From assembly GCA_023138735.1 (NCBI GenBank), contig JAGLOY010000069.1, positions 1 through 62,142 of the forward strand: a DNA stretch of 62,142 nucleotides. Direction: 5' to 3'. Below the pieces are notes generated by a model. That model searched no databases, was not told where the DNA came from, and saw only the letters and a program-made list of their open reading frames with translations. The stretch comes from Candidatus Aegiribacteria sp. (GTDB lineage: Bacteria; Fermentibacterota; Fermentibacteria; Fermentibacterales; JCC-6). The translations under genes were made by a program, and so were the position numbers. This document shows positions 1-62,142 of this stretch, one piece after another. Positions within the stretch are counted from its first letter, which is position 1; each line of letters opens with the position of its first letter.

Positions 1-29
1 AACTTGTCTGCTGATTTAGAGCGTTAGAA
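1..29 (+). repeat. attC site, right half only (array continues to the left)
   Basis: The window opens inside an attC site: an L'-like stretch (CTGCTGATTTAGAGC) runs into the core GTTAGAA at 23-29. The same L'-R' arrangement recurs at the other cassette boundaries. The left half, and presumably more cassettes, attI and the integrase, lie outside the window. Confidence 0.75.
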
Positions 30-45
30 TCATGAATGGGAAAAT

Positions 46-801
46 ATGAGTAAATCCAGAGCTTACGAGATTAAGTTCCAGATCGACCAACTGAAACGGG
101 AATTGGCTTCAATAGAAGAAATGTCCACACCAGATTCCATGACAGATGCAGCCACATGTATGGCCTGCGGCCATGATGCAATCATTGAGAATCTCAGATC
201 TACTGCCAGAGAACATGGAACAAAGGGACGTGCTGTACTTGCATGCTGGCAGGAACGACGAGATGGATCGAACCCGTGGTGGTACAGCACTACTATCATC
301 CCGAACATGCTGTCCTACAGCATAAGAGATGTAAAGCACCTTGTTCCGGTACTTGCCTTCTTCAGCGACATAAGAGTGCTTCTGATAACTCAGTTGCTCT
401 TCGAGCATTATGAAGGCTGCTCAATAGAAAATCTGGCATCCTATACGAACATGGACACTTCTGATATAGAAGCGACAATTTCCTCACTTCAGGATCGGGA
501 ATATGTTCGATCTTCAGAGGGTGAATATCATCTCTCTTCTAAGGGATGGCAGTTCTTCATTGTAATTGCTCAACTTATTCATGCGCAGGAACAGAAGCTT
601 GAACCAGCCAAGGCTCTCAAGATCTTTCCAGCATTTCAGGAAGTATTCGGAATTTACTGGGGTGAATACCTCGGTAAGGAAGAGGACGATGCTCTTGCTC
701 AACTCGACGAGAGTGGGTGGCTTGAAAAGCTATATAAGGATGGAATAACAGAAGCCGACATCCGGGAGGCAATACACGAGCACAACTACAATCCAAACTA
801 A
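46..801 (+). CDS. cassette protein with predicted winged-helix region
   Basis: I do not recognise a named family. The 251-residue protein starts with a short heptad-like helix (about residues 7-26, IKFQIDQLKREL), has a CMAC pair near residue 38, and a middle part (about 100-170) with the order of a winged helix-turn-helix domain: helix, helix with SIENLASYTNM, recognition helix around IEATISSLQDREYV, then a beta wing. This suggests a MarR/ArsR-like DNA- or protein-binding fold, but no effector domain can be named. It is the only gene of its cassette (24-885); the attC R'' box begins 11 bases after its stop. Confidence 0.7.
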   Translation: MSKSRAYEIKFQIDQLKRELASIEEMSTPDSMTDAATCMACGHDAIIENLRSTAREHGTKGRAVLACWQERRDGSNPWWYSTTIIPNMLSYSIRDVKHLVPVLAFFSDIRVLLITQLLFEHYEGCSIENLASYTNMDTSDIEATISSLQDREYVRSSEGEYHLSSKGWQFFIVIAQLIHAQEQKLEPAKALKIFPAFQEVFGIYWGEYLGKEEDDALAQLDESGWLEKLYKDGITEADIREAIHEHNYNPN

Positions 802-811
802 TTTGAACAGA

Positions 812-891
812 TTCTAACAACCGGCTGAAGTGGAATTATTCAAATGGTCAGGCCTGCGATGCAAATAATCCACTTAGCCGGAGCGTTATAG
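812..891 (+). repeat. attC1 recombination site
   Basis: R'' TTCTAAC at 812-818 is the exact complement of the core GTTAGAA that opens this cassette at 23. The R' core is GTTATAG at 885-891. The arms fold on each other (CCGGCTGAAGTGGA near 821 against TCCACTTAGCCGG near 869) with unpaired bases, as expected of a folded attC bottom strand. Confidence 0.9.
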
Positions 892-917
892 CTAAAATAA
901 CGAGCCATACAATAGTA

Positions 918-946
918 TTGACAAATAGCCATACCCTAGCAATATT
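918..946 (+). promoter_or_regulatory. putative sigma-70 promoter of brnTA cassette
   Basis: A consensus -35 TTGACA (918-923) is followed after 17 bases by AATATT (941-946). The predicted transcription start falls at about 953, the A of the brnT start codon, so the message may be leaderless. A private promoter is common for toxin-antitoxin cassettes, which otherwise depend on the integron promoter. Confidence 0.45.
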
Positions 947-952
947 TGAATC

Positions 953-1243
953 ATGAAAAAGAAACCGGATTTTCAGTGGGATGAAAACAAGAACAAGCTG
1001 AACCAGGAGAAACACGGTGTATCCTTCGCTTTAGCTCAGCTGGCGTTCCTTGATCCCTGCAGGGTCATCCTGGAGGATGCTTCACATAGTCAACAAGAAC
1101 ATCGATTCTACTGCGTAGGCCGAGTTACAGAAGGAATAATGACAGTAAGATTCAGCTACCGTAACAGACAGATCAGGATTATCGGAGCGGGATACTGGAG
1201 AAAGGGCAAGAGATTATATGAAGAACAAAATACTGTACACTGA
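953..1243 (+). CDS. brnT: BrnT family toxin
   Basis: This 96-residue protein has the BrnT signature: an early F-x-W-D-x-x-K-x-x-x-N core (FQWDENKNKLNQEKHGVSF, residues 7-25) and a C-terminal beta-strand region with RFSYRNRQIRIIGAGYWRKG. BrnT is a small ribonuclease toxin with an RNase-like fold that stops translation when its antitoxin is lost. The stop lies inside the downstream brnA gene (26-base overlap), the usual toxin-first order of brnTA. There is no clear Shine-Dalgarno sequence, which fits the possible leaderless transcript. In an integron such modules are thought to stabilise the cassette array. Confidence 0.9.
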   Translation: MKKKPDFQWDENKNKLNQEKHGVSFALAQLAFLDPCRVILEDASHSQQEHRFYCVGRVTEGIMTVRFSYRNRQIRIIGAGYWRKGKRLYEEQNTVH

Positions 1244-1448
1244 CGAACCTATGCGTAATGTCAGAGTTGTGGAGGATTTCCTCCCCACTCCCGAAGAGCT
1301 CGCTCTCAAGGATGAAACAGTGAAAATCACCATTTCACTGACTAGACGCAGTGTTGACTTCTTTAAGAAAGAAGCCGAACTCCATCATACACAATACCAG
1401 AGGATGATTCGGACTCTACTTGACGAATATGTAGCACATCAGAGATAA
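1218..1448 (+). CDS. brnA: BrnA family antitoxin
   Basis: The 76-residue product ends in a ribbon-helix-helix-like segment (KITISLTRRSVDFFKKEAELHH then YQRMIRTLLDEYV; beta strand about residues 34-40, two helices after it), typical of BrnA. BrnA binds and neutralises BrnT and, as a dimer, represses the operon promoter. It overlaps brnT by 26 bases, indicating translational coupling. The attC R'' box starts six bases after its stop codon, so the pair fills a single cassette. Confidence 0.87.
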   Translation: MKNKILYTDEPMRNVRVVEDFLPTPEELALKDETVKITISLTRRSVDFFKKEAELHHTQYQRMIRTLLDEYVAHQR

Positions 1449-1453
1449 CGGAG

Positions 1454-1521
1454 CTATAACAATCGAATCGAGCTCACTGCATGGTATCATCAAGTGTAGC
1501 AGCTCATTCGAAGCGTTAGAG
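1454..1521 (+). repeat. attC2 recombination site
   Basis: R'' CTATAAC (1454-1460) exactly complements the core GTTATAG that opens this cassette; R' is GTTAGAG at 1515-1521. The arms TCGAATCGAGCT and AGCTCATTCGA pair except for one extrahelical C, the hallmark strand-selection base of attC sites. Confidence 0.92.
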
Positions 1522-1531
1522 CTAAGGGAAA

Positions 1532-2488
1532 ATGAAAACAAGAAATAGAGCTGAAATCTGGAAACAGCAGAAATACAACAACTCCTGTGCTTGGGATTGT
1601 TTGTCAATGCTCCTTAACACACAAGGTGTTGAAACAAGCTCTTTGGAGCTTGTTGGATCATCTCACATTCCCTACCAGATACGCCTTCATCCAGAAGAAA
1701 ATAGACTATCCGCCGGCATGCTTGTCCAAGGAGATAGAAACGTAAATGCGGTTGTAGGGAGATTTGGTTTTCATCTAAACAGCAGGAGACTCCCGACAAT
1801 AACTGATTACATTAGCCATACCAGAGATACATTGCTCAATGGAGATGCTTTCATCACGAACATCAAGCGGCCAGACAATATACCAGGCAGGCATGCAATA
1901 GTTATTACAGATTTCAGAGATTCCCGCTTTCTGGGACTCGATCCTGATTGCCGACTGGATCGGACAATAGAGTATAGCTACTCTGATGTAGAAGAAATAG
2001 TTGCCCTTGAGTTTACCGAGAATGAATTTATGAATGCTGTATCTGGTGAAGATGAATTTGTCCCACTATTGGGCACACTCTCTCCTTGTACTCCCCAAGA
2101 TCCAGAATCAACACTACTTCAAGATATATTCAAGAAAAGTAAAAAGGCTTTAGAGTTTTATGTATCCGAAACAAAAGACCTGGATTTCAGAACTGAGGAG
2201 TCCATATCAATCGTCTACTCGGTACTAAAACCAGTTGTGTTGGATCTTAGAACAGCGATTGAAATCAGAGATGAATACTTGAACCAGAAATCCGAAATTG
2301 CCTCATTTCTGAGGGTATTCGAAAGTGAAATTCTTCAATTCCGGAGAATAACAAAGAATGGCAAAGCCATATCAGAAGAAATAGACAATGGATTGCGTGA
2401 TTCTATACAAAGATCTTACACGATTCTTGAGGAACACCTATCCTTTGAGACTTATCGCAAAGAAATAGAGGCTCTAACCACAGCATGA
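1532..2488 (+). CDS. C39-like (papain-fold) cysteine peptidase domain protein
   Basis: Residues 1-150 resemble a C39-like peptidase: Q13 six residues before C19 (QKYNNSC), then H121 (GRHAIVITD) and D137 (LGLDPD) give the Gln-Cys-His-Asp set of the papain fold. The remaining 170 residues have no recognised family and look mostly helical. No signal peptide or ABC domain is seen, so this is not a bacteriocin exporter; a cytoplasmic peptidase or transglutaminase-like role is possible. The attC R'' box (2471-2478) lies within the last coding codons, so the recombination site overlaps the gene end. It is a single-gene cassette. Confidence 0.75.
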   Translation: MKTRNRAEIWKQQKYNNSCAWDCLSMLLNTQGVETSSLELVGSSHIPYQIRLHPEENRLSAGMLVQGDRNVNAVVGRFGFHLNSRRLPTITDYISHTRDTLLNGDAFITNIKRPDNIPGRHAIVITDFRDSRFLGLDPDCRLDRTIEYSYSDVEEIVALEFTENEFMNAVSGEDEFVPLLGTLSPCTPQDPESTLLQDIFKKSKKALEFYVSETKDLDFRTEESISIVYSVLKPVVLDLRTAIEIRDEYLNQKSEIASFLRVFESEILQFRRITKNGKAISEEIDNGLRDSIQRSYTILEEHLSFETYRKEIEALTTA

Positions 2489-2550
2489 ACCAGACGCCTG
2501 TCATTGATTCGCAGAGCTAGTAACGGCGCAGGTTATGCTGAATGTTAGAT
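2471..2550 (+). repeat. attC3 recombination site
   Basis: R'' GCTCTAAC (2471-2478) exactly complements GTTAGAGC at the head of this cassette. The inner arms CAGCAT and ATGCTG pair, and R' is GTTAGAT at 2544-2550. The left arm overlaps the 3' end of the preceding gene. Confidence 0.9.
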
Positions 2551-2563
2551 TGATCAAGGAAGA

Positions 2564-3325
2564 ATGAAAATAGCGCAGCAAACCTTCGACCAGTTTACAG
2601 AAGATATTAAGGACATTCTTAAAGAAAATCTCTTCGAGATTGTTATCCATGGCTCATATGCACTGAGTGATTTCAATGCAAACCGAGGTGATCTGGATTA
2701 CTTGGTTGTAACCAACAGAAACCTCGATGAAGGAATTAATTCCAAGCTGTTTGAATTGCATGAAAAGTATAGATCCAAAAGATGCTTGCTCCTGCATCAA
2801 CTTGAGGGAACATTCTACCCAAAGCACTTTTTGGAAGCCCTTGAAGGGCAATTCATTGGATGTTACATTGGAACCAGCAGAATAGGCTGGAAATCCCTTT
2901 CTACTCTTCATAATAGCTATATTGACCTGCGACATATTAATGAACATGGCATCAAGCTTCTCAACAAGAATGTACGAATCTACAACCCGAGTGAACCAGA
3001 AATATTGAAAGAACAAAAGGCAGATCTTAAAGCATTCAAGAATTCAGTAAAGCTAAGTAGTGATTCTGAGGTTGGTCTCTGGATATCCACTATGCAATGG
3101 TGTTCGAGAACGCTTCTTTACTTGGCTAATCGAAAAATCGGATCGAAAACAGATGCATGTCGCTGGTGTATTCAACAACCTGAACTGGAAGCATTCAAGA
3201 GTTCCTTTCAGGAAGTGGAATACCTGCGTTCTCCGTACAAAGAAACAAGAATACCGGAAAAAGCAAAAGATACTTGTTTTGCATTACTAGGCTTCGTGGA
3301 TAATATTCTACATGATACTAACTAG
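2564..3325 (+). CDS. AadA-like aminoglycoside nucleotidyltransferase family protein
   Basis: The N-terminal region has the polymerase-beta-type nucleotidyltransferase motif: G30-S31 (IHGSY) followed by D43-L-D45 (GDLDYLVV), the two metal-binding aspartates. The C-terminal half (about 165-250) has the helical features of the DUF4111 domain of ANT(3'')/ANT(9) enzymes, including SRTLLYLANRKIGSKTDACRW. Length (253) matches AadA proteins. By family it would transfer AMP to a hydroxyl of streptomycin- or spectinomycin-like substrates, but the sequence is divergent and the substrate is unproven; another small-molecule hydroxyl is possible. It is the sole gene of its cassette. Confidence 0.82.
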   Translation: MKIAQQTFDQFTEDIKDILKENLFEIVIHGSYALSDFNANRGDLDYLVVTNRNLDEGINSKLFELHEKYRSKRCLLLHQLEGTFYPKHFLEALEGQFIGCYIGTSRIGWKSLSTLHNSYIDLRHINEHGIKLLNKNVRIYNPSEPEILKEQKADLKAFKNSVKLSSDSEVGLWISTMQWCSRTLLYLANRKIGSKTDACRWCIQQPELEAFKSSFQEVEYLRSPYKETRIPEKAKDTCFALLGFVDNILHDTN

Positions 3326-3347
3326 TAGATAGATAGAGGAATAGAAA

Positions 3348-3419
3348 ATCTAACAATCGAATCGAGCTGACTTTACTCGTTTAGGACAGTGTAACAGCAG
3401 TTCATTCGAAGCATTCTGC
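3348..3419 (+). repeat. attC4 recombination site (mutated core)
   Basis: R'' ATCTAAC (3348-3354) exactly complements the opening core GTTAGAT. The arms TCGAATCGAGCTG and CAGTTCATTCGA pair with an extrahelical C. The right core reads ATTCTGC (3413-3419), with the normally invariant G of GTT changed to A, which may make this boundary poorly recombinogenic. Confidence 0.85.
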
Positions 3420-3503
3420 GCCAGGACTAAACAGGTATTGGTGACATGCAATCAGTGATGCGATTCGGTTTCTCAGCCGACACGGAGTGGAGGTAGCACA
3501 AGC

Positions 3504-4391
3504 ATGACATCTGACAAACCAACAAGAAACGATATTCATGATCTCTTGGAAAAGATCAACAACGATCTCAACGAGTTCATAAAGAACCGCATCCACGACG
3601 GCATTCTGAGCGATAAGGATTGGAGCAGCCTGTTTACGAAGCCCGAAATGGAGTGGTGCTGGGAAGCCCTTTCCTGCAACAAGGAAGACTGCCCAGTCCG
3701 GAAGCAGGATGATTACCGCTGCTGGCTCATCGCGGGAACGTTGTGCGGTGGAATGGTACAGGGCGTATTTGCCCAGAAATTCGACAGCTGTATTACTTGC
3801 GAGGTCTACAAACAGTATCATAGAAGACCGATTCGCTCCCTTTACGAGAACATCAGCATCCTTATCTCCCATATGAGCGACGAAGCATACGAGTTTCGTC
3901 ATGAAGCCAGAACCGATTCGCTGACCAAGCTCCTGAGCAGGACCACCTTCGACGAGATCATAAATCAGGAGGTGAAACGCAGCAAGCGCATGAACGGCAT
4001 CCGTCTGACGCTTGTCGTGTTCGATTTAGATCATTTCAAGGAGATAAACGATGAGGCAGGACACTTGGTCGGTGACTACTATCTAGTGGAGTTCGCCAAG
4101 CTTCTTCGCAATGTGACCCGGGAGACAGATTTTGTATTCCGTACTGGGGGTGATGAATTCACCGTACTGATGGTTGGCGGTAGGAATAAAGAGATGCTGT
4201 TCTACATAGACCGCATTCAAGAGGCCATTGCTGGTTGGAACGCCAACAAGGACCGACCCTATTCTTATGTCATGGCCGCCAGCGTTGGTGGAGCTTGTCT
4301 AAGCGATCTCGGATACAATATCGACAAATGCGTCGCCAAAGCCGACGAACGGATGTATCAGAACAAGCAGGAACGGAAGGCCGCACGATAG
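3504..4391 (+). CDS. diguanylate cyclase with N-terminal two-CW cysteine domain
   Basis: Residues 135-295 form a GGDEF domain: DSLTKLLSR start, metal-binding DLDHFK, and an intact TGGDEF active loop (GGDEF at 215-219). An inhibitory I-site RETD sits at 206-209, five residues before it, so c-di-GMP synthesis with product inhibition is expected. The N-terminus (about 50-105) carries seven cysteines (C52, C58, C63, C73, C81, C96, C99) and the CW pairs of the two-CW domain, a probable metal or redox sensor. There is no membrane segment, so it is cytoplasmic. A complete signalling enzyme is notable cassette cargo. Confidence 0.9.
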   Translation: MTSDKPTRNDIHDLLEKINNDLNEFIKNRIHDGILSDKDWSSLFTKPEMEWCWEALSCNKEDCPVRKQDDYRCWLIAGTLCGGMVQGVFAQKFDSCITCEVYKQYHRRPIRSLYENISILISHMSDEAYEFRHEARTDSLTKLLSRTTFDEIINQEVKRSKRMNGIRLTLVVFDLDHFKEINDEAGHLVGDYYLVEFAKLLRNVTRETDFVFRTGGDEFTVLMVGGRNKEMLFYIDRIQEAIAGWNANKDRPYSYVMAASVGGACLSDLGYNIDKCVAKADERMYQNKQERKAAR

Positions 4392-4408
4392 GCATCACAA
4401 TAACAAGC

Positions 4409-4468
4409 GCAGAACAAGCAGATGGAGACGGACGCGATAAATCACGCCGCTCATCCTTAACGTTAGAA
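4409..4468 (+). repeat. attC5 recombination site (short)
   Basis: R'' GCAGAAC (4409-4415; GCGCAGAAC in full) complements TTCTGCGC at the cassette head. R' is GTTAGAA at 4462-4468. At about 60 bases it is among the shortest sites here and its arms pair less well. Confidence 0.8.
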
Positions 4469-4488
4469 GTAAATAAAAAGGAGGGGAA

Positions 4489-5454
4489 ATGAAAACAGAT
4501 GAGATTACATTGCATGAACTGAATACGGAGCAGTTCATCGAAGAGAAAGTGAAAGAGATATCGTCTCTTGTTGGAAGTGGTACAGCTATCAACGCTCTTT
4601 CCGGAGGCGTGGATTCCTCCGCAGTCACCATGCTGGGGCACAAAGCACTTGGAAAGAGGCTTAAAACGTATTTCATAGAAAACGGCCTTATGCGAAAAGG
4701 CGAGCCTCAGAAGATCGTCGACCTTTTTAAGAACCATGGAGTAGAAGTCATACTCCTCGATGCCAAAGAAGAATTCTTCAACGCTCTTGAAGGCATCACT
4801 GATCCTGAACAAAAGAGAGAAGCCATAACGCAGACGTTCTATAAAAGCGTTTTTGGCAAGCTTGTAGAAGAAAGCGGTGCGAAATACCTACTACAGGGAA
4901 CAATTCTGACCGATGTCGATGAGACCGTGGCAGGCATCAAGCGCCAGCACAATGTATTCGAGCAACTGGGCATCGATCCTCAGGAAGCGTTCGGCTACAA
5001 GATCATTGAACCCCTTGTGCAGCTCAGAAAAGACGGCGTAAGAGAAGTGGCCGAAGCACTGGGTTTGCCTGCATCCGTTTACAACCGGATGCCTTTCCCG
5101 GGACCGGCGCTTTCCGCAAGAGTCATTGGTGAAGCCACACCCGAAAAGATCGAGCTTGTCCGGCAGGCAACAGTTATAACTGAAGAGATCCTTTCTGATG
5201 TAGATGCCTTCCAGTACATGGCCATTCTACACAATGACAGGGTAACCGGTATGCGCGACGGCAGAAGAGATTTCGGGCTGCAGATAGAGATACGATGCTG
5301 GAACAGCATTGATGCAAGGACGGCCACACCCACGAATCTTCCCTACGAAACCCTTATGGAACTCTCAGGACGGATACTGGAAGAAGTGCCGGGAGTGGTG
5401 AGTGTAACGTATAATATTGCATCGAAACCGCCGTCAACAATGGAAGCGATATAG
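4489..5454 (+). CDS. guaAB: GMP synthetase ATP-pyrophosphatase subunit (no GATase domain)
   Basis: The protein begins directly with the ATP-PPase domain: P-loop SGGVDSS at 38-44, then the GMP synthetase motifs LLQGTILTDVDE, FPGPALSARVIG and a C-terminal dimerisation domain ending SKPPSTMEAI (family consensus KPPATIEWE). It would amidate XMP to GMP using ammonia from a separate glutaminase subunit, as in archaeal split enzymes. At 321 residues it lacks the roughly 190-residue class I amidotransferase domain of bacterial GuaA. A strong Shine-Dalgarno (AGGAGGGG) precedes ATG 4489. A nucleotide-biosynthesis gene as a mobile cassette is unusual; the last motif also departs from consensus. The symbol follows the split-enzyme convention. 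Confidence 0.88.
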   Translation: MKTDEITLHELNTEQFIEEKVKEISSLVGSGTAINALSGGVDSSAVTMLGHKALGKRLKTYFIENGLMRKGEPQKIVDLFKNHGVEVILLDAKEEFFNALEGITDPEQKREAITQTFYKSVFGKLVEESGAKYLLQGTILTDVDETVAGIKRQHNVFEQLGIDPQEAFGYKIIEPLVQLRKDGVREVAEALGLPASVYNRMPFPGPALSARVIGEATPEKIELVRQATVITEEILSDVDAFQYMAILHNDRVTGMRDGRRDFGLQIEIRCWNSIDARTATPTNLPYETLMELSGRILEEVPGVVSVTYNIASKPPSTMEAI

Positions 5455-5510
5455 AAAAAGAGGGGTCAGCACCTTAATAGTAATTACTAATGGAACTAGT
5501 AGGTAATAAA

Positions 5511-5569
5511 ATCTAACAACTTCATGCAGCTGACCGTGCTTTGCGCGGCACCTGATTCGGACGTTATAC
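5511..5569 (+). repeat. attC6 recombination site
   Basis: R'' ATCTAAC (5511-5517) matches the expected complement TTCTAAC in 6 of 7 bases. The inner segment GTGCTTTGCGCGGCAC can form a hairpin. R' is GTTATAC at 5563-5569. Confidence 0.82.
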
Positions 5570-5591
5570 GCAAACATTTAGAATTGGAAAC

Positions 5592-5831
5592 ATGAATCAA
5601 CAGCAACCGAACAATCCATTGCATGGCATTACATTAGAAATGGTCGTGAACACAATTGTTGATCATTTTGGATGGGAAGAGTTAGGTAAGCGAGTGAATA
5701 TCAAATGCTTCAAGAATGATCCATCAGTGAAGTCTAGCCTGAAGTTTCTAAGAAGGACGCCTTGGGCTAGACGTAAAGTTGAAGAACTATACCTCTTAAT
5801 TCAAAGCTCGATAGGGCATGGGAGCGTATAA
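5592..5831 (+). CDS. VF530 / DUF2132 family small protein
   Basis: The 79-residue product matches the VF530 family closely: [32 protein letters not shown], then [19 protein letters not shown]. The family has a helical structure and is described as DNA-binding; it is a frequent integron cassette product in Vibrio. The cellular role is unknown. The stop TAA lies within the attC R'' box GTATAAC, so the recombination site itself supplies the stop codon. Confidence 0.9.
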
Positions 5832-5896
5832 CCTCTCGTTGCAACGGAACTGGAGAGTCGTTCCGGTCTCCAGTCCGCTGAACTCGGTCGTTATCT
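5826..5896 (+). repeat. attC7 recombination site
   Basis: R'' GTATAAC (5826-5832; GCGTATAAC in full) exactly complements GTTATACGC at the cassette head. It contains the stop codon of the upstream gene. R' is GTTATCT at 5890-5896. Confidence 0.9.
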
Positions 5897-5918
5897 AAAA
5901 TACTTGGGGGGGTCGCCT

Positions 5919-7346
5919 ATGGGGCAGAAAAAGACAAAACAAGACAAATTAAGAGAAGTAATGAAACCATTTGTATCTCCTCTCCCAACTAAGGATATTG
6001 GTAAAAAGTATACCAAATCGGAGCTAATTCAGGATCTTGATTTTATGGTTAAAACCATGGAAGAAGTTCATCCTGATTTGTACTTCTATTTCGAGAAGAA
6101 TAGGGCTATCTCCCTTCTTGAAGAGGTAAAGCAGTCTCTACATGATGGATTTGATAGGATAGATTTCTATACTCAAGCAGCTAGATTTGTAAGAAACTTC
6201 TCTGATGGGCATACATCAGTTTATACGCCTAGTGAGGAATACTCTAAGTATAGAGATGCTAGTGGTCTCCTCTTGCCGTTTAACGTAGACTGTTCCTCTG
6301 GTGAAATTGTCATTCTAAAATCATTTTCCAAAGAGCACCACTCTAGTCATGGTAAAACTATTACCAGCATTAACGGCATTTCCTCAGAGTCATTACTTGA
6401 TTCCATGGTTTCCCTATTAAGCTTTGAGCGAAGAGAAATGAGCCTAACATGCCTTTCTTCTTCATTCGGGAAACTGTTGTTTCTCCTGTATGGTCCTTGC
6501 AATACATTCTCCATAACTTTGCGTAACAGCCAAAATACTGAAGAGGTAAATATTTCAGGTGTTTCAAATGAGGTTATCAAAGAAAACAGTAATCAAGATC
6601 CTAATGAAAAAGAGGCTCCATACGAATTTACGATCAATAAAGAAGAAAACTATGCATTGCTTGATTTTCGTGAATTCGTTGATTTGAGTAGCTTTAAGAA
6701 ATTAATCAGGGAGATGTTTGAACAGATTGAAATAAATGATGTTAGCAAGGTGATTGTAGATATTAGAAAAAATGGAGGGGGAAATTCATGGCTTACGGAA
6801 GAATTTGCATCTTACATAACAGATAAACCTTTCAGACAATTTTCTGGAACAGATTTTAAAGTATCCAAGCAGATTCGAAAATATTACCCAGTAATGATGA
6901 AGCATTTTACTTCGTTTCCAATGTCACTTGTCCCAGCTAAATATCTTTACAGAACACCATGGGAAAAAGGAATTGGAGACATCGTTTCTAGTGAGGCAAA
7001 GGTAAAAAAGCATAAGCCTAAACAACCATTTTTTACCGGAAGAGTTATTGTACTAATCAGCGCATATACTTTTTCCTCTGCAACAGGATTTGCTACAGCA
7101 ATTAAGGATAATGCTCTTGGAACGATTATTGGGACACCTACTGGTGGATTTCCAAGCTCGCACGGTGATAGTTTTCCATTTACTCTTCCTAATACTTACC
7201 TGCAATGTGGTGTTTCCCACAAGTTCTTTGTTAGACCAAATGGTAACAGAACTCCGGAGCCACTCTATCCAGATTTTCTAATTGAGGAAACAGACCCAAA
7301 TGCTGAAATTGACAGAGTTCTTGAATATGCTATAAACATGAAGTAG
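5919..7346 (+). CDS. S41 family (C-terminal processing-like) serine peptidase
   Basis: About residues 240-475 form a peptidase S41 core: VIVDIRKNGGGNS (substrate-binding strand and turn), then AYTFSSATGFATAIKDN containing the nucleophile serine at about residue 386-387, and the late IIGTPTGG segment. The N-terminal 230 residues include the helical part typical of tricorn-core/S41 proteins (VRNFSDGHTSVY). No signal peptide is evident, so a cytoplasmic peptidase is likely. ATG 5919 is preferred over an upstream TTG because a G-rich Shine-Dalgarno-like run (5906-5912) precedes it. The gene is visibly richer in A+T than its neighbours, which supports separate ancestry. The stop TAG overlaps the first two bases of the attC R'' box. 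Confidence 0.85.
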   Translation: MGQKKTKQDKLREVMKPFVSPLPTKDIGKKYTKSELIQDLDFMVKTMEEVHPDLYFYFEKNRAISLLEEVKQSLHDGFDRIDFYTQAARFVRNFSDGHTSVYTPSEEYSKYRDASGLLLPFNVDCSSGEIVILKSFSKEHHSSHGKTITSINGISSESLLDSMVSLLSFERREMSLTCLSSSFGKLLFLLYGPCNTFSITLRNSQNTEEVNISGVSNEVIKENSNQDPNEKEAPYEFTINKEENYALLDFREFVDLSSFKKLIREMFEQIEINDVSKVIVDIRKNGGGNSWLTEEFASYITDKPFRQFSGTDFKVSKQIRKYYPVMMKHFTSFPMSLVPAKYLYRTPWEKGIGDIVSSEAKVKKHKPKQPFFTGRVIVLISAYTFSSATGFATAIKDNALGTIIGTPTGGFPSSHGDSFPFTLPNTYLQCGVSHKFFVRPNGNRTPEPLYPDFLIEETDPNAEIDRVLEYAINMK

Positions 7347-7352
7347 ATAACA
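7345..7352 (+). repeat. attC8, left fragment (split by insertion sequence)
   Basis: R'' AGATAAC (7345-7351) exactly complements GTTATCT at the head of this cassette, so it is the true left arm. The expected L'' arm is missing here and is found 1.6 kb downstream, on the far side of the inserted element. Confidence 0.85.
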
Positions 7353-7476
7353 CTTATGAGGCCCCCCTCTGTCAAGGGATAAATGTTCCCCCTGACAGGT
7401 GATCATTCTGTTTTCATTTCGTCTTGTATCCAGTTCAGCATTCTGACTTTGTTTCAAGTTCAGGTTCTGCACCAAA

Positions 7477-7622
7477 CACTTATCGAGGATCAGTGGCTCA
7501 TCCAGGATGAGCCGGGAAGGTTTTGACCTCCTCGTCCTAGAAACACATACGTTCCCTCATGCCGTCCCATTCAAAACTTAGGGTTGAATACCGCAGCACT
7601 CACCAGTTAGCTCCGGGTTCGG
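7477..7622 (-). ncRNA. predicted bridge RNA of the IS1111-type element
   Basis: Read on the - strand, stem CCGAACCC (7622-7615) with GGGACGG (7568-7562) encloses an internal loop. Its 5' strand GGAGCUAACU (7614-7605) matches the left attC flank GTAGATAACA in 7 of 10 positions. The complement of its 3' strand (CATTCAAAAC, 7568-7577 on +) matches the right flank CAATCAAATG in 7 of 10. Between them sits a 9-bp hairpin (7604-7582, loop UGCG). This is the order of a bridge-RNA target-binding loop. Further 3', CACTTATCGAGG (7477-7488, +) repeats the element's own end CACTTATGAGG (7351-7361), as expected of a donor guide, next to a perfect hairpin (7495-7513). The exact RNA ends cannot be fixed by reading. 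Confidence 0.55.
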
Positions 7623-7831
7623 GGGAGGAGCAGAACACTTCACTGAATACCTTTCATATCTGCGGGAGCGGAGCGACCATCCAATCAACCAAAAATGTTT
7701 ACCTGGAATGCGCTGAGGTACCTTCATCCTGGTCAAGGCCAGATTCTCTCGAAGTTTCTCTGCGAGGGTACTCATCCAGCTTCTTCCTTTCGGTTACAGT
7801 TATACATTTGGCTTGGCCGTTCCCTCCCTTG

Positions 7832-8878
7832 TTACGCCCTGAGGAACTTATTCATATCGAATGCCTTCTCGCGCTTAAGCATGTAATAAGTTGCTCTTCC
7901 AAGCTTATGAGCGAGGATGGAGAGAAATTTTGCTTTGCCATGCTTCCTCTCCAGCCGCTTCTTGTATTTCATCCCTTCCGGATTACCTTTCAGGAACATT
8001 ACAGAGGCTTCAGAGAACGCCCACTTGAGATGAACATTCCCGATCTTGCTGCCGGAAGTGCCATATCGTTTCCCGGCGGATTCTCTGGCACACTTTACCA
8101 GCCTGCTGTAAGATGCAAAGTCCTGTACACTCGGGAAGCGACTAATGTCACCAATCTCGTAGAATATCGTCAGGGATAGAACCTTACCGATTCCATATAT
8201 GGTTTGCATCAGGTACAACGACTGTGGATCATGATGCTTTGCATTGTCCAGAACATGCTTCTCCATAGCCCTGATCTGAACGGCAAAATGATCAATCAGA
8301 TCAAGATTGACCCTCATGCTCATGTAAACATCCGGATCGGTGAAGTGACTCAGAATCTCTTCTCGGTGACATTTGTGCGCAATATTGGAAATACCGAACG
8401 CAGGTTGGTTGTACTGGCTGTTCGTGTTCTGGACATGAGTGATAAGATCAGCTCTCTTCCGAACCAGGTAATTCCTTCTTCTCAAAAGATCTCTTGTTGC
8501 CCTCATCTTCGCAGGATAAACATAGGCCATAGGGAACATTCCGCCTTTGAGCATAGCAGCTATCTTTCCCGAATCTATCCTGTCGTTCTTCGCTTTACCG
8601 CCATGAATTGCTTTCATATACAAGGCATGGCCAAGGGTGAAAGGTATTCCTTCCTCGGCACATAGATCCGCAATCCAGTACCAGGTGAAGATACATTCTA
8701 CCCCAACAACTATATCCGGTCTGTAAGGTTCTATAGCTTTGATAAGGGATTCCGGATCAGCTTTCATGTTACGGTGAAGAACAATTTCTCCATCCGAACT
8801 GATGATACAGAGATACATTACCCTGGCGTGAAGGTCGATGCCGCAGTAATATTGGTGTGTGGTAGTATAGAACCTCAT
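7832..8878 (-). CDS. IS110/IS1111 family transposase (DEDD recombinase)
   Basis: The 348-residue protein has an N-terminal RuvC-like DEDD domain: YCGIDLHARVMYLCIIS (first Asp), VVGVECIFTWYW (Glu) and AKNDRIDSGKIA (Asp pair). A C-terminal Transposase_20 domain follows, with YGIGKVLSLTIFYEIGDISRF and the serine-bearing motif RYGTSGSKIGN. The length is typical. A good Shine-Dalgarno (AAGGAGGAG) lies just before the start at 8878. With a bridge RNA it would recombine the circular element into attC sites. All catalytic motifs are intact and the frame is open, so the element may still be active. Confidence 0.93.
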   Translation of the reverse strand: MRFYTTTHQYYCGIDLHARVMYLCIISSDGEIVLHRNMKADPESLIKAIEPYRPDIVVGVECIFTWYWIADLCAEEGIPFTLGHALYMKAIHGGKAKNDRIDSGKIAAMLKGGMFPMAYVYPAKMRATRDLLRRRNYLVRKRADLITHVQNTNSQYNQPAFGISNIAHKCHREEILSHFTDPDVYMSMRVNLDLIDHFAVQIRAMEKHVLDNAKHHDPQSLYLMQTIYGIGKVLSLTIFYEIGDISRFPSVQDFASYSRLVKCARESAGKRYGTSGSKIGNVHLKWAFSEASVMFLKGNPEGMKYKKRLERKHGKAKFLSILAHKLGRATYYMLKREKAFDMNKFLRA

Positions 8879-8961
8879 TGGGTCTCCTCCTTGTTAGGGA
8901 AAAAGGTTAGCACCTCCAGCATACCAATTAGGCATGCCGAGGGGGAGGCCTCAATGAGTAT

Positions 8962-9038
8962 CAATCAAATGCAGTAGAACAGTGGGCTTCGTCATCAGTA
9001 AACTCGGTAACACTGTCTATTGATTTGAAGCGTTAACC
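8962..9038 (+). repeat. attC8, right fragment
   Basis: The L'' arm CAATCAAATGCAG (8962 on) pairs with CTGTCTATTGATTTG before the core GTTAACC (9032-9038). Together with 7345-7352 it makes one complete attC interrupted by the insertion sequence. Confidence 0.85.
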
Positions 9039-9039
9039 C

Positions 9040-9074
9040 TTGACAAAACCAATGGTATGACAAATGGTAATACC
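9040..9074 (+). promoter_or_regulatory. possible promoter/operator of mazEF cassette
   Basis: A consensus -35 TTGACA lies at 9040-9045, but no good -10 follows at 16-18 bases. An inverted repeat GGTAT (9054-9058) / ATACC (9070-9074) surrounds the expected promoter and could bind the MazE dimer for autoregulation. Confidence 0.3.
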
Positions 9075-9087
9075 GGAGGTGAATGAC

Positions 9088-9330
9088 ATGAGTACTGCAA
9101 AGATAGCTATCAGCATGAATGAAGATATGCTCCTTCAACTTGATGATCTTGTCTCTAAAGCAGAGTTTCCCAGCAGAAGCGGAGCCATACAAAAGGCAGT
9201 TCGTGAAATGCTTGAAAAGAAGTACGGCAACCGTCTTGCACGGGAATGCTCTAAGCTGGATCCTGAAGAAGAAATGGCTATAGCTGAGGAAGGTATGAGT
9301 AGTGAGCTTGGATCATGGCCGGAGTACTGA
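9088..9330 (+). CDS. mazE: MazE-like ribbon-helix-helix antitoxin
   Basis: The 80-residue protein begins with a ribbon-helix-helix DNA-binding fold: strand AKIAISMNEDMLLQLDDLV, turn with FPSRSGAIQKAVREML (residues about 4-45). An acidic C-terminal tail (LDPEEEMAIAEEG) follows, of the kind that wraps the toxin. ATG 9088 is chosen over an in-frame GTG-less upstream start because GGAGGT sits seven bases before it. The next gene, mazF, overlaps its end by 16 bases. The pair fills one cassette; autorepression through the inverted repeat upstream is plausible. Confidence 0.85.
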   Translation: MSTAKIAISMNEDMLLQLDDLVSKAEFPSRSGAIQKAVREMLEKKYGNRLARECSKLDPEEEMAIAEEGMSSELGSWPEY

Positions 9331-9653
9331 GAGGCGATATTCTCTGGGCAGATCTGAACCCTACAATCGGGCATGAACAATCCGGGAAAAGACCAGTACT
9401 GGTTCTCAGCAATGATGTTTTCAATGACCGTTCGGGTACAGTGATCACTGTTGCCCTGACTAGTAGAGAGCCCAGGGCAGGATTTCCTCTAACCTTTGAA
9501 TTGTCAGATGCATCACTCCCGAAGAAATCATGGATCAAGATAAGCCAGATCAGGACTCTGTCGATCAAGCGTATCGGCAAGAAAATCACCAGGATATCTC
9601 CAGAGGAAATTACTGCAATTCTTTCTGGTTTGAATGAAATTATCGGGGGTTAA
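9315..9653 (+). CDS. mazF: MazF/PemK family endoribonuclease toxin
   Basis: The 112-residue product has the PemK/MazF barrel motifs: RGDILWADLNPTIGHEQSGKRPVLVLSND at the N-terminus (G-x-x-x-G-x-RP hinge), the VALTSR segment, and KSWIKISQIRTLSIKRI with the conserved Q-I-R-T. MazF cleaves mRNA at short single-stranded sequences; MazE inhibits it. It overlaps mazE by 16 bases. The TAA stop lies inside the attC R'' box GGTTAAC. This is the second complete toxin-antitoxin module of the array. Confidence 0.93.
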   Translation: MAGVLRGDILWADLNPTIGHEQSGKRPVLVLSNDVFNDRSGTVITVALTSREPRAGFPLTFELSDASLPKKSWIKISQIRTLSIKRIGKKITRISPEEITAILSGLNEIIGG

Positions 9654-9730
9654 CAATCAAATTCAACAGAACTGCAAATCTGAGTATTGGCGTTCAAGTT
9701 ATTGCAATCTGCTGATTTGAGGCGTTAACC
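9648..9730 (+). repeat. attC9 recombination site
   Basis: R'' GGTTAAC (9648-9654) exactly complements the opening core GTTAACC and carries the mazF stop codon. The arms AATCAAATTCAACAG and CTGCTGATTTG pair. R' is GTTAACC at 9724-9730. Confidence 0.92.
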
Positions 9731-9745
9731 GTACAGAAAGAAGTC

Positions 9746-10612
9746 ATGAGAAACATTCTCGATACATACCCTGAATTTGTTTCATACTGGAATAAGTACA
9801 GCCAACTATCCTTGCACCAAAAAATAGAAGGTTGGGCAAATGAGTACATGAGTAAATGGCCTCAATTACTTCAAATGCAAAAGGATGATTACAGCGATTT
9901 GCCTGACAGCAATTGGCGAGACATTGCAGAAACAAGAATCTTTCCATTCATCACTGACAGAATAGGCAGCATGTCTAAAGCGCATAAGAACCTACTAAAC
10001 GAAATTGAACCCATTCATACCACTGCCTCTGTTTATTTTTGTATTGAAAATCTTGAAATTCTCTACGTCATATATGTCGGTATTGGTTGTGGTGCTGGTT
10101 GGGTTTCTACATTTAATGAATCTCACTCTGTGCTATTTGGGCTGGAAATGATCTCTGAATGCCAATGGTCCGATAAGATATCAATTCAGGGCTTGATTGC
10201 GCACGAGATTGGTCATGCGGTACATGCTGTATTACGAGACGATCCTGGCCTAGCTCAATTTGAAGGCCCATTCTGGCAATTGTATACAGAAGGTTTTGCT
10301 CAGCGTTGCGAGCACATTCTGTTGCAAAGTGACACTTGGCATCAGGGACAAGGCTACAATAAAGCCGGATGGCTGAGCTGGTGTAAAGCTAACAAGAGGA
10401 TGCTGGCAAAGGAATTTCTTCGTTCGATCGATATTAACCAAGACACAAAACCATTCTTTGGTTCCTGGTTTGATATTCAAGGATATAGCCAGTGTGGATA
10501 CTATTTGGGCCACGAAGTCATTAGAGATTTGGAGAAGAGATACTCCATCAAAGAGATTGCAGTTCTGGAGAATGTGCAGACTGAAATGAGAGCCGTGCTT
10601 GAAACATATTAA
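9746..10612 (+). CDS. HExxH zinc metalloprotease-like protein
   Basis: A zinc-binding motif H153-E-I-G-H157 (GLIAHEIGHAVHAV) is followed 25 residues later by E182 in the helix YTEGFAQRCEH, the arrangement of gluzincin-type metallopeptidases. The rest of the 288 residues shows no named family to me; length and motif spacing resemble DUF2268-type predicted Zn-dependent proteases. No signal peptide is present, so it is likely cytoplasmic. A peptidase is more likely than a structural role because the ligands and catalytic glutamate are intact. It is the single gene of its cassette. Confidence 0.78.
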   Translation: MRNILDTYPEFVSYWNKYSQLSLHQKIEGWANEYMSKWPQLLQMQKDDYSDLPDSNWRDIAETRIFPFITDRIGSMSKAHKNLLNEIEPIHTTASVYFCIENLEILYVIYVGIGCGAGWVSTFNESHSVLFGLEMISECQWSDKISIQGLIAHEIGHAVHAVLRDDPGLAQFEGPFWQLYTEGFAQRCEHILLQSDTWHQGQGYNKAGWLSWCKANKRMLAKEFLRSIDINQDTKPFFGSWFDIQGYSQCGYYLGHEVIRDLEKRYSIKEIAVLENVQTEMRAVLETY

Positions 10613-10617
10613 TAGTC

Positions 10618-10697
10618 GATTAACAGCAATATTCAGCAGAGCTGCGCAAGTGGTATTTTTAGCATGTTTTACAGCCTGCTGATTTAGAATGTTAGAC
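10618..10697 (+). repeat. attC10 recombination site
   Basis: R'' GATTAAC (10618-10624) matches the expected GGTTAAC in 6 of 7 bases. Right arm GCCTGCTGATTTAGAAT precedes the core GTTAGAC (10691-10697). Confidence 0.88.
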
Positions 10698-10714
10698 ATA
10701 AAACATTGGAGTTC

Positions 10715-11035
10715 ATGATGATCATTAAAGCTAAAGATGGAAAACAAAAACAATTTATGGGAGTCTCTTTTGATGTACTTGCCACCGGAGTTAAATCGAT
10801 GGTCACCAAGATGAATTTCAAGAAAGGAAATTTCGTGCCTTTCCATAAACATCCAAACGAACAAAGTGGTTATATTCTTTCAGGAAAACATCGATACAAG
10901 TTTGGCAACTACGACGAAATACTAGAACAAGGTGACTCCTATTCAATCCCAGCAGATGTTGAACACTCAATAGAAGCGATCGAAACGGGATTAGTTATAG
11001 ATATATTTGTGCCTCCCCGCAAAGGTTACTTATAA
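10715..11035 (+). CDS. small single-domain cupin protein
   Basis: A complete cupin barrel is visible in about 105 residues. Motif 1 is VPFHKHPNEQSGYILSGKHRYKFG (metal ligands H-x-H, E and a later H), motif 2 is GDSYSIPADVEHSIEA. Such small cupins bind a divalent metal and act as isomerases, dioxygenases or sugar/ligand binders; the substrate cannot be read from sequence. The start is set at the ATG pair 10715/10718 because TTGGAG (10706-10711) makes a good ribosome site; 10718 has the better spacing. An upstream TTG at 10706 is part of that site and is less likely. It fills one cassette. Confidence 0.82.
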   Translation: MMIIKAKDGKQKQFMGVSFDVLATGVKSMVTKMNFKKGNFVPFHKHPNEQSGYILSGKHRYKFGNYDEILEQGDSYSIPADVEHSIEAIETGLVIDIFVPPRKGYL

Positions 11036-11048
11036 GAAATGATGGAAT

Positions 11049-11137
11049 GTCTAACAAACGAATCGAACGCGACTTCGTGTTAGCCGCGCCGCTTCGCTCT
11101 GCGGCCAACCCGAAGCGGTTCATTCGAAACGTTAGGC
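11049..11137 (+). repeat. attC11 recombination site
   Basis: R'' GTCTAAC (11049-11055) exactly complements the opening core GTTAGAC. The arms CGAATCGAAC and GTTCATTCG pair with one extrahelical C, and an inner GC-rich stem (GCCGCGCCGC / GCTCTGCGGCC) follows. R' is GTTAGGC at 11131-11137. Confidence 0.92.
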
Positions 11138-11208
11138 GAATTTGGCAGCGGAATTGAACTACTGACGGGTGTAGAAGACTCAGCTAGGATTACCGAAAAG
11201 AGGAGATC

Positions 11209-11628
11209 ATGTCGAAGCCGGTGTTCCCAGACAAATCACAACAACCATCGTCTGACGACCTCAGTGCAGTACTTGGTAACGCGGCACCACTTCTTCAGGA
11301 AATCGAGGACTACTTGAAGGCTGGCAATCATAGTCCAGGTCGCGACTGGAAGTTCTACAGCAAGGCGGCCGGCTGGACTGTTGCCATCAGGGCTAAGAAG
11401 CGAAACGTATTCCATCTTCTGCCGCATGAAGGATCGTTTACAGTTGTCTTCACATTCGGAAAGCGGGCAGTGGAGGCCTCCGAAGAGGTAGGTCTACCTG
11501 AAAGCATCTTCAATCTAATAGCCAACGCGCGCGTATACGCAGAAGGACGTTCGTTTCGCGTCGGAGTGTCGAGTCAATCTGACGTGGTGAGCATTCTCAA
11601 ACTGGTTCGGTTGAAACTAGCGAACTAG
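11209..11628 (+). CDS. DUF3788 family protein
   Basis: The 139-residue sequence follows the DUF3788 pattern: FPDKSQQPSSDDLSAVLG at the start, then RDWKFYSKAAGWTVAIRAKKRNVFHLLP and GSFTVVFTFGKRAVEA. The biochemical role of the family is unknown; members are small soluble proteins common in accessory genome and integron cassettes. AGGAGAT lies seven bases upstream of ATG 11209. No membrane segment or catalytic motif is evident. Confidence 0.75.
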   Translation: MSKPVFPDKSQQPSSDDLSAVLGNAAPLLQEIEDYLKAGNHSPGRDWKFYSKAAGWTVAIRAKKRNVFHLLPHEGSFTVVFTFGKRAVEASEEVGLPESIFNLIANARVYAEGRSFRVGVSSQSDVVSILKLVRLKLAN

Positions 11629-11657
11629 GCCCCGCACATGCTATTTGAAAGAGAGCC

Positions 11658-11740
11658 GCATAACAGCAAAATGAGCCTGAGGCATTGGGCAAGGAGTTGT
11701 GCTGAGTGATTCTATACGCAGGTTATTCTGAGCGTTCGCT
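11658..11740 (+). repeat. attC12 recombination site
   Basis: R'' GCATAAC (11658-11664) matches the expected GCCTAAC in 6 of 7 bases. The right end CAGGTTATTCTGAGC leads to an atypical core GTTCGCT (11734-11740). Confidence 0.78.
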
Positions 11741-11754
11741 GAAAGGAATATGAA

Positions 11755-12183
11755 ATGATCTACCGGTTTGCAATCTGTTTTGCGTTTGTTACTACACTAC
11801 TTTGTGGATGTACGGCATATGATGTCGATACTCCTGACACGGCAGCCAATCGCAAAGGATTTGAGCGTCATCTCATGCTCGCACCAACTGATGCTGTGTC
11901 ACAAGTGTATTACTATGCTGACGAAATGGGAGCTGACGTTCGTTATCAGTTGTCCTTCAAGTGTGACAAGACAACAATCGATCAAATCGTTACCGGCCTC
12001 TCTCTTTCTCAGGCTCCCGCCGAATACAACGGTCTTGCACCCAGAGATGATCTCAAGTGGTGGAAATCCGATTCAATAAAAGGAAGAACTCTCTGGGTTA
12101 GAGAGAGGACAGATGAATACTACTGGGAGCTTTGGTACTCAGAAAATGACTCCGTAGCGTACTATCATGAGTATTCAATATGA
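11755..12183 (+). CDS. cassette-encoded lipoprotein, function unknown
   Basis: The N-terminus is a lipoprotein signal: positively charged start, hydrophobic FAICFAFVTTL and a lipobox LCGC with the modified cysteine at residue 19. The mature part (about 124 residues) has no recognised domain; it is rich in aromatic residues near the end (LWVRERTDEYYWELWYS), suggesting a small beta structure. It would be exported and anchored to the inner or outer membrane. ATG 11755 is preceded by GAAAGGA. It is the sole gene of its cassette. Confidence 0.7.
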   Translation: MIYRFAICFAFVTTLLCGCTAYDVDTPDTAANRKGFERHLMLAPTDAVSQVYYYADEMGADVRYQLSFKCDKTTIDQIVTGLSLSQAPAEYNGLAPRDDLKWWKSDSIKGRTLWVRERTDEYYWELWYSENDSVAYYHEYSI

Positions 12184-12193
12184 AAGGATCATC

Positions 12194-12262
12194 GAATAAC
12201 CGCCTGCAACATATTTCCTGAAAGCCGCACTTTCAACAGAATGCTGAGGCGAAGCGTTATGC
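12194..12262 (+). repeat. attC13 recombination site (diverged left core)
   Basis: R'' GAATAAC (12194-12200) shares only 3 of 7 bases with the expected complement of GTTCGCT, but the arms CGCCTGCA and TGCTGAGGCG pair well and the right core GTTATGC (12256-12262) is standard. Confidence 0.78.
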
Positions 12263-12287
12263 ATTTAAGGTAGAATAGTTGGAGAAT

Positions 12288-12488
12288 ATGAAAGATTTCT
12301 ATTGTAGCGAAATATTGTCCAAGAAGACATAGTTTGATATTGTATATGAATCTGAAGAGGTTATGGCATTTCATCATACTCAGCCATATTATGAGTTACA
12401 TATCGTTGTTATTCCAAAGAAACATATTGAATGTTCAACCATACCTTGAAACGCACTCCTTTATATTCGGGCAATTGATGAAAACTGA
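12288..12488 (+). pseudogene. decayed HIT-family (histidine triad) gene in a cassette
   Basis: From ATG 12288 (GGAG four bases upstream) the frame reads MKDFYCSEILSKKT, then stop TAG (12330-12332), and continues in the same frame as FDIVYESEEVMAFHHTQPYY and ELHIVVIPKKHIE. This is the N-terminal half of a HIT protein. A second in-frame stop (TGA 12447-12449) follows, then NALLYIRAIDEN to 12485. The region carrying the H-x-H-x-H active site is missing before the next attC. Two nonsense codons plus truncation indicate a pseudogene rather than a short gene. HIT proteins hydrolyse or transfer nucleotides; this copy cannot. Confidence 0.72.
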
Positions 12489-12490
12489 CC

Positions 12491-12574
12491 GCATAACAAC
12501 AAAATGCAGCAGAACTGCGGAATTGTTTCTTCCAGAGCATCAATATCGCAGTCTGCTGATTCAGAATGTTATGG
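12491..12574 (+). repeat. attC14 recombination site
   Basis: R'' GCATAAC (12491-12497) exactly complements the opening core GTTATGC, so this cassette is a genuine unit although its gene is dead. Arms AAAATGCAGCAGAACTGCG and CGCAGTCTGCTGATTC pair. R' is GTTATGG at 12568-12574. Confidence 0.9.
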
Positions 12575-12591
12575 CTTAATGAAGGCATCGG

Positions 12592-13374
12592 ATGCAAATC
12601 GAAATTATTGAGAATTACATCGTTGTTCCCGCAACCATGAACGCTGCCCTGGAGGGACGCTTTCTGCTTGACACCGGAGCTGATGCGACCGTGGTTGTCC
12701 CCCAGCTTGCCAAACGGTTGGGCTTAAAGACGACGCATTATCATATCGGAGGGGTTGCCGGGGGCAAGAAGATCAAGGTCCCTTTATCTAACATTGATGC
12801 GCTCTCGATCGACGGTCATAGCACCGCGCTTGATCCTGTCGCTATTGTGGACATCAACAAGGATCCTGGTCCTTATGGGAAAACCGATGGCGTTATCGGT
12901 AGCGATTTCCTTCGGAAGTTCCCTGTCACAATTGATTATCCCAGGAGCGAGCTGATATTCGAGGAAACCGCATCACTAGAAAAACGAAAGCAAAACGGTA
13001 CAGTTCTAAAACTCACACTTTTAGAAGAGACGACACCGTTTCTTCGCGTGTGGCTCAATGGTACTCCAAAAGGTGACTACAAATTAGACACTGGAGCAGG
13101 GACAACCCAACTTCCCCTGGAGGATTTAACTTCGCTGGGGATCAAGGAAGGAAACCCATCCGTCAACGTTCAACAGTCGTCCAGTCTAGGTGGTAGTTAC
13201 AGAGTATTAGAAACTCGCTTGGAATCATTTTCGCTCGCGCCTGAGATGGAGATCAAGGACTTGCGCGTCAAAGCCTACGAATGCAAGTACGGTTTTATTG
13301 GGGGCGATTACCTAAGGAATTTCGTTGTCACACTCAACTACAAGGACCGATACATTGTCCTTACTCGGTCCTAA
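12592..13374 (+). CDS. retropepsin-like aspartic protease with two DTG half-domains
   Basis: Two repeats each carry a catalytic aspartate signature: LLDTGAD (D27) and KLDTGAG (D166). Each is followed by a hydrophobic-hydrophobic-glycine element (GVIGSDFLRKF near residue 100; GFIGGDYLRNF near 245). This is the layout of a single-chain pseudo-dimeric aspartic protease, unlike viral retropepsins where two identical chains each give one DTG. At 260 residues it is shorter than pepsin. No signal peptide is seen. The stop TAA is inside the attC R'' box TCCTAAC. Function is presumably intracellular proteolysis; the substrate is unknown. Confidence 0.85.
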   Translation: MQIEIIENYIVVPATMNAALEGRFLLDTGADATVVVPQLAKRLGLKTTHYHIGGVAGGKKIKVPLSNIDALSIDGHSTALDPVAIVDINKDPGPYGKTDGVIGSDFLRKFPVTIDYPRSELIFEETASLEKRKQNGTVLKLTLLEETTPFLRVWLNGTPKGDYKLDTGAGTTQLPLEDLTSLGIKEGNPSVNVQQSSSLGGSYRVLETRLESFSLAPEMEIKDLRVKAYECKYGFIGGDYLRNFVVTLNYKDRYIVLTRS

Positions 13375-13439
13375 CTAGTTGCTCCAGCTGACGTAACCCG
13401 CGGGACTGCGGGTTGAGCTTCTGAGCTTGGTCGTTATGC
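13369..13439 (+). repeat. attC15 recombination site
   Basis: R'' TCCTAAC (13369-13375) agrees in 5 of 7 bases with the expected CCATAAC and contains the upstream stop codon. An internal perfect hairpin AACCCGC / GCGGGTT is present. R' is GTTATGC at 13433-13439. Confidence 0.82.
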
Positions 13440-13452
13440 AAGGGGGAAAAAC

Positions 13453-14571
13453 ATGAGACCATTCATAGTCGCAATCACGCTAATAACATTCATATCCTGC
13501 GGATGTATACACGAGGATGAATCAAGAATAACTGACAACCGTGAGGAAGCTTCGGTTGATTCTACCCTTGAAGTTTGCAGAGAATGGGTAGAATACCTGG
13601 AATCAAGTGATGATGGGCTATGGGAAAGCGATACGGAACACTGCCTGGAGTATCGCTATCTTGGACCATTTGTTTCTGATGATGATCTTGAACCAGCAGT
13701 ATACACTCCATTTGCATTGTGTTCTGCTGGTGATACAGTTTTCGTTACCGATTCTGGTCCAAGGGAAATAGTAGCCTTAAATTCCAAAGGTGAAGTTTTA
13801 TGGAAAATTGGTGGTCAGGGTGAAGGTCCTGGATTATTCGCCCATATGTCGACACTGGCGGTATCAAACAGATATTTGGCAGCTTTGAATTATGCTCTAG
13901 GTCGGGTCGATTTCTTCCTCCGGGATGGCAGTTATTCTCACAGCATCAATATTGCCCTTCCCCAGGATATAGTCACCATTGATGATACCACTTTCGCTGT
14001 AGCCTCATCTTCCCAACCTGGTGGAGACATTCACATTCTCAATTCTGAATCAGGAATCACAGAATCTTTTGGTGAGGCTGAATTCAGAGAATACAGAGAT
14101 ATACCAAGGATGGATCTTATGAGGCTCTGTTATGGTGATAATGGCAGACTTGCCATTTTCAACAGATACGAAGGCTTAATAGCTATATATGATATTAATA
14201 CAGGTGCTGATCTCTTCAGAGGGGGTAGGAACTATCCTGCTACAATGTCTGGACCAAGAGCATTTTCGAACAGTAATGGTGAATCAAGCATGCTGCATTG
14301 TCCGCTTGGTGGTAATGCTTTCTGTGGCCCTGAAGGTATGCTGAACGTTGTAATGTGCAATTACATGGAAGATGGTTCATTTGCATGTGACCCAGAGTAT
14401 CGTGACTTTGCCCCTGTATCACCCGTAGATAGATACGATTGGGATGGGAATTACCTCGATAGTTACTGTATACCGGATTCATGTATTAACTACGTGACAG
14501 AACTTCCGGATGGAAGTCTAGTGGGAAGAGATTTTGCAGAAGGTATACTAATTAAGGTAGAGAGATTATAG
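13453..14571 (+). CDS. lipoprotein with 6-bladed beta-propeller
   Basis: A signal sequence ends in a lipobox-like FISCGC (cysteine 16 or 18). The mature part resembles 6-bladed beta-propeller/NHL-type proteins of Bacteroidota-like bacteria: repeated strands with GDTVFVTDSGPREIVALNSKGEVLWKIGG (split motif), GEGPGLF, and a final LPDGSLVG. These proteins often bind ligands or polysaccharides at the cell surface; the ligand here is unknown. At 372 residues it is one of the largest cassette products. GGGGGA precedes ATG 13453. Confidence 0.72.
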   Translation: MRPFIVAITLITFISCGCIHEDESRITDNREEASVDSTLEVCREWVEYLESSDDGLWESDTEHCLEYRYLGPFVSDDDLEPAVYTPFALCSAGDTVFVTDSGPREIVALNSKGEVLWKIGGQGEGPGLFAHMSTLAVSNRYLAALNYALGRVDFFLRDGSYSHSINIALPQDIVTIDDTTFAVASSSQPGGDIHILNSESGITESFGEAEFREYRDIPRMDLMRLCYGDNGRLAIFNRYEGLIAIYDINTGADLFRGGRNYPATMSGPRAFSNSNGESSMLHCPLGGNAFCGPEGMLNVVMCNYMEDGSFACDPEYRDFAPVSPVDRYDWDGNYLDSYCIPDSCINYVTELPDGSLVGRDFAEGILIKVERL

Positions 14572-14587
14572 ACTACGGTAACTATAT

Positions 14588-14668
14588 GCATAACAACTGC
14601 ATCAACCAGAAACAGACGCTCTATTCCAGGCCTTGTGAATACTCTTCTGGTTATGCAGTGCGTTGAGC
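14588..14668 (+). repeat. attC16 recombination site
   Basis: R'' GCATAAC (14588-14594) exactly complements the opening core GTTATGC. The arms AACTGCATCAACCAGAA and TTCTGGTTATGCAGT pair along their length. R' is GTTGAGC at 14662-14668. Confidence 0.92.
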
Positions 14669-14675
14669 AACTGGA

Positions 14676-15245
14676 ATGATACAACGAATCCATATATTTG
14701 GAGCATCTGGATCCGGGACCACATCCCTGGCGAAGTCTGTTGCCAATGCTACGGGCATTCCGCACCTAGATACGGATGACATTTTCTGGATTCAAACAAA
14801 TCCTCCCTTCAGGACTGTTCGAGAACTAGCGGGAAGGCAAGAGATGCTTCGACAGGCTGTTGAGGAGACCGATTCCTGGGTGCTTTCTGGCTCACTATGC
14901 GGATGGGGTAACTTCGTCGTACCGATGTTCGATCTCGCCGTCTTTCTCTGGCTTCCCACGGATGTTCGGATGCAAAGGCTGCAACAGCGAGAGATAAACC
15001 GTTATGGTCCGGAAATAAAGAACCCCAGTGATCCGAGATACGAAACACACAAGGGCTTTCTTGAGTGGGCCGCGGCATATGACACCGGGGGACTGGATAT
15101 GCGTAGCAAGGCAACGCATGAGGAATGGCTCGCCACATTATCGTGCCCAGTGGTTCGGATTGAACATGACAGAACGATTCAAGAGAATCTGAAGACAGTC
15201 TTGAACGAGAGATTGCTCAACAAGACGGATACAGGCGACGCTTGA
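14676..15245 (+). CDS. adenylate-kinase-like P-loop protein
   Basis: A Walker A loop GASGSGTTS lies at residues 9-17, followed by HLDTDDIFW, the acidic motif typical of FlaR/topology-modulation-like small kinases, and a later LWLPTDVRMQRLQQRE segment with arginines of a lid. The 189-residue size fits this nucleoside/nucleotide kinase-like group. The phosphate acceptor cannot be predicted. A match to the expected attC R'' (GCTCAAC, 15215-15221) falls inside the last codons, so the original cassette end may have been within this gene. It is the last clear cassette gene. Confidence 0.78.
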   Translation: MIQRIHIFGASGSGTTSLAKSVANATGIPHLDTDDIFWIQTNPPFRTVRELAGRQEMLRQAVEETDSWVLSGSLCGWGNFVVPMFDLAVFLWLPTDVRMQRLQQREINRYGPEIKNPSDPRYETHKGFLEWAAAYDTGGLDMRSKATHEEWLATLSCPVVRIEHDRTIQENLKTVLNERLLNKTDTGDA

Positions 15246-15373
15246 CAGCGCGAGAAGACGAGGAGTTTATGCTTGCCGAAGTCGAAAGGTTTCTCGAATT
15301 CTCGCAAGGGCGTATTGAGCAAGTATATGACAAAGCGCCAACAAAATGCGGCAGACCTGCACAATGGTACTGA
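15242..15373 (+). CDS. possible short cassette-tail ORF
   Basis: From TTG 15242, overlapping the previous stop, an open frame of 43 residues contains a charged helix (EDEEFMLAEVERFLEFSQGR) and ends at 15373 within an attC-like site. There is no clear ribosome site. It may be a remnant of another cassette gene fused here by deletion, or a coupled small peptide. Confidence 0.25.
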   Translation: MTAREDEEFMLAEVERFLEFSQGRIEQVYDKAPTKCGRPAQWY

Positions 15374-15412
15374 AAGCAAGGCTTCGCAGCTTGTTGATTT
15401 AGAGCGGTATCT
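15336..15412 (+). repeat. attC17, degenerate terminal site
   Basis: Left box CGCCAAC (15336-15342), arms AAAATGCGGCAGACCTGC and GCTTCGCAGCTTGTTGATTT, then AGAGCGGTATCT where a core GTTRRRY is expected. The right core is damaged (GGTAT in place of GTTA). No further attC follows, so this is taken as the end of the array. The rest of the 15,246-15,551 interval contains nothing else recognisable. Confidence 0.6.
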
Positions 15413-15551
15413 GTATCTAAGGTATATCAAAGAGTAAACAATAAACAATGGATATTGGAGTTCTATCTTCAGGACTTGCGTAATGGAAATTATTCGGATG
15501 GACACTTCAATCCTGCCGGAATAGATTACGGTAATTCGAAAGGAATTTGAT

Positions 15552-15902
15552 ATGAAATGCCCCAACTGCGGAGCGCAAGTAGGAAAATTCGATAGTGAAA
15601 CCTATACGTGCAAATATTGCAGATCAACATTCCACGCCAGTGAGTTCGATCCGGGCTGGAACAATGATCAGGACACCTCCAAAGTCAGCGAGATTCACCA
15701 TTACCATCACCAGGAAGCTCCGGATAAACTCTCCATGGGCCTGGGATGCCTCTGCTTTTTCTTCTTTCCCCTGGGCTGGATTATATACTTCATGTATCGG
15801 GACTCCTCCCCGCGGAAAGCTAGAGTCGCTATGATAATCGCAGCTGTCATGACCATATTCATGTTAATCGGAATAGCATCCGGAACTGGAAAACCCGATT
15901 AA
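15552..15902 (+). CDS. zinc-ribbon membrane protein
   Basis: The first 25 residues form a zinc ribbon with C3-x2-C6 and C20-x2-C23 (KCPNCGAQ, TCKYCRS). A His-rich linker (HHYHHQE) and two predicted membrane helices (about 61-82 and 89-110) follow. This is a common but functionally uncharacterised architecture; the ribbon would face the cytoplasm. GAAAGGAATT lies just before ATG 15552. No attC follows its stop, so it is either the last, unterminated cassette or the first chromosomal gene; it converges with the next gene. Confidence 0.72.
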   Translation: MKCPNCGAQVGKFDSETYTCKYCRSTFHASEFDPGWNNDQDTSKVSEIHHYHHQEAPDKLSMGLGCLCFFFFPLGWIIYFMYRDSSPRKARVAMIIAAVMTIFMLIGIASGTGKPD

Positions 15903-15938
15903 ATCATTACGACATCGCTGAATGTGAAAAGTGCTGTT

Positions 15939-16541
15939 CTAATGGCCGCCAAGGACCGTATGGCCCTGCTGCCGCAATTCTTCAGCAAGATCCCGTTCAA
16001 GGATGAGTGATTCAAGCAGGGGCATGGGATTGTAAAACTCGTAAAGATCCTTTCGCAACTTCAGACACTTACCGCTGAGGTGTCTCCCTCCTTTTTTAAG
16101 GCCCTCACCGGTATTGTGCTCGTTGAATCTCTCCTCGGGTGTTCTTCTTGTCTGCCCTACATATAGACATGGGAGTGAGGCTTTTGCTCTTGGATTGTTC
16201 CTTTTTACATCGCGGTGTCTGCGGACGTAAGGATCAAGTTCTATGACATATACTGAACTGTTGAGTTTCGGAGGAGGGTTCATCACCGTCCAGCCTTCAT
16301 TTCGAAGAAGAAGTATTAAAGATCTTTCAAGACAGAGCCCTACTTCAAGTTTCGATCTTCTGCCATCGGAATCATACTCCGTGGTGTACCCGTGAAGTAA
16401 GGAGAGTTTATTCTTCAGACGGCATTTTCTGAGTATCTGGCTTTTTCGTTTTATGCCGGATATTCTGCAGACCCGAACGCAGCGTTCGTCTGGAGATCTG
16501 ACCTCAACAGCGTATACGAAACTCTTATGGGCTTCTGACAT
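15939..16541 (-). CDS. GIY-YIG domain protein
   Basis: The C-terminal half has the GIY-YIG nuclease core: strand VYVIELD (97-103) and LYVGQTRRTPEERFNEHNTG (126-145), the YVG motif with the following arginine and glutamate/histidine positions. The first 90 residues are basic and unassigned, with CVRVCRISG near the start. GIY-YIG proteins are endonucleases in repair, restriction or mobile introns; this one has no partner gene nearby, so its substrate is unknown. It borders the integron end but has no attC. A terminator lies just upstream of its start. Confidence 0.72.
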   Translation of the reverse strand: MSEAHKSFVYAVEVRSPDERCVRVCRISGIKRKSQILRKCRLKNKLSLLHGYTTEYDSDGRRSKLEVGLCLERSLILLLRNEGWTVMNPPPKLNSSVYVIELDPYVRRHRDVKRNNPRAKASLPCLYVGQTRRTPEERFNEHNTGEGLKKGGRHLSGKCLKLRKDLYEFYNPMPLLESLILERDLAEELRQQGHTVLGGH

Positions 16542-16565
16542 CTTTCATCCAGGATCGGTAAAAAC

Positions 16566-16604
16566 AGGGACGGAGGTTTTCTATTAATAAATGCCTCCGT
16601 CCCT
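16566..16604 (-). terminator. Rho-independent terminator after the M42 peptidase gene
   Basis: An 11-bp perfect inverted repeat, AGGGACGGAGG (16566-16576) with CCTCCGTCCCT (16594-16604), followed on the - strand by TGTTTTTA. It lies directly downstream of the - strand peptidase gene ending at 16610. Confidence 0.8.
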
Positions 16605-16609
16605 ATTTA

Positions 16610-17644
16610 TCAGAGGTTGATATTCGGGCCAATGTCGTTAAGGAATGCTACAAGTAGATCAATTGCGCATTCAACATCATGCCTGCTGATAACTGCTACC
16701 GGGCTGTGACCATATCTTGTAGGAATTGAGAGACATGTGGAATGTGCTCCAGGGCTGAATTTCTGCATACTGGATGTATCAGTGCCGCCACGGACAAGAA
16801 TCTCCATCTGATGGTCTATCCCGTTTTTCTCTGCCAGTTCCCTAATATACTCCACAAGGGATGTTGAGCAGATCACACTTGAATCCATCTGCTTGATGGT
16901 TACGCCTTTTCCCAGCTCAGATATCTTCATTCTGGCGGGGAATCCAGGTATATCTCCCGAACCGGTAATATCGACAGCTATACCGATATCAGGTTTTATC
17001 GTCTGGGCGGCAACGGTAGAACCACGGAGCCCCACCTCTTCCTGAGCTGTACCCACAGCGTAGACATCGATCGATGGGTTTTCGAACCTTTTCATCGCTT
17101 CAATTATTATGAACGCCCCGACCCTGTCATCAAACGCTTTTGCTACGAAACAGTTACCCAGTTCCTTGAAATCCGTGTCCATTGATACCCAGTCACCACG
17201 GCTTACCTTCTCTTTTACGTCCTCTTCGGGCAGCCCGAAATCAAGGTAGAGTTTGTCATATTTGGGAGATGTCTCACGTGCTTTCTGTGTGGGTTCCCAT
17301 CTTCTGCACATTACCGCTGTCATGATGCCGCTGTTCCGAGTATGAACCCTGACGGTATGACCCAGAATATTGGCAGGATCCCATCCTCCAACGGGAACCA
17401 CCGAAGCGAAACCCTGATCATCAAGATTGTTGACCAGAAAACCGATTTCATCAATATGCCCGGCCAGCATGACTTTGAGCCTTGAATCTCCAAGGGTTCC
17501 CGATTTGAATGCGATAATGTTCTTCATCGCATCGGTATCGAAACTATCGGCAAAGCCCTCGAGGGCATCTCTGAATATCGTTACAATACTGTCCTCATGT
17601 CCTGAAATACCATCAGCTTCACATAGTTTCTTCAGAAGATCCAT
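16610..17644 (-). CDS. M42 family (FrvX-like) metallo-aminopeptidase
   Basis: All M42 di-zinc motifs are present: H63-x-D65 (AGHIDEIGFL), D172 (AFDDRVG), catalytic E202 and ligand E203 (TAQEEVGLRG), D225 (AVDITGSGD) and a late histidine in RYGHSP. At 344 residues it has the normal length. The family forms large tetrahedral dodecamers that trim peptides from the N-terminus in the cytoplasm; some members are deblocking aminopeptidases. The start MDLLKKLCEADGISG matches family starts. It lies 33 bases after the caspase-like gene on the same strand and is closed by a terminator. Confidence 0.93.
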   Translation of the reverse strand: MDLLKKLCEADGISGHEDSIVTIFRDALEGFADSFDTDAMKNIIAFKSGTLGDSRLKVMLAGHIDEIGFLVNNLDDQGFASVVPVGGWDPANILGHTVRVHTRNSGIMTAVMCRRWEPTQKARETSPKYDKLYLDFGLPEEDVKEKVSRGDWVSMDTDFKELGNCFVAKAFDDRVGAFIIIEAMKRFENPSIDVYAVGTAQEEVGLRGSTVAAQTIKPDIGIAVDITGSGDIPGFPARMKISELGKGVTIKQMDSSVICSTSLVEYIRELAEKNGIDHQMEILVRGGTDTSSMQKFSPGAHSTCLSIPTRYGHSPVAVISRHDVECAIDLLVAFLNDIGPNINL

Positions 17645-17677
17645 CAGATCAACATCCTTTCAATTATATCCAGCAGT

Positions 17678-18613
17678 CTATTCGGCATCTATCCAGCTGA
17701 ATCCAGCCGCATCCATCCATCTGGTGGAAGACTGTCCGGCAAAATCAATATCTTCTATGACGCTGTTTGCAGCATCATGGGGTGATAACCCGTTCTCAAG
17801 TATCTGATTGAAATAGAATATCTCGATAAGGCCGCTGGCCCCCCAGTCCACACTACGTGAATACCCCGAAACGATGAAATCCGGAGACCAGTTGCTCCTT
17901 GAAGATATTATCGCTTGAGGTGTCCGACCTGACATTATCTCGCAGCAGCTGAAATGTATCATGGCGAGATTACCGCACGGTCTTATTGCGTCGACGAACT
18001 CCCTTGAAGATACCGTTCCAGATGCAAGTTCAATACCCGAAGACGATCCGTGGGAAGCGATCACCAGGTAAAGGTCTCCCGGTAGGCCTGATGATTCAAG
18101 ACAGAAAGCATTAAGATCATCCACATCATGGATGAACCTGTGTCTGACAGTTACTCCCGGTACCCTGGCAAACCATGCTTCCAGCATTTCACCGAAGGAA
18201 TACTCCTGCTCAGAGAGGGACGACTGCCATTCGGATTCGAGAATTACCAGCCAGTTGGACGATGCGACCCCGGCACCTGCCCTGTATCCTTCCCATTCGA
18301 ACCACTGTCCTCCTCCGTCCGGGCGCCACAAACCGCTAATGCTCATTGAGTCGTCTGAGAGTTCGAACCAGCCTTCGCCTGAGGCAGTGGGTTCGCTGTA
18401 CGTGAAGACAAGTCTTCCGTCGCGCCCGACGGAGCCTTCAACGGTGGAGTAAGCATCGTACGTATAGTATCCGGTCACATGCGAGTTCTCCTGCTGGAGA
18501 AACATGGTTCCATAAGTTGTTTCCCATGTTCCGGAAAAATCAAGTACTTCCGAGGCTTCAAGGATCAGTGGAAACAGAAACGCTGCAATCAAAGTAATCA
18601 AGGATGCTCTCAT
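17678..18613 (-). CDS. secreted caspase-like (clan CD) protein with N-terminal beta domain
   Basis: A signal peptide (about residues 1-20) is followed by a beta-rich module (25-111) reading FSGTWETTYG... ISGLWRPDGG, similar to small lipocalin-like or avidin-type sheets with repeated GxW ends. Residues about 120-310 resemble a clan CD peptidase: strand plus LYLVIASHGSSSG (H188) and AMIHFSCCEIMSG (C223 or C224), the His-Gly and Cys dyad of caspase/gingipain-like folds. It is predicted to act outside the inner membrane. The start overlaps the AlaRS stop by four bases (ATGA), so the two are co-transcribed. Substrate unknown. Confidence 0.68.
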   Translation of the reverse strand: MRASLITLIAAFLFPLILEASEVLDFSGTWETTYGTMFLQQENSHVTGYYTYDAYSTVEGSVGRDGRLVFTYSEPTASGEGWFELSDDSMSISGLWRPDGGGQWFEWEGYRAGAGVASSNWLVILESEWQSSLSEQEYSFGEMLEAWFARVPGVTVRHRFIHDVDDLNAFCLESSGLPGDLYLVIASHGSSSGIELASGTVSSREFVDAIRPCGNLAMIHFSCCEIMSGRTPQAIISSRSNWSPDFIVSGYSRSVDWGASGLIEIFYFNQILENGLSPHDAANSVIEDIDFAGQSSTRWMDAAGFSWIDAE

Positions 18614-20397
18614 TCAAGTACTGCCCTTATTCTTCTTATGCCTCTGGAGGAACTCATCTCCTTCACTATTCTGAATCTCCCAAGCTCTCCAGTTCTGCCG
18701 ATATGAGGTCCTCCACAGATCTCCAGGGAGAAATCCCCTATTCGGTAAATTTTAACCTTATCACCGTACTTATTCCGAAAAAGGCCGATTGCGCCCTCGG
18801 AAAGGGCATGCTCAAGACTGGTCTCCTCACAATTGACAGGCAGGTCGGCCTGGATGATCTCGTTAACTTTCTTTTCAACAAGAGCAATATCTTCCACCGT
18901 CATTTTTTCAGGATAGCTGAAATCGAATCGGAGCCTCTTCTCCGTGATGTTGCTTCCCTTCTGCTCAACCTGATCACCGAGTACATCCCTCAGAATCTGA
19001 TGCAGAATGTGGGTTGCGGTATGAAGCCGGGTGACCATTTCACTGTTGTCGGCGAGACCGCCCTTGAACTTCTGATCCCCACCCTGTCTTGAAAGCTCTC
19101 TATGCTTGTCGAAAGCTTTTCCATAGCCTTCCATATCAACTGTCATGCCATGCTCAGAGGCAAGCTCGGCTGTGAATTCAACCGGGAAGCCGTAGGTATC
19201 GTACAGCCTGAAAGCTATTCTTCCGGGTATGGTTTTTGCAGGATTTTTCATCAAGTTGGGAAGGATCTTCTCAAACTCTCGGAGACCGGACTGCAGTGTT
19301 TTCTCGAACCTCGATTCCTCCATGGAAAGCTCTTCAAGGATGAACTTCCGGTTTCGTGCCAGTTCCTCGTGAACAGAGGATTCAACATCAATGACAAGTT
19401 CCGCAAGCCTGTGAGTGAAGGGTTCATCTATGCCAAGTTTCCTGCCGTGCCTTACTGCGAGGCGTATAAGTCTTCTCAGAACGTACCCTCTGTCAAGATT
19501 TGAGGGTGGAATACCCTGGTCATCCCCAAGAATATGAGTGGCTGTTCTTATGTGGTCGGATATTATCCGCAATGATCTCTGTGCCTGGTGGTCGGGGGAA
19601 GGACCCAACCCTGACAGCTTTTTCAGGAACCCGAACAGAGGCTGGAACTGGGGAATATCGTAAATGGTGGAGCAACCGTTCATCATTGCTACAGTCCGGG
19701 CCACACCCATGCCGGTATCAACGTTCTTCTGCTCCAGAGGAATGTACCGGCCGACCGCAGTTCTGCGGTACTCCATGAAAACATCGTTCCATATCTCGAA
19801 ATACTTCCCGCAACCGCAACCGGGTCTGCATGCAGGGGTGCATGGCGGCAATCCGGTATCTATGAATATTTCCGTATCGGGGCCGCATGGTCCGGTATTT
19901 CCGGTGGGTCCCCACCAGTTGTCATCCCTGCCGAGGAAATAGATCCGGTCCCGGGAAATGCCCACCTCCTCCCATAGTGCAGCAGCTTCCTCATCCGGGG
20001 GAACCTGTTCATCCCCGGCAAAAACAGTTACATGAATCTGCTGAGGTTTAAAGCCCAGCCATTTGCCGGATGTTAGAAATTCAAAGCTCCAGGTGATGGC
20101 CTCCCGCTTGAAGTAATCACCCAGTGACCAGTTTCCAAGCATCTCGAAGAAGGTAAGATGGGAAGAGTCCCCAACCTCTTCAATATCACCGGTGCGGATA
20201 CACTTCTGAACATCGACAAGCCTTCTGCCCGCAGGATGTTTTTCTCCTAGCAGATAAGGTACAAGCGGCTGCATTCCCGCAGGAGTGTAGAGCACAGTGG
20301 AATCCTCTGAGGGTATTAGTGAAGCTCCCTGAATAAGTGTATGGTTTCTTTCAATAAAAAAATCAAAATAGAGATGTCTGAGTTCTTCAGCAGTCAT
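18610..20397 (-). CDS. alaS: alanyl-tRNA synthetase, short form without C-Ala domain
   Basis: The class II catalytic core is complete (GMQPLVPYLLG, FFEMLGNWSLGDYFK, GPTGNTGPCGP), with a cysteine-rich insert CTPACRPGCGCG. A tRNA-binding region and the editing domain with HTATH and CGGPH zinc ligands follow. It charges tRNA-Ala and clears mischarged Ser/Gly. The protein stops at 595 residues, right after the editing domain, whereas standard AlaRS has about 870 with a C-terminal oligomerisation domain. No second frame continues downstream, so the short form is natural, as seen in some candidate-phylum bacteria. It precedes the caspase-like gene with a four-base overlap. Confidence 0.9.
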   Translation of the reverse strand: MTAEELRHLYFDFFIERNHTLIQGASLIPSEDSTVLYTPAGMQPLVPYLLGEKHPAGRRLVDVQKCIRTGDIEEVGDSSHLTFFEMLGNWSLGDYFKREAITWSFEFLTSGKWLGFKPQQIHVTVFAGDEQVPPDEEAAALWEEVGISRDRIYFLGRDDNWWGPTGNTGPCGPDTEIFIDTGLPPCTPACRPGCGCGKYFEIWNDVFMEYRRTAVGRYIPLEQKNVDTGMGVARTVAMMNGCSTIYDIPQFQPLFGFLKKLSGLGPSPDHQAQRSLRIISDHIRTATHILGDDQGIPPSNLDRGYVLRRLIRLAVRHGRKLGIDEPFTHRLAELVIDVESSVHEELARNRKFILEELSMEESRFEKTLQSGLREFEKILPNLMKNPAKTIPGRIAFRLYDTYGFPVEFTAELASEHGMTVDMEGYGKAFDKHRELSRQGGDQKFKGGLADNSEMVTRLHTATHILHQILRDVLGDQVEQKGSNITEKRLRFDFSYPEKMTVEDIALVEKKVNEIIQADLPVNCEETSLEHALSEGAIGLFRNKYGDKVKIYRIGDFSLEICGGPHIGRTGELGRFRIVKEMSSSRGIRRIRAVLE

Positions 20398-20411
20398 TCC
20401 AGTCCTTCTGA

Positions 20412-21536
20412 TTATATGTTCTTCTGGTATATTCTGTAGATGCGATAGGGTTCAGCCCGAAGATCATTTTCAAGTATCTTTCTCATGGGCATGTTATCTT
20501 CCAGTATCCATGACAGTTCTCCTCTTCCCATTCCCAACTCAATACTGGATTTGATTACTCTGTCAATTAAAAGAGCCTCGAGACCACGTCCCCTGAATGC
20601 CTTTCTGACCCCCAGCAGCATCACTCTCACCTGGTTGATACGCGTTCTAATGAGGGGCGCTTTCAAAGCCAGTACAGCCTTAATCAAGTTTCCTCCGGCC
20701 CGTCGGAAAGCCTGGTTAGCATCCGGAAGTGAAATGGCGAACGCTACAGGCTCTCCATTAATTTCAACCAGAGGGGCAAGCCGGGGGATCATTATCATTT
20801 TAAGCTCATCCGCCATCATATCCATTTCACGCTGGGTCATGGGAACGAAGCCCCAGTTATCCTTCCAGCATTCATTGTAAATATCCATGACTATCGGGAC
20901 TTCTCTGTGAATGTGTTTCACGGAAATATTTCTTACGACCGCCTCGGTTCTCTTTAGTACAAGGTTCCCTACTCTGGACATCTTTGAGTAATCCAGAATA
21001 TCTGAATCAAGATAGTAGGCGAAGAGATCCTTAAGTTTCTCGTAACCGGTTCGCTCAAGCATATCCATATACCAGGGCGGATTGTAGGTCATCATAATAA
21101 GAGGACATGAATCGAATCCCTTTACCAGCAGTCCACACTCCTCATTTGTGGAGAAATTCATCGGTCCTCTTACTCTTTCCATGCCGGCTGCTCTCAATTC
21201 ATCTTCAGCAGTTGTCAGAAGAAGACTGAAAAGCTCTTCGTCCTTCTCTCCTTCGAGAAAGCCGAAGAATCCTGTTTTTTCATGGTGGTAATCGTTATGG
21301 ACATGATTCACAATGGATACGATACGGCCGGCAGGCCTGCCTTCACCGTTTCTGGCAAGGTAAAGCGTCACATCACTGTGCTCATGGAAAGGATGCTTCT
21401 GCTTGTCAAATAGTTCCTTCTGGAAATGCTTTACAGGAGGTACCCAATAGGGATCATCCCTGTAAAGTCTGAAGGGAAGGTCAATGAATTCACGAAGCTG
21501 ACCCCTGGTGTCTACCTGTTCGATTGAAAAGGGCAT
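20412..21536 (-). CDS. GNAT-fold acyltransferase, YghO/bacterial ceramide synthase-like
   Basis: The 374-residue protein has the YghO-type layout: PFRLYRDDPYWVPP near the start, a middle region with PMNFSTNEECGLLVKGF and MMTYNPPWY, and a C-terminal acetyl-CoA-type fold with VMLLGVRKAFRGRGLEALLID (Q/RxxGxG/A site). In Caulobacter the YghO-like bCerS joins a fatty acyl group to the sphingoid base. Here it lies 13 bases after the serine palmitoyltransferase-like gene, which supports that role. GGAGG precedes ATG 21536. A generic N-acyltransferase is the alternative. Confidence 0.72.
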   Translation of the reverse strand: MPFSIEQVDTRGQLREFIDLPFRLYRDDPYWVPPVKHFQKELFDKQKHPFHEHSDVTLYLARNGEGRPAGRIVSIVNHVHNDYHHEKTGFFGFLEGEKDEELFSLLLTTAEDELRAAGMERVRGPMNFSTNEECGLLVKGFDSCPLIMMTYNPPWYMDMLERTGYEKLKDLFAYYLDSDILDYSKMSRVGNLVLKRTEAVVRNISVKHIHREVPIVMDIYNECWKDNWGFVPMTQREMDMMADELKMIMIPRLAPLVEINGEPVAFAISLPDANQAFRRAGGNLIKAVLALKAPLIRTRINQVRVMLLGVRKAFRGRGLEALLIDRVIKSSIELGMGRGELSWILEDNMPMRKILENDLRAEPYRIYRIYQKNI

Positions 21537-21549
21537 TGAGCCTCCAGAA

Positions 21550-22743
21550 TTAAATAATACCGAGTTCCCTGCCGCACTTCTCGAAGATATCCAGAGCCCG
21601 GTCTATCATGTCATCCGTGTGGGTCGCCATGTAGCTCGTTCTCAACATCTCACCGCCGTGAGCAACCGCGGGGCTTATAACGGGATTGGTAAAGACCCCC
21701 TCCTGAAATAGCTGCTTCCAGAACAAAAGCGTCTGTACTTCGTCTCCAACGATGATCGGGATTATCGGGGCTTCAGAATTACCAACATTGAATCCTAAAG
21801 ACGCAAGTCCCTGCCTGGCTCTCTCGGCTGCCTTGTGCGAATTCACGATGAGTTCCGGTTCTTTTTCCAGAATATCCAATGCTGCTATCACAGTTGCCAC
21901 TGCAGCAGGCGGGAGACTGGCAGAGAATATCATCGTCCTTGCTGTATGCTTGATATAATCCATTACCTTTGCCGGCCCTGCAGCAAAGCCTCCAATACAT
22001 GCGAACGATTTACTGAAAGTGCCTACCAGGATGTCAACTTCATCATGACACCCGAAATGCTCTGCAGTTCCCCTGCCGGTTGGCCCCATAGCTCCAATAC
22101 CGTGAGCATCATCAATAATCAGCCGGGCTCCGAATTCCCTGCTGATCTCGATTAATCCTGGAATGTCGGCCAGGTCTCCCTCCATGCTGAATACACCGTC
22201 GGTGACGATCACCCCCGGGTGATCTCTATTATTTTCCAGCAAGTACCGAAGATGTTCATGATCGTTGTGTCTGTACTTGAGATTCCTGGCATAACTCATC
22301 CTGGCCCCATCGATTATTGAAGCATGATTCAACCTGTCCAGATAGATAATATCGTTTCGACCGGCAATAGTTGATATTACACCAAGGTTGGCTTGAAACC
22401 CCGTACTGAAAGTGATAGCCATTTCCTTATTCAGAAACTTAGCCAGTCTATCCTCAAGTTCGAGATGCAGGTCAAGTGTTCCATTGAGGAATCTGCTGCC
22501 GGTACAGCCGGTTCCGTACTTGTCTATGGCTTCCTTCGCTTTCTCCATTATTTCGATATTATCAGTAAGACCGAGATAGTTGTTGGAACCCAGCATGATT
22601 ATGCTGTGTCCATTGATTTCCATCTCCGCTCCGACATGCCCGCCAAGAGGAATGAAATACGGGTAGAGACCTGATTTCATTACCTGTTCAAGTCTTTCGT
22701 ACTCGAAGCACTTCTGAAATACATCGTTGGGTGTGTTGTTCAT
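21550..22743 (-). CDS. spt: serine palmitoyltransferase-like alpha-oxoamine synthase
   Basis: A PLP-dependent alpha-oxoamine synthase of 397 residues: NNYLGLT, GSRFLNGTLDLHLELE, the DDAHGIGAMGPTGRG motif and the PLP lysine in GTFSKSFACIGGF. The family condenses an amino acid with an acyl-CoA (KBL, BioF, HemA, SPT). Serine palmitoyltransferase is favoured over BioF or KBL because of the adjacent YghO-like acyltransferase and the divergent CerR-like reductase. ATG 22743 is chosen because AAGGTG lies six bases before it; an upstream in-frame TTG (22770) is less likely. It would catalyse the first step of sphingoid-base synthesis. Confidence 0.8.
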   Translation of the reverse strand: MNNTPNDVFQKCFEYERLEQVMKSGLYPYFIPLGGHVGAEMEINGHSIIMLGSNNYLGLTDNIEIMEKAKEAIDKYGTGCTGSRFLNGTLDLHLELEDRLAKFLNKEMAITFSTGFQANLGVISTIAGRNDIIYLDRLNHASIIDGARMSYARNLKYRHNDHEHLRYLLENNRDHPGVIVTDGVFSMEGDLADIPGLIEISREFGARLIIDDAHGIGAMGPTGRGTAEHFGCHDEVDILVGTFSKSFACIGGFAAGPAKVMDYIKHTARTMIFSASLPPAAVATVIAALDILEKEPELIVNSHKAAERARQGLASLGFNVGNSEAPIIPIIVGDEVQTLLFWKQLFQEGVFTNPVISPAVAHGGEMLRTSYMATHTDDMIDRALDIFEKCGRELGII

Positions 22744-22831
22744 ATTACACCTTGTCATTGGTTGAATCAATATGTAGCATTGCGAAAGAAATTAATTAGT
22801 ACACCTTCAAAATCAACGGATTCCGGTAAAT

Positions 22832-23779
22832 ATGAATAATACAATTCTCACCGGTGCTTCAGGTTTTCTCGGAAGTCATATTATAGACATACTGCTGGAA
22901 AAGGGAATACTTGTTCATGCCCTTCTCAGGCAATCTTCATCATTGAAGAATTTACCGGATGAATGCAGAATATCTCGTGTTGACTTCATGAACCCGGATT
23001 CCATGGCTTTGGACTTCACCGACGCTGATGTAATAATCCACGCCGCCGGCGCAACAAGTGCAGCAAGTCAGGAGGAGTTCGACAGAGCCAACGCTCTTGT
23101 AACTAAGAATCTGCTGACCGCAAGAGATAAATACACAAAGAATGCTCTCTTCATATATATCTCGAGCCAGGCTGCATCGGGACCTGCAGGATCCGGACCT
23201 GTAACAGATTACGGCAGAAGCAAGCTGCTGGGCGAATTCGCAGTCAGGGATACGGAGAACTGGGTTATCGTACGCCCTCCAGCCATATTCGGCTCCCGGG
23301 ATCCAGCATCATTGCCGGTTATGAAACTTGCTCTGAGGGGATTATTCGTCTCCCCCTGGATAAACAGAGGCGGGTTCTGTCTCGTTTACGTACGGGACCT
23401 GGCCAGACTCATAACGGAACTTCCCGATTATCCTGATACTGCCGGCAGAATTCTCGAACCATCCTACGGGAGGCTTTTCTCATGGAGGGATTTTCATGAA
23501 TTACTTGAAAAAGCCGCCGGACGAAAGATAATGCATCTGCGGATACCGCCTGTCCTTGTACATACTGCCGGATTCATGTCGGAAGCTCTGGCTTCCCTTA
23601 CAGGAAGAACCCCTTTCTTCTGCAGGGATAAATGCAGAGAGCTGCTTGCAAGCGAATGGCCACTCGAGGAAGGACTGACGCACAGGCTCACAGGATGGGA
23701 ACCTGCAATTCCAGTTGAAGAAGCCATGAAAAGCACGCTCCAGTGGGTCGGGGCACTGAACAATCATATCAGGAAATAG
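22832..23779 (+). CDS. extended SDR reductase, CerR-like NAD(P)-dependent epimerase family
   Basis: The N-terminus has a Rossmann loop GASGFLGSH (8-16) and the chain contains the SDR catalytic pair in YGRSK (about residues 129-133) with upstream ISSQAASGP, so it is an extended SDR of the epimerase/dehydratase type (315 residues). Caulobacter CerR, which reduces the oxidised ceramide intermediate, is also of this class. Divergent location 88 bases from the palmitoyltransferase-like gene suggests the same pathway. A nucleotide-sugar or steroid-type dehydrogenase remains possible. Confidence 0.72.
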   Translation: MNNTILTGASGFLGSHIIDILLEKGILVHALLRQSSSLKNLPDECRISRVDFMNPDSMALDFTDADVIIHAAGATSAASQEEFDRANALVTKNLLTARDKYTKNALFIYISSQAASGPAGSGPVTDYGRSKLLGEFAVRDTENWVIVRPPAIFGSRDPASLPVMKLALRGLFVSPWINRGGFCLVYVRDLARLITELPDYPDTAGRILEPSYGRLFSWRDFHELLEKAAGRKIMHLRIPPVLVHTAGFMSEALASLTGRTPFFCRDKCRELLASEWPLEEGLTHRLTGWEPAIPVEEAMKSTLQWVGALNNHIRK

Positions 23780-23806
23780 TTATCTTCACTAATTCAGCGT
23801 GGTATA

Positions 23807-25342
23807 TCAGCCCTGATCCATAGGCTCAGATAACGAATCCATCTCAACCGGAGTGAGATCAAGCTGAACTGGAACTGCATTGGCATCGGAGAATCTCGGA
23901 TAAGCCATCATCGTAACTGTGTTTGTTATGGCTACAAATGGATTTCCGGTTCCAAAATCAATGGAGACCTGGAACTGGGAAATATCTCCGTTAGAAATTC
24001 CTGACATCGATACAAATCCGAATTCATCAAAATCGATAATGTTATCCATTTCGCTGTTGAGATCGTAAGCGTCTGCAAGGGCACCCAAGTCTGCAGCTAA
24101 CGCGAACCCGCCTTCGTCAGTAATATCGAGTCCGGTTAGTTCAAGATAATCGTCGAAAGTGATACCATCTGCCACTTCCTGAAGTGTATAGCCGCCTGCC
24201 ACCACGAAAACGTCGTCTACAATACCGATTTCAATGGTCTCGATACCGGCAAGGTTTCCCACATCTATACTGAGACAGGTATTCCCCTGGAACTGGAAAG
24301 AATTGTATTCCTCACCTGACATACCCATCAGTCCTGTAAGGCTTTCAAGCAGTTCCAGAAGGGCTCCCGTGTCGGATAAACCGAACGCAATCATACCAGA
24401 GTAGCGCTCTCCGTCCGTATGAAGAGCAAACCAGGCATCTCCGGAGAAGATATCAATTATATCATCGAACGACTCAAAACCAAGCATTGCAGCGCCCATA
24501 TGAGCGTCCGGTGGCAGGCTGCCTGTCACCATCTCCTTGATTGCGGCCATGTCAAAGCTGACATGCATAGCACTGGTCGCATCAGCTGGTATCTTCATAA
24601 TGTTACCGCCGGGCTCCTGGGATACTATTGAAGCGTACTCCAGGCCTTCAACACCGGTCATTTGTGTGATGAACTGCAACGTAAGTCTGGAATCCACCGG
24701 GAAGCATGTTACAAGTATTCCTTCAAGTTCACTGTCAGAGAGTACTGCGGCGTCGATGAATACTTCCATACCGGGAGTGCCTGGAGCCGACTGCTCCCTG
24801 AGCACTGAATAATTCTCATCAGTTTCGATCGTTTCCCCGAGTGACGTATCGAATTCATCGAGGATTGACTGCTCGGGTGCGATTGCAAGGATGACGGTAC
24901 TTTCCGATTCTGTGATCAGTGTGAAAGCATCCATATCAGGTGCCTGGGCAATCAGATCATCTACGAATCCCCGTACTTTGTCAGCATCAGTAGAGGGTAG
25001 GAAAAAAGCAATAAGTTCCGGCTCATCATCAGCAAGAGCGATAACCATTCCGATTTCTCCATTGGGATCGAGGGCGAAGGTTTCAATCCAGGCATCCCAG
25101 TCGAACGGGTCAAATCCGAGGATTCCGGCAACGGGCCATGGCATCTGCTGGTGAGCCTGAGCTTTGCTCTCTTCAATGCTGGAGAGGATTGCATCTGCAT
25201 CTATCTCAGAGGGACTGAATGTGATGTAGATGTCATATCCGGCCGGCATCGAATCGAGCAGTGCGGATTCATGTTTTTCCTGGCCACAGGAAGAAATTAA
25301 GAGTATAACGGCCAGTGATATTATTGATATTCCGATTTTCAA
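23807..25342 (-). CDS. large acidic lipoprotein, DUF3352-like
   Basis: A lipoprotein signal with lipobox ISSCG (cysteine 19) is followed by a long acidic mature chain (about 490 residues). Early DSMPAGYDIYITFSPSEID and the repeated strand-rich units with residues such as VDDVFVVAGGYTLQEVADG resemble DUF3352-type surface lipoproteins, whose function is unknown. No enzyme motif is apparent. It is probably exported and outer-membrane anchored. Its promoter would lie in 25343-25599, a 257-base divergent spacer shared with the next gene. Confidence 0.68.
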   Translation of the reverse strand: MKIGISIISLAVILLISSCGQEKHESALLDSMPAGYDIYITFSPSEIDADAILSSIEESKAQAHQQMPWPVAGILGFDPFDWDAWIETFALDPNGEIGMVIALADDEPELIAFFLPSTDADKVRGFVDDLIAQAPDMDAFTLITESESTVILAIAPEQSILDEFDTSLGETIETDENYSVLREQSAPGTPGMEVFIDAAVLSDSELEGILVTCFPVDSRLTLQFITQMTGVEGLEYASIVSQEPGGNIMKIPADATSAMHVSFDMAAIKEMVTGSLPPDAHMGAAMLGFESFDDIIDIFSGDAWFALHTDGERYSGMIAFGLSDTGALLELLESLTGLMGMSGEEYNSFQFQGNTCLSIDVGNLAGIETIEIGIVDDVFVVAGGYTLQEVADGITFDDYLELTGLDITDEGGFALAADLGALADAYDLNSEMDNIIDFDEFGFVSMSGISNGDISQFQVSIDFGTGNPFVAITNTVTMMAYPRFSDANAVPVQLDLTPVEMDSLSEPMDQG

Positions 25343-25449
25343 ATCTATCTCCCTTCGTGATAATTCTAGTTTGTAAGATAAGTTCAGAAATCGGAGAGGG
25401 CAAACAATCGAAGAAATCCGTACATTTATATGTGATTACAGCAAGGGTC

Positions 25450-25478
25450 TTGACAGAATTGATGCACCTCCGTATTCT
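25450..25478 (+). promoter_or_regulatory. putative sigma-70 promoter
   Basis: TTGACA (25450-25455), 17 bases, TATTCT (25473-25478): a strong match to the vegetative consensus, oriented toward the EFR1 gene, with a leader of about 115 bases. Confidence 0.5.
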
Positions 25479-25599
25479 CCATTTTTCGCAAGAGTATGGT
25501 ATGGAAATTCCAGCATGATGGGTCCATAGAATTCTATCGCAGCACATTGAATTGATGAGTAGCGGATTTGCTTGATCAGAACATCCGGAGGGGTATAAT

Positions 25600-26391
25600 A
25601 TGAGTACAGTGATATACTGGTTCTCGGGCTCGGGTAACTCCTACCATGTGGCTAAAGCGCTGCAGGAGAGTCTGGAAGATGTTGAACTTGTTCCTGTTGC
25701 GCAAGCCGTCAAGGGTGGTATACAGCTGTCATCGAAAACGGGTCTTGTATTTCCCGTTTACGCCTGGGGTCCTCCCGTTATTGTTTCAAAATTCATAGAG
25801 AAGCTGCCATCGGATAAGTCGGATTATCTTTTTGCCGTTGCAACCTGCGGTGGTGCGCCCGGTTCAACAATGGCAATAACAAGAAAGATGCTCAAGCGTA
25901 GGGGGCTTGATCTCAGCGCTAGCTTCACGGTTAAAATGGTGGGGAATTACCCTCCAATGGGTGGAGCTCCTGCGGAGGAGGAGCAGCTTAAGGTAAATGA
26001 TACTGCCGAAGGAAAGATCACTGAGATAGTTTCCAGAATCGATAATAACGCATGTGGTGATTTCGGCAAGAAGAGTTTTATCTTCTCTTTAATGGGACCT
26101 ATGGCTTATCATTTCTTTACGAGGGCACTTTCGAAACAGAAGAGCAGCAAGTTCTACGCTGATGATAAGTGTACTTCGTGCGATATCTGCGCGAAAATAT
26201 GTCCTGTGGATAACGTTGAAATGGCCGATGGGAAGCCAACATGGGGTAACAGGTGTGAACAGTGTTTCGCCTGCTTCCACTGGTGCCCGCAAGAGTCTGT
26301 GCAGTATGGAAGAAAGACACTTGAACAGGTAAGATACCACCACCCTGGAACCTTGCTGAAAGATATGTTGAATCGGCAGGAAATCGAGTAA
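25600..26391 (+). CDS. EFR1-type flavodoxin-ferredoxin fusion protein
   Basis: An N-terminal flavodoxin-like domain (FSGSGNSYHVAKAL phosphate loop, residues about 8-21; LVFPVYAWGPP) is joined to a C-terminal 2[4Fe-4S] ferredoxin with CTSCDICAKICP and CEQCFACFHWCP. This is the EFR1 family arrangement, a soluble low-potential electron carrier, common in anaerobes. Redox partners are not identified here. A GGAGGGG site precedes ATG 25600. The gene converges with the GNAT-fusion gene at a shared terminator. Confidence 0.88.
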   Translation: MSTVIYWFSGSGNSYHVAKALQESLEDVELVPVAQAVKGGIQLSSKTGLVFPVYAWGPPVIVSKFIEKLPSDKSDYLFAVATCGGAPGSTMAITRKMLKRRGLDLSASFTVKMVGNYPPMGGAPAEEEQLKVNDTAEGKITEIVSRIDNNACGDFGKKSFIFSLMGPMAYHFFTRALSKQKSSKFYADDKCTSCDICAKICPVDNVEMADGKPTWGNRCEQCFACFHWCPQESVQYGRKTLEQVRYHHPGTLLKDMLNRQEIE

Positions 26392-26402
26392 AAAAGATTT
26401 TA

Positions 26403-26433
26403 GCCGGTCAGAAGGCCCTAAAGACCGGCCTTT
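26403..26433. terminator. bidirectional terminator
   Basis: GCCGGTC (26403-26409) pairs with GACCGGC (26423-26429); CTTTG follows on + and CTAAAATCTTTTTT on -. It serves two convergent genes, and the stop codon of the - strand gene lies inside the loop. Confidence 0.7.
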
Positions 26434-27215
26434 GAATTGTAGAGGTTCACGATATCTGCCCTAAGTTCCTCTGCAGTGAACGGAGGGCCATCGGAGCGGT
26501 AAGGCTTTCCATCCAGCAGGATTCCGTCAGATACGCCCCATTCCAGGAGGTTTTCCCTGATAGATGTGTCTACTTCAATGAAATCAACAATATCTTCAAG
26601 ACCATCCACTGCCTCACGAGCCATGAGATTGAAAATACATCCACCGCACCATCCTGTGAAAAGCGAAGTGACACTTACTCTCCCCCGATCACTATGTTCT
26701 TTCGCGATCTGTCTAAGCATCCGGGGTGGTTCCGCATCATTCGTAAAAGGTTTCCAGACCAGGATGTCGTTACCTATCTGATCGACCCTGGAATAACCCA
26801 TATGCTCGTAGAATGAAACTGGATTCCAGTAGGGGAAGTCCTTGCCCCAAACGGTCACACCCTTGAACCCGGTTTCTCTGGCATCCTCCTCGATGGCCTC
26901 CAGCATGAACCTCCCGAAGCCCTGCTTCTGCCTGTTCCCGATGTGATGCTCATAACCATGTACCCACATGCAGAGTATCGCCATCAGGTCTCTTCCCTCG
27001 TAGTGCGAGTACTCAACAGGCAGGTACTGGCAGAGACCCACGACCTCGCCGGAATCGGCAATCAGAACCTTTGCCCTCAACCCCAGGAGTTTGTGCTTTT
27101 CGAACCAGCGGCGACGTATCTCCACCACCCGCGGGTCATCAGGCCTCTCGTCATGGAGACAGCGGAAAAATGTTCCTTCAGTATCCCTTGAAATACTCTC
27201 CAGCTTCACGGGCAA
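26418..27215 (-). CDS. GNAT acetyltransferase fused to YoaP-like thioredoxin domain
   Basis: Residues 1-160 form a GNAT acetyltransferase (KQGFGRFMLEAIEEDARETGF is the acetyl-CoA site; NPVSFYEHMGY follows). Residues about 170-265 resemble the YoaP thioredoxin-like domain, with a CGGC motif (TGWCGGCIFNLM) and a TAEELRADI tail. YoaP-type proteins pair acetyl transfer with a redox-active disulfide; the substrate is unknown. Length 265 matches the family. It is the only gene of a short - strand unit. Confidence 0.78.
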   Translation of the reverse strand: MPVKLESISRDTEGTFFRCLHDERPDDPRVVEIRRRWFEKHKLLGLRAKVLIADSGEVVGLCQYLPVEYSHYEGRDLMAILCMWVHGYEHHIGNRQKQGFGRFMLEAIEEDARETGFKGVTVWGKDFPYWNPVSFYEHMGYSRVDQIGNDILVWKPFTNDAEPPRMLRQIAKEHSDRGRVSVTSLFTGWCGGCIFNLMAREAVDGLEDIVDFIEVDTSIRENLLEWGVSDGILLDGKPYRSDGPPFTAEELRADIVNLYNSKAGL

Positions 27216-27334
27216 CCTCCATCACATTGCGTCCATTGAATCATTTATCGTAAAACTCGTTCCCAACCACAATCCGTACTCTTCTCGGTGCGCTATCGAT
27301 ATAAATCCGAAATACAGAGAAGTGAGAGTATCCT

Positions 27335-28366
27335 TTAAGTTCTGCAGCAGCTGATGACAGCTATTGTCAGCTCATCCTCCATCTGTTCACCGGAAGAGAA
27401 TTCCCGAAGGTCCTCGAGAATTCCAAGTAATGTCTCCTCCGATGATTTTCCTCTGTATCCCGAAAGAGTGTCAGAAAGCCTTTGCCTTCCGTAGTAATCC
27501 CCTTCGGGATTTTTTGCTTCAAGAATACCATCGGAGAAGAAACAGAGCGTATCTCCATGATCGAATGGGATAGAACGTTCTTCGTATTTCCTCCGACTGT
27601 CAATGCCGATAACCAGCTGTGTATTGAAAAGTGTATCCACCTTGCCGTTCTTCCTCCGCAGCATAGGAGGCTCATGACCTGCTGTAGTGTAGACAATTCT
27701 GTTCCTTGCAAGGTCGAAGTATGCCGAGAAGAGTGTCAGGAAGATTCCCTTTCCTTCGAATTCGTTGCTGAATTGAGTGTTCAGGTGCGTGACTGCCATC
27801 GCTGGTGAGAGCATCTCCTCATCAGCTTCGGATGAAAAGGTGCCGTCAAGGTACTCACCAAGCACAGAAGCTGCCATAGAGTTGATCCTGGTGGTTTCAA
27901 TGCTATGGCCCATGACATCGTAAAGCGTAACGAATAAACCGATTTCAGCTGATCCGCGTTTTCTTACGATCCTTGCCAGAATATTGTCTCCTCCGACAAG
28001 CCTTGCTGGTAAGGATACCGCTTTCATGTCAAGATTATCGGGCGCGGCAAGGGGAATGAAGTCAGGGGTTACGGGAATAGTGTAGCAAATGGAACCAGAT
28101 TCTTCACCTTCCAGATCGTTTCCACTCCATCCCTTCTGAATAGACGTATATTCGGTAAGAAGCAGTTTCCTGTGAATCCTTTCCTCCTCAGCCAGCTGTG
28201 TGAGAAGACCTCTGACTCCATCCGGGAGTGAGGAATCTTTACCAGCTTTAAAATAGTAATTGAAGGAGAGAGTTTCCCTCAGGATGGCTTTTGAGAGAAC
28301 ATCAAGAACAAGCTCAAGCTCACTCTTACCCATGATCGGTTTTAACCTGTCCGCAGGGAACATCAT
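27335..28366 (-). CDS. SpoIIE-type PP2C phosphatase with N-terminal ferritin-like segment
   Basis: Residues about 115-343 form a SpoIIE/RsbU-like PP2C phosphatase: PARLVGGDN, LYDVMGHSIETT (metal Asp), TTAGHEPPML and DGILEAKNPEGDYYG with EDELTIAVI at the end. Such enzymes dephosphorylate anti-anti-sigma proteins. The first 75 residues differ: LRETLSFNYYF and LAEEERIHRKLL give E32, then an E-E-x-x-H element, a half set of rubrerythrin/ferritin di-iron ligands. This suggests an oxygen- or iron-sensing two-helix module that may dimerise to make a full site. No RsbV/RsbW-like gene is nearby. Confidence 0.8.
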   Translation of the reverse strand: MMFPADRLKPIMGKSELELVLDVLSKAILRETLSFNYYFKAGKDSSLPDGVRGLLTQLAEEERIHRKLLLTEYTSIQKGWSGNDLEGEESGSICYTIPVTPDFIPLAAPDNLDMKAVSLPARLVGGDNILARIVRKRGSAEIGLFVTLYDVMGHSIETTRINSMAASVLGEYLDGTFSSEADEEMLSPAMAVTHLNTQFSNEFEGKGIFLTLFSAYFDLARNRIVYTTAGHEPPMLRRKNGKVDTLFNTQLVIGIDSRRKYEERSIPFDHGDTLCFFSDGILEAKNPEGDYYGRQRLSDTLSGYRGKSSEETLLGILEDLREFSSGEQMEDELTIAVISCCRT

Positions 28367-28569
28367 TTCTGTTAATCGGTTTCATTTTCTTCAAATAGAC
28401 TCCTCGGTTTACACCCTTATAGCATCTTGGGTTCTAAACACAATATAGAAAGCAGTGCTGCACCGTCAATGAAAATGCATCTACATAGCAGAGGAATTTA
28501 ACAGGCAGAATGGACGGTATTTTCCCGGCCGCATTCTACTCAATCGTTCCAATGCCTCTTGTTCACCTT

Positions 28570-28575
28570 TATAAT
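28570..28575 (+). promoter_or_regulatory. putative -10 element upstream of the thioredoxin-like gene
   Basis: A perfect TATAAT (28570-28575) lies 43 bases before ATG 28619; the -35 (TTCCAA, 28547-28552, 17 bases upstream) is weak. Confidence 0.35.
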
Positions 28576-28618
28576 ATATTGGCAAACTGGTAGGAATTAA
28601 ACTGAAGGGAATTCAACC

Positions 28619-28870
28619 ATGAAGAAAGTCAGAATACTTGGAACTGGATGTCTTAAATGTCAGGAGTTATTCGACAATACTCAGGAAGCGATGAAGAATC
28701 TCGGTATTGAGGATGAACTTACCAGGATATCGAACGTGAACGATATAATTGCTTACGGTGTCATGGTGACGCCGGCGCTTGTAATAGATGAAATGGTCTG
28801 GTCATCCGGTGATGTGCCATCGGTTGAAGCGATAGAGGAGATGTTCAGAAAACAGGATTCGATCAGATAA
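28619..28870 (+). CDS. small thioredoxin-fold protein (redox-active disulfide family)
   Basis: The 83-residue protein has the thioredoxin-fold start KKVRILGTGCLKCQELFDN with a C-x-x-C pair (CLKC), a cis-proline region VTPALVIDE and a final GDVPSVEAIEEMF. This is the TM0996/MTH895-type redox-active disulfide family, which reduces protein or arsenate-type substrates. It stands alone, between two divergent neighbours, with a TATAAT box 43 bases upstream. Confidence 0.85.
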   Translation: MKKVRILGTGCLKCQELFDNTQEAMKNLGIEDELTRISNVNDIIAYGVMVTPALVIDEMVWSSGDVPSVEAIEEMFRKQDSIR

Positions 28871-28902
28871 GCTTTCCCTCAACGTTCAAATCATCCGGTT
28901 TC

Positions 28903-29394
28903 CTATCTTTTGTAGCCTATCCTTTTCAGAAATTCTACGCGGCTCTCGATATCCTCTTCGATCTCGACGGCAAAGGGCGGTTCTCCATCGATTACACCCA
29001 TGATGCCGCCTCCCTGATCCGAACGTCCCACGATGACCTGCACAGGATTTGCGGTGGCGCAGAAGATCCTGCATACCTCGGGAACATTCTTCACCTGATT
29101 CAGAATCTGAATGGGAAAGATCCCGTGTAGTACTATCATGAACACATGACCGCATTTGAGCTTCAGGAGGTTATGTTCGGCGATCGATCTCAGTTCGAGA
29201 TCGCTGCCGTCACTTCTGACAAGCCTCGGACCGGATGCTTCGGAGAATGCAAGCCCAAAATGGGCTCCTGGAACCGTGCCGGATACAGCCTCATACAGAT
29301 CCTCGACGGTTTTAATGAAATGAGACTGCCCGAGAATGATGTTACAGCCTTCAGGAAAATCAAGCCTTACGAGTTCAATTTCAGGTTTCCCCAT
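28903..29394 (-). CDS. adenosine-specific kinase (COG1839)
   Basis: The sequence tracks the family strongly: NIILGQSHFIKTVEDLYEA, FGLAFSEASGPRLVRSDG, GHVFMIVL, VPEVCRIFCATANPVQVIVG and GGGIMGVIDGEPPFAVE, at the usual 160 or so residues. The archetype phosphorylates adenosine to AMP. It lies just after rpoN on the same strand (22-base gap) and closes that operon. Confidence 0.9.
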   Translation of the reverse strand: MGKPEIELVRLDFPEGCNIILGQSHFIKTVEDLYEAVSGTVPGAHFGLAFSEASGPRLVRSDGSDLELRSIAEHNLLKLKCGHVFMIVLHGIFPIQILNQVKNVPEVCRIFCATANPVQVIVGRSDQGGGIMGVIDGEPPFAVEIEEDIESRVEFLKRIGYKR

Positions 29395-29415
29395 CGGAAC
29401 CGCCTTTCATGACGA

Positions 29416-30855
29416 TCAGTATCGCTTCCGTTTACTTGCTGAAGGTATATTCATTTCAGTCCTGTAGTTCGCCACTGTCCGCCTTTTCACTTCAATTCCT
29501 GCCGCTTCCAGGGCCTGAACAAGCTTAGCGTCGGACAGAGGCTTGATCTTGTCCTCAGACCCTATGAGTCTTCTCAGTTCATCCTTGGCTGTCCTGCTGG
29601 ATATTTCCCCTCCATCACCAGAGAGGGCTCTGCTGAAGAAGAATCTCATCTCGTGAATTCCACCGGGAGATTGAACGTACTTACCGTTGATAGCTCTGCT
29701 GATGGTGGACTGGTTATATCCAAGAGCATCGGCAACTATCTGCAGTGTAAGGGGACGCAGTCCCTCTATTCCGTGTTCGAAAAAATCCTTCTGATATTCA
29801 GCCAGGAACTCACCTATCCTTGTTACGGTTTCCTGACGCTGCCTTATGGCTTTAATAAACCATGAAGCCTTCTGAAATTTCTTTTTTACGTATTCCTTCT
29901 CCTTCGGTGAGGTACTGGGGGATTCAAGGATACGTCTATTCCGCGCTGAAATCATGAGATGAGGGAATCTGTTGTCATTCAGAATCGCCTCAAAATGATC
30001 ATCTATCTTGAAGATAATAACATCAGGAATCACAGCGGCGTTTGCCGAAGATGAAAATTCGTTGCCCGGCCACGGTTTAAGTACGGATATCCTGTCAATT
30101 GCTTCCTGTACTTTGTGTGGTGATACCCTTTCGGCTGCTGCGATAGCTTTGATCTTTCTTTCGGCGAGTTCATTGAAATGTTCAGCTACTATCCTGTATT
30201 CAAGACTGTCATGATCGTATCCCAGCTTATCCAGCTGCATCTCAAGTGCACCACTGGCACTCATCGAACCTACACCAGTCGGTTCCAGAGTCCGGACTAT
30301 CTTCACGGCCTCGGGTAGGAGATCGGGATCGCCTTCCCAGGCCGACAGCAGTTCCTGATCAGGCAGTGAAAGAAGTCCATGCCTGTTGAGTGAATAAACC
30401 ACATAAATAACAGCTTCCTCGAGATCACTCGGAAGCATGAGAGACCAGACCTGATTAAGAAGATACTCGTATAGCGTTGGTTCGCTGGGAGGTTCAGGCA
30501 TCCATGGGTCTTCGTCACCACGGTAGGATCCAGTATAGCTGTCCCCCGAATGCTCATCCAGCTTTTTGAGAATGTCCAGGGTATCATCCTCCTTGCTGTC
30601 GCTTCTTGATGGTTCCTCATCCCATGAATCTTCAATTTCACGGGTTTCATCACCGTCGCTCTTTTCGCCCTCTCCCTTGATCTCAGGTCCTGACTGTTCA
30701 AGAAGGGGATTATCCTGAAGTTCCTGCCTGATAAGGTTTTCCAGGTCCAGAGAGGGAACCTGAAGAATCTCGAGAGCTTGCCTTATCTTCTGTGTAAGCG
30801 CAAGTTTCTGGGTCTGGACCATCCGAAGACTCTGATTTAGTCTTAAATCCGGCAT
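29416..30855 (-). CDS. rpoN: RNA polymerase sigma-54 factor
   Basis: The N-terminal glutamine-rich activator region (RMVQTQKLALTQKIRQALEIL, about residues 9-30) and an acidic linker precede the core-binding region, and the C-terminus has the RpoN box VKRRTVANYRTEM, the signature that reads the -24 element. The start at 30855 is chosen because MPDLRLNQ begins the conserved region and lies one base after the lptB stop; longer upstream frames would overlap lptB. Sigma-54 needs AAA+ activators; none is seen in this window. It is the terminal regulator of the envelope operon, as in many proteobacteria. Confidence 0.93.
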   Translation of the reverse strand: MPDLRLNQSLRMVQTQKLALTQKIRQALEILQVPSLDLENLIRQELQDNPLLEQSGPEIKGEGEKSDGDETREIEDSWDEEPSRSDSKEDDTLDILKKLDEHSGDSYTGSYRGDEDPWMPEPPSEPTLYEYLLNQVWSLMLPSDLEEAVIYVVYSLNRHGLLSLPDQELLSAWEGDPDLLPEAVKIVRTLEPTGVGSMSASGALEMQLDKLGYDHDSLEYRIVAEHFNELAERKIKAIAAAERVSPHKVQEAIDRISVLKPWPGNEFSSSANAAVIPDVIIFKIDDHFEAILNDNRFPHLMISARNRRILESPSTSPKEKEYVKKKFQKASWFIKAIRQRQETVTRIGEFLAEYQKDFFEHGIEGLRPLTLQIVADALGYNQSTISRAINGKYVQSPGGIHEMRFFFSRALSGDGGEISSRTAKDELRRLIGSEDKIKPLSDAKLVQALEAAGIEVKRRTVANYRTEMNIPSASKRKRY

Positions 30856-30856
30856 T

Positions 30857-31609
30857 CTACAACTTAAACCTCTCACCAAGGTAGATCTCCCTGGCCTCGG
30901 GGTTTTCAGCAAGTTCCTGGGCTGATCCGGATATAAGTATTCTGCCATCGTACATGATGTATGCCCTGTCAGTGATCTCAAGGGTTTCCCTTACGTTATG
31001 GTCGGTGATGAGAATACCCAGCTTCCTTGCCTTGAGCTCCATTATGATACTCTGGATATCATCAACGGCTATGGGATCAATACCGGCAAATGGTTCATCA
31101 AGGAGCAGGAAAGCGGGATCTGTCACGAGAGCTCTCGCAATTTCAACCCTTCTTCTCTCTCCTCCGGAGAGGGTGTATGCTTTCTGATCAGCTACTTTCT
31201 CGATGCCCAGGTCCGCAAGGAGCTGAGCTTGCCTATTCTTCCTCTCCTTCTTCCTGAGTCCGGTTATTTCCAGAATACTCATGAGATTATCGGCAACGGT
31301 CATCTTCCTGAATACGCTTGATTCCTGAGGCAGGTAGCCTATTCCCAACCTGCATCTTCTGTACATGGGCAGATGGGTCAGATTTATATTATCCATGAAC
31401 ACATCGCCCGAGTCCGGTCTGATAAACCCTACGATCTGATTGAAAGTGGTTGTCTTTCCTGCACCGTTAGGTCCAAGCAGCCCAACGACCTCACCTCTGG
31501 ATACAGTAAGAGATACTCCGTTGACAACAGCCCGTTTCCTGTACTTCTTAACCAGCTTGTCAGTTCTCAGAATCTCCGGATCTATTTTATCGACCTTACG
31601 CGAGATCAT
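30857..31609 (-). CDS. lptB: LPS export ABC transporter ATPase LptB
   Basis: An ABC ATPase of 250 residues with Walker A GPNGAGKTT, Q-loop YLPQESSVFRKMT, signature LSGGERRR, Walker B FLLLDEPFAGID and H-loop ITDHNVRE. The spacing and the DHNVRE motif are those of LptB. It powers extraction of LPS from the inner membrane with LptFG. It overlaps the LptA-like gene by four bases and sits one base before rpoN. LptF, LptG and LptD are not in the window. Confidence 0.95.
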   Translation of the reverse strand: MISRKVDKIDPEILRTDKLVKKYRKRAVVNGVSLTVSRGEVVGLLGPNGAGKTTTFNQIVGFIRPDSGDVFMDNINLTHLPMYRRCRLGIGYLPQESSVFRKMTVADNLMSILEITGLRKKERKNRQAQLLADLGIEKVADQKAYTLSGGERRRVEIARALVTDPAFLLLDEPFAGIDPIAVDDIQSIIMELKARKLGILITDHNVRETLEITDRAYIMYDGRILISGSAQELAENPEAREIYLGERFKL

Positions 31610-32661
31610 GGATTACCTCCGAGGTAGCTGTAAGTTCCGGTTACATGGCCCGATACGATGACTTCTACAACCTCACCATTCTCAAAACCAATGCTAAGAG
31701 TGTTTCCCCTGACCGTGTTCATTTCATTTCTTGAGGCGGCCTCGCCGCCGGATTTCATCCTGAGTGTTGCCGAACCTGCGAGCATCACGGAATCGGGTTC
31801 ACCGTTCTCGAACTCGAAGAAAGCCCTTTCAGATGAAAACCATGTTTCGGCAGGGGGATCGACACCTGTATCAAGAAAATAACCTGCGGCTCCCCCCTCT
31901 ATCCTGACTGAATGGGGATCACCTGAGGAATCAAGGAGTATCTCCATCCAATCTCCGGATAGTTCACTATCCTCCGACTCCAGAACCGGTGAACCAAAAA
32001 GCTCGAATCTATCTTCATCACCGAAGTACCTCAGATATTCGGACGTTGAATAAAAATCCATATCCGGCATTGAAACTGAAGCATTGCCCTGAGCTTCTGC
32101 AGAGTTATCATCGGGGAAGAACTCCAGCCTGTCAGCGGTTACGATAAGGCTGTCGTCACCCTCCACTCTCCTGAGAATGGGATCAACAGTTATGAAAAGG
32201 CTGCCTCTACTCCTGTCATATAGCGCATATTGTCCCTCTACCCTTCCAATACGGGGACCTGTCATGAGAACATCCTCTTTGGCAGTCGCCTTACCGGATT
32301 CCCGAAAATAAACAACTTCTCCAGCTTCCAGAACCGTTTCTCCATCGGTAAGTATAACGTTACCTGTCATGGTTATCATTCCCGCCTCTTTGAGATATTC
32401 AAGGTAATGGGAAGTTCCAGTAAGGGAATCAGTTTCAACGGTAACATTACTGTAGAATACCGCGTTACCGGACTCCTGCCAGACGGTTCCGCTGTCGGAT
32501 GTTACCGTTACCTCTCCATCGGTTACAACCACATTGCCGATAAGGTCTATAACCAGTTCATCCGAATCCGTATCCCTGCTCACCGCCCTGTCCGCGGTTG
32601 TTGTGAAAATCCCGGCAGCTGCGATCAGTGCTGAGCAGAGTGCAAACAGCAGATTACTCAA
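31606..32661 (-). CDS. lptA: OstA-like LptA family protein, extended
   Basis: After a signal-like hydrophobic N-terminus (LLFALCSALIAAAG), the chain contains repeated beta strands of the OstA/LptA jellyroll: IGNVVVTDGEVTVTSDSG, VTVETDSLTGTSHYLEY, GNVILTDGETVLEAGEVVYF and VTADRLEFFPDD, ending GNTLSIGFENGEVVEVIVSG. It would form the periplasmic bridge for LPS. At roughly 350 residues it is about twice a standard LptA, perhaps a longer bridge. TTG 32661 is preferred, since it overlaps the previous stop by eight bases; ATG 32715 is an alternative that would overlap more. Confidence 0.82.
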   Translation of the reverse strand: MSNLLFALCSALIAAAGIFTTTADRAVSRDTDSDELVIDLIGNVVVTDGEVTVTSDSGTVWQESGNAVFYSNVTVETDSLTGTSHYLEYLKEAGMITMTGNVILTDGETVLEAGEVVYFRESGKATAKEDVLMTGPRIGRVEGQYALYDRSRGSLFITVDPILRRVEGDDSLIVTADRLEFFPDDNSAEAQGNASVSMPDMDFYSTSEYLRYFGDEDRFELFGSPVLESEDSELSGDWMEILLDSSGDPHSVRIEGGAAGYFLDTGVDPPAETWFSSERAFFEFENGEPDSVMLAGSATLRMKSGGEAASRNEMNTVRGNTLSIGFENGEVVEVIVSGHVTGTYSYLGGNP

Positions 32662-33193
32662 GTTCCAGGTCCCCCGAGTACACCGCAGTGAAGTCCTCTT
32701 CAATATCCACGCCATCAACGGCTCCGAGACCTGTATCAAGATCAACCCCTCGACCTGATAGTACCGTCTCCCCTGTTGAATCCGGAATGGTCAGGACTAC
32801 AAGACAGTCACTGTGGAAGATCTCCATTTCATCGTCCCAGATTATCTCCTGTGTTACCAGATACCTGCCGTCATCGGTTTCGGCATTGACATTTCCCCAG
32901 ATTCTCATGAGGCCGGATTGAAGTTCAACAAGCCCTGAATCACCTTTGAGAATCGTTGTCGGGATATCATCTTCGAAGAAGATCAGATCTACTACGGAGA
33001 GAAGAAGCAGGCTGTCACCTTCGGTGTAAACGGCCTCTTCGCTGACAAGGCGCCAGGAGCGATAACCATCACTGGACTGAACCAGGGTGAAATTTTCAAC
33101 GATCTGAATCGGTTCCCGATCGGGATCCATGTCAACGGAACCTCCGCTACTGCAGGCCAGGAGCCCAACCAGGACGGCGAGCCCAGCGCTCAT
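32654..33193 (-). CDS. lptC: LptC-like lipoprotein
   Basis: The 180-residue protein starts at ATG 33193 with MSAGLAVLVGLLACSSGG, a lipobox LLAC, then LptC-type strands (IVENFTLVQSSDGYRSWRLVSEEAVYTEGD, VELQSGLMRIWGNVNAETDDG). LptC normally has an uncleaved inner-membrane anchor; here a lipid anchor is suggested. It is located between LpxL and the OstA-like protein, supporting the role. It overlaps lpxL by 47 bases, and its end overlaps the lptA start. Confidence 0.8.
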   Translation of the reverse strand: MSAGLAVLVGLLACSSGGSVDMDPDREPIQIVENFTLVQSSDGYRSWRLVSEEAVYTEGDSLLLLSVVDLIFFEDDIPTTILKGDSGLVELQSGLMRIWGNVNAETDDGRYLVTQEIIWDDEMEIFHSDCLVVLTIPDSTGETVLSGRGVDLDTGLGAVDGVDIEEDFTAVYSGDLELE

Positions 33194-34058
33194 GAATCCA
33201 GACCCATTGTTCGGGATCTTCACGTACCCACTCCTCAATCCTTCCGGTAAGATCGGCGGTCAGTTTTAAATAGCCTTTGTCCCCTTCGTACCCGGAGAGG
33301 TCCAGTGATTCATCGATCTGAAGTATATATTTTCCACCTTCCCCTCTCGATATATGCAGTGTAAGAACAGGAATTCCAAACCTCACAGCCAGCTGTGCCG
33401 GGCCAACAGGTGTCCTGGCATGGAGACCCATGAAATCGACAAAATCGCTGTCCACTCCCAGAGTATCCTGATCTATCAGAATACCCACGGCGGTATTATC
33501 GCGCAGTACCCTCATAAGCCTTGCAATACCGCCTCCCCTGTCGATAAGCTCCGTTCCGCACCGGGCTCTCAGCCTGTTGAAATACTCGGACGTTTCTCGG
33601 TGGGAGAGTTCTCTTGAAACTATACCTACCTTATGACCGAGAAGCAGAATGGCCCTTGGTATAAGTTCCCAGGCCGAGTAATGCGCTGTTATGGCGATGA
33701 CTCCCTTCCCCAGGGAGAGAGCGGCCTGCATGTGTTCCTCTCCGCGGACTTCAACTACCCGGCGGAATTCATCGTCTGATCTGTAATTGAGATTGATAAA
33801 ATCACTCATCCCCGAGATAATGTACCTGTAAACATGACTCAGTCGCACTTTCAAACCGCACGGATGAATGATGTGTTTCTCATTAATTTTGAATATCCTC
33901 CGGGATCTGCCTGGAATCATGGAGGCAAACAACCCGAAAATACCCGCAGTCACCCAGATCAATTTTCTGGGCATAACCCGAGCCGAGTAGGCAAAGAACT
34001 TCACCAGAGGAAGAAGGAGTGAATGCCTGAATCGGCGGAATGGAAGACGGGATGCCAT
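33147..34058 (-). CDS. lpxL: LpxL/HtrB family lipid A acyltransferase
   Basis: The acyltransferase motif H126-x4-E131 (ITAHYSAWE) is followed by IDQDTLGVDSDFVDFMG and RTPVGPAQLAVRFGIPVL, as in LpxL/HtrB, which add a secondary acyl chain to Kdo-lipid A. A hydrophobic N-terminal segment (about 15-50) anchors it to the inner membrane. The position directly between Kdo biosynthesis genes and the Lpt export genes fits lipid A completion. Confidence 0.9.
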   Translation of the reverse strand: MASRLPFRRFRHSLLLPLVKFFAYSARVMPRKLIWVTAGIFGLFASMIPGRSRRIFKINEKHIIHPCGLKVRLSHVYRYIISGMSDFINLNYRSDDEFRRVVEVRGEEHMQAALSLGKGVIAITAHYSAWELIPRAILLLGHKVGIVSRELSHRETSEYFNRLRARCGTELIDRGGGIARLMRVLRDNTAVGILIDQDTLGVDSDFVDFMGLHARTPVGPAQLAVRFGIPVLTLHISRGEGGKYILQIDESLDLSGYEGDKGYLKLTADLTGRIEEWVREDPEQWVWIHERWARRPGWAPGLQ

Positions 34059-34065
34059 TATCGGT

Positions 34066-35025
34066 TTATTTCACACCTGCCTGGAGGGCATCGTGAAGGT
34101 AGAGAATACCCACAGGTATTCGATCCTGATCGATAACCACCAGGGAAGTTATGCCGAGTTCTTCCATCCTGGAAACGGCAATAGCGGCAAGTTCCTCTTT
34201 ACAGCAGATCGAGGGTTCTTTGATAAGGACATCTCCAAGAATCAGATCCAGAACATTCGCGCGGTTCTTCATGAGCCTGCCAAGGTCTCCGTAAACAAAA
34301 ATCCCGTTCAGTTTTCGTTGCGCATCAGTTGAAAAACATACTCCCCGGTGAGCTGTCATTACCGCGATTGCTTCCGTAAGAGGAGCCGATTCGCTTACGT
34401 CCGGGAGAGAATCGGAAACCATCAGATCACTTACCCTGGTCAGAAGCTTCCTCCCGAGTGTTCCGCCAGGATGAACCTTGGCAAAATCATCGGATGAGAA
34501 GTTTTTTACCTTAAGAAGTGCCATTGCAAGCGCATCACCCAGTGCCATCATCGAGGTTGTGCTTGCAGTAGGTGCAAGGTCATATGGACAGGCTTCCTTC
34601 AGTTCAGGAAGGGGAAGAAGCACATCAGCCGCTCTTGAAAGAAGAGAATCCGCGGAGCAGGTAATAGCGACAATCGGAATTTTCAATCTCATGAAACAGG
34701 GAAGAAGCAAGGCTATCTCCTCCGTTTCCCCGCTTTTGGAAAGAACAAGGGCGACATCGTTCTTCTGAAGTATCCCAAGGTCTCCGTGAATACCGTCCGA
34801 AGGATGAAGAAAGTACGCAGGGCTGCCTGTACTTGTCATGGTGGCAGCTATCTTTCTGCCAACATGCCCGGATTTGCCCATACCGCAGATTATTATCTTG
34901 CCATCTGTTCGGGCCAGAGTTTCTACTGCTCTGGTGAAAGTACTTTCAGCGAGCCTGGCTGTAGCCTCAAGCCATTCCGACTCTATGCGGAGAACCCTCA
35001 AGGCTTCATCGTAGAGGTCAGCCAT
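34066..35025 (-). CDS. kdsD: arabinose-5-phosphate isomerase
   Basis: SIS domain (IICGMGKSGHVGRKIAATM, VLSKSGETEEI) followed by two CBS domains (VSDLMVSD... VMTAHRGVCF; VLIKEPSICC... GITSLVVIDQDR). It converts ribulose-5-phosphate to arabinose-5-phosphate, the first committed step to Kdo. HPGGTLGR is the conserved junction motif. It overlaps kdsC by eight bases. All four kds genes are present together. Confidence 0.96.
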   Translation of the reverse strand: MADLYDEALRVLRIESEWLEATARLAESTFTRAVETLARTDGKIIICGMGKSGHVGRKIAATMTSTGSPAYFLHPSDGIHGDLGILQKNDVALVLSKSGETEEIALLLPCFMRLKIPIVAITCSADSLLSRAADVLLPLPELKEACPYDLAPTASTTSMMALGDALAMALLKVKNFSSDDFAKVHPGGTLGRKLLTRVSDLMVSDSLPDVSESAPLTEAIAVMTAHRGVCFSTDAQRKLNGIFVYGDLGRLMKNRANVLDLILGDVLIKEPSICCKEELAAIAVSRMEELGITSLVVIDQDRIPVGILYLHDALQAGVK

Positions 35026-35500
35026 TTTTCATACTCTCCAGGAGCATATCCGCAACCTCTCCAACCGCACCGTTTCCTCCGGTTTTTTTCGTAACAATAT
35101 CACACTCAGCCTTTATAAGAGGGTGAGCGTTTGAAGGACAGGCTCCAATGCCGGCAGTTCTGATTGCGGGCAGATCCATCAGCCCATCACCCATGAATAT
35201 GACCGATTCGCAGTCAATCGACAGTTTGCTGCAGATATCTCTCAGAGCATCATCCTTTTTATCACTGCCAAGAGACAACAGTTCTATCCCGAGATCGGCA
35301 GCCCTTCTCCTTGTTGCAGGGAAATCCCTGAAGGATACAAGGGCAACCTGGAATCCTCTTCTCCGGAGCTCTATTATTCCAGCGCCATCTGCCGAATTGA
35401 ACTTCTGTATAACTCCATCGGGTCCGTAATACAACCCGCCATCGGTCAGTACACCGTCAACATCGAGAGCCAGCAGTTTAATATTATCGAGTTGCTTCAT
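35018..35500 (-). CDS. kdsC: Kdo-8-phosphate phosphatase
   Basis: A C0-type HAD phosphatase with no cap: nucleophile motif LLALDVDGVLTDGGLYY, RRRGFQVALVS, lysine in SDKKDDAL and final MGDGLMDLPAI with two aspartates. It releases phosphate from Kdo-8-P. ATG 35500 overlaps the kdsA stop as ATGA, the usual translational coupling; this start also fits the family N-terminus (MKQLDNIKLLALD). Confidence 0.94.
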   Translation of the reverse strand: MKQLDNIKLLALDVDGVLTDGGLYYGPDGVIQKFNSADGAGIIELRRRGFQVALVSFRDFPATRRRAADLGIELLSLGSDKKDDALRDICSKLSIDCESVIFMGDGLMDLPAIRTAGIGACPSNAHPLIKAECDIVTKKTGGNGAVGEVADMLLESMKNG

Positions 35501-36306
35501 CGGCCTTCCCAATGGGTAAGAGCATTCCTTACGATTATATCCAATGTATCGAAATCCACCATTGTCGCAGAGTCGCTCAGGCCCGATGCAGGGTCGGGAT
35601 GCGCCTCTATAAACAGGCCGTCAACACCCCAGGCAGCACCGGAACGGGCAAGTGCAGGGGCGAATTCCCTGCAGCCGCCGCTTATCCCCCCGGCGGCTCC
35701 GGGAAGTTGAAGAGAATGGGTCACATCAAGAATCACCTTCTGTGAAAACCCGCTCATTACCGAAAGTGAGCGAAAATCAACTACGAGATCGCCATAACCG
35801 AAAAAGGTGCCTCTTTCGGTAAGCCAGATTTCCGGACATCCAGCTGCTGCAGCCTTTGCAGCAGAACCCCTCATATCCCGAGGATTCATGAACTGCCCTT
35901 TCTTGATATTCACAGGTATCCCTGTAGCACCTGCTGCCTCCAGAATCGAAGTCTGCCTGCATAAAAAAGCGGGGATCTGGATGATATCAACAACCTGAGC
36001 TACAGGTTCTGCCTGCAGCTCATTATGAATATCGGTAAGAGTTCTGACACCGAACTCCCCCGATATCTCTTCAAGTATCCTCAAACCTTCATCCATTCCC
36101 GGACCCCGGTAGGAACCGTGGCTGGTTCGGTTATCCTTCAGAAACGATCCTTTGAATACCCACTCGGCAGGGCGATCGGGGGATTCCAGAAGTGAAGCGG
36201 CGAATTCCGCGACTCTCATGGATATTTCTCTGGATTCAAGGCTGCACGGACCGATTATGAAAAGGGGAATTCTGTCATGAATTGAAATACTCCACCGCCC
36301 TTTCAA
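35497..36306 (-). CDS. kdsA: Kdo-8-phosphate synthase
   Basis: A DAHP/KDO8P synthase-type barrel: FIIGPCSLES, KGSFLKDNRTSHGSYRGPG, LTDIHN, IQIPAFLCRQT, NIKKGQFMNPRDM and LDVTHSLQLPG, ending FIEAHPDP. It condenses arabinose-5-P with phosphoenolpyruvate. The start is TTG 36306, inside the kdsB end (32-base overlap); a shorter start is possible because the first residues are not conserved. The DVTHS motif and the cysteine in PCSLES suggest a metal-independent or -dependent class cannot be decided by reading. Confidence 0.94.
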   Translation of the reverse strand: MKGRWSISIHDRIPLFIIGPCSLESREISMRVAEFAASLLESPDRPAEWVFKGSFLKDNRTSHGSYRGPGMDEGLRILEEISGEFGVRTLTDIHNELQAEPVAQVVDIIQIPAFLCRQTSILEAAGATGIPVNIKKGQFMNPRDMRGSAAKAAAAGCPEIWLTERGTFFGYGDLVVDFRSLSVMSGFSQKVILDVTHSLQLPGAAGGISGGCREFAPALARSGAAWGVDGLFIEAHPDPASGLSDSATMVDFDTLDIIVRNALTHWEGR

Positions 36307-36997
36307 GATCTTCTTCAGTATCTACACCTATTCCCCGAAATTCACCGGTTACAACCCTGATGCGCATTCCCCGCTCCAGCCAGGCAAGCTGCTCAAGTCC
36401 TTCAGTTCTTGATAGACTGGTATCTCCCGCTGCGGCGCAGCTTTTTAGTGATTCGGGGCTGAATGAATATATACCGATGTGTTCCAGCAGGTTATCCGCA
36501 CCATGGGGAATAGGATACCTGGAAAAGTACATAGCTTCCAGACTATCGTTAATCACAACTTTCACCGAATCCGGTGATCCGCCAAATTCTGCCGGTATTT
36601 CCCTGGCAAGGGTAACGACCTGATCTTTTTCAGATGGAATCGCAGTGAGGGAATTGATCCAGTCTTCATTCACAAGAGGTTCATCGCCCTGCACGTTTAT
36701 TACAGTATCTCCGGGAAAACCCAGCAGGCTCCAGGCCTTGAAAACCCTTTGAGTACCTGATGCGGCTTCTCCTGTGTAAACAACCTCAAAACCGGCGTTC
36801 TCGACAATATCCATAATACGTTTATCATCGGTTGCCGCAACAGCTCTGTCAACTGAATCTCGAATCCCCTGCAACACTCTGATTATCATTGGGATTCCTG
36901 CGATATCCGCCAGTGGTTTCCCCGGCAGCCTCGTCGAAGCGAACCTGGCAGGGACTATGGCAACGATTTCCTCTGAAGCTGCTACTCTCCCAGCCAT
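36275..36997 (-). CDS. kdsB: CMP-Kdo synthetase
   Basis: A nucleotidyltransferase with VAIVPARFASTRLPGKPL at the N-terminus, VINVQGDEPLVN, YFSRYPIPHG, HIGIYSF and GIGVDTEEDL near the end, all conserved in KdsB. It activates Kdo with CTP for transfer to lipid A. 240 residues is the standard length. It overlaps both neighbours, so the whole kds-lpx-lpt run is one transcription unit. Confidence 0.96.
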   Translation of the reverse strand: MAGRVAASEEIVAIVPARFASTRLPGKPLADIAGIPMIIRVLQGIRDSVDRAVAATDDKRIMDIVENAGFEVVYTGEAASGTQRVFKAWSLLGFPGDTVINVQGDEPLVNEDWINSLTAIPSEKDQVVTLAREIPAEFGGSPDSVKVVINDSLEAMYFSRYPIPHGADNLLEHIGIYSFSPESLKSCAAAGDTSLSRTEGLEQLAWLERGMRIRVVTGEFRGIGVDTEEDLERAVEYFNS

Positions 36998-38082
36998 TTC
37001 TCAGTAGCCCATATTGAAATACTTAATACTGTTTCCTCCTGGAAGCTATCCTGTATATCACGCCAGTACTGGTAACCGGCGGCAATATCTACCCCCGCCC
37101 TTCCTTCGTTGAAACTGTATCCGGCACCCGCTGTGAAAGTTGAAGATTTGTCTCTCCATAACCCATCCATATATGAGAATCCTGATCGGAATGAGATACC
37201 GTTTCCAGCATAGATTTCGGCTCCAGCAGAATAAACAGTTCCGGGATCAGTCTGGGTGTCGAGAATATTCAGGACTTTCCTACTGTAGATATCCACGCCG
37301 ATAAGAAGCCTCTCAATCGGTCTGAAGGATATCCCGGCGGATATTTCACCTGGAAGAGAGTATATACTGCTGGAGCTGTCTGCTTCTGAAGAGGCAAGGA
37401 AATCCCTGTTTACGCTGAGGGTTCCCTTTCTGTCGGTTGATATGGAGAATCCCAATCCAAACCGATCAGTGTTTACAAGTATCCCGAATACACCGCCCCA
37501 TGCCATTTGGAAATTTGCATCATCGCGGTAAACGGAACTGTCCGACGTCGGGGTGATCAATGCAGTTTGTGTCAGAGTTACATCAGAAAGAATATTGCCG
37601 AAAGAACATCGTCCTCCTACGGAAAAAGCGAGCCAGTCACTGGTTCTGACGGACAGGCCTGTATAGGTTTCCACAAGACCGCCTGTCCAGGAAAATTTCC
37701 CCGTATAATCATCACTGACATCCATCTGAAGCTCAGTATTAACCCTGCTTCGGCCGTCGATAGCACCTGATATGACGATTCCTCCAGGGATTGGCACGAA
37801 AGCTGATACAACAGGAAAACTAAGCTGATTATCCCATGCTGGAGCATCACCTTCACTGTACTTTCCACCCAGGCTGATACCTCCGGCAAGGGTCCATGCG
37901 GAAGCGGCCGGGTTCAGCATTGAAAAACCCGTACTGCCCGGCACACCGATACAGACTCCGCCCATACCATAGGATCTGGAATTCAGAGGGAGAATTTCTG
38001 AACCGATACCATTAGGCGGAGGAAGGTAATCTACTGAGAATATCCCCGTTACAAAGAACACAATACAGGACAACAAAGTCAT
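36982..38082 (-). CDS. PorV/PorQ-like outer-membrane beta-barrel protein
   Basis: A signal peptide-like start is followed by LPLNSRSYGMGGVCIGVPGSTGFSMLNPAAS, the N-terminal signature of the PorV/UPF0164 family of FadL-like barrels, then many amphipathic strands ending in an aromatic (SISIWATEKWLGE). In Bacteroidota PorV takes part in type IX secretion; a T9SS-type cargo is encoded nearby at 39,797. It overlaps kdsB by 16 bases and so heads the Kdo operon. A simple FadL-type porin is the alternative. Confidence 0.75.
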   Translation of the reverse strand: MTLLSCIVFFVTGIFSVDYLPPPNGIGSEILPLNSRSYGMGGVCIGVPGSTGFSMLNPAASAWTLAGGISLGGKYSEGDAPAWDNQLSFPVVSAFVPIPGGIVISGAIDGRSRVNTELQMDVSDDYTGKFSWTGGLVETYTGLSVRTSDWLAFSVGGRCSFGNILSDVTLTQTALITPTSDSSVYRDDANFQMAWGGVFGILVNTDRFGLGFSISTDRKGTLSVNRDFLASSEADSSSSIYSLPGEISAGISFRPIERLLIGVDIYSRKVLNILDTQTDPGTVYSAGAEIYAGNGISFRSGFSYMDGLWRDKSSTFTAGAGYSFNEGRAGVDIAAGYQYWRDIQDSFQEETVLSISIWATEKWLGE

Positions 38083-38157
38083 ATGGTCTCCAGTGTTTCA
38101 TGTTTCATTTTACATCAGTCGATGTATCCGGACATAGCGAATAATGTTCCAGATACT

Positions 38158-39549
38158 TCACAGTTCAAATGTCTCTCCGAGTGCGGGAATGAGTGCCGTT
38201 TTACCAATCCTGTCCGCGATCCTGTTTACCAGTAATTCGGACTGATCAGACTCACCATGAACAAGGAATATACTCTCTGCGTTCGCACCGACCTTACTCG
38301 CGTATGTGACAAGGGCATCTGAATCCGCATGAGCGGAAAACCCGTTGATGATCTCAATTCTGGCTTTCACAGGGTATTCCTCACCGAATATCTTAATCAG
38401 TTTCTCACCCTCCACCAGTTTCCTGCCCAGTGTATGCTGAGCCATGAATCCTACAACGAGCACTGCACTCCTCTCATCTCCGATGTTGTTCTTGAGGTGA
38501 TGAAGAATTCTTCCGTTCTCGCACATTCCCGATGCTGATATGATCACCATAGGGCTTGAGTCCTTATTAAGAGCTTTGGACTCTCCGACACCCTGGATAA
38601 AATGAAGACCCTCAAACTGGAACGGACTTCTGTTGCTGTAAAGGTAATCACGCATCTGGCTGTCAAAACACTCCTGATGAATTTTATAAACCTCAGTGGC
38701 ATCAAAAGATAAAGGAGAGTCCACATAGACTTTCATAGGTGGCATATCATTACGTGTCACAAGTTCGTGGATATCGAAAAGTACTTCCTGGGTCCGTCCT
38801 ACACTGAAAGACGGGATTATGAGCTTGCCGCCGGCTTTGAATGTGCTGTTGATTATACTGCGGAACTTCTGCAGGGACTCCTCCTGCTTCGCATGATTCC
38901 TGCCGCCATAGGTGCTTTCCATAATCAGTATATCCGCGTTTGCACTCATATCAGGATCTTTTAGAATTGGTCTTCCGGGCCTGCCGAGGTCTCCTGAGAA
39001 TAGGAGAACTTTCTGAGTTCCCTTTTCTTTGATAGTGAGCTCCACCTGGGCGGAACCAAGTATATGGCCTGCTTCGAGGAATCTGAGGGAGACGTCTGAA
39101 AACAGTGGAAACGCCCTGTTGTAAGGTATTGACATGAAGTGCTTCAGAGTTTCCGTGACATCTTCAGCATTGTATAATGGTTTGAGCGGATCAAGCCCTT
39201 TCAGTTTCCTCTTTTTATTGAGATACGCCATGTCATACTTCTGAATGTGCGCGCTATCCGGAAGCAGAATAGCTGCAAGATCCCGGGTAGCGAAGGTGCT
39301 GGTAATCATACCGCTGAAGCCGTGCTTCACCGCCCCGGGAAGGTTTCCCGAATGGTCTATATGTGCATGGGAAAGGATTATGGAATCAAGCTCTTCCGGG
39401 TTGAAGGGAAACTCCCTGTTCAGTTTTTCGCTTTCTTTTCTGCGCCCCTGATGGAGGCCGCAGTCAAGAAGGATTTTTCTACCGTTGATTTCCAGCAGGT
39501 GCTTAGAACCTGTAACCGATTGTGCAGCTCCATAAAAAGTAATTCTCAC
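38158..39549 (-). CDS. metallo-beta-lactamase/beta-CASP fold hydrolase
   Basis: The N-terminus has the MBL zinc motif SHAHIDHSG with upstream LDCGLHQG, LLFSGDLGR and EAGHILGSA; beta-CASP residues follow (SFSVGRTQEVLF) and the end has SGMCENGRILHHL and FSAHADSDAL. This is the YSH1/RNase-J-like RNA-processing class (463 residues), usually an exo- or endo-ribonuclease. No KH domain is present, unlike archaeal CPSF. It is monocistronic: a 75-base gap separates it from the barrel gene. Confidence 0.9.
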   Translation of the reverse strand: MRITFYGAAQSVTGSKHLLEINGRKILLDCGLHQGRRKESEKLNREFPFNPEELDSIILSHAHIDHSGNLPGAVKHGFSGMITSTFATRDLAAILLPDSAHIQKYDMAYLNKKRKLKGLDPLKPLYNAEDVTETLKHFMSIPYNRAFPLFSDVSLRFLEAGHILGSAQVELTIKEKGTQKVLLFSGDLGRPGRPILKDPDMSANADILIMESTYGGRNHAKQEESLQKFRSIINSTFKAGGKLIIPSFSVGRTQEVLFDIHELVTRNDMPPMKVYVDSPLSFDATEVYKIHQECFDSQMRDYLYSNRSPFQFEGLHFIQGVGESKALNKDSSPMVIISASGMCENGRILHHLKNNIGDERSAVLVVGFMAQHTLGRKLVEGEKLIKIFGEEYPVKARIEIINGFSAHADSDALVTYASKVGANAESIFLVHGESDQSELLVNRIADRIGKTALIPALGETFEL

Positions 39550-39796
39550 TTATATCAACCTCCAAGGCCCGACTATGATGAGGAAACCAGCCCCATGCAA
39601 CCTCGAAATAAAACATCGGGAACCGGAATCGCTGCATGGACGTTAATACATACTGGATGTATCTTTGCACAACCAATATAGGCTTTTGCATAATAACTTC
39701 GGAAATGATATTTGTATATTGTTATGATACATGTAATTACTTTAACTGGAACGCCGGATTCATAGTATATCCGGAAACCATCGAAGGGATGAATCA

Positions 39797-41515
39797 ATGA
39801 AAATATCTCTTGCTTTAGTAAGTACTCTGCTGCTGGTTTTCTCCAGCATTGCGCTTGGAGATACTGCCATGGACAGAATCATGTCCGCTCTTGAATCAGG
39901 AGAGTTATCCGCTGTTGAGGCAGCAGACCTCCTTATTCAGAGCGCAACGGATTGGAATGATCTGCCTGCCCGTTTTACGGAAGGTACAGACGGTGTTCCC
40001 TGTGGAACACCTGCAATCCTTGAGGCGATTCGCATCGGGCTGGACTCTCCCCTCGCCAGCCGCCCCCCCCTGAGCGGTCCCCATTACACATTCGACTCGC
40101 CTGACGGTTACTTCAAGATCCACTGGACCGATTCCGGTGCCGATGCTGTCAATTTAAGCTACGCAACCACTGTTGCAGTTGCAGCGGATTCGTCATGGCA
40201 GGTGGAATGCACCGAAATGAACTTCATAACACCACCCCCGGATAACATGGTTGGTGGTTCCGATCAATACGATATCTACATCATAAACCTTGGCGGAGGT
40301 GTCCTTGGCTACTGTTCACCCAGCGGTGAATTCCAGCCCCCAGACTCCACACAAGCCTGCAGTGCAAGCCATATCGTTATAGGCAGCAACATCTCAGGCT
40401 GGGGACAGAGAGTCTGCACAATGGCTCATGAATTCCAGCACGCAGTCCAGTTCTCCTACAGTTACGAAGAAGCAACCTGGTTCATGGAAAACTGCGCTGT
40501 CTGGATGGAAGAGATGGTTTACCCGGATGTCAACGACTACCTGCCGTACGTCCAATATGGCGCAGGTGCACTTCGTACACCCTGGTACGACATCCGGTCG
40601 GCCGCAATGTACTGGTACGGAGCTTTTACCTGGCCATGGATGATGTGGAACAGGTGGGGTTACGAATCTGTTCGCGAGATCTGGGAAATCTGTGCCGAAG
40701 ACGCCGGAAGCAATCTGGAGCCGGCCCACGATGAAATGTTCGCCAACCATGGATCGAATTTTGAGTCGATCTTCATGCAGTACGGATGCTGGAGATGGTT
40801 CACTGCTGATAACTGGTTCTCCGGCTGCGGCATGTACAACGAGGAGGTATCTACCTGGCTACCAGGCCCCAGGGTACTTCCCTATCACTACACAGCAACC
40901 CTGCCTTTCAGCGGTGATCAGACCACAACTTACAAACCTGATTATCTGGGTATCCATTGGATAGAAGTCGATCTGAGCAGTTACCAGGACGACTGGATCC
41001 AGATGGCCTTCAACGGTTATGATAATCTTGAGTGGAATATGGGCGTCATAATGCAGGATTATTCGGGAAGACTATACTTCAACTGGTTCAGCTGCGATCC
41101 CACATCCGGTGACTTAAACGTTACTGTGGGTGCTAACGGATGGGACGCTGCCATTTTCTTCCCGGCATTCATGACAAATTATCCCATGAATCACGACTAC
41201 ACCTTCGAAATAACCACCCTGGGGACAGGCATGGAAGGATCCCCATCAAACACCGACCATCTTAACCTTAATGTTTCATCAAATCCCATACATGCCGGTG
41301 ATTTTGTAACCTTCGACCTCCCGACTGACGGAAACGCCAGTATGCTTATCTACGATATGAGCGGCAGAGTTGCCGCCACACTGATTGATGAGACAATGCA
41401 GGCAGGTTCCCACTCGGTGCAGTTTGAAGGATCGGACCTTTCCGAAGGGACATACTTCATAATGCTGTTCGCAGGTGACCAGATATCCACACAGAAAGTG
41501 GTTTTCACCAGATAA
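39797..41515 (+). CDS. secreted MXAN_6640-like metalloprotease with T9SS-type C-terminal domain
   Basis: Signal peptide (about residues 1-21), then a metallopeptidase domain with MAHEFQHAVQFSY (H-E-F-Q-H zinc motif, about residue 212) and downstream WFMENCAVWMEE. The last 85 residues are a Por-secretion/T9SS type A-like sorting module: LNVSSNPIHAGDFVTFDLP, IYDMSGRVAATLI, GTYFIMLFAGD... KVVFTR. It would cross the outer membrane through type IX secretion and be attached or released. The upstream region to 39,550 (247 bases) shows no clear signal. A terminator follows at 41,533. Confidence 0.87.
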   Translation: MKISLALVSTLLLVFSSIALGDTAMDRIMSALESGELSAVEAADLLIQSATDWNDLPARFTEGTDGVPCGTPAILEAIRIGLDSPLASRPPLSGPHYTFDSPDGYFKIHWTDSGADAVNLSYATTVAVAADSSWQVECTEMNFITPPPDNMVGGSDQYDIYIINLGGGVLGYCSPSGEFQPPDSTQACSASHIVIGSNISGWGQRVCTMAHEFQHAVQFSYSYEEATWFMENCAVWMEEMVYPDVNDYLPYVQYGAGALRTPWYDIRSAAMYWYGAFTWPWMMWNRWGYESVREIWEICAEDAGSNLEPAHDEMFANHGSNFESIFMQYGCWRWFTADNWFSGCGMYNEEVSTWLPGPRVLPYHYTATLPFSGDQTTTYKPDYLGIHWIEVDLSSYQDDWIQMAFNGYDNLEWNMGVIMQDYSGRLYFNWFSCDPTSGDLNVTVGANGWDAAIFFPAFMTNYPMNHDYTFEITTLGTGMEGSPSNTDHLNLNVSSNPIHAGDFVTFDLPTDGNASMLIYDMSGRVAATLIDETMQAGSHSVQFEGSDLSEGTYFIMLFAGDQISTQKVVFTR

Positions 41516-41532
41516 ACAGTAACCTTGTGCAT

Positions 41533-41570
41533 AAGCAGGGACCCATTTCAGGGTTCCTGCTTCTTTTTCT
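41533..41570 (+). terminator. Rho-independent terminator
   Basis: AAGCAGGGACCC (41533-41544) pairs with GGGTTCCTGCTT (41551-41562), 11 of 12 pairs plus one G-T, loop ATTTCA, followed by CTTTTTCT. It ends the metalloprotease transcript. Confidence 0.8.
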
Positions 41571-41614
41571 GGTATATTCCAGACTGCAGGCGAAGAAAAT
41601 CTCCGGAGGTAAAC

Positions 41615-42379
41615 TTGACCCGATATGCAGCGCTGGTGTTACTGATCCTTACAGCAGGATGTAAAATAGAAGCTGAACCGCGCGTCAGCGGCGACTCGGA
41701 TTACTCTCCTATTATCATCATTCAGTTCCGGGAAACTGAAATATCCTCAAGCCTCCCATGGGACATCTCATCGAGTCATGATATTGTATCAGCTTCGGTG
41801 CTTTTTCCGGATGATAATCCACCCTTCCAGGGAACCAGACAGCTTGTTTATGAAGCTATTGAGAACGATATGCTTGTTGCTCTTATAAGTGACAGCTGTC
41901 TCGATTATCAGATAAGCGGGGATCATATCCAGATATGGCTGGACAGCAGCGGTACAGTAAGATCACGACCGGAGAATATCCTTGACAAAAACCTCAGCTC
42001 TGCATGGCTGGAAAATACCAGCCGCCAGGATATCCTGCTTGGATTATTCGATATGTACAAGCCTGATCTTATCCTGATGGAGTATAGAATTCCCGACGCT
42101 TCGTCAGTCCTTCGAATAGCTGAATACTGGACAGCACCTGATGTTATATCCCGATACATGGTTGTAATGTTTCAACTTCCCGGAAACCCTCGTTTCAGAG
42201 GGTGGTGTGGCTTTGCAGGTGAGGGAATAAATGGAAGTACACCATATGGATTGACTGAAAGCGGTTTGTTCTCCACCATCCGGCTCCTTGCTGGTCTCGA
42301 ATGGGTGGATGTCCTGCCTGATATCATCCCCGCTATTTCAATATTGGAGGACACCGATGATATCTGGAGTAATCAATGA
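41615..42379 (+). CDS. lipoprotein, possibly phosphatase-superfamily-related
   Basis: A start at TTG 41615 is preferred because CGGAGG lies six bases before it and it gives a lipoprotein signal ending LTAGC. The mature part has PWDISSSHD and, near the end, GFAGEGINGSTPYGLTESGLFSTIRLLAGLEWVDVLP, which recalls the final part of alkaline-phosphatase-superfamily hydrolases, but the metal-binding aspartates of that family are not evident. Function is not assigned. Its stop overlaps the next small ORF by 23 bases. Confidence 0.6.
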   Translation: MTRYAALVLLILTAGCKIEAEPRVSGDSDYSPIIIIQFRETEISSSLPWDISSSHDIVSASVLFPDDNPPFQGTRQLVYEAIENDMLVALISDSCLDYQISGDHIQIWLDSSGTVRSRPENILDKNLSSAWLENTSRQDILLGLFDMYKPDLILMEYRIPDASSVLRIAEYWTAPDVISRYMVVMFQLPGNPRFRGWCGFAGEGINGSTPYGLTESGLFSTIRLLAGLEWVDVLPDIIPAISILEDTDDIWSNQ

Positions 42380-42479
42380 TCATCCCGGGGAAGAACTGGT
42401 GAATCTGATCACGGAATACTACCGCTTGCTGAGGCAACTTGATTATCTTACATTTGGAGCCGAATCCATATTCGAATGA
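42357..42479 (+). CDS. small 40-residue ORF ahead of the carboxylase genes
   Basis: From ATG 42357, with GGAGG six bases upstream, a 40-residue peptide rich in leucine and acidic residues (ITEYYRLLRQLDYLTFGAE) ends at 42479. It overlaps the preceding stop by 23 bases. No homologue is recognised. It could be a real coupled small protein or a leader of the carboxylase transcript. Confidence 0.4.
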   Translation: MISGVINDHPGEELVNLITEYYRLLRQLDYLTFGAESIFE

Positions 42480-42561
42480 GGTGAATACGGCACTGAAGAC
42501 ATGTGACGACAAAATAACAATCCTGATCGTGATACCAGTGATAATTTAAAGGGGATAGACA

Positions 42562-44097
42562 ATGTCAATAATGAAATCTGTTAACGACTTCCTAACGCGG
42601 CTTTCGAGTAAGCTCAAGGGCGGCGGTGACAAGGCTATCGAAAAACAGAAGAAAAAGGGAAAGAACACCGCCAGAGAACGTGTGGAGGATCTGTTGCTCG
42701 ATGAGGATTCCTTCCTGGAGATAGACCTCTTCGTAGAACATTCCGTGAAGGATTTCGGGATGGATAGAAAAGAGCTGGCGGGTGATGGGGTTATCACCGG
42801 ATACGGCAAGGTACATGGCAGACCGGTCGCCGTGTTCGCGCAGGATTTCACGGTTGCCGGAGGATCCCTTGGAAGAGCACATTCAAAAAAAATCGTTAAA
42901 GTGATGGATGGCGCAGCTGAAGCGGGAATACCTCTTATAGGGATAAACGACTCCGGCGGGGCCAGAATCCAGGAAGGAGTTGAATCCCTCTGCGGTTACG
43001 GCGAGATATTCTACCGCAATACAAAACTCAGCGGTGTAGTTCCTCAGATCTCCGTCATTCTTGGTCCATGTGCGGGCGGCGCGGTCTATTCACCTGCCCT
43101 GACGGATTTCGTATTCGTTGTCGACGGAATCTCCAATATGTTCATAACCGGACCGCAGGTCATAAAGACGGTTCTTGGAGAAGATATAACCCAGGAGGAG
43201 CTTGGCGGCGCATTCACCCAAGCCTCTATTACAGGTAATGCACATTTCTATGCAAAAAGCGAAACGGAAGCCTTTAATACGCTCAAAAAACTTCTCTCCT
43301 TCCTCCCGGCCAATTCGAATGAGAACCCTCCTGTTAGAAGCTCAATCCCCCCCGATCAACCGCTGGGTGATGATGTTATCCCCGATAACCGCAGGCAGGC
43401 TTACTGCGTAAAGGATATTATACGGGGCATTGTGGATGCTTCCGATTTCCTTGAAGTACACAAGCACTTCGCCGCTAACATGGTGGTAGGTTTTGCTAGA
43501 CTTGCAGGCCAGCCGATAGGGATTATCGCGAATCAACCCAGGGTTCTGGCGGGTGTTCTTGACGTAGACGCATCTGACAAGGCGGCACGGTTCATCAGAT
43601 TCTGTGATTGCTTCAATATCCCGCTGCTGACATTGGTGGATACTCCCGGATATCTTCCAGGAGCGGATCAGGAACATGCAGGTGTCATCAGGCATGGAGC
43701 TAAGATACTGTACGCTTACAGTGAGGCTTCGGTTCCCAAGATGACGGTTATTATGAGGAAAGCCTACGGCGGAGCTTATATAGCCATGTGCAGCAGGCAT
43801 CTCGGAGCCACATTCGTTGCATCCTGGCCCTGCGGAGAGATTGCGGTAATGGGACCTGAAGGAGCAGCCAACATCATATTCAGAAGGGAAATAGCGGCGG
43901 CGGAGAACCCTGTTGAATACAGACAGGAAATGATCAGAGAGTATGAAGAGAAATTCGCCAATCCCTATGTAGCAGCAAACAAAGGATATATCGACACGAT
44001 TATCAGAGCCAGCATGACCAGGGAAACGCTGATCAAAGTGCTCTCCCGAACCGGGCTGTCCAGAAAAGGGCGTCCCCACGGAAACATTCCTCTGTAG
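42562..44097 (+). CDS. acyl-CoA carboxylase carboxyltransferase (beta) subunit
   Basis: A crotonase-like carboxyltransferase of 511 residues: ARERVEDLLLDEDSF, INDSGGARIQEGVESLCGYGEIF, GPCAGGAVYSPALTDF, LVDTPGYLPGADQEHAGVIRHGAKIL and AYGGAYIAMCSRHLGA, with oxyanion-hole glycine pairs. This matches propionyl-CoA carboxylase beta and methylmalonyl-CoA decarboxylase alpha subunits. The biotin carrier follows ten bases downstream. A biotin carboxylase, or the membrane subunits of a sodium-pumping decarboxylase, are not in the window, so the reaction direction is open. Confidence 0.9.
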   Translation: MSIMKSVNDFLTRLSSKLKGGGDKAIEKQKKKGKNTARERVEDLLLDEDSFLEIDLFVEHSVKDFGMDRKELAGDGVITGYGKVHGRPVAVFAQDFTVAGGSLGRAHSKKIVKVMDGAAEAGIPLIGINDSGGARIQEGVESLCGYGEIFYRNTKLSGVVPQISVILGPCAGGAVYSPALTDFVFVVDGISNMFITGPQVIKTVLGEDITQEELGGAFTQASITGNAHFYAKSETEAFNTLKKLLSFLPANSNENPPVRSSIPPDQPLGDDVIPDNRRQAYCVKDIIRGIVDASDFLEVHKHFAANMVVGFARLAGQPIGIIANQPRVLAGVLDVDASDKAARFIRFCDCFNIPLLTLVDTPGYLPGADQEHAGVIRHGAKILYAYSEASVPKMTVIMRKAYGGAYIAMCSRHLGATFVASWPCGEIAVMGPEGAANIIFRREIAAAENPVEYRQEMIREYEEKFANPYVAANKGYIDTIIRASMTRETLIKVLSRTGLSRKGRPHGNIPL

Positions 44098-44107
44098 AGG
44101 GGGCATT

Positions 44108-44425
44108 ATGGAGAAAAAACTGGACAAACTTATCATAGACGATACCGAGTATGTCACAGAGATACCGGATCACTGCAGAAAACCATATAAGTGTGTTCCG
44201 GATCCCTCTGAGATAACAGCATTCATACCCGGGACCATAGTCGAGATCAAGGTTTCCGAAGGTGACAGCGTTGAAGCGGGTGCTATTCTTCTTCTTCTTG
44301 ATGCGATGAAGATGCACAATGAGATATGTTCCGCTAAAAGAGGAATCATCGGTAAAATACACGTCTGTGAAGGTGATTCGGTTCAGAAGAATCAGCTTCT
44401 TATTAGTCTCATTTACCCGGAGTAA
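44108..44425 (+). CDS. biotin carboxyl carrier protein
   Basis: The C-terminal 70 residues form a biotinyl domain: AFIPGTIVEIKVSEGDSVEAG, then LLLLDAMKMHNEI with the biotinylated lysine K68, and RGIIGKIHVCEGDSVQKNQLL. It carries CO2 between carboxylase and carboxyltransferase. The N-terminal 35 residues are variable (CRKPYKC). A perfect hairpin terminator follows. Confidence 0.92.
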   Translation: MEKKLDKLIIDDTEYVTEIPDHCRKPYKCVPDPSEITAFIPGTIVEIKVSEGDSVEAGAILLLLDAMKMHNEICSAKRGIIGKIHVCEGDSVQKNQLLISLIYPE

Positions 44426-44443
44426 GCACCTTAGTGTAAAGTT

Positions 44444-44473
44444 AAAGGGGAGGGGCAGATGCCCCTCCCCTTT
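44444..44473. terminator. bidirectional hairpin terminator
   Basis: A 13-bp perfect inverted repeat AAAGGGGAGGGGC / GCCCCTCCCCTTT with loop AGAT stands between two convergent genes; the T-rich tail is better on + (TTTCTC). Confidence 0.8.
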
Positions 44474-44493
44474 CTCATATACTTGTCCTGAGA

Positions 44494-45798
44494 TCAATCG
44501 TTCTCGGAATCCAGATCCTCGGCTTTCTGCATAGCGTTGATAGCGTCGTTCCTCCGGCCAAGACGGCTGTAGGTACTAGCAAGGTAACGCCAGTAATTGG
44601 CATTGTCAGGGTCGAATTCGAGGGCTGTTTCGAGAGCTTCTGCGGCTTCGGAATCCAGTTCTTTCCTGTTGAAACAGGCGTATCTTGTATAGTATGCGTT
44701 CGCGAATTCATCGGGAGAAAGACCCTCGATCAATATGACTGATTCAAGAATCGAGAGAGATTCATCGTAATTCTCCATTACGAAATTAGCGTGCGCAAGG
44801 GTTGAAAGAACGATGTAGTCTTCTCCGATAAGATCTCTAGCGCTGTTAAGCTCGGTTATCGCCTGAGGATAATCTTCCATCTCGATGTATGCGTACCCCT
44901 TTGATACCAGCATGGTGGCAACAATCTCATTTGCTTCGTCCGGTTCGAGCCAGCCCTCTGCAAGGCCAAGCTCGATATTAGCGAATGCTTCGTCGTATAT
45001 ACCGATCGCGGATCCGTAGTCGCCTTCAAGCATATATGCTCCGGCAAGAGCGTCCAGCATATCAATATTCGTGGGGTCGATCGCCAGTGCATTGCTGTAA
45101 ATCTCTTTTGCCTGCTGGATGTACTCCGGCATTTCTTCCTCGGTGGCGTCAAGAGCAATCATGGTCAGGATGCTTCCTGAGTTGAAGAGAGCCTGGATAA
45201 AAAGGTTCTTTGCCTGTGCAAGATTCTGTGAATAGTAATCCAGCATATATGCGTCACTCGTCTCATCGATCAAGACCTGAACGTTAGCCATCAATGCTTC
45301 CGCTTTCAGTGATGAATTCTGGAAATATCCAAGGGCCGCTTGAAGATCATTGTTAACTTTCAGCTCAACATCACCAAGCATAAGTTCAAAATCGGGTCTC
45401 TCAGGGGCAACCAGAATACCGTTATTGAGCATTTCAACTGCTGAACCGATATCACCGTCGCTCATCGTATTTGCTGCACTGTTAAAGAAGACGAACCAGT
45501 ACTCGCTTATCGTCAACGCTCCGTTGGTATCAAGTTCGTAAGCTTTACTGAATGATACGGCAGCCTCGGACCATTGTGATTTTTCTGTAAAAGCTCTGCC
45601 TCTCCAGAACCAGATTTCCGAGTTAAGGGAATCTCCCTGAGCGATGACGCTGTCAGCAAGATGTATGATATCGTCATACTCCTGATTCTGCATATGTACC
45701 TTCATGCCGGTTACCACAGGTGAGCTGCAGGCTGCGAGCATTGCGGATATCGCGATGATTGTAAGAATAATCTTTCGATTATGGTTCAATCCAGTCAT
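44494..45798 (-). CDS. TPR-repeat lipoprotein
   Basis: A lipobox LAACSS ends the signal peptide, followed by many tetratricopeptide-like helical pairs (for example EIWFWRGRAFTEKSQWSEA, ALAIDPTNIDMLDALAGAY, ALEFDPDNANYWRYLASTY). TPR lipoproteins mediate protein-protein contacts, often in envelope or secretion complexes; no partner is evident. The start at 45798 is preferred because MTGLNHNRK gives a basic n-region. The divergent 143-base spacer to the L,D-transpeptidase carries both promoters. Confidence 0.85.
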   Translation of the reverse strand: MTGLNHNRKIILTIIAISAMLAACSSPVVTGMKVHMQNQEYDDIIHLADSVIAQGDSLNSEIWFWRGRAFTEKSQWSEAAVSFSKAYELDTNGALTISEYWFVFFNSAANTMSDGDIGSAVEMLNNGILVAPERPDFELMLGDVELKVNNDLQAALGYFQNSSLKAEALMANVQVLIDETSDAYMLDYYSQNLAQAKNLFIQALFNSGSILTMIALDATEEEMPEYIQQAKEIYSNALAIDPTNIDMLDALAGAYMLEGDYGSAIGIYDEAFANIELGLAEGWLEPDEANEIVATMLVSKGYAYIEMEDYPQAITELNSARDLIGEDYIVLSTLAHANFVMENYDESLSILESVILIEGLSPDEFANAYYTRYACFNRKELDSEAAEALETALEFDPDNANYWRYLASTYSRLGRRNDAINAMQKAEDLDSEND

Positions 45799-45941
45799 AT
45801 TCGACCCTCCGTTCAAGATATTGGATACTTATAAATCTAATAGGATCAGTAATTATGAAATCTGGCGTTTCACACACCGAAAGTCAATATTGACATCGTA
45901 TCCACCAGCATTCAGTTTAGAGTGCTCTGGAGGTTACGTAT

Positions 45942-46412
45942 TTGATTTGTCTTACAGAACTATTCCGTATTTTTCTTGGGGTACTTGCCGTATCCTGGAG
46001 TGCATCCCTTGCTCCAGCTGACGGGCAGGAGAGCACTTCATCGAGAGAAGCAGTCATTCTCATAGATTGCCAAACAATCATCTTTCTGGAGAACGGCAGA
46101 GAAGCTAACCTGGCGCTGGTTTCCACAGGAAGAGCGGGTTACAATACCCCGGTTGGAACATTCGAAGTTCTGTACAGAAGACGGGCTCCGGTATCCAGTT
46201 CCTACGGCGTCAGGATGCCCTACTGGCTCTGTATTCATCCTTCAGGCCAGATAGGTCTTCATCAGACTTTTCTAACTGGTACGAATTTTCTGGGAACCAG
46301 ACGATCACATGGCTGCGTAAGACTTGGTGAAATTACAGCCAGATGGAGCTACGACTGGCTCAGGGTTGGATCGACCGTCAGAGTTCAGGCCCAAAGTCCG
46401 AGAAGGATTTAG
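45942..46412 (+). CDS. L,D-transpeptidase (YkuD family)
   Basis: Signal-like N-terminus and a YkuD domain with the late active-site motif SHGCVRLG (catalytic cysteine about residue 132; H in GLHQTF upstream). It crosslinks peptidoglycan 3-3 or attaches lipoproteins in the periplasm. The start is TTG 45942, with TCTGGAGG eight bases upstream; no ATG gives a full signal peptide. 156 residues is compact for the family and has no LysM domain. Confidence 0.85.
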   Translation: MICLTELFRIFLGVLAVSWSASLAPADGQESTSSREAVILIDCQTIIFLENGREANLALVSTGRAGYNTPVGTFEVLYRRRAPVSSSYGVRMPYWLCIHPSGQIGLHQTFLTGTNFLGTRRSHGCVRLGEITARWSYDWLRVGSTVRVQAQSPRRI

Positions 46413-47011
46413 GGATCTTTCCTGCTTCCACAGCGGAAACACAGATATCTGCTGATCTCCTCCACTGGAATGCTGGAGAGGTACATACTCAGCATCCTGG
46501 AGTAATCCTCACCACGTTTTTCCTCACCGCAACCAGGACACACAGGCAGTAGTTTTGAAAGATTCTCGAGTGTCTTCAAAGCCTTTTCATACTTCCTGCG
46601 GAGGGAACTCAGCTCTACCATATCTTCGAATCTACCGCATGCGATTTCTATAGCCCTGAAAAGCTCAGCCGGCCCCGGAGGTTTTACTACATAGGCTCCA
46701 ACTCCCGCTTCCGCCGCTTCTTTCACAAGGTCCTCGGTTTCGTAGGCACTCAGAATCACAATAGGTGTAGGAAAATGCTTCTGGATTAGGATCGCAGCCT
46801 CAATGCCCGACATTTTCGGCATCTTGATATCCATGAGTACCACTTCGGGCTGTACTTCCCTGATCATCCCCAGAGCTTCATGTCCATCCTCGGCTTCCCC
46901 GGCAATTTCGTATCCCAGTTCCTCCAGCATCCCTCTGATCATCTCGGAGACCAGATGGTCATCCTCAACTATCAGAACCTTCCTCTTTCTACTTACTTCC
47001 ATCTGCTCCAT
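46409..47011 (-). CDS. response regulator with C-terminal zinc-ribbon-like domain
   Basis: Receiver domain residues 10-125: acidic pocket D17-D18 (VEDD), phosphorylation site D61 (VLMDIKMP), and the lysine in VVKPPGP. The C-terminal 75 residues hold a helical linker and CPGCG ... CFRCG, a putative zinc site, but no DNA-binding domain. It is coupled to the histidine kinase by a 23-base overlap. Such regulators act by protein binding or enzyme control. Confidence 0.85.
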   Translation of the reverse strand: MEQMEVSRKRKVLIVEDDHLVSEMIRGMLEELGYEIAGEAEDGHEALGMIREVQPEVVLMDIKMPKMSGIEAAILIQKHFPTPIVILSAYETEDLVKEAAEAGVGAYVVKPPGPAELFRAIEIACGRFEDMVELSSLRRKYEKALKTLENLSKLLPVCPGCGEEKRGEDYSRMLSMYLSSIPVEEISRYLCFRCGSRKDP

Positions 47012-49073
47012 CCTCCGTCAGAGTCCTGCGGAAAACTATTTTCGCTGAGGCTCCGCCATCGTTCTGCAGAGTAAGGTCGCCCTGCAGGTTCTTTATAGTT
47101 AAATTCTGAATCAGATCAAGACCCAGATTCTTCCTGTCATGCTCCAGCACTTCTTCGGGATACCCAGGACCGTTATCACTGTAGATAAGAGTGATGCGGC
47201 CTGCTCTACGCTTTCGCATCCTGACCTTTATCTTCAGCGAATCACGGACTGCCAGGGCATGTTTGAGCGAATTCCTGACCAGCTCGTTCAGTATCAGGGC
47301 AAGAGCATGCGCCTGATTTGGGTTCACACGGATCGAGGTTTTCGAAATGGATGCTTTCAGTTTCTTGGTGTCAGGGGCGTTTGTAATTGCACTATTGATG
47401 ATTCTCCTGGCGAGCATGGTCAGTTCCAGAGGTTTCCAGCCGGAACTTGAAAGCATATCATGAACAGTTGCCAGACCACGGATCCTGCTGATGAGGCTCT
47501 GAACAAATTCATCGTGATCATCATTACTCGAAGCGTAACGCCTCTGTGCGTAAAGAATGCCTATTATCTCTGAAAGATTGTTCTTGACTCTATGGTTAAC
47601 CTCCTTGAGCAGAACCGCATTTATCTGAGCTTCTTTCTCTGCCCGTCTGTACATTTCGATGAGTTTCTTTTCCATCCTGTTCCGCACAAGTGCATTGCCG
47701 ATAGCATCCCCGACAACTCTCAGAAGATCGATTATATCTTCGCTCCAGTAATTCTCCTGATTCACGCAGTCAAAACCCAGGAAAGCAATAAGGTTGTTTC
47801 CATGAACTATGGGAACTATAAGCAGCGATTGAATATCCCTGGATTCAAACAGCTTCCTTTCAGCCTCAGCCCAGGATGGAAGATCGGAAATTCTGGGTAT
47901 CTGGAAAGCCCAGTGCCTGTTGAGTCTGTTCTGGAGCCATGGATATTCATCGGTTCTCAGTTCCTGCCGGGTATCGATCTGCGGCTGAACATTCGTTGCG
48001 CACCATTCGTGCGTGTTCTTCAATATCCTCAACTCATCACTGAACTGGAAAAGGTAGGCCCTGTCAACCTCAATTGATACACCGATATTAAGAAGGGCAT
48101 CGTTAATACCAAGGTTCAGGGCGCTTCCCCTCATTTTAATAAAATCAGTGGAAATAGTGATAAGGAGGTTTTCGAATCTTTCTCTGAAATTCATTTTTTT
48201 GCGCGTTTGTTCAGCAACAGTGATATCATTCATCAGTACGAACAGACCGTCTGGTGTTCTGTTAATTAATACATTGAAAGTTCTATCGCGGTATTCAAAG
48301 GCACTGATGCAGAATCCTGAGCCGGAATCAAGAACTTCATCGAATTTCTCCCGCAGAATACTCGTTAATTCCAACCCGGCAACCTCCGAAAATGGTGCTG
48401 ATCCATCTTCAGAACAGACAAGCTGCCTGAATGCTCCGTTGCAGTACTTAACTTCCAGGTTGCCGTCCAGAGCAAAAACCGGATCATTTGTACTTTCAAG
48501 GAGAAAAGAATGCTCCCGTTCGCTCCTGCGGACACTGTTTTCGACTTCAATTCGAGAGATTGACGCCTTAACCATGGAAACCAGTGTTTCCATTATCCCC
48601 TGGATTTCCCGAGGCAGAGTTCCCGGCATAGATGAAGCAATGAACATCACCGATGAAGAGGTTTCACTGAGGATGAGGGGAAAAATTCCCTTCAGGAATA
48701 TCTGCCGACCACTTTCGCGAATGAAAAAGTCATCTTCTGTGGGGTCCGGGAACAGGTTTCTGTCATTCTTCAGCATTCCATGCAGGTCTGAACCGGGTAT
48801 ACACCTGGATAGGGAATCAACCAGGCATCCTGAAAGACCGGCACTATATTCCAGCACGAAATCACCTGATATATTGTCAAAGACGAAGATCCCGGCTGAA
48901 TCTATACTTTTGAATTCAGTTGCTGAATCAACAGTATGCTTAAATACTGAAGATGAATCTTCAAGGGAATTCAGTTTAATGCAGGCGGCAGACAGAATAT
49001 CGAAATTTTCGATTACCAGCTGGCTCCTCTCCCGGCCATTCGCATAGAATCTGTTCATCCGGCCAGGATGCAA
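46989..49073 (-). CDS. sensor histidine kinase (HisKA_2/HWE type) with PAS and GAF domains
   Basis: The C-terminus has a phosphoacceptor H-box LLKEVNHRVKNNLSEI, then RGLATVHDML, and an HATPase with HALALILNELVRNSLKHA and DNGPGYPEE. Upstream lie a GAF-like domain (ENYWSEDIIDLLRVVGDAIGNAL), a PAS-like domain (NDPVFALDGNLEVKYCNGAF) and an N-terminal GAF-like region. It has no membrane helices, so it senses a cytosolic signal. HisKA_2 kinases commonly phosphorylate single-domain or unusual response regulators, as the neighbour here. Confidence 0.88.
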   Translation of the reverse strand: MHPGRMNRFYANGRERSQLVIENFDILSAACIKLNSLEDSSSVFKHTVDSATEFKSIDSAGIFVFDNISGDFVLEYSAGLSGCLVDSLSRCIPGSDLHGMLKNDRNLFPDPTEDDFFIRESGRQIFLKGIFPLILSETSSSVMFIASSMPGTLPREIQGIMETLVSMVKASISRIEVENSVRRSEREHSFLLESTNDPVFALDGNLEVKYCNGAFRQLVCSEDGSAPFSEVAGLELTSILREKFDEVLDSGSGFCISAFEYRDRTFNVLINRTPDGLFVLMNDITVAEQTRKKMNFRERFENLLITISTDFIKMRGSALNLGINDALLNIGVSIEVDRAYLFQFSDELRILKNTHEWCATNVQPQIDTRQELRTDEYPWLQNRLNRHWAFQIPRISDLPSWAEAERKLFESRDIQSLLIVPIVHGNNLIAFLGFDCVNQENYWSEDIIDLLRVVGDAIGNALVRNRMEKKLIEMYRRAEKEAQINAVLLKEVNHRVKNNLSEIIGILYAQRRYASSNDDHDEFVQSLISRIRGLATVHDMLSSSGWKPLELTMLARRIINSAITNAPDTKKLKASISKTSIRVNPNQAHALALILNELVRNSLKHALAVRDSLKIKVRMRKRRAGRITLIYSDNGPGYPEEVLEHDRKNLGLDLIQNLTIKNLQGDLTLQNDGGASAKIVFRRTLTEDGADGSK

Positions 49074-49081
49074 TGTGCATT

Positions 49082-50110
49082 CTATACAAGATCCGGTTTA
49101 TTATCTTCCAGTTCTCCAACCACTTCCCTTAGCTTCTGAGAGTACTCATCGCTCATGATAAGTGTTACGGAATCGGTCTCCACCACAGATACATTGCTTA
49201 CTCCCAGGAGAACTGTAAGCTTGCCCCTGTTCCATACAGTTGTGTTCTTGCTGTCTTTCACAAGCACCTCTCCCCTGCCCACTCCGCATCTTCTTGCAGA
49301 GGGCCAGTCACCGATGTCATTCCATTCGAACCGGGCGGGAACCATTACAACATTATCAGCATTCTCCATCACTCCGTAATCGATGGAAATGGATTGCAGA
49401 GAATTGTACAGCTGCGGATCAGGGCAGGTTCCGGAACCCAGTTGCAGCAGTTTCCGGGAAAGCTCTGGAAGGTATCTGGCTATCTCCTCCATTATCACGT
49501 CCGCTCTCCAGATGAACATCCCTGCATTCCAGAAATAACTGCCGCCCGAACAGTACTCTGAGGCGGTTTCAAGATCGGGTTTTTCTCTGAAGGATGAAAC
49601 CTCGTAAACTCCTTCGCTGATAGGTTTTCCTTTTTCAAGATAGCCGTATCCGGTGGCAGGGCGGTCCGGTTTTACTCCAATCGTTACTAGTTTTCCATCC
49701 ATGGCGGGTTGGGCTGCCATAATAAGCGTGTTCCTGAATCCTTCAGGATTGTCGATTACATGATCGGAAGGTACAACAACCATAAGATCCGAACCGCAGC
49801 CGCGGTCAACAAGGGTTTTTGCCGCCCAGCCTATGCATGCCGCAGTATTCCTGCCGGAGGGCTCAAGCAGAAGGTTCTCGTTTCTGATCCATGGCAGCTG
49901 CGCAAGCACGGTATTCCTGTGATCACTGCCGGTAACTACCATTATCTGTCCGTGATCGCAAAGCCCATCGAACCTTGCGGCTGTTTCCTGGAGCATCGTC
50001 CTGTCTCCAGTCAGGTGGAGGAACTGCTTGGGCAGTTTCCGCGTTGAGACAGGCCAGAAACGGGTTCCTCTTCCCCCGGCCATGATTATTCCGAAAAATG
50101 ATGACTCCAT
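49082..50110 (-). CDS. manC: mannose-1-phosphate guanylyltransferase
   Basis: Nucleotidyltransferase motif IIMAGGRGTRFWPVSTRKLPKQF (about residues 8-30 in two pieces), VVPSDHVI, SFREKPD and a late SIDYGVMENADNVVMVP with FEWNDIGDWPS. It makes GDP-mannose. At 342 residues it lacks the C-terminal PMI domain of the bifunctional enzyme, consistent with a separate manA directly upstream. Nearest neighbours are the sugar isomerase and a kinase-regulator pair. Confidence 0.93.
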   Translation of the reverse strand: MESSFFGIIMAGGRGTRFWPVSTRKLPKQFLHLTGDRTMLQETAARFDGLCDHGQIMVVTGSDHRNTVLAQLPWIRNENLLLEPSGRNTAACIGWAAKTLVDRGCGSDLMVVVPSDHVIDNPEGFRNTLIMAAQPAMDGKLVTIGVKPDRPATGYGYLEKGKPISEGVYEVSSFREKPDLETASEYCSGGSYFWNAGMFIWRADVIMEEIARYLPELSRKLLQLGSGTCPDPQLYNSLQSISIDYGVMENADNVVMVPARFEWNDIGDWPSARRCGVGRGEVLVKDSKNTTVWNRGKLTVLLGVSNVSVVETDSVTLIMSDEYSQKLREVVGELEDNKPDLV

Positions 50111-50976
50111 TAACTACCTCCGGGTTCTATCAGATATCCTGCCCCGCTCAGTACCAGTTTTCCACCACCCGTGTCAGCGACGATGCAAGCGGGGGAATCG
50201 ACTTCATCACCCCGTATAGTAACGCTCCCGGATGAAACAAAAAATAGCGCACCTCCGGGAATATCCGTATTCGATGTTCCTCTGATATCGGATATTCGAT
50301 ATCCGGCCTTCAGTTTCAATCGGTCTATTTTTCCATCCGTTCCTGCGTGAACGGGGCTTCCTCCGGAAGACCAGTCAATAACTTTAATACCCTTTTCTAT
50401 ATGGAGTTCCCTCGGTTTTCCACCCGCTCCGGTTCTTCCCCAGTCGTATAACCTGTAGGTAACGTCGCAGTTGCTTTGAACTTCAAGGATATGCAGACCT
50501 GGACCAAGCGAATGGATGGTTCCGGGGGGAATGTGGTAGACATCACCCATATTCAGATCTATTCTCTGAAAAACTTCTTCCGCTCTTCCGGTGCGAAGCA
50601 GATTGCGGAACAGGTTCCTGTCAATATCAACCATTCCGCTCATCATCCATGCCCCGGTTTCGGCTGCCAGAACAATCCAGGTTTCCTCCTTGTATAAGTC
50701 ACTATCCCCTATTCCGGGATGAACCTGCAGGGAGAGTTTGTCCGCAGTATGAAGAGTCTTCAGGAGAATAGGATAGACATATTCCCCGGGCAGTTTACCG
50801 GCCGTTACCAGATCATCCACTGTAGCTGGATGTCCATCTACGGCGGTCCGCAGAAGTGATGAAGTGCGCTCCTCGTGGAAAAGCCACCAGATCTCTCCAA
50901 CGGGAGTTTCAGCACCGGGAGGAACAAGCGAACCCCATACCCTTGGAACATATTTTGGTTCCGAGATATAAAGCAC
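50110..50976 (-). CDS. manA: type I mannose-6-phosphate isomerase
   Basis: A cupin-fold isomerase with zinc motif LSLQVHPGIGDSDLYKEE and late DVYHIPPGTIHSLG, as in type I PMI; 288 residues is shorter than the E. coli enzyme but common in other phyla. It interconverts fructose-6-P and mannose-6-P and feeds ManC. Its stop and the manC start share one base, indicating tight coupling. Confidence 0.9.
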   Translation of the reverse strand: MLYISEPKYVPRVWGSLVPPGAETPVGEIWWLFHEERTSSLLRTAVDGHPATVDDLVTAGKLPGEYVYPILLKTLHTADKLSLQVHPGIGDSDLYKEETWIVLAAETGAWMMSGMVDIDRNLFRNLLRTGRAEEVFQRIDLNMGDVYHIPPGTIHSLGPGLHILEVQSNCDVTYRLYDWGRTGAGGKPRELHIEKGIKVIDWSSGGSPVHAGTDGKIDRLKLKAGYRISDIRGTSNTDIPGGALFFVSSGSVTIRGDEVDSPACIVADTGGGKLVLSGAGYLIEPGGS

Positions 50977-51689
50977 TAGTCTGTCTTCCCGTAGAACCTC
51001 GAGATCATACTATTAAGAATAAGGGGTCCTGTGAAATCCCGCTCCGGGTGCCATTGAACCGCGATGACAAGCCCATCATCCGATTCCATGCCCTCGATCA
51101 CTCCATCCGAAGATTCTGCCGCATGGCGGTAACCTTTCGGGATTCCGGCGATAGCCTGGTGATGAAAACTGCATACTTCTATCTCTGAGCCGAGGATATT
51201 CCGAAGAAAGGTACCGTCCGCTATCTCAACGGTATGCTTCCTTGGATCGTCGGCTTTTCCATTGTGATCATCAGGATCATCCACCTGAGTTGAAATGTTC
51301 TGGATGAGCTGTTCTCCCTCCGCCATGGCTATCAGCTGCATTCCCAGACATATACCGAATACAGGGATCTTCATGGAGCGAGCATTCCTGTACAGCTCCA
51401 TTTCCCATAGAGGTCTTTCGCGGTGACAGCCGATAGATCCTCTGTTCTTCTGGCCGTACAGTGCAGGATCTGGATCTGGACCACCCGTAAGAAGGATTAT
51501 GTCAACGATATCCAGCACATTACGAGCATCACTCGAAGTGGGAATAATCCCCACCGGAGTAACGTCTGCTCCGGACACCAGTTTCGCATAACTCTGGTTG
51601 AGCCCGAAAAGCCACTTACCGTATGACGGAGCCTTGGATACATCATTCTCATACCAGTTCAGGGTAATACCTATAACAGGTTTATTCAT
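50976..51689 (-). CDS. class I glutamine amidotransferase-like hydrolase (PuuD/peptidase C26)
   Basis: The triad is visible: nucleophile C in PVFGICLGMQL, then HHQAIAGIP and QWHPERD near the end (His, Glu). LTGGPDPDP is typical of gamma-glutamyl hydrolases of the C26/PuuD group. Substrate could be a gamma-glutamylated amine or folate; no polyamine genes are near. It overlaps nadA by four bases. Confidence 0.88.
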   Translation of the reverse strand: MNKPVIGITLNWYENDVSKAPSYGKWLFGLNQSYAKLVSGADVTPVGIIPTSSDARNVLDIVDIILLTGGPDPDPALYGQKNRGSIGCHRERPLWEMELYRNARSMKIPVFGICLGMQLIAMAEGEQLIQNISTQVDDPDDHNGKADDPRKHTVEIADGTFLRNILGSEIEVCSFHHQAIAGIPKGYRHAAESSDGVIEGMESDDGLVIAVQWHPERDFTGPLILNSMISRFYGKTD

Positions 51690-52594
51690 CCGGTAACCTC
51701 CGTCATTCTTGCCACTGCCGCGAAAGCTTTTTCTCTGGTTCGGGGGTCAAGTTCGATAACCGGCTTCAGTTCCCTGAGAGAATCACTAATCTTCTGCAGG
51801 GTTATCTTCTTCATATTGATACAGTAAATATTCCCTCCCGTGGTGAACACCCTGTCGGGATAGAGCTTTCTGAGCCTGTACACCATCCCCTCTTCGGTTC
51901 CGATTATGAATCTTTCCACGCTCGATTCTCCAACATACCTGATCATACCTCCAGTCCCAAGAACAGCATGGGCAAGTTCCCAGGCTGCAGGTGGAGTTTC
52001 AGGATGCACAAGTAATTCAGCGTCCGGCCATTCCTCCATTCTGGCCTTCATATCCTGCAGATCCGCAATGGCATGGCTTCTGCAGGCTCCGTTCCAGATA
52101 TGGATGGTCTTGTCAGATTGTCTTGATATGAAAGTCCCAAGGTTCCTGTCGGGAGCGAAAATAATTTCATCAGAGGGTGCACTTTCAACAACAGCAAGAG
52201 CATTCGCAGAAGTACAGCAAGCGTAGCTTTCCGCTTTAACATCGGCAGGGGAGTTAACGTACAGAACTGTCAGGGCATCGGGATACAACTCCTGCATGGA
52301 CTTGAGGGCAGGAACCTCAATACAGTCCGCGAGGGGACACCCTGCATCGGGCTCAGGTAGAAGAACAGTCTTCTCAGGAGAGAGAATATGTGCTGTTTCA
52401 GCCATAAATTTAACACCGCAGAAAACGATAACACTGGATTCAGTTGATGCAGCGATCCTGCTCAACTCCAGGGAATCTCCAACATGATCTGCTATATCCT
52501 GTATCTCCGGCGGCTGATAGCTGTGGGCAAGGATTACCGCATCCTGTTCGTCCTTCAGGTTTCTAATCTCGCTGATTTGCTTATTCTGCATCAC
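51686..52594 (-). CDS. nadA: quinolinate synthase A
   Basis: The three cysteine ligands of the [4Fe-4S] cluster appear in FCGVKFMAETAHIL, SYACCTSANA and GGNIYCINMKKI, with AHSYQPPEIQDIADHVGDS near the start and HPETPP in the middle. It condenses iminoaspartate with DHAP to quinolinate in NAD synthesis. NadB is not nearby. It overlaps mnmA by 14 bases. Confidence 0.95.
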   Translation of the reverse strand: MMQNKQISEIRNLKDEQDAVILAHSYQPPEIQDIADHVGDSLELSRIAASTESSVIVFCGVKFMAETAHILSPEKTVLLPEPDAGCPLADCIEVPALKSMQELYPDALTVLYVNSPADVKAESYACCTSANALAVVESAPSDEIIFAPDRNLGTFISRQSDKTIHIWNGACRSHAIADLQDMKARMEEWPDAELLVHPETPPAAWELAHAVLGTGGMIRYVGESSVERFIIGTEEGMVYRLRKLYPDRVFTTGGNIYCINMKKITLQKISDSLRELKPVIELDPRTREKAFAAVARMTEVTG

Positions 52595-53582
52595 TCATCC
52601 AATCAGGCTGTTCGGTTGAGGAGATTATCCCTCCTCCTATTACTGAAGTGTCCAGATATACAGCACAGACCTGCCCCGGAGCAACAGCTTCTTCTGGTCT
52701 TGCAAATTCAATATGAAGGATTCCATCTCTATATTCAAGAATCACCGGTACGGGTTTTCTCCTGTATCTGGTCTGTACAAGGGCTTCAGAGGGAAAAGCT
52801 GGTGGTTCTCCGAACCAGTTCATATCCACTGCGGTGCATCCCGCTACAAGGAGATCCTTCCTTCCGCCTATTGTTATAGTTCCATCAGAAGAATTGACAG
52901 CAACCACATACATCCGTGCTCCATAGGCTCCGAGTCCCTTCCTCTGACCCACGGTGTAATTACCTGTGCCTTTATGTCTGCCGATTTCCCTGCCGGAGAT
53001 ATCCATCACACTTCCAGGCTTATCCTCTCCCCTTGAGAGGTTGAAGCAGAGGTCCATGCTTTCCTTTCTCTGAAAAGGGATTTTCAGACGCATGGCCTCA
53101 CTGCGGACATCTTCTTTCAGCATGTCTCCAAGAGGGAAAATGCAATCTCTCAGTACACTGCTGTCTACAAGGGAAAGGAAGTAACTCTGATCTTTACTAG
53201 CGTCAGAGCCGCGTTTAATAAGATCCCCATCCTTCCGGACGTAATGACCTGTGACAAGTACTTCAGAGGGTTTCAGTATTTCATGCAGGGAGAGGAGTTT
53301 AACTCTTGCGTTGCACCTGGCGCAGGGATTTGGTGTCAGGCCTTTCAGCAGCATCTCTTCAGACCAGAGAATGACTTCCTGCCTGAATCTCTCTGCGGCG
53401 TCAATGATAACAAGCTCCACTCCGGCTGCACAAGCGGTATTCTCAGCTTCCGGCGGAATACCGCGACCTGCGGTATTGACGTATCCTGCTCTTACATGAC
53501 TGAAACGTTCGACGCACAGGCTGAGTGCATAGGAGGAATCCACGCCTCCTGACAGTGCAACAAGGGCGCCGGTCACATTCAT
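52581..53582 (-). CDS. mnmA: tRNA 2-thiouridylase
   Basis: ATP-pyrophosphatase loop ALSGGVDSSYALSL, catalytic cysteines in TPNPCARCNARVKL and DLCFNLSRG, and the tail domain with GNYTVGQRKGLG. It adds sulfur at U34 of tRNAs for Lys, Glu and Gln. The start at 53582 is chosen because MNVTGALVALSGG begins the domain and immediately follows the preceding stop; longer frames run into that gene. Confidence 0.95.
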   Translation of the reverse strand: MNVTGALVALSGGVDSSYALSLCVERFSHVRAGYVNTAGRGIPPEAENTACAAGVELVIIDAAERFRQEVILWSEEMLLKGLTPNPCARCNARVKLLSLHEILKPSEVLVTGHYVRKDGDLIKRGSDASKDQSYFLSLVDSSVLRDCIFPLGDMLKEDVRSEAMRLKIPFQRKESMDLCFNLSRGEDKPGSVMDISGREIGRHKGTGNYTVGQRKGLGAYGARMYVVAVNSSDGTITIGGRKDLLVAGCTAVDMNWFGEPPAFPSEALVQTRYRRKPVPVILEYRDGILHIEFARPEEAVAPGQVCAVYLDTSVIGGGIISSTEQPDWMSDAE

Positions 53583-53583
53583 C

Positions 53584-54795
53584 TCAGGCGCCGAATTTAG
53601 CCAGTTTCCCGGCAGATGCCAGAAGTAGGGTAAGAATATCGGTTGACCTGAACGAGCCAAGTGCTCCGGTACAGGCCTGCTTCTCGGAAAACGCAGAGCT
53701 GTAGCCCGACCTCTGGGGTCCTCCGTGAATAAGTACAGGTACCGGGTGCCAGCTGTGGAGTTTCATCGGGCAGGGAGTGCTGTGGTCTCCGGTTATACAA
53801 ACCACATCAAAATCGAGATCCAGAAATGCGGGTAGGGCCCTGTCGAATTCCTCTATGGCGCTGATTTTGGCCTGAACGTTCCCATCCTCACCAGCGCTGT
53901 CAGCGGGTTTATGATGAAGGAAAACAAAGTCATGACCGCTGTCAAGGGCTCTCTTCACGGCCTTTTCCTGCCCGGTGATATCTTCAGGTGAGCATTTCAT
54001 GATATCCATACCGACCAGTCCTGCAACCCCCCTGTACATGGGATACAGAGCTACCGCGGCGGAGCACAGACCGAACCGTTCCTCTATCGAGGGAAACTCC
54101 TTATGAAGGGCAAAACCCCTCAGAAGTAAGAAATTGGCCGGATTGAGATCTGCAAGGATCTCTCCCGCCTTCTCCTGAAACTCCCTGATGACCGTGCGGG
54201 ATTTGCCCGAACCGGTAACAGGGACAGGTCTGTGCCCTACAAGACCGGGATCGGTATCCATGATGTCATCGGTGAGACCATTGCCGCGAAACACAACACA
54301 TGCCCTGTGCTGCTTGACAGGGATCACGAATGTTTCGACACCATCGATCTTTACATCTGTAAGCAATCCTACGAGTTCTACGCACTTCTCGGTCGATATC
54401 CTGCCGGCTCTTCTGTCAGTTACAATTCCCGAATCGTCAAGTGTGCAGAAGTTTATCCTGGCCGCAAGATCGCCGTGCTGCAATTTGAAACCAACTCCCA
54501 ATGCCGCCAGCACTCCTCTGCCAACCTGATATCGGACGGGATCGTACCCGAATAATCCGAGGTGTGCAGGTCCGCTTCCGGGAGTAATGCCTCTGGCTAT
54601 GGGGATATGAAGGCCGAGAGCTCCCCCGGCCGCCAGTCTGTCCATCTCGGGTGTTTTCGCCGCTTCGAGCGGCGTCCTTCCGCCGAGTTCCTCGATCGAA
54701 ATATCTCCCAGTCCGTCAATAACGGCCATGAGTATTCTCGAATCGTTCTTCTGAACGAGTTTTTCCACCAGGTCTCTGCACATATCCAACCTCAA
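53584..54795 (-). CDS. apgM: cofactor-independent phosphoglycerate mutase, archaeal ApgM type
   Basis: The alkaline-phosphatase-fold metal sites are seen in MAVIDGLGD, GSGPAHLGLFGYDP (nucleophile Ser in SGPAH) and CITGDHSTPCPMK. This matches the 400-residue archaeal-type iPGM (ApgM), not the 510-residue bacterial GpmI. It interconverts 3- and 2-phosphoglycerate. It lies two bases from mnmA and 21 bases from purM. Confidence 0.93.
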   Translation of the reverse strand: MRLDMCRDLVEKLVQKNDSRILMAVIDGLGDISIEELGGRTPLEAAKTPEMDRLAAGGALGLHIPIARGITPGSGPAHLGLFGYDPVRYQVGRGVLAALGVGFKLQHGDLAARINFCTLDDSGIVTDRRAGRISTEKCVELVGLLTDVKIDGVETFVIPVKQHRACVVFRGNGLTDDIMDTDPGLVGHRPVPVTGSGKSRTVIREFQEKAGEILADLNPANFLLLRGFALHKEFPSIEERFGLCSAAVALYPMYRGVAGLVGMDIMKCSPEDITGQEKAVKRALDSGHDFVFLHHKPADSAGEDGNVQAKISAIEEFDRALPAFLDLDFDVVCITGDHSTPCPMKLHSWHPVPVLIHGGPQRSGYSSAFSEKQACTGALGSFRSTDILTLLLASAGKLAKFGA

Positions 54796-54816
54796 ATCAT
54801 CCCTGTCATTCGAATA

Positions 54817-55848
54817 TCAATCCTCAAATGTTATCCCATCACCGCTCAGGATCTCCCCGGCGATGAATGGCTCTTCCCCTTTTGCCCGCAGAAGCTCCAT
54901 TGCTATATCTGAATCACTTTCATCCACGATAAGAAGCATACCGGCTCCCATATTGAATGCTCTTCTCATCTCGGAGATATCGACCTGCCCCGATTCACGA
55001 ATAAGCTCGAATATCGCGGGTACTTCCCATAGCGGCCTGATCAGGGCTCCGCAGCCTGAAGGCAGTATCCGAGGAAGGTTCCCCGGAATGCCGCCTCCGG
55101 TGATATGGGCCATACCTTGCACCAGCTTCTCTACCAACAGTGGCTGAAGAGCTTTTAGATAACTCCTGTGAACGGCAAGCAGGGCCTCTCCAACTGTTCT
55201 GTCCCCCAGAAGAGGATGTGAGTCGGATTGGGATAAACCAGCGTTTTCAAAGATAGCCTTCCGGGCAAGTGAATACCCGTTCGTATGCAGCCCGTTCGAT
55301 GGAAGGCCGAGAACGATCATACCCGGTCGGATACCAGAGCCGTCAATGATCATATCCTTCCCCACCAGCCCTACTATGGTTCCCGCCACATCGTAATCAC
55401 CATCGCCGTAAAAGCCAGGCATCTCAGCTGTCTCTCCTCCGAGGAGAACACAATCGTTCTCGCTGCAGGCGGCAGCAAGTCCCGATACTATGTCCGCAGC
55501 GATTCGTGCATCAAGCCTGCCGCAGGCTATGTAATCCATGAAGAAGAGCGGCGATGCTCCCTGAACGAGAATATCGTTCACGCAGTGGTTAACAAGATCA
55601 CTGCCGACCGTTCCGTAATTTCCCGTCATAGATGCGATTTTGAGCTTAGTGCCAACGCCGTCCGTGCTGGCCACAAGAACAGGTTCCGGAATATGGCCGA
55701 AATCCGCCCTGAAAAGACCCCCGAAGTGACCAAGGTCAGAAAGAACATCCTTTGTAAAGGTCTTTCTCACCTTAGCCTTCATGAGGGCTATAGCCTTGTC
55801 TCCCTCCTGGATATCCACTCCGCTGCTCCTGTAATCAACAGGTTTCAT
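54817..55848 (-). CDS. purM: phosphoribosylformylglycinamidine cyclo-ligase
   Basis: AIR synthetase fold with VDIQEGDKAIALMK at the start, LVASTDGVGTKLKIA, LLGGETAEMPGFY and HITGGGIPGNLPRILP, standard length 343. It closes the imidazole ring in purine synthesis. ATG 55848 overlaps the preceding stop as ATGA. Other pur genes are not in the window. Confidence 0.96.
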   Translation of the reverse strand: MKPVDYRSSGVDIQEGDKAIALMKAKVRKTFTKDVLSDLGHFGGLFRADFGHIPEPVLVASTDGVGTKLKIASMTGNYGTVGSDLVNHCVNDILVQGASPLFFMDYIACGRLDARIAADIVSGLAAACSENDCVLLGGETAEMPGFYGDGDYDVAGTIVGLVGKDMIIDGSGIRPGMIVLGLPSNGLHTNGYSLARKAIFENAGLSQSDSHPLLGDRTVGEALLAVHRSYLKALQPLLVEKLVQGMAHITGGGIPGNLPRILPSGCGALIRPLWEVPAIFELIRESGQVDISEMRRAFNMGAGMLLIVDESDSDIAMELLRAKGEEPFIAGEILSGDGITFED

Positions 55849-56762
55849 ATTCTGAATTTCCCCAGTTGATTCGTGGAGAGATAGTATTCCATTCTTGAAT
55901 CTATATCATCACGGGTCAATTCCCTTAATTCCTCAACTCCAAAACCGCTGCAGGCGTAGCTGGCATTTACAGATCCATAGGCCAGCCCCTTCTTCATACT
56001 ATCAAAGTTCAGATCGCTGTCGCTGCCGGCCAGGTATCCAAGCATCCCCGATGCGAAAGAATCTCCCGCACCGGTCGGATCTACTACCTTTTTCAACGGA
56101 TAGGCGGGAAGCATAAAGAGGTCGCTTCCTCCGAAGATCATCGCGCCTGCCGCGCCCATTTTTATAACAGCGTAGCGTGGTCCTTTGCTGATTATGAACC
56201 GGGCTGCATCGAAGAGATTAGTCTTGCGGGATATCTGCATTGATTCAGAAGCGTTGACAAAAACAATATCAACCTTGCTGAAGACTTCAAGAACCTTGTC
56301 CCTCTGCTGATCTATCCAGAGATTCATGGTGTCAACAGCTATCCAGCGGGGGTTGCGAACCTGCTGCAATACCTGAAGCTGTAGCACGGGATCTATGTTG
56401 GCAAGGAAGATGCACGGAGTATTTACATAATCCTCCGGAAGCTTCGGTTCAAAACTTGCGAATACACCCAACTCAGTCCTTATCGTTCGCGCATCTCCAA
56501 AATCGGGGCCGTACGCACCTTCCCAGCGGAATGTGGGACCCTGGCCGGTGGTCAGTCCTCTTACATCTACTCTGCGTTCCGCAAGAAATCTTTTCTCGGA
56601 TACGGGAAAATCCGGTCCGACAACTCCCACTATCCTTACCACATCGAAGCATCCAGCTCCAAGTGAGAAGTAGATAGCGGAGCCGCCAAGGGTTTCCTCT
56701 ACCTTTCCCGCAGGAGTCGTAATTGTATCGAGAGCAACTGAACCAACTACCAGAAGTGCCAT
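55845..56762 (-). CDS. PfkB family sugar kinase
   Basis: Ribokinase-fold protein with an N-terminal GSVALDTITTPAGKVEETLGGSAIYFSLGA and the catalytic motif VDPTGAGDSFASGMLGYLA near residue 235 (Asp base). The substrate (ribose, adenosine, fructose-type) is not fixed by sequence. It overlaps purM by four bases. Adjacent purine gene hints at a nucleoside-related role but this is weak. Confidence 0.85.
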   Translation of the reverse strand: MALLVVGSVALDTITTPAGKVEETLGGSAIYFSLGAGCFDVVRIVGVVGPDFPVSEKRFLAERRVDVRGLTTGQGPTFRWEGAYGPDFGDARTIRTELGVFASFEPKLPEDYVNTPCIFLANIDPVLQLQVLQQVRNPRWIAVDTMNLWIDQQRDKVLEVFSKVDIVFVNASESMQISRKTNLFDAARFIISKGPRYAVIKMGAAGAMIFGGSDLFMLPAYPLKKVVDPTGAGDSFASGMLGYLAGSDSDLNFDSMKKGLAYGSVNASYACSGFGVEELRELTRDDIDSRMEYYLSTNQLGKFRI

Positions 56763-56797
56763 ATTAAACCTGTCCTGTTCATATATTGATAACGAAT

Positions 56798-58495
56798 CTA
56801 CATTCTGTCCGGTGCATCCACTCCAAGTATTCCAAGAAGATCACTGATACAGCGTCTGCATGCCCTGCAGAGCATCAGGCGGGCTTCTGAGACGTCACTG
56901 TTGTCTGTATCGACCACTCGTACGTGCTGATAGAATCTGTGGAACCCGGTAGCCAGATCAGCAAGGATCTCCGTAAGTCTGTGTGGTTCCATTTCGTCCG
57001 CAGCTGCAGCGACCCGAACAGATACGGATTCAAGAAGTCGCATCAGCTCCCGTTCATACTCTCCATCAAGAAGGCAGGATACATCACCGGAAAACTCTAC
57101 AGGAGAGCATATTCCAGCTTCGTCTGCTGTGCGGAGTATACCTGCTATTCTTGCATGGGCGTACTGAACGTAATAAACCGGATTCTCGCTGGACTGCTTC
57201 CTTGCGAGATCAAGGTCGAAATCCATGTGGGCATCCGCCCTTCTGGTCAGGAATAGATACTTCGTAACATCAGATGAACCGGCATCGTTTATAAGCTCCC
57301 TTAGTGTTACAAATTCACCGGATCTGGTCGACATCTTAATTTTCCTGCCATCCTTCACGAGGGTAACGAACTGGTGAATGATAACTCTCAGTTTTGCAGA
57401 CACGCTCTTCTCGCCAAGAAGGCATTCCAGGGCAGCAGCAACATCGCGGCTCGTATCCAGGTGATCCGCCCCGAAGATATCCACCACCAGATCGTAGTTC
57501 CTGGAAAATTTATCAAGGTGGTAGGCAATATCGGGCATCCGGTACGTGTATGTACCGTTATCCCGGATAATTACCCTGTCCTTCGGTCGCCCGAGAGCTG
57601 TGAACCTGAGCCAGAGTTTTCCAGAGTCGCTTTCGTAAACCAGGCTCTTCCCCTCAATTGTGATTCTGGATAGCTTTTCTATTGCATCCGTCACAGCTTC
57701 AGGTATCAGCTCACTCTCTGCAAAAAACCTGTCGAATTCTATGCCAAGGAGAGAAAGATCAGATAGTATCATTTTCATGGCTTTCTCTTCGGCAAAGCGG
57801 ATAAAGGTATCCCGGTCTCTCTTCCATGTCAGACCGGTTCCAAGCTCTGCACTGAGATCTGCAGCCCACTCAATTATGTAACTTCCGTGATAACCGCCTT
57901 CCGGAATCACCGCTTCATCACCTTGAGCTGATGAGTACCTCGCGGCAAGTGATTCACCGAGAAGGGTCATCTGCCTTCCCGTATCGTTGAAGTAATACTC
58001 GCGACTGACCTTCCATCCGGAAGCTTCAAGCAGGCTGCTGATGGTGGAGCCCAGAACAGCCTGTCTGCAGTGACCGACTGTCAATGGTCCTGTTGGATTC
58101 GAGCTTACGAATTCGACCAATACCTCTCTTCCGGCACCTGTATCCGGCAGGAGGGATTGTAATCCTGAGGAGGCCAGATCGAAGGCAGTGGATGCAAGAT
58201 AGTTATCCGAAAGCCTGAAATTGATGAATCCCGGGCCGTCAATGCTGATGGATGAAATCCCCTTGATACGGCCGGTCAGGGTTTCGGTAATCCTTCCCGC
58301 AATTGCACGGGGATTATCCTTTACAATCCCCGCCAGCCTCATCGCAGCCTGACAGGATACATCTCCATATTCCAGGTTATTCGATCCTGATACAACTGCA
58401 CGAAAATCGTCGGGTATTCTGTCCCCCCAGATACTGCGGACTGAAGATTCCAGAACACTCTCCAGTTCATTCCTCAGCATGGCTGGAGTCATCAT
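56798..58495 (-). CDS. argS: arginyl-tRNA synthetase
   Basis: Class I synthetase: FVSSNPTGPLTVGHCRQ (HIGH-like GH), KMSTRSG (KMSKS-like), a GDVSCQAAM N-terminal Add1 motif and a C-terminal anticodon-binding domain ending LGILGVDAPDRM. Start ATG 58495 (MMTPAMLRNEL) is chosen because GGAGG lies nine bases before it; it overlaps the rsfS end by 29 bases. Length 565 is standard. Confidence 0.95.
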   Translation of the reverse strand: MMTPAMLRNELESVLESSVRSIWGDRIPDDFRAVVSGSNNLEYGDVSCQAAMRLAGIVKDNPRAIAGRITETLTGRIKGISSISIDGPGFINFRLSDNYLASTAFDLASSGLQSLLPDTGAGREVLVEFVSSNPTGPLTVGHCRQAVLGSTISSLLEASGWKVSREYYFNDTGRQMTLLGESLAARYSSAQGDEAVIPEGGYHGSYIIEWAADLSAELGTGLTWKRDRDTFIRFAEEKAMKMILSDLSLLGIEFDRFFAESELIPEAVTDAIEKLSRITIEGKSLVYESDSGKLWLRFTALGRPKDRVIIRDNGTYTYRMPDIAYHLDKFSRNYDLVVDIFGADHLDTSRDVAAALECLLGEKSVSAKLRVIIHQFVTLVKDGRKIKMSTRSGEFVTLRELINDAGSSDVTKYLFLTRRADAHMDFDLDLARKQSSENPVYYVQYAHARIAGILRTADEAGICSPVEFSGDVSCLLDGEYERELMRLLESVSVRVAAAADEMEPHRLTEILADLATGFHRFYQHVRVVDTDNSDVSEARLMLCRACRRCISDLLGILGVDAPDRM

Positions 58496-58850
58496 CCGGC
58501 GGGTCCTCCATACCATCGTATTCAATACTTGGGACATCGCTCCAGAGCATTTCAAGGTTGTAGTATTCCCGGGATTCGGGTAGGAAGATATGAACAACCA
58601 GATCAATGTAATCTATGAGTATCCAGCTGCCCTCATCGTAACCTTCAATATGATGCTTCCTGAATCCGTTCCTGCTTGCAGTTTCCATCACATTATCAGC
58701 AACAGCTCTTGCCTGAATACGGTTTTCAGCGCTAGCTACGAGAAAGGCCTCCATAGTAAGAGGTACATCGCTCATATCCAGGGCAACAACCTTGTAACCG
58801 TGTCGCTGACGAATTGCTTCTACGAAAATATCAAGAATATCTCTTGACAA
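58467..58850 (-). CDS. rsfS: ribosome silencing factor RsfS
   Basis: The Iojap/RsfS fold: VVALDMSDVPLTMEAFLVASAENRIQARAVADNVME, GYDEGSWILIDYIDLVVHIF, and ESREYYNLEMLWSD. It binds L14 and blocks subunit joining under starvation. The C-terminus is extended by an acidic tail of about 20 residues (IEYDGMEDPPDDDSS), which is encoded where argS starts. Confidence 0.95.
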   Translation of the reverse strand: MSRDILDIFVEAIRQRHGYKVVALDMSDVPLTMEAFLVASAENRIQARAVADNVMETASRNGFRKHHIEGYDEGSWILIDYIDLVVHIFLPESREYYNLEMLWSDVPSIEYDGMEDPPDDDSSHAEE

Positions 58851-58877
58851 AAAACACCTCCATAATCCTCATTGGAT

Positions 58878-59387
58878 TCATTCAATGGTTGAAATCATTT
58901 CCCCGATATCGCAGCCGATACAGACGGTTACATCCACGATTACGGGAGCGTTGTAGGCAGGAACTTCCCAGACAATGCATTCTTCCGGTCTTCCAAGGAT
59001 ATCTGCGATCACTCTTGCTGCTGAAATATCAGCCAGATGGGATATGATGATGGTCTCTTCGTATGGCTTCGTATCGGTATTCGAGGGATCAAGAGGAGCG
59101 AGGATGACCGTAGAATCGGAGGAGGAGCCCAATAGGTGACGCTGGGTTCTGGTAGCAAGGCCGTCAATCAATGTACCATTAAGAACCAGAACCCGGATCG
59201 AATCAGGGATACATGCTTCCTCTACGGATTCAATCTCCTCTGTAAAGTCTGTTTCAGGCATATTATCGGGATTCTCTACTTCCTCCCGAGCCGTTCCGGG
59301 TGGAGGAATGAACACAGTCAGTGCGATAACTGCCACTGCCAGCCCAGCTATCACCCACCTCCAGGGGAAACATCTACCAGCAGTCAT
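58878..59387 (-). CDS. single-pass membrane protein with LytR C-terminal domain
   Basis: One membrane helix (about residues 11-28, WVIAGLAVAVIALTVFI), an acidic linker, then a LytR_C domain: RVLVLNGTLIDGLATRTQRHL and a strand-rich end VIVDVTVCIGCDIGEM. LytR_C is found at the end of cell-wall attachment proteins but here stands without the LCP catalytic domain. Its role is unknown. It is placed between rsfS and the HIT gene with gaps below 30 bases. Confidence 0.8.
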   Translation of the reverse strand: MTAGRCFPWRWVIAGLAVAVIALTVFIPPPGTAREEVENPDNMPETDFTEEIESVEEACIPDSIRVLVLNGTLIDGLATRTQRHLLGSSSDSTVILAPLDPSNTDTKPYEETIIISHLADISAARVIADILGRPEECIVWEVPAYNAPVIVDVTVCIGCDIGEMISTIE

Positions 59388-59390
59388 TAT

Positions 59391-59885
59391 CTAATCAACC
59401 TCCGGGATGAAAAGTGGTAAAAGTCGGCTGTAACTGTTCTCCAGTGAAGCCGAGATCACTCTTGTTTCACCTGTAGTGGTCATAAAATTCGTATCACCGG
59501 ACCACCTTGGAAGCATATGAATATGTATATGCCCCTCAATTCCGGCTCCGGCACAACCTCCCAGATTCCATCCTCCGTTCATTCCCATGCAGTTCATGCC
59601 TTCTGCAAGCGCCTTTTCGCACTTCACCACAAGCCTGATCAGCGTATCAAGCTCCGAATTGTCCAGTCCTGCCAGATCCTCAGCATGTCTTAAAGGCACG
59701 ATCATCAGATGACCGTTGATGTAAGGGTACCTGTTCAGTACAATGAAAAAGCCGCCAGAGCGGTGCAGAACGAAATTCTCCCTGTCTTTTTCAGGCTCCC
59801 TGCCTATCCTGCACAGCACACATCCGTCCTCAGATTTAGAATCGGTAACGTATGTGCTTCTCCAGGGTGCTGCAAGATGCTTCAT
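59391..59885 (-). CDS. HIT family hydrolase
   Basis: CVLCRIGREPEKDR... HRSGGFFIVLNRYPYINGHLMIVPLRH and the triad GHIHIHMLPRW define a histidine-triad hydrolase, closest in layout to Ap4A-type enzymes with a four-cysteine zinc start. The start ATG 59885 overlaps the GlmU-like stop as ATGA; the longer start at 59900 is less likely. An intact triad contrasts with the decayed HIT cassette at 12,288. Confidence 0.92.
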   Translation of the reverse strand: MKHLAAPWRSTYVTDSKSEDGCVLCRIGREPEKDRENFVLHRSGGFFIVLNRYPYINGHLMIVPLRHAEDLAGLDNSELDTLIRLVVKCEKALAEGMNCMGMNGGWNLGGCAGAGIEGHIHIHMLPRWSGDTNFMTTTGETRVISASLENSYSRLLPLFIPEVD

Positions 59886-60838
59886 CGTAAAGCCTTCCAT
59901 CCCATCACGGAATAGGGTTCAATAATCGTGCCGGGAGGAAGGTCAATATCTATCAGAATACTACCGTCTCCTATGAAGGAGTTTTCACCAATCAGAGTAT
60001 TACCTGAAAGTCTGACCGACCTACCAAGCGAAACGCCTGTACCGATCTCCACTGATTCCTCTATCCACACAGAATCGGGATCGGGGATGTTAACTCCCAT
60101 GATCATATGAGCATCAAGAACCTGTCTTCGGAGGTTATCCGTTGCGCAGGCCAGCTGAACACGGTTGTTCACTCCGGATACTTCTCTGTAATCTTCTGCT
60201 TTTACTGCAATGCAGGGCATTCCCCTGCTCATGGCGATTGAAACGGCATCAGTAAGGTAATATTCTCCCTGGTCGTTATCGGTCCTGATCTCCCTCAGCA
60301 GTTCAGGAAGCACCCCCCCGTCAAATGACATGAGACCAGTGTTTATTTCACCGATTTTAAGCTGCCCGGGAGTGCAATCGCTGTCTTCAATTATAGCCCG
60401 GAGCAGATTACCTTCCCGTATGATCCTTCCATATCCCGATGGATCCGGTGGACAGGTTGAAAGAACGACTATCGCAGCTCCAGCTTTCCTGCGCGATTCC
60501 TCCAGTTCTGAAATCGTACAGCTTTTAAGAAGGGGAACGTCTCCCAGCAGGACCATGACACTTTCCGCGGCCATGTCCTTCAATCCGCATTTGACCGCAT
60601 GTGCGGTTCCCAGCTGCTCCTCCTGCAGGACCCACGAAGCCCCCTCTTCCTCCAGGAGCGGGATAACACTATCCCTGCCGTGGCCAACAACTACAACGGG
60701 TGTATAATAACCGGCTTCAACTGCCTGTCTTACTACTCTGATCACCATAGGAACTCCGAGAACCTGATGAATCACCTTTGGAAGGGGTGATTTCATTCTC
60801 TTCCCCTGCCCGGCGGCGAGAATGATACAGGCTGTCAT
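59882..60838 (-). CDS. glmU: GlmU-like uridylyltransferase lacking most of the acetyltransferase domain
   Basis: Nucleotidyltransferase residues 1-225: IILAAGQGKRMKSPLPKVIH, LQEEQLGTAHAVKCG, VLLGDVPLL, GYGRIIREG, DNDQGEYYLTDAV. The C-terminus has only about three left-handed beta-helix turns (ESVEIGTGVSLGRSVRLSG, GENSFIGDG) and stops at 318 residues; full GlmU has about 455. So UDP-GlcNAc formation is likely, but the acetyl-CoA-dependent step must be done elsewhere or by another protein. It overlaps panD by four bases. Confidence 0.85.
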   Translation of the reverse strand: MTACIILAAGQGKRMKSPLPKVIHQVLGVPMVIRVVRQAVEAGYYTPVVVVGHGRDSVIPLLEEEGASWVLQEEQLGTAHAVKCGLKDMAAESVMVLLGDVPLLKSCTISELEESRRKAGAAIVVLSTCPPDPSGYGRIIREGNLLRAIIEDSDCTPGQLKIGEINTGLMSFDGGVLPELLREIRTDNDQGEYYLTDAVSIAMSRGMPCIAVKAEDYREVSGVNNRVQLACATDNLRRQVLDAHMIMGVNIPDPDSVWIEESVEIGTGVSLGRSVRLSGNTLIGENSFIGDGSILIDIDLPPGTIIEPYSVMGWKALR

Positions 60839-61194
60839 GCGTCGATCAGTGTTGGATTGAGATTCCTGTCGTCCGCAATCACTACTCTTGCCTTCGGAGG
60901 AGCGGAATCATCGGAAATCCATACGTACTGGAGGATGATCGCTCTGTCACCCGTGTGAACCAGCCTTGCGGCCGCACCGTTGACACAGATCACTCCGCTT
61001 CCCCGGTCGCCTTCCATAACGTAGGTTTCAAACCTGGTACCACTCTCAATATCAGCAACAAGAACCCGTTCACCGGGGAGTATTCCTGACATGTCAAGAA
61101 GATCTTTATCAATAGTTATCGAGCCTACATAATTTAAATCGGCTTCCGTTACAACCATTCTATGCAACTTAGCTCCTAGAAAGCACCTGTGCAA
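60835..61194 (-). CDS. panD: aspartate 1-decarboxylase
   Basis: The self-cleavage site G24-S25 (NYVGSITID) of the pyruvoyl enzyme is intact, with LGAKLHRMVVTEADL before it and GAAARLVHTGDRAIIL after. It makes beta-alanine for pantothenate. The start is TTG 61194; the ATG at residue 13 would cut into the conserved start. It follows panC by 22 bases. Confidence 0.94.
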   Translation of the reverse strand: MHRCFLGAKLHRMVVTEADLNYVGSITIDKDLLDMSGILPGERVLVADIESGTRFETYVMEGDRGSGVICVNGAAARLVHTGDRAIILQYVWISDDSAPPKARVVIADDRNLNPTLIDA

Positions 61195-61216
61195 AATATT
61201 CCTCCTTCTGGAACTC

Positions 61217-62053
61217 TCAGCGGTTCAGGATCACGTTATCGATCAATCTTGTATGACCGAAATATACAGCAACTGCAAGAAGAGCGGGGGTGGTGAGCTT
61301 CTCGACTGGCATCATTGTAACGGGGTCAACAAGTTCAAGATACTGAATTGTGGCCAGAGGAGCTGTTCCAATGACTTCCCGGACTGCATCGTAAATCCGC
61401 TCTGCAACCCTTTCCCCTTCCGAAACCAATTCGGTAGCTCTTGATAATCCTCTGTATATAACCGATGCCTGTTTCCTCTCCGAGGAATTGAGGTACGAGT
61501 TCCTCGAACTCATCGCAAGACCGTCGCATTCTCTGATAATCTCCCCGGCAAGGATATCGATACTAAATCTGAGGTCATCCACCATTCTTCTGATGACGGC
61601 CAGCTGCTGGGCATCCTTTCTTCCAAAGACGGCTATATCAGGCTTTACAATGCTGAAAAGAATTGCACAAACTGTTGCTACCCCATTGAAATGTTCCAAT
61701 CTGTACTTGCCGCACAGGGTTTCGGTGAGGCCGGAAACATTAACGGAGGTTGAGAATCCATCGGGAAAGACTTCATCAACAGATGGTGAGAATACACAAT
61801 GAACACCCGCTTTTTCGAGCTTCGCCAAATCTTCATTAAAAGCTCCGGGGTAGGAGCCCAGATCCTCTCCGGAACCGAACTGGGTAGGATTTACGAATAT
61901 TGAAACTACAACCCTGTCAGCCTCTCGAAGCGCCAGTGAGACTAGGCTTAGATGCCCCTTATGAAGAGCTCCCATTGTGGGTACGAATCCGATTCTCCTC
62001 CCCGCACTGCGCCACCGATCGACAAGCTTCCCGACCTGCTCTGCAGTCCGCAC
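61217..62053 (-). CDS. panC: pantothenate synthetase
   Basis: The HIGH-type motif PTMGALHKGHLSLV (about residues 25-38) and the VSIFVNPTQFG, VFGRKDAQQLAVIRRMV and RDCDGLAMSSRN-like block (IRECDGLAMSSRNSYL) are present. It joins pantoate and beta-alanine. The start is GTG 62053, since no ATG lies upstream before a stop. The previous gene's stop is 14 bases away. Confidence 0.95.
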   Translation of the reverse strand: MRTAEQVGKLVDRWRSAGRRIGFVPTMGALHKGHLSLVSLALREADRVVVSIFVNPTQFGSGEDLGSYPGAFNEDLAKLEKAGVHCVFSPSVDEVFPDGFSTSVNVSGLTETLCGKYRLEHFNGVATVCAILFSIVKPDIAVFGRKDAQQLAVIRRMVDDLRFSIDILAGEIIRECDGLAMSSRNSYLNSSERKQASVIYRGLSRATELVSEGERVAERIYDAVREVIGTAPLATIQYLELVDPVTMMPVEKLTTPALLAVAVYFGHTRLIDNVILNR

Positions 62054-62067
62054 GACCGTAATGTCCT

Positions 62068-62142
62068 TTATCTCCGGCCGCCAAGTTTAGGAACGAAGCT
62101 TTCTATACCCCCTGAGTGGTTCTCAACCGCCTCAAGGAGTCG
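62068..62142 (-). CDS. 3' end of an unidentified gene, cut by the window edge
   Basis: The last 24 codons (LLEAVENHSGGIESFVPKLGG within) end at TAA 62068-62070, 14 bases before panC. It is read in frame to the window edge. panB would be the usual neighbour of panC, but these residues do not let me confirm that. Confidence 0.5.
   Translation of the reverse strand, partial: RLLEAVENHSGGIESFVPKLGGRR

Follow-up and report, generated by a model that had tools for sequence, protein, structure and literature searches.

A candidate bridge RNA with separate target and donor loops in an IS110/IS1111-type element that interrupts an attC site of Candidatus Aegiribacteria

Overview

An IS110/IS1111-type element inserted in an attC site of Candidatus Aegiribacteria very probably carries a bridge RNA (seekRNA), in which a target loop (M1) and a donor loop (M3) would guide insertion into attC. 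The element lies within the window, the whole stretch of 62,142 nt that was analyzed, and its features are listed in Table 1. Comparison with related elements locates the putative guides and demonstrates their co-variation with sites and ends, the stems and the TG core. Three of the four proposed guides are well supported by co-variation, the right target guide less so. A bridge RNA downstream of the transposase had been put forward in the original prediction, and both the structured non-coding region found there and the co-variation of guides with sites and termini argue for it.

Table 1. Predicted features of the element and of the interrupted attC (window coordinates)
Feature	Position	Strand	Basis or remark
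IS110/IS1111-type element	7351–8961, equally 7353–8963	minus	length 1611 bp, counting a single TG core
Transposase gene, 348 aa	7832–8878	minus	DEDD_Tnp_IS110 and Transposase_20 (Pfam, NCBIfam)
Right subterminal inverted repeat, GGCCTCA	7357–7363	minus	co-variation of sTIR arms
Left subterminal inverted repeat, TGAGGCC	8947–8953	minus	co-variation of sTIR arms
TG core, right junction	7351–7352	minus	dinucleotide common to target and donor; empty sites and junction table
TG core, left junction	8962–8963	minus	empty sites and junction table
Target loop M1, closing helix, 5' arm	7815–7828	minus	helix co-variation, folds of 12 elements
Target loop M1, closing helix, 3' arm	7664–7678	minus	helix co-variation, folds of 12 elements
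Putative left target guide, TTGGTTG	7686–7692	minus	reads LT and core (TTGATTG), 6/7, the mismatch a G.T wobble
Putative right target guide, GTATAAC	7799–7805	minus	complement of core G and RT; 5/7 for the resident GTTATCT
Look-alike module M2	7567–7614	minus	GGAGCTAACT at 7605–7614, GTTTTGAATGG at 7567–7577
Putative left donor guide, ATAAGTGTT	7475–7483	minus	reads right end ATAAG, core TG and TT
Putative right donor guide, ATGTGTTTC	7540–7548	minus	complement of GATACTCAT, left end
Donor loop, inner-stem arm AGGA	7535–7538	minus	partner TCCT, 7486–7489
Donor loop, inner-stem arm TCCT	7486–7489	minus	co-variation with AGGA arm
R'' core site of interrupted attC, AGATAAC	7345–7351	plus	direct reading
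Remaining attC (L'', loop, L', R' GTTAACC)	8964–9038	plus	direct reading; homologues in 13 of 192 genomes, own included

The element and its relatives

The transposase scores above cut-off for both PF01548 (DEDD, RuvC-like, N-terminal) and PF02371 (Transposase_20, C-terminal), and for the NCBIfam model NF033542, 'IS110 family RNA-guided transposase'. About 480 nt of non-coding sequence lie downstream of the gene compared with about 83 nt upstream, in keeping with the long downstream region typical of the IS1111 group, and a search of positions 5000–9500 against Rfam returned no curated RNA family up to E = 1. The subterminal inverted repeats (sTIRs) TGAGGCC/GGCCTCA fall within the 7–17 bp length range of the IS1111 group. 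Their arms co-vary among 63 elements, with 415 of 441 bases identical against 331.4 after shuffling, and are fully identical in 43 of the 63.

The element is present in a single copy in its own genome, where no second one was found. Full-length relatives with 79–92% identity occur in Candidatus Aegiribacteria, there is one 95% relative in another genome of the same genus, and the best 80 of the 161 relatives include further ones in many other phyla, as labeled in the records. Of 97 candidate elements, 70 (window included) form the co-variation set, 27 having been dropped when the right end or a guide could not be located. Left ends are usable in 63 of the 70, and 60 have a usable left flank of 16 bases; among the latter, the 3' strand of M1 was located in 55 and that of M2 in 49. 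Representatives each stand for a cluster (39 at 75% identity in the donor-guide test, 30 in the left-target test).

Among 72,556 plasmid records, 25 match the transposase at E ≤ 1e-40, all with less than 60% identity, and none of the 25 is by label a known attC insertion sequence. ISKpn4, ISPst6 and ISPa21 were not found by label among the 60 matches listed of 567 at 1e-5, nor in half of pKPN4. The viral contigs searched held no relative, the E. coli genomes nothing similar to 7352–7834, and the stretch 7426–7580 has 31 nt in common with two Manganitrophus plasmids. One locus (L116), on a Vibrio campbellii plasmid, has two adjacent IS110 transposase genes. Three IS110 elements (L121, L122 and L123) form an outgroup that is about 31% identical and whose right end differs, reading AATGGGTG(T/A)C; by eye, these repeat their own right end downstream, and in two of the three the repeat is complete over TGGGTG(T/A)C.

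The interrupted attC

Within the interrupted attC, the element splits the R'' core site at a TG common to the target and both junctions. When its two flanks were joined and used as a query, homologous attCs turned up in 13 of 192 genomes, the element's own included. Beyond the window there are 26 such places, of which 23 were read; one has an element end and 22 are without an element. In 19 of these 22 empty sites, AAC stands directly before the L'' arm with no extra bases (e.g. ATAAC-AATCAAATG), the exceptions being L126, L134 and L139. Because the empty sites show this AAC-L'' arrangement, the window junctions reduce to AGATAAC + AATCAAATG, giving an element of 1611 bp. TG is found at both window junctions as well as in the homologous empty sites, and the exact cut within this shared core cannot be placed; at the right junction, the first core base is other than T in 15 of the 70 elements. 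The one occupied place (L128; G033:C62), in a related genome, has the left end of another copy at the identical position, so that the two elements split homologous attCs at the same point.

An initial placement of the boundaries at TTGA|TACTCAT and CATAA|GTGTT was rejected because the empty homologous attCs assign the GA and GT to the element. With this revision, a strand earlier taken to bridge donor and target is read simply as a donor guide. A pattern for empty sites in which an ACTC spacer was assumed had no match in 40 genomes or in the window, which agrees with the revised boundary.

Since the R'' core site is split by the element, excision of the cassette at this attC is likely to be blocked. 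By eye, two more attC-like sites are present at 5495–5900, shortly after the gene for a GMP synthase C-terminal protein (4489–5454), and flank a small cassette upstream of an S41-peptidase cassette (5904–7346); a cassette array probably begins here. Near the interrupted attC is a PemK/MazF-like toxin gene (9315–9653), probably part of a toxin-antitoxin cassette, and a BrnT-type toxin is encoded at 953–1243 of the window.

The proposed donor loop and its guides

The left donor guide co-varies with the right end of its own element. The patterns that anchor guide and right end fix ATA, one G and GTT, while leaving the variable base x and the first core base free; x agrees in 63 of 70 elements against 20.9 expected, the next base in 70 of 70 (55.7 expected) and the first core base in 59 of 70 (52.3 expected). 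For the 39 representatives the corresponding counts are 33, 39 and 34, against 10.6, 31.7 and 30.5. Among 156 column pairs, these three consecutive columns, which belong to a single register, take the first, second and fourth places (first to third in representatives), and by register sums the expected register is first of 29 (z 9.3 for all elements, 5.6 for representatives). In the window, the 9-mer AACACTTAT at 7475–7483 is identical to 7349–7357, where about 0.002 such matches would be expected in 471 nt (471/4^9). The original prediction had described 7477–7488 as a near-copy of the plus-strand left terminus and as a donor guide, and the donor-guide reading is supported by the co-variation. 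On the plus strand the segment (CACTTATCGAGG) equals that terminus with its core (CACTTATGAGG, from 7351) bar one inserted C. The second donor guide had been missed, and is placed here at 7540–7548.

For this right donor guide, register i+j=22 ranks first of 35 (z 6.4 for all elements, 4.4 for representatives), a result that rests on a 5' donor-guide anchor using a small pairing bonus; the stems alone were recounted without it. The best single column pair is off register (A14-B19, 7/63), the on-register pairs being second and sixth. As a control, the same strand was compared with the right end, giving z 4.6 for all elements and 4.2 for representatives, a signal that we attribute to the linkage of the sTIRs. 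Owing to relatedness, controls rise to z 6.9 among single pairs and to 4.6 among registers. Within the right donor guide, GTTTC may have a second pairing partner in GAAAC at 7451–7455.

The inner stem of the loop is paired in 239 of 280 cells, against 171.5 after shuffling, with four to six pair types per position, and the outer stem is weak (289 of 350 against 281.5). The surrounding stretch (7435–7575) is modestly more stable than its shuffles (z -1.56). A separate donor-reading loop is characteristic of a bridge RNA, and the co-variation points to one here.

The proposed target loop and its guides

Module M1 is located directly after the stop codon of the transposase gene. Its closing helix has a mean longest length of 9.38 bp in 58 elements, against 5.79 bp with shuffled partners, and of 9.91 against 5.78 bp in 32 representatives. 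The left target guide tracks the left half-site of its own element: from LT-5 to LT-1, agreement is seen in 24, 30, 41, 34 and 45 of 55 elements, where 14.6, 18.7, 15.1, 18.5 and 38.6 are expected, while the bases LT-6 to LT-9, beyond the guide, are at chance. This register is the top one of 31. Summed, the guide agrees at 174 of 275 positions against 105.4 expected, and at 103 of 150 against 64.4 in representatives, values reached in neither case by any of 2000 shuffles; the anchoring pattern for M1 contains LT-2 and LT-1, and is without LT-3 to LT-5. In the 30 representatives the counts from LT-5 to LT-1 are 13, 21, 25, 17 and 27 against 8.6, 11.6, 8.7, 8.7 and 27.0, and LT-1 is thus uninformative there. 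Tracking at LT-5 is doubtful, as its representative count is reached by 109 of 2000 shuffles and the tree gives 6.9/5.8 (see below). In the window itself, a register shifted by four bases (7682–7688, TTGATTG) fits 7/7, better than the 6/7 of the guide; across the family, however, this shifted register stays close to chance (85 of 275 against 80.4).

For the right target guide, the expected register comes out on top of 29 when all elements are used (z 4.3) but third when representatives are (z 1.8), and an identity control with the same strand scores z 3.9. The signal of this guide lies at RT+4 (50 of 62 against 41.9) and RT+5 (32 of 60 against 23.9). Co-variation thus points to pairing with both target strands, strongly for the left guide and weakly for the right.

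Individual elements illustrate the variety of guides. Four different guides match four different sites exactly (5/5 each: TCCTG in L005, TTGTT in L006, AGCTT in L054 and ACCTT in L067), and L003 matches poorly, at 2/5. Three elements of Desulfopila (L047, L048 and L049) have identical guide strands and three different half-sites; one RNA at three half-sites means that the left target match may be loose. The target-tracking strands fall outside the segments that had been singled out in the original prediction, and the check it proposed, co-variation of guides with attC flanks, holds for the M1 strands at 7686–7692 and, more weakly, 7799–7805, but not for the loop it had named.

Independent change on the transposase tree

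On a FastTree tree of the 70 transposases, branch-independent pairs were counted as changing the same way or the other way, with the unchanged in brackets. Summed over bases that are not independent of each other, they amount to 44.0/9.7 (69.3) for LT and M1, 16.6/5.6 (85.7) for LT and M2, 13.6/0 (13.4) for the right end, 10.9/1.9 (23.2) for the left end and 15.7/2.8 (91.6) for RT, and to 4.8/6.7 (25.5) beyond the guide (LT-6, LT-7). At single bases, LT-3 stands at 15.7/0.

Module M2 and alternative explanations

M2, whose motifs are recognizable in most of the 70 elements, has motifs in common with M1. It was the loop of this module that had originally been taken to hold the target guides: on the minus strand, GTTTTGAATG (7568–7577) matches CATTTGATTG (left flank plus core) at 7 of 10 positions, as does GGAGCTAACT (7605–7614) with GTAGATAACA (complement of core plus right flank). 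The matches are present, but taken alone they are at the level of chance, with about 0.35–0.37 expected for each in a 134-nt stretch of this composition. If this loop (7568–7614) read the target, the upstream module would be something else, which we regard as highly unlikely. The register first proposed does fit the window's own site at 6/7 from LT-5 to the core (TTGAATG against TTGATTG), yet over the family it is at chance (49 of 245 against 48.4; 31 of 140 against 30.3 in representatives). In M1's register, the 3' strand of M2 does track LT, more weakly (115 of 245 against 89.2; representatives 75 of 140 against 51.7; by register, z 3.4 and 3.8). Where M1 disagrees with the site, however, M2 agrees at chance (23 of 88 against 20.3, reached by 549 of 2000 shuffles; representatives 14 of 39 against 10.2), whereas M1 keeps its signal where M2 disagrees (58 of 123 against 34.0, reached by none of 2000 shuffles; representatives 33 of 58 against 19.8). 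Compared head to head in 46 elements, M1 gives the better fit in 27 and M2 in 11, with 8 ties. M2 was rejected as the target loop, adding nothing significant once M1 is given; the predicted stem-loop is nevertheless a real, conserved module, though without independent tracking of the target. A three-loop bridge RNA, with M2 reading a further DNA partner such as the other attC arm or the half-site of a second protomer, seems unlikely; it would amount to a three-way recognition absent from the bridge-RNA papers cited below, as far as their accessible text goes.

Two further alternatives bear on M1 and M3 themselves. The site could be set by attC folded as single-stranded DNA, with the RNA recognizing only the donor, and many sites are indeed attC-like: those of other elements have TG|TT in common, 67 of 70 right flanks start with GTT (core G included) and 31 of 70 fit GTTRRRY. 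We consider this very improbable, given that the left target guide tracks LT bases that vary between sites, that a strict search for the second attC arm succeeds in just 11 of 55 flanks, with 3.2 expected, and that the flanks of two close relatives (L002 and L003), possible off-target insertions, are by eye unlike attC. The conserved strands could instead be structural or protein-binding RNA motifs, or reflect DNA ends bound by the transposase, their matches being inherited and not guiding. The wide conservation of the TTTGANTGG, CTAACTGG and GTGTTTGG motifs and the co-variation of the sTIRs among themselves would fit such a reading, but tracking is limited to the guide positions and their register and ends at LT-6, guides and sites change in step on independent branches of the tree, and LT belongs to the host and varies from site to site, all of which makes it extremely improbable.

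Proposed mechanism

In the favored mechanism, with guidance by M1 and M3, a non-coding RNA would be made from the sequence between the transposase stop codon and the right end. Its first loop, right after the transposase, would pair with the target attC, where its 3' strand reads the left half-site (top strand) and the TG core, and its 5' strand is the complement of the right half-site GTTRRRY. The second loop, some 150–200 nt further on, would pair with the ends of the element itself in their joined form; here the 3' strand reads the right end and the TG core, and the 5' strand is the complement of the left end. Holding the RNA, the DEDD transposase would recombine a circular donor (right end-TG-left end), presumably formed beforehand, with attC by strand exchange at TG.

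Comparison with known systems

The window element sits in the attC of a gene cassette, as reportedly do the elements of the IS1111-attC group. A literature search, with most subscription papers outside its coverage, found no title on the present clade. RNA-guided targeting of attC is already known in principle; the present comparison contributes guides placed by co-variation in a new clade, along with the third module. RNA-guided transposition into integron attC is extended to a clade that, going by record titles, occurs in many phyla, themselves mostly known from metagenomes; guide positions for target and donor, obtained from sequence alone, make natural retargeting predictable and testable, and the conserved extra module M2 is a concrete question raised by the element.

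In the accessible text of the published studies, seekRNAs are shown for the attC-targeting ISKpn4 and ISPst6, and ISPa25 is predicted to have one (Siddiquee et al. 2024, PMC11187229), and bridge RNAs are predicted in 93.0% of the IS1111 elements examined (Durrant et al. 2024, PMC11208160), the latter source also noting donor-binding nucleotides in a multiloop. Compared with the ISKpn4/ISPst6 seekRNA, as far as its published description goes, the candidate RNA differs in having its donor guides in a separate loop, a non-coding region of about 480 nt and a third, look-alike module. Going by the accessible account of the IS621 bridge RNA (PMC11208160), the two would be alike in having one loop for the target and another for the donor, each with two guides, in a core dinucleotide common to both and in the use of guide-target co-variation as evidence. 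They would differ in that the window RNA is at the right end with the strand order of its loops reversed, and the window element has long sTIRs, a larger region and an extra module.
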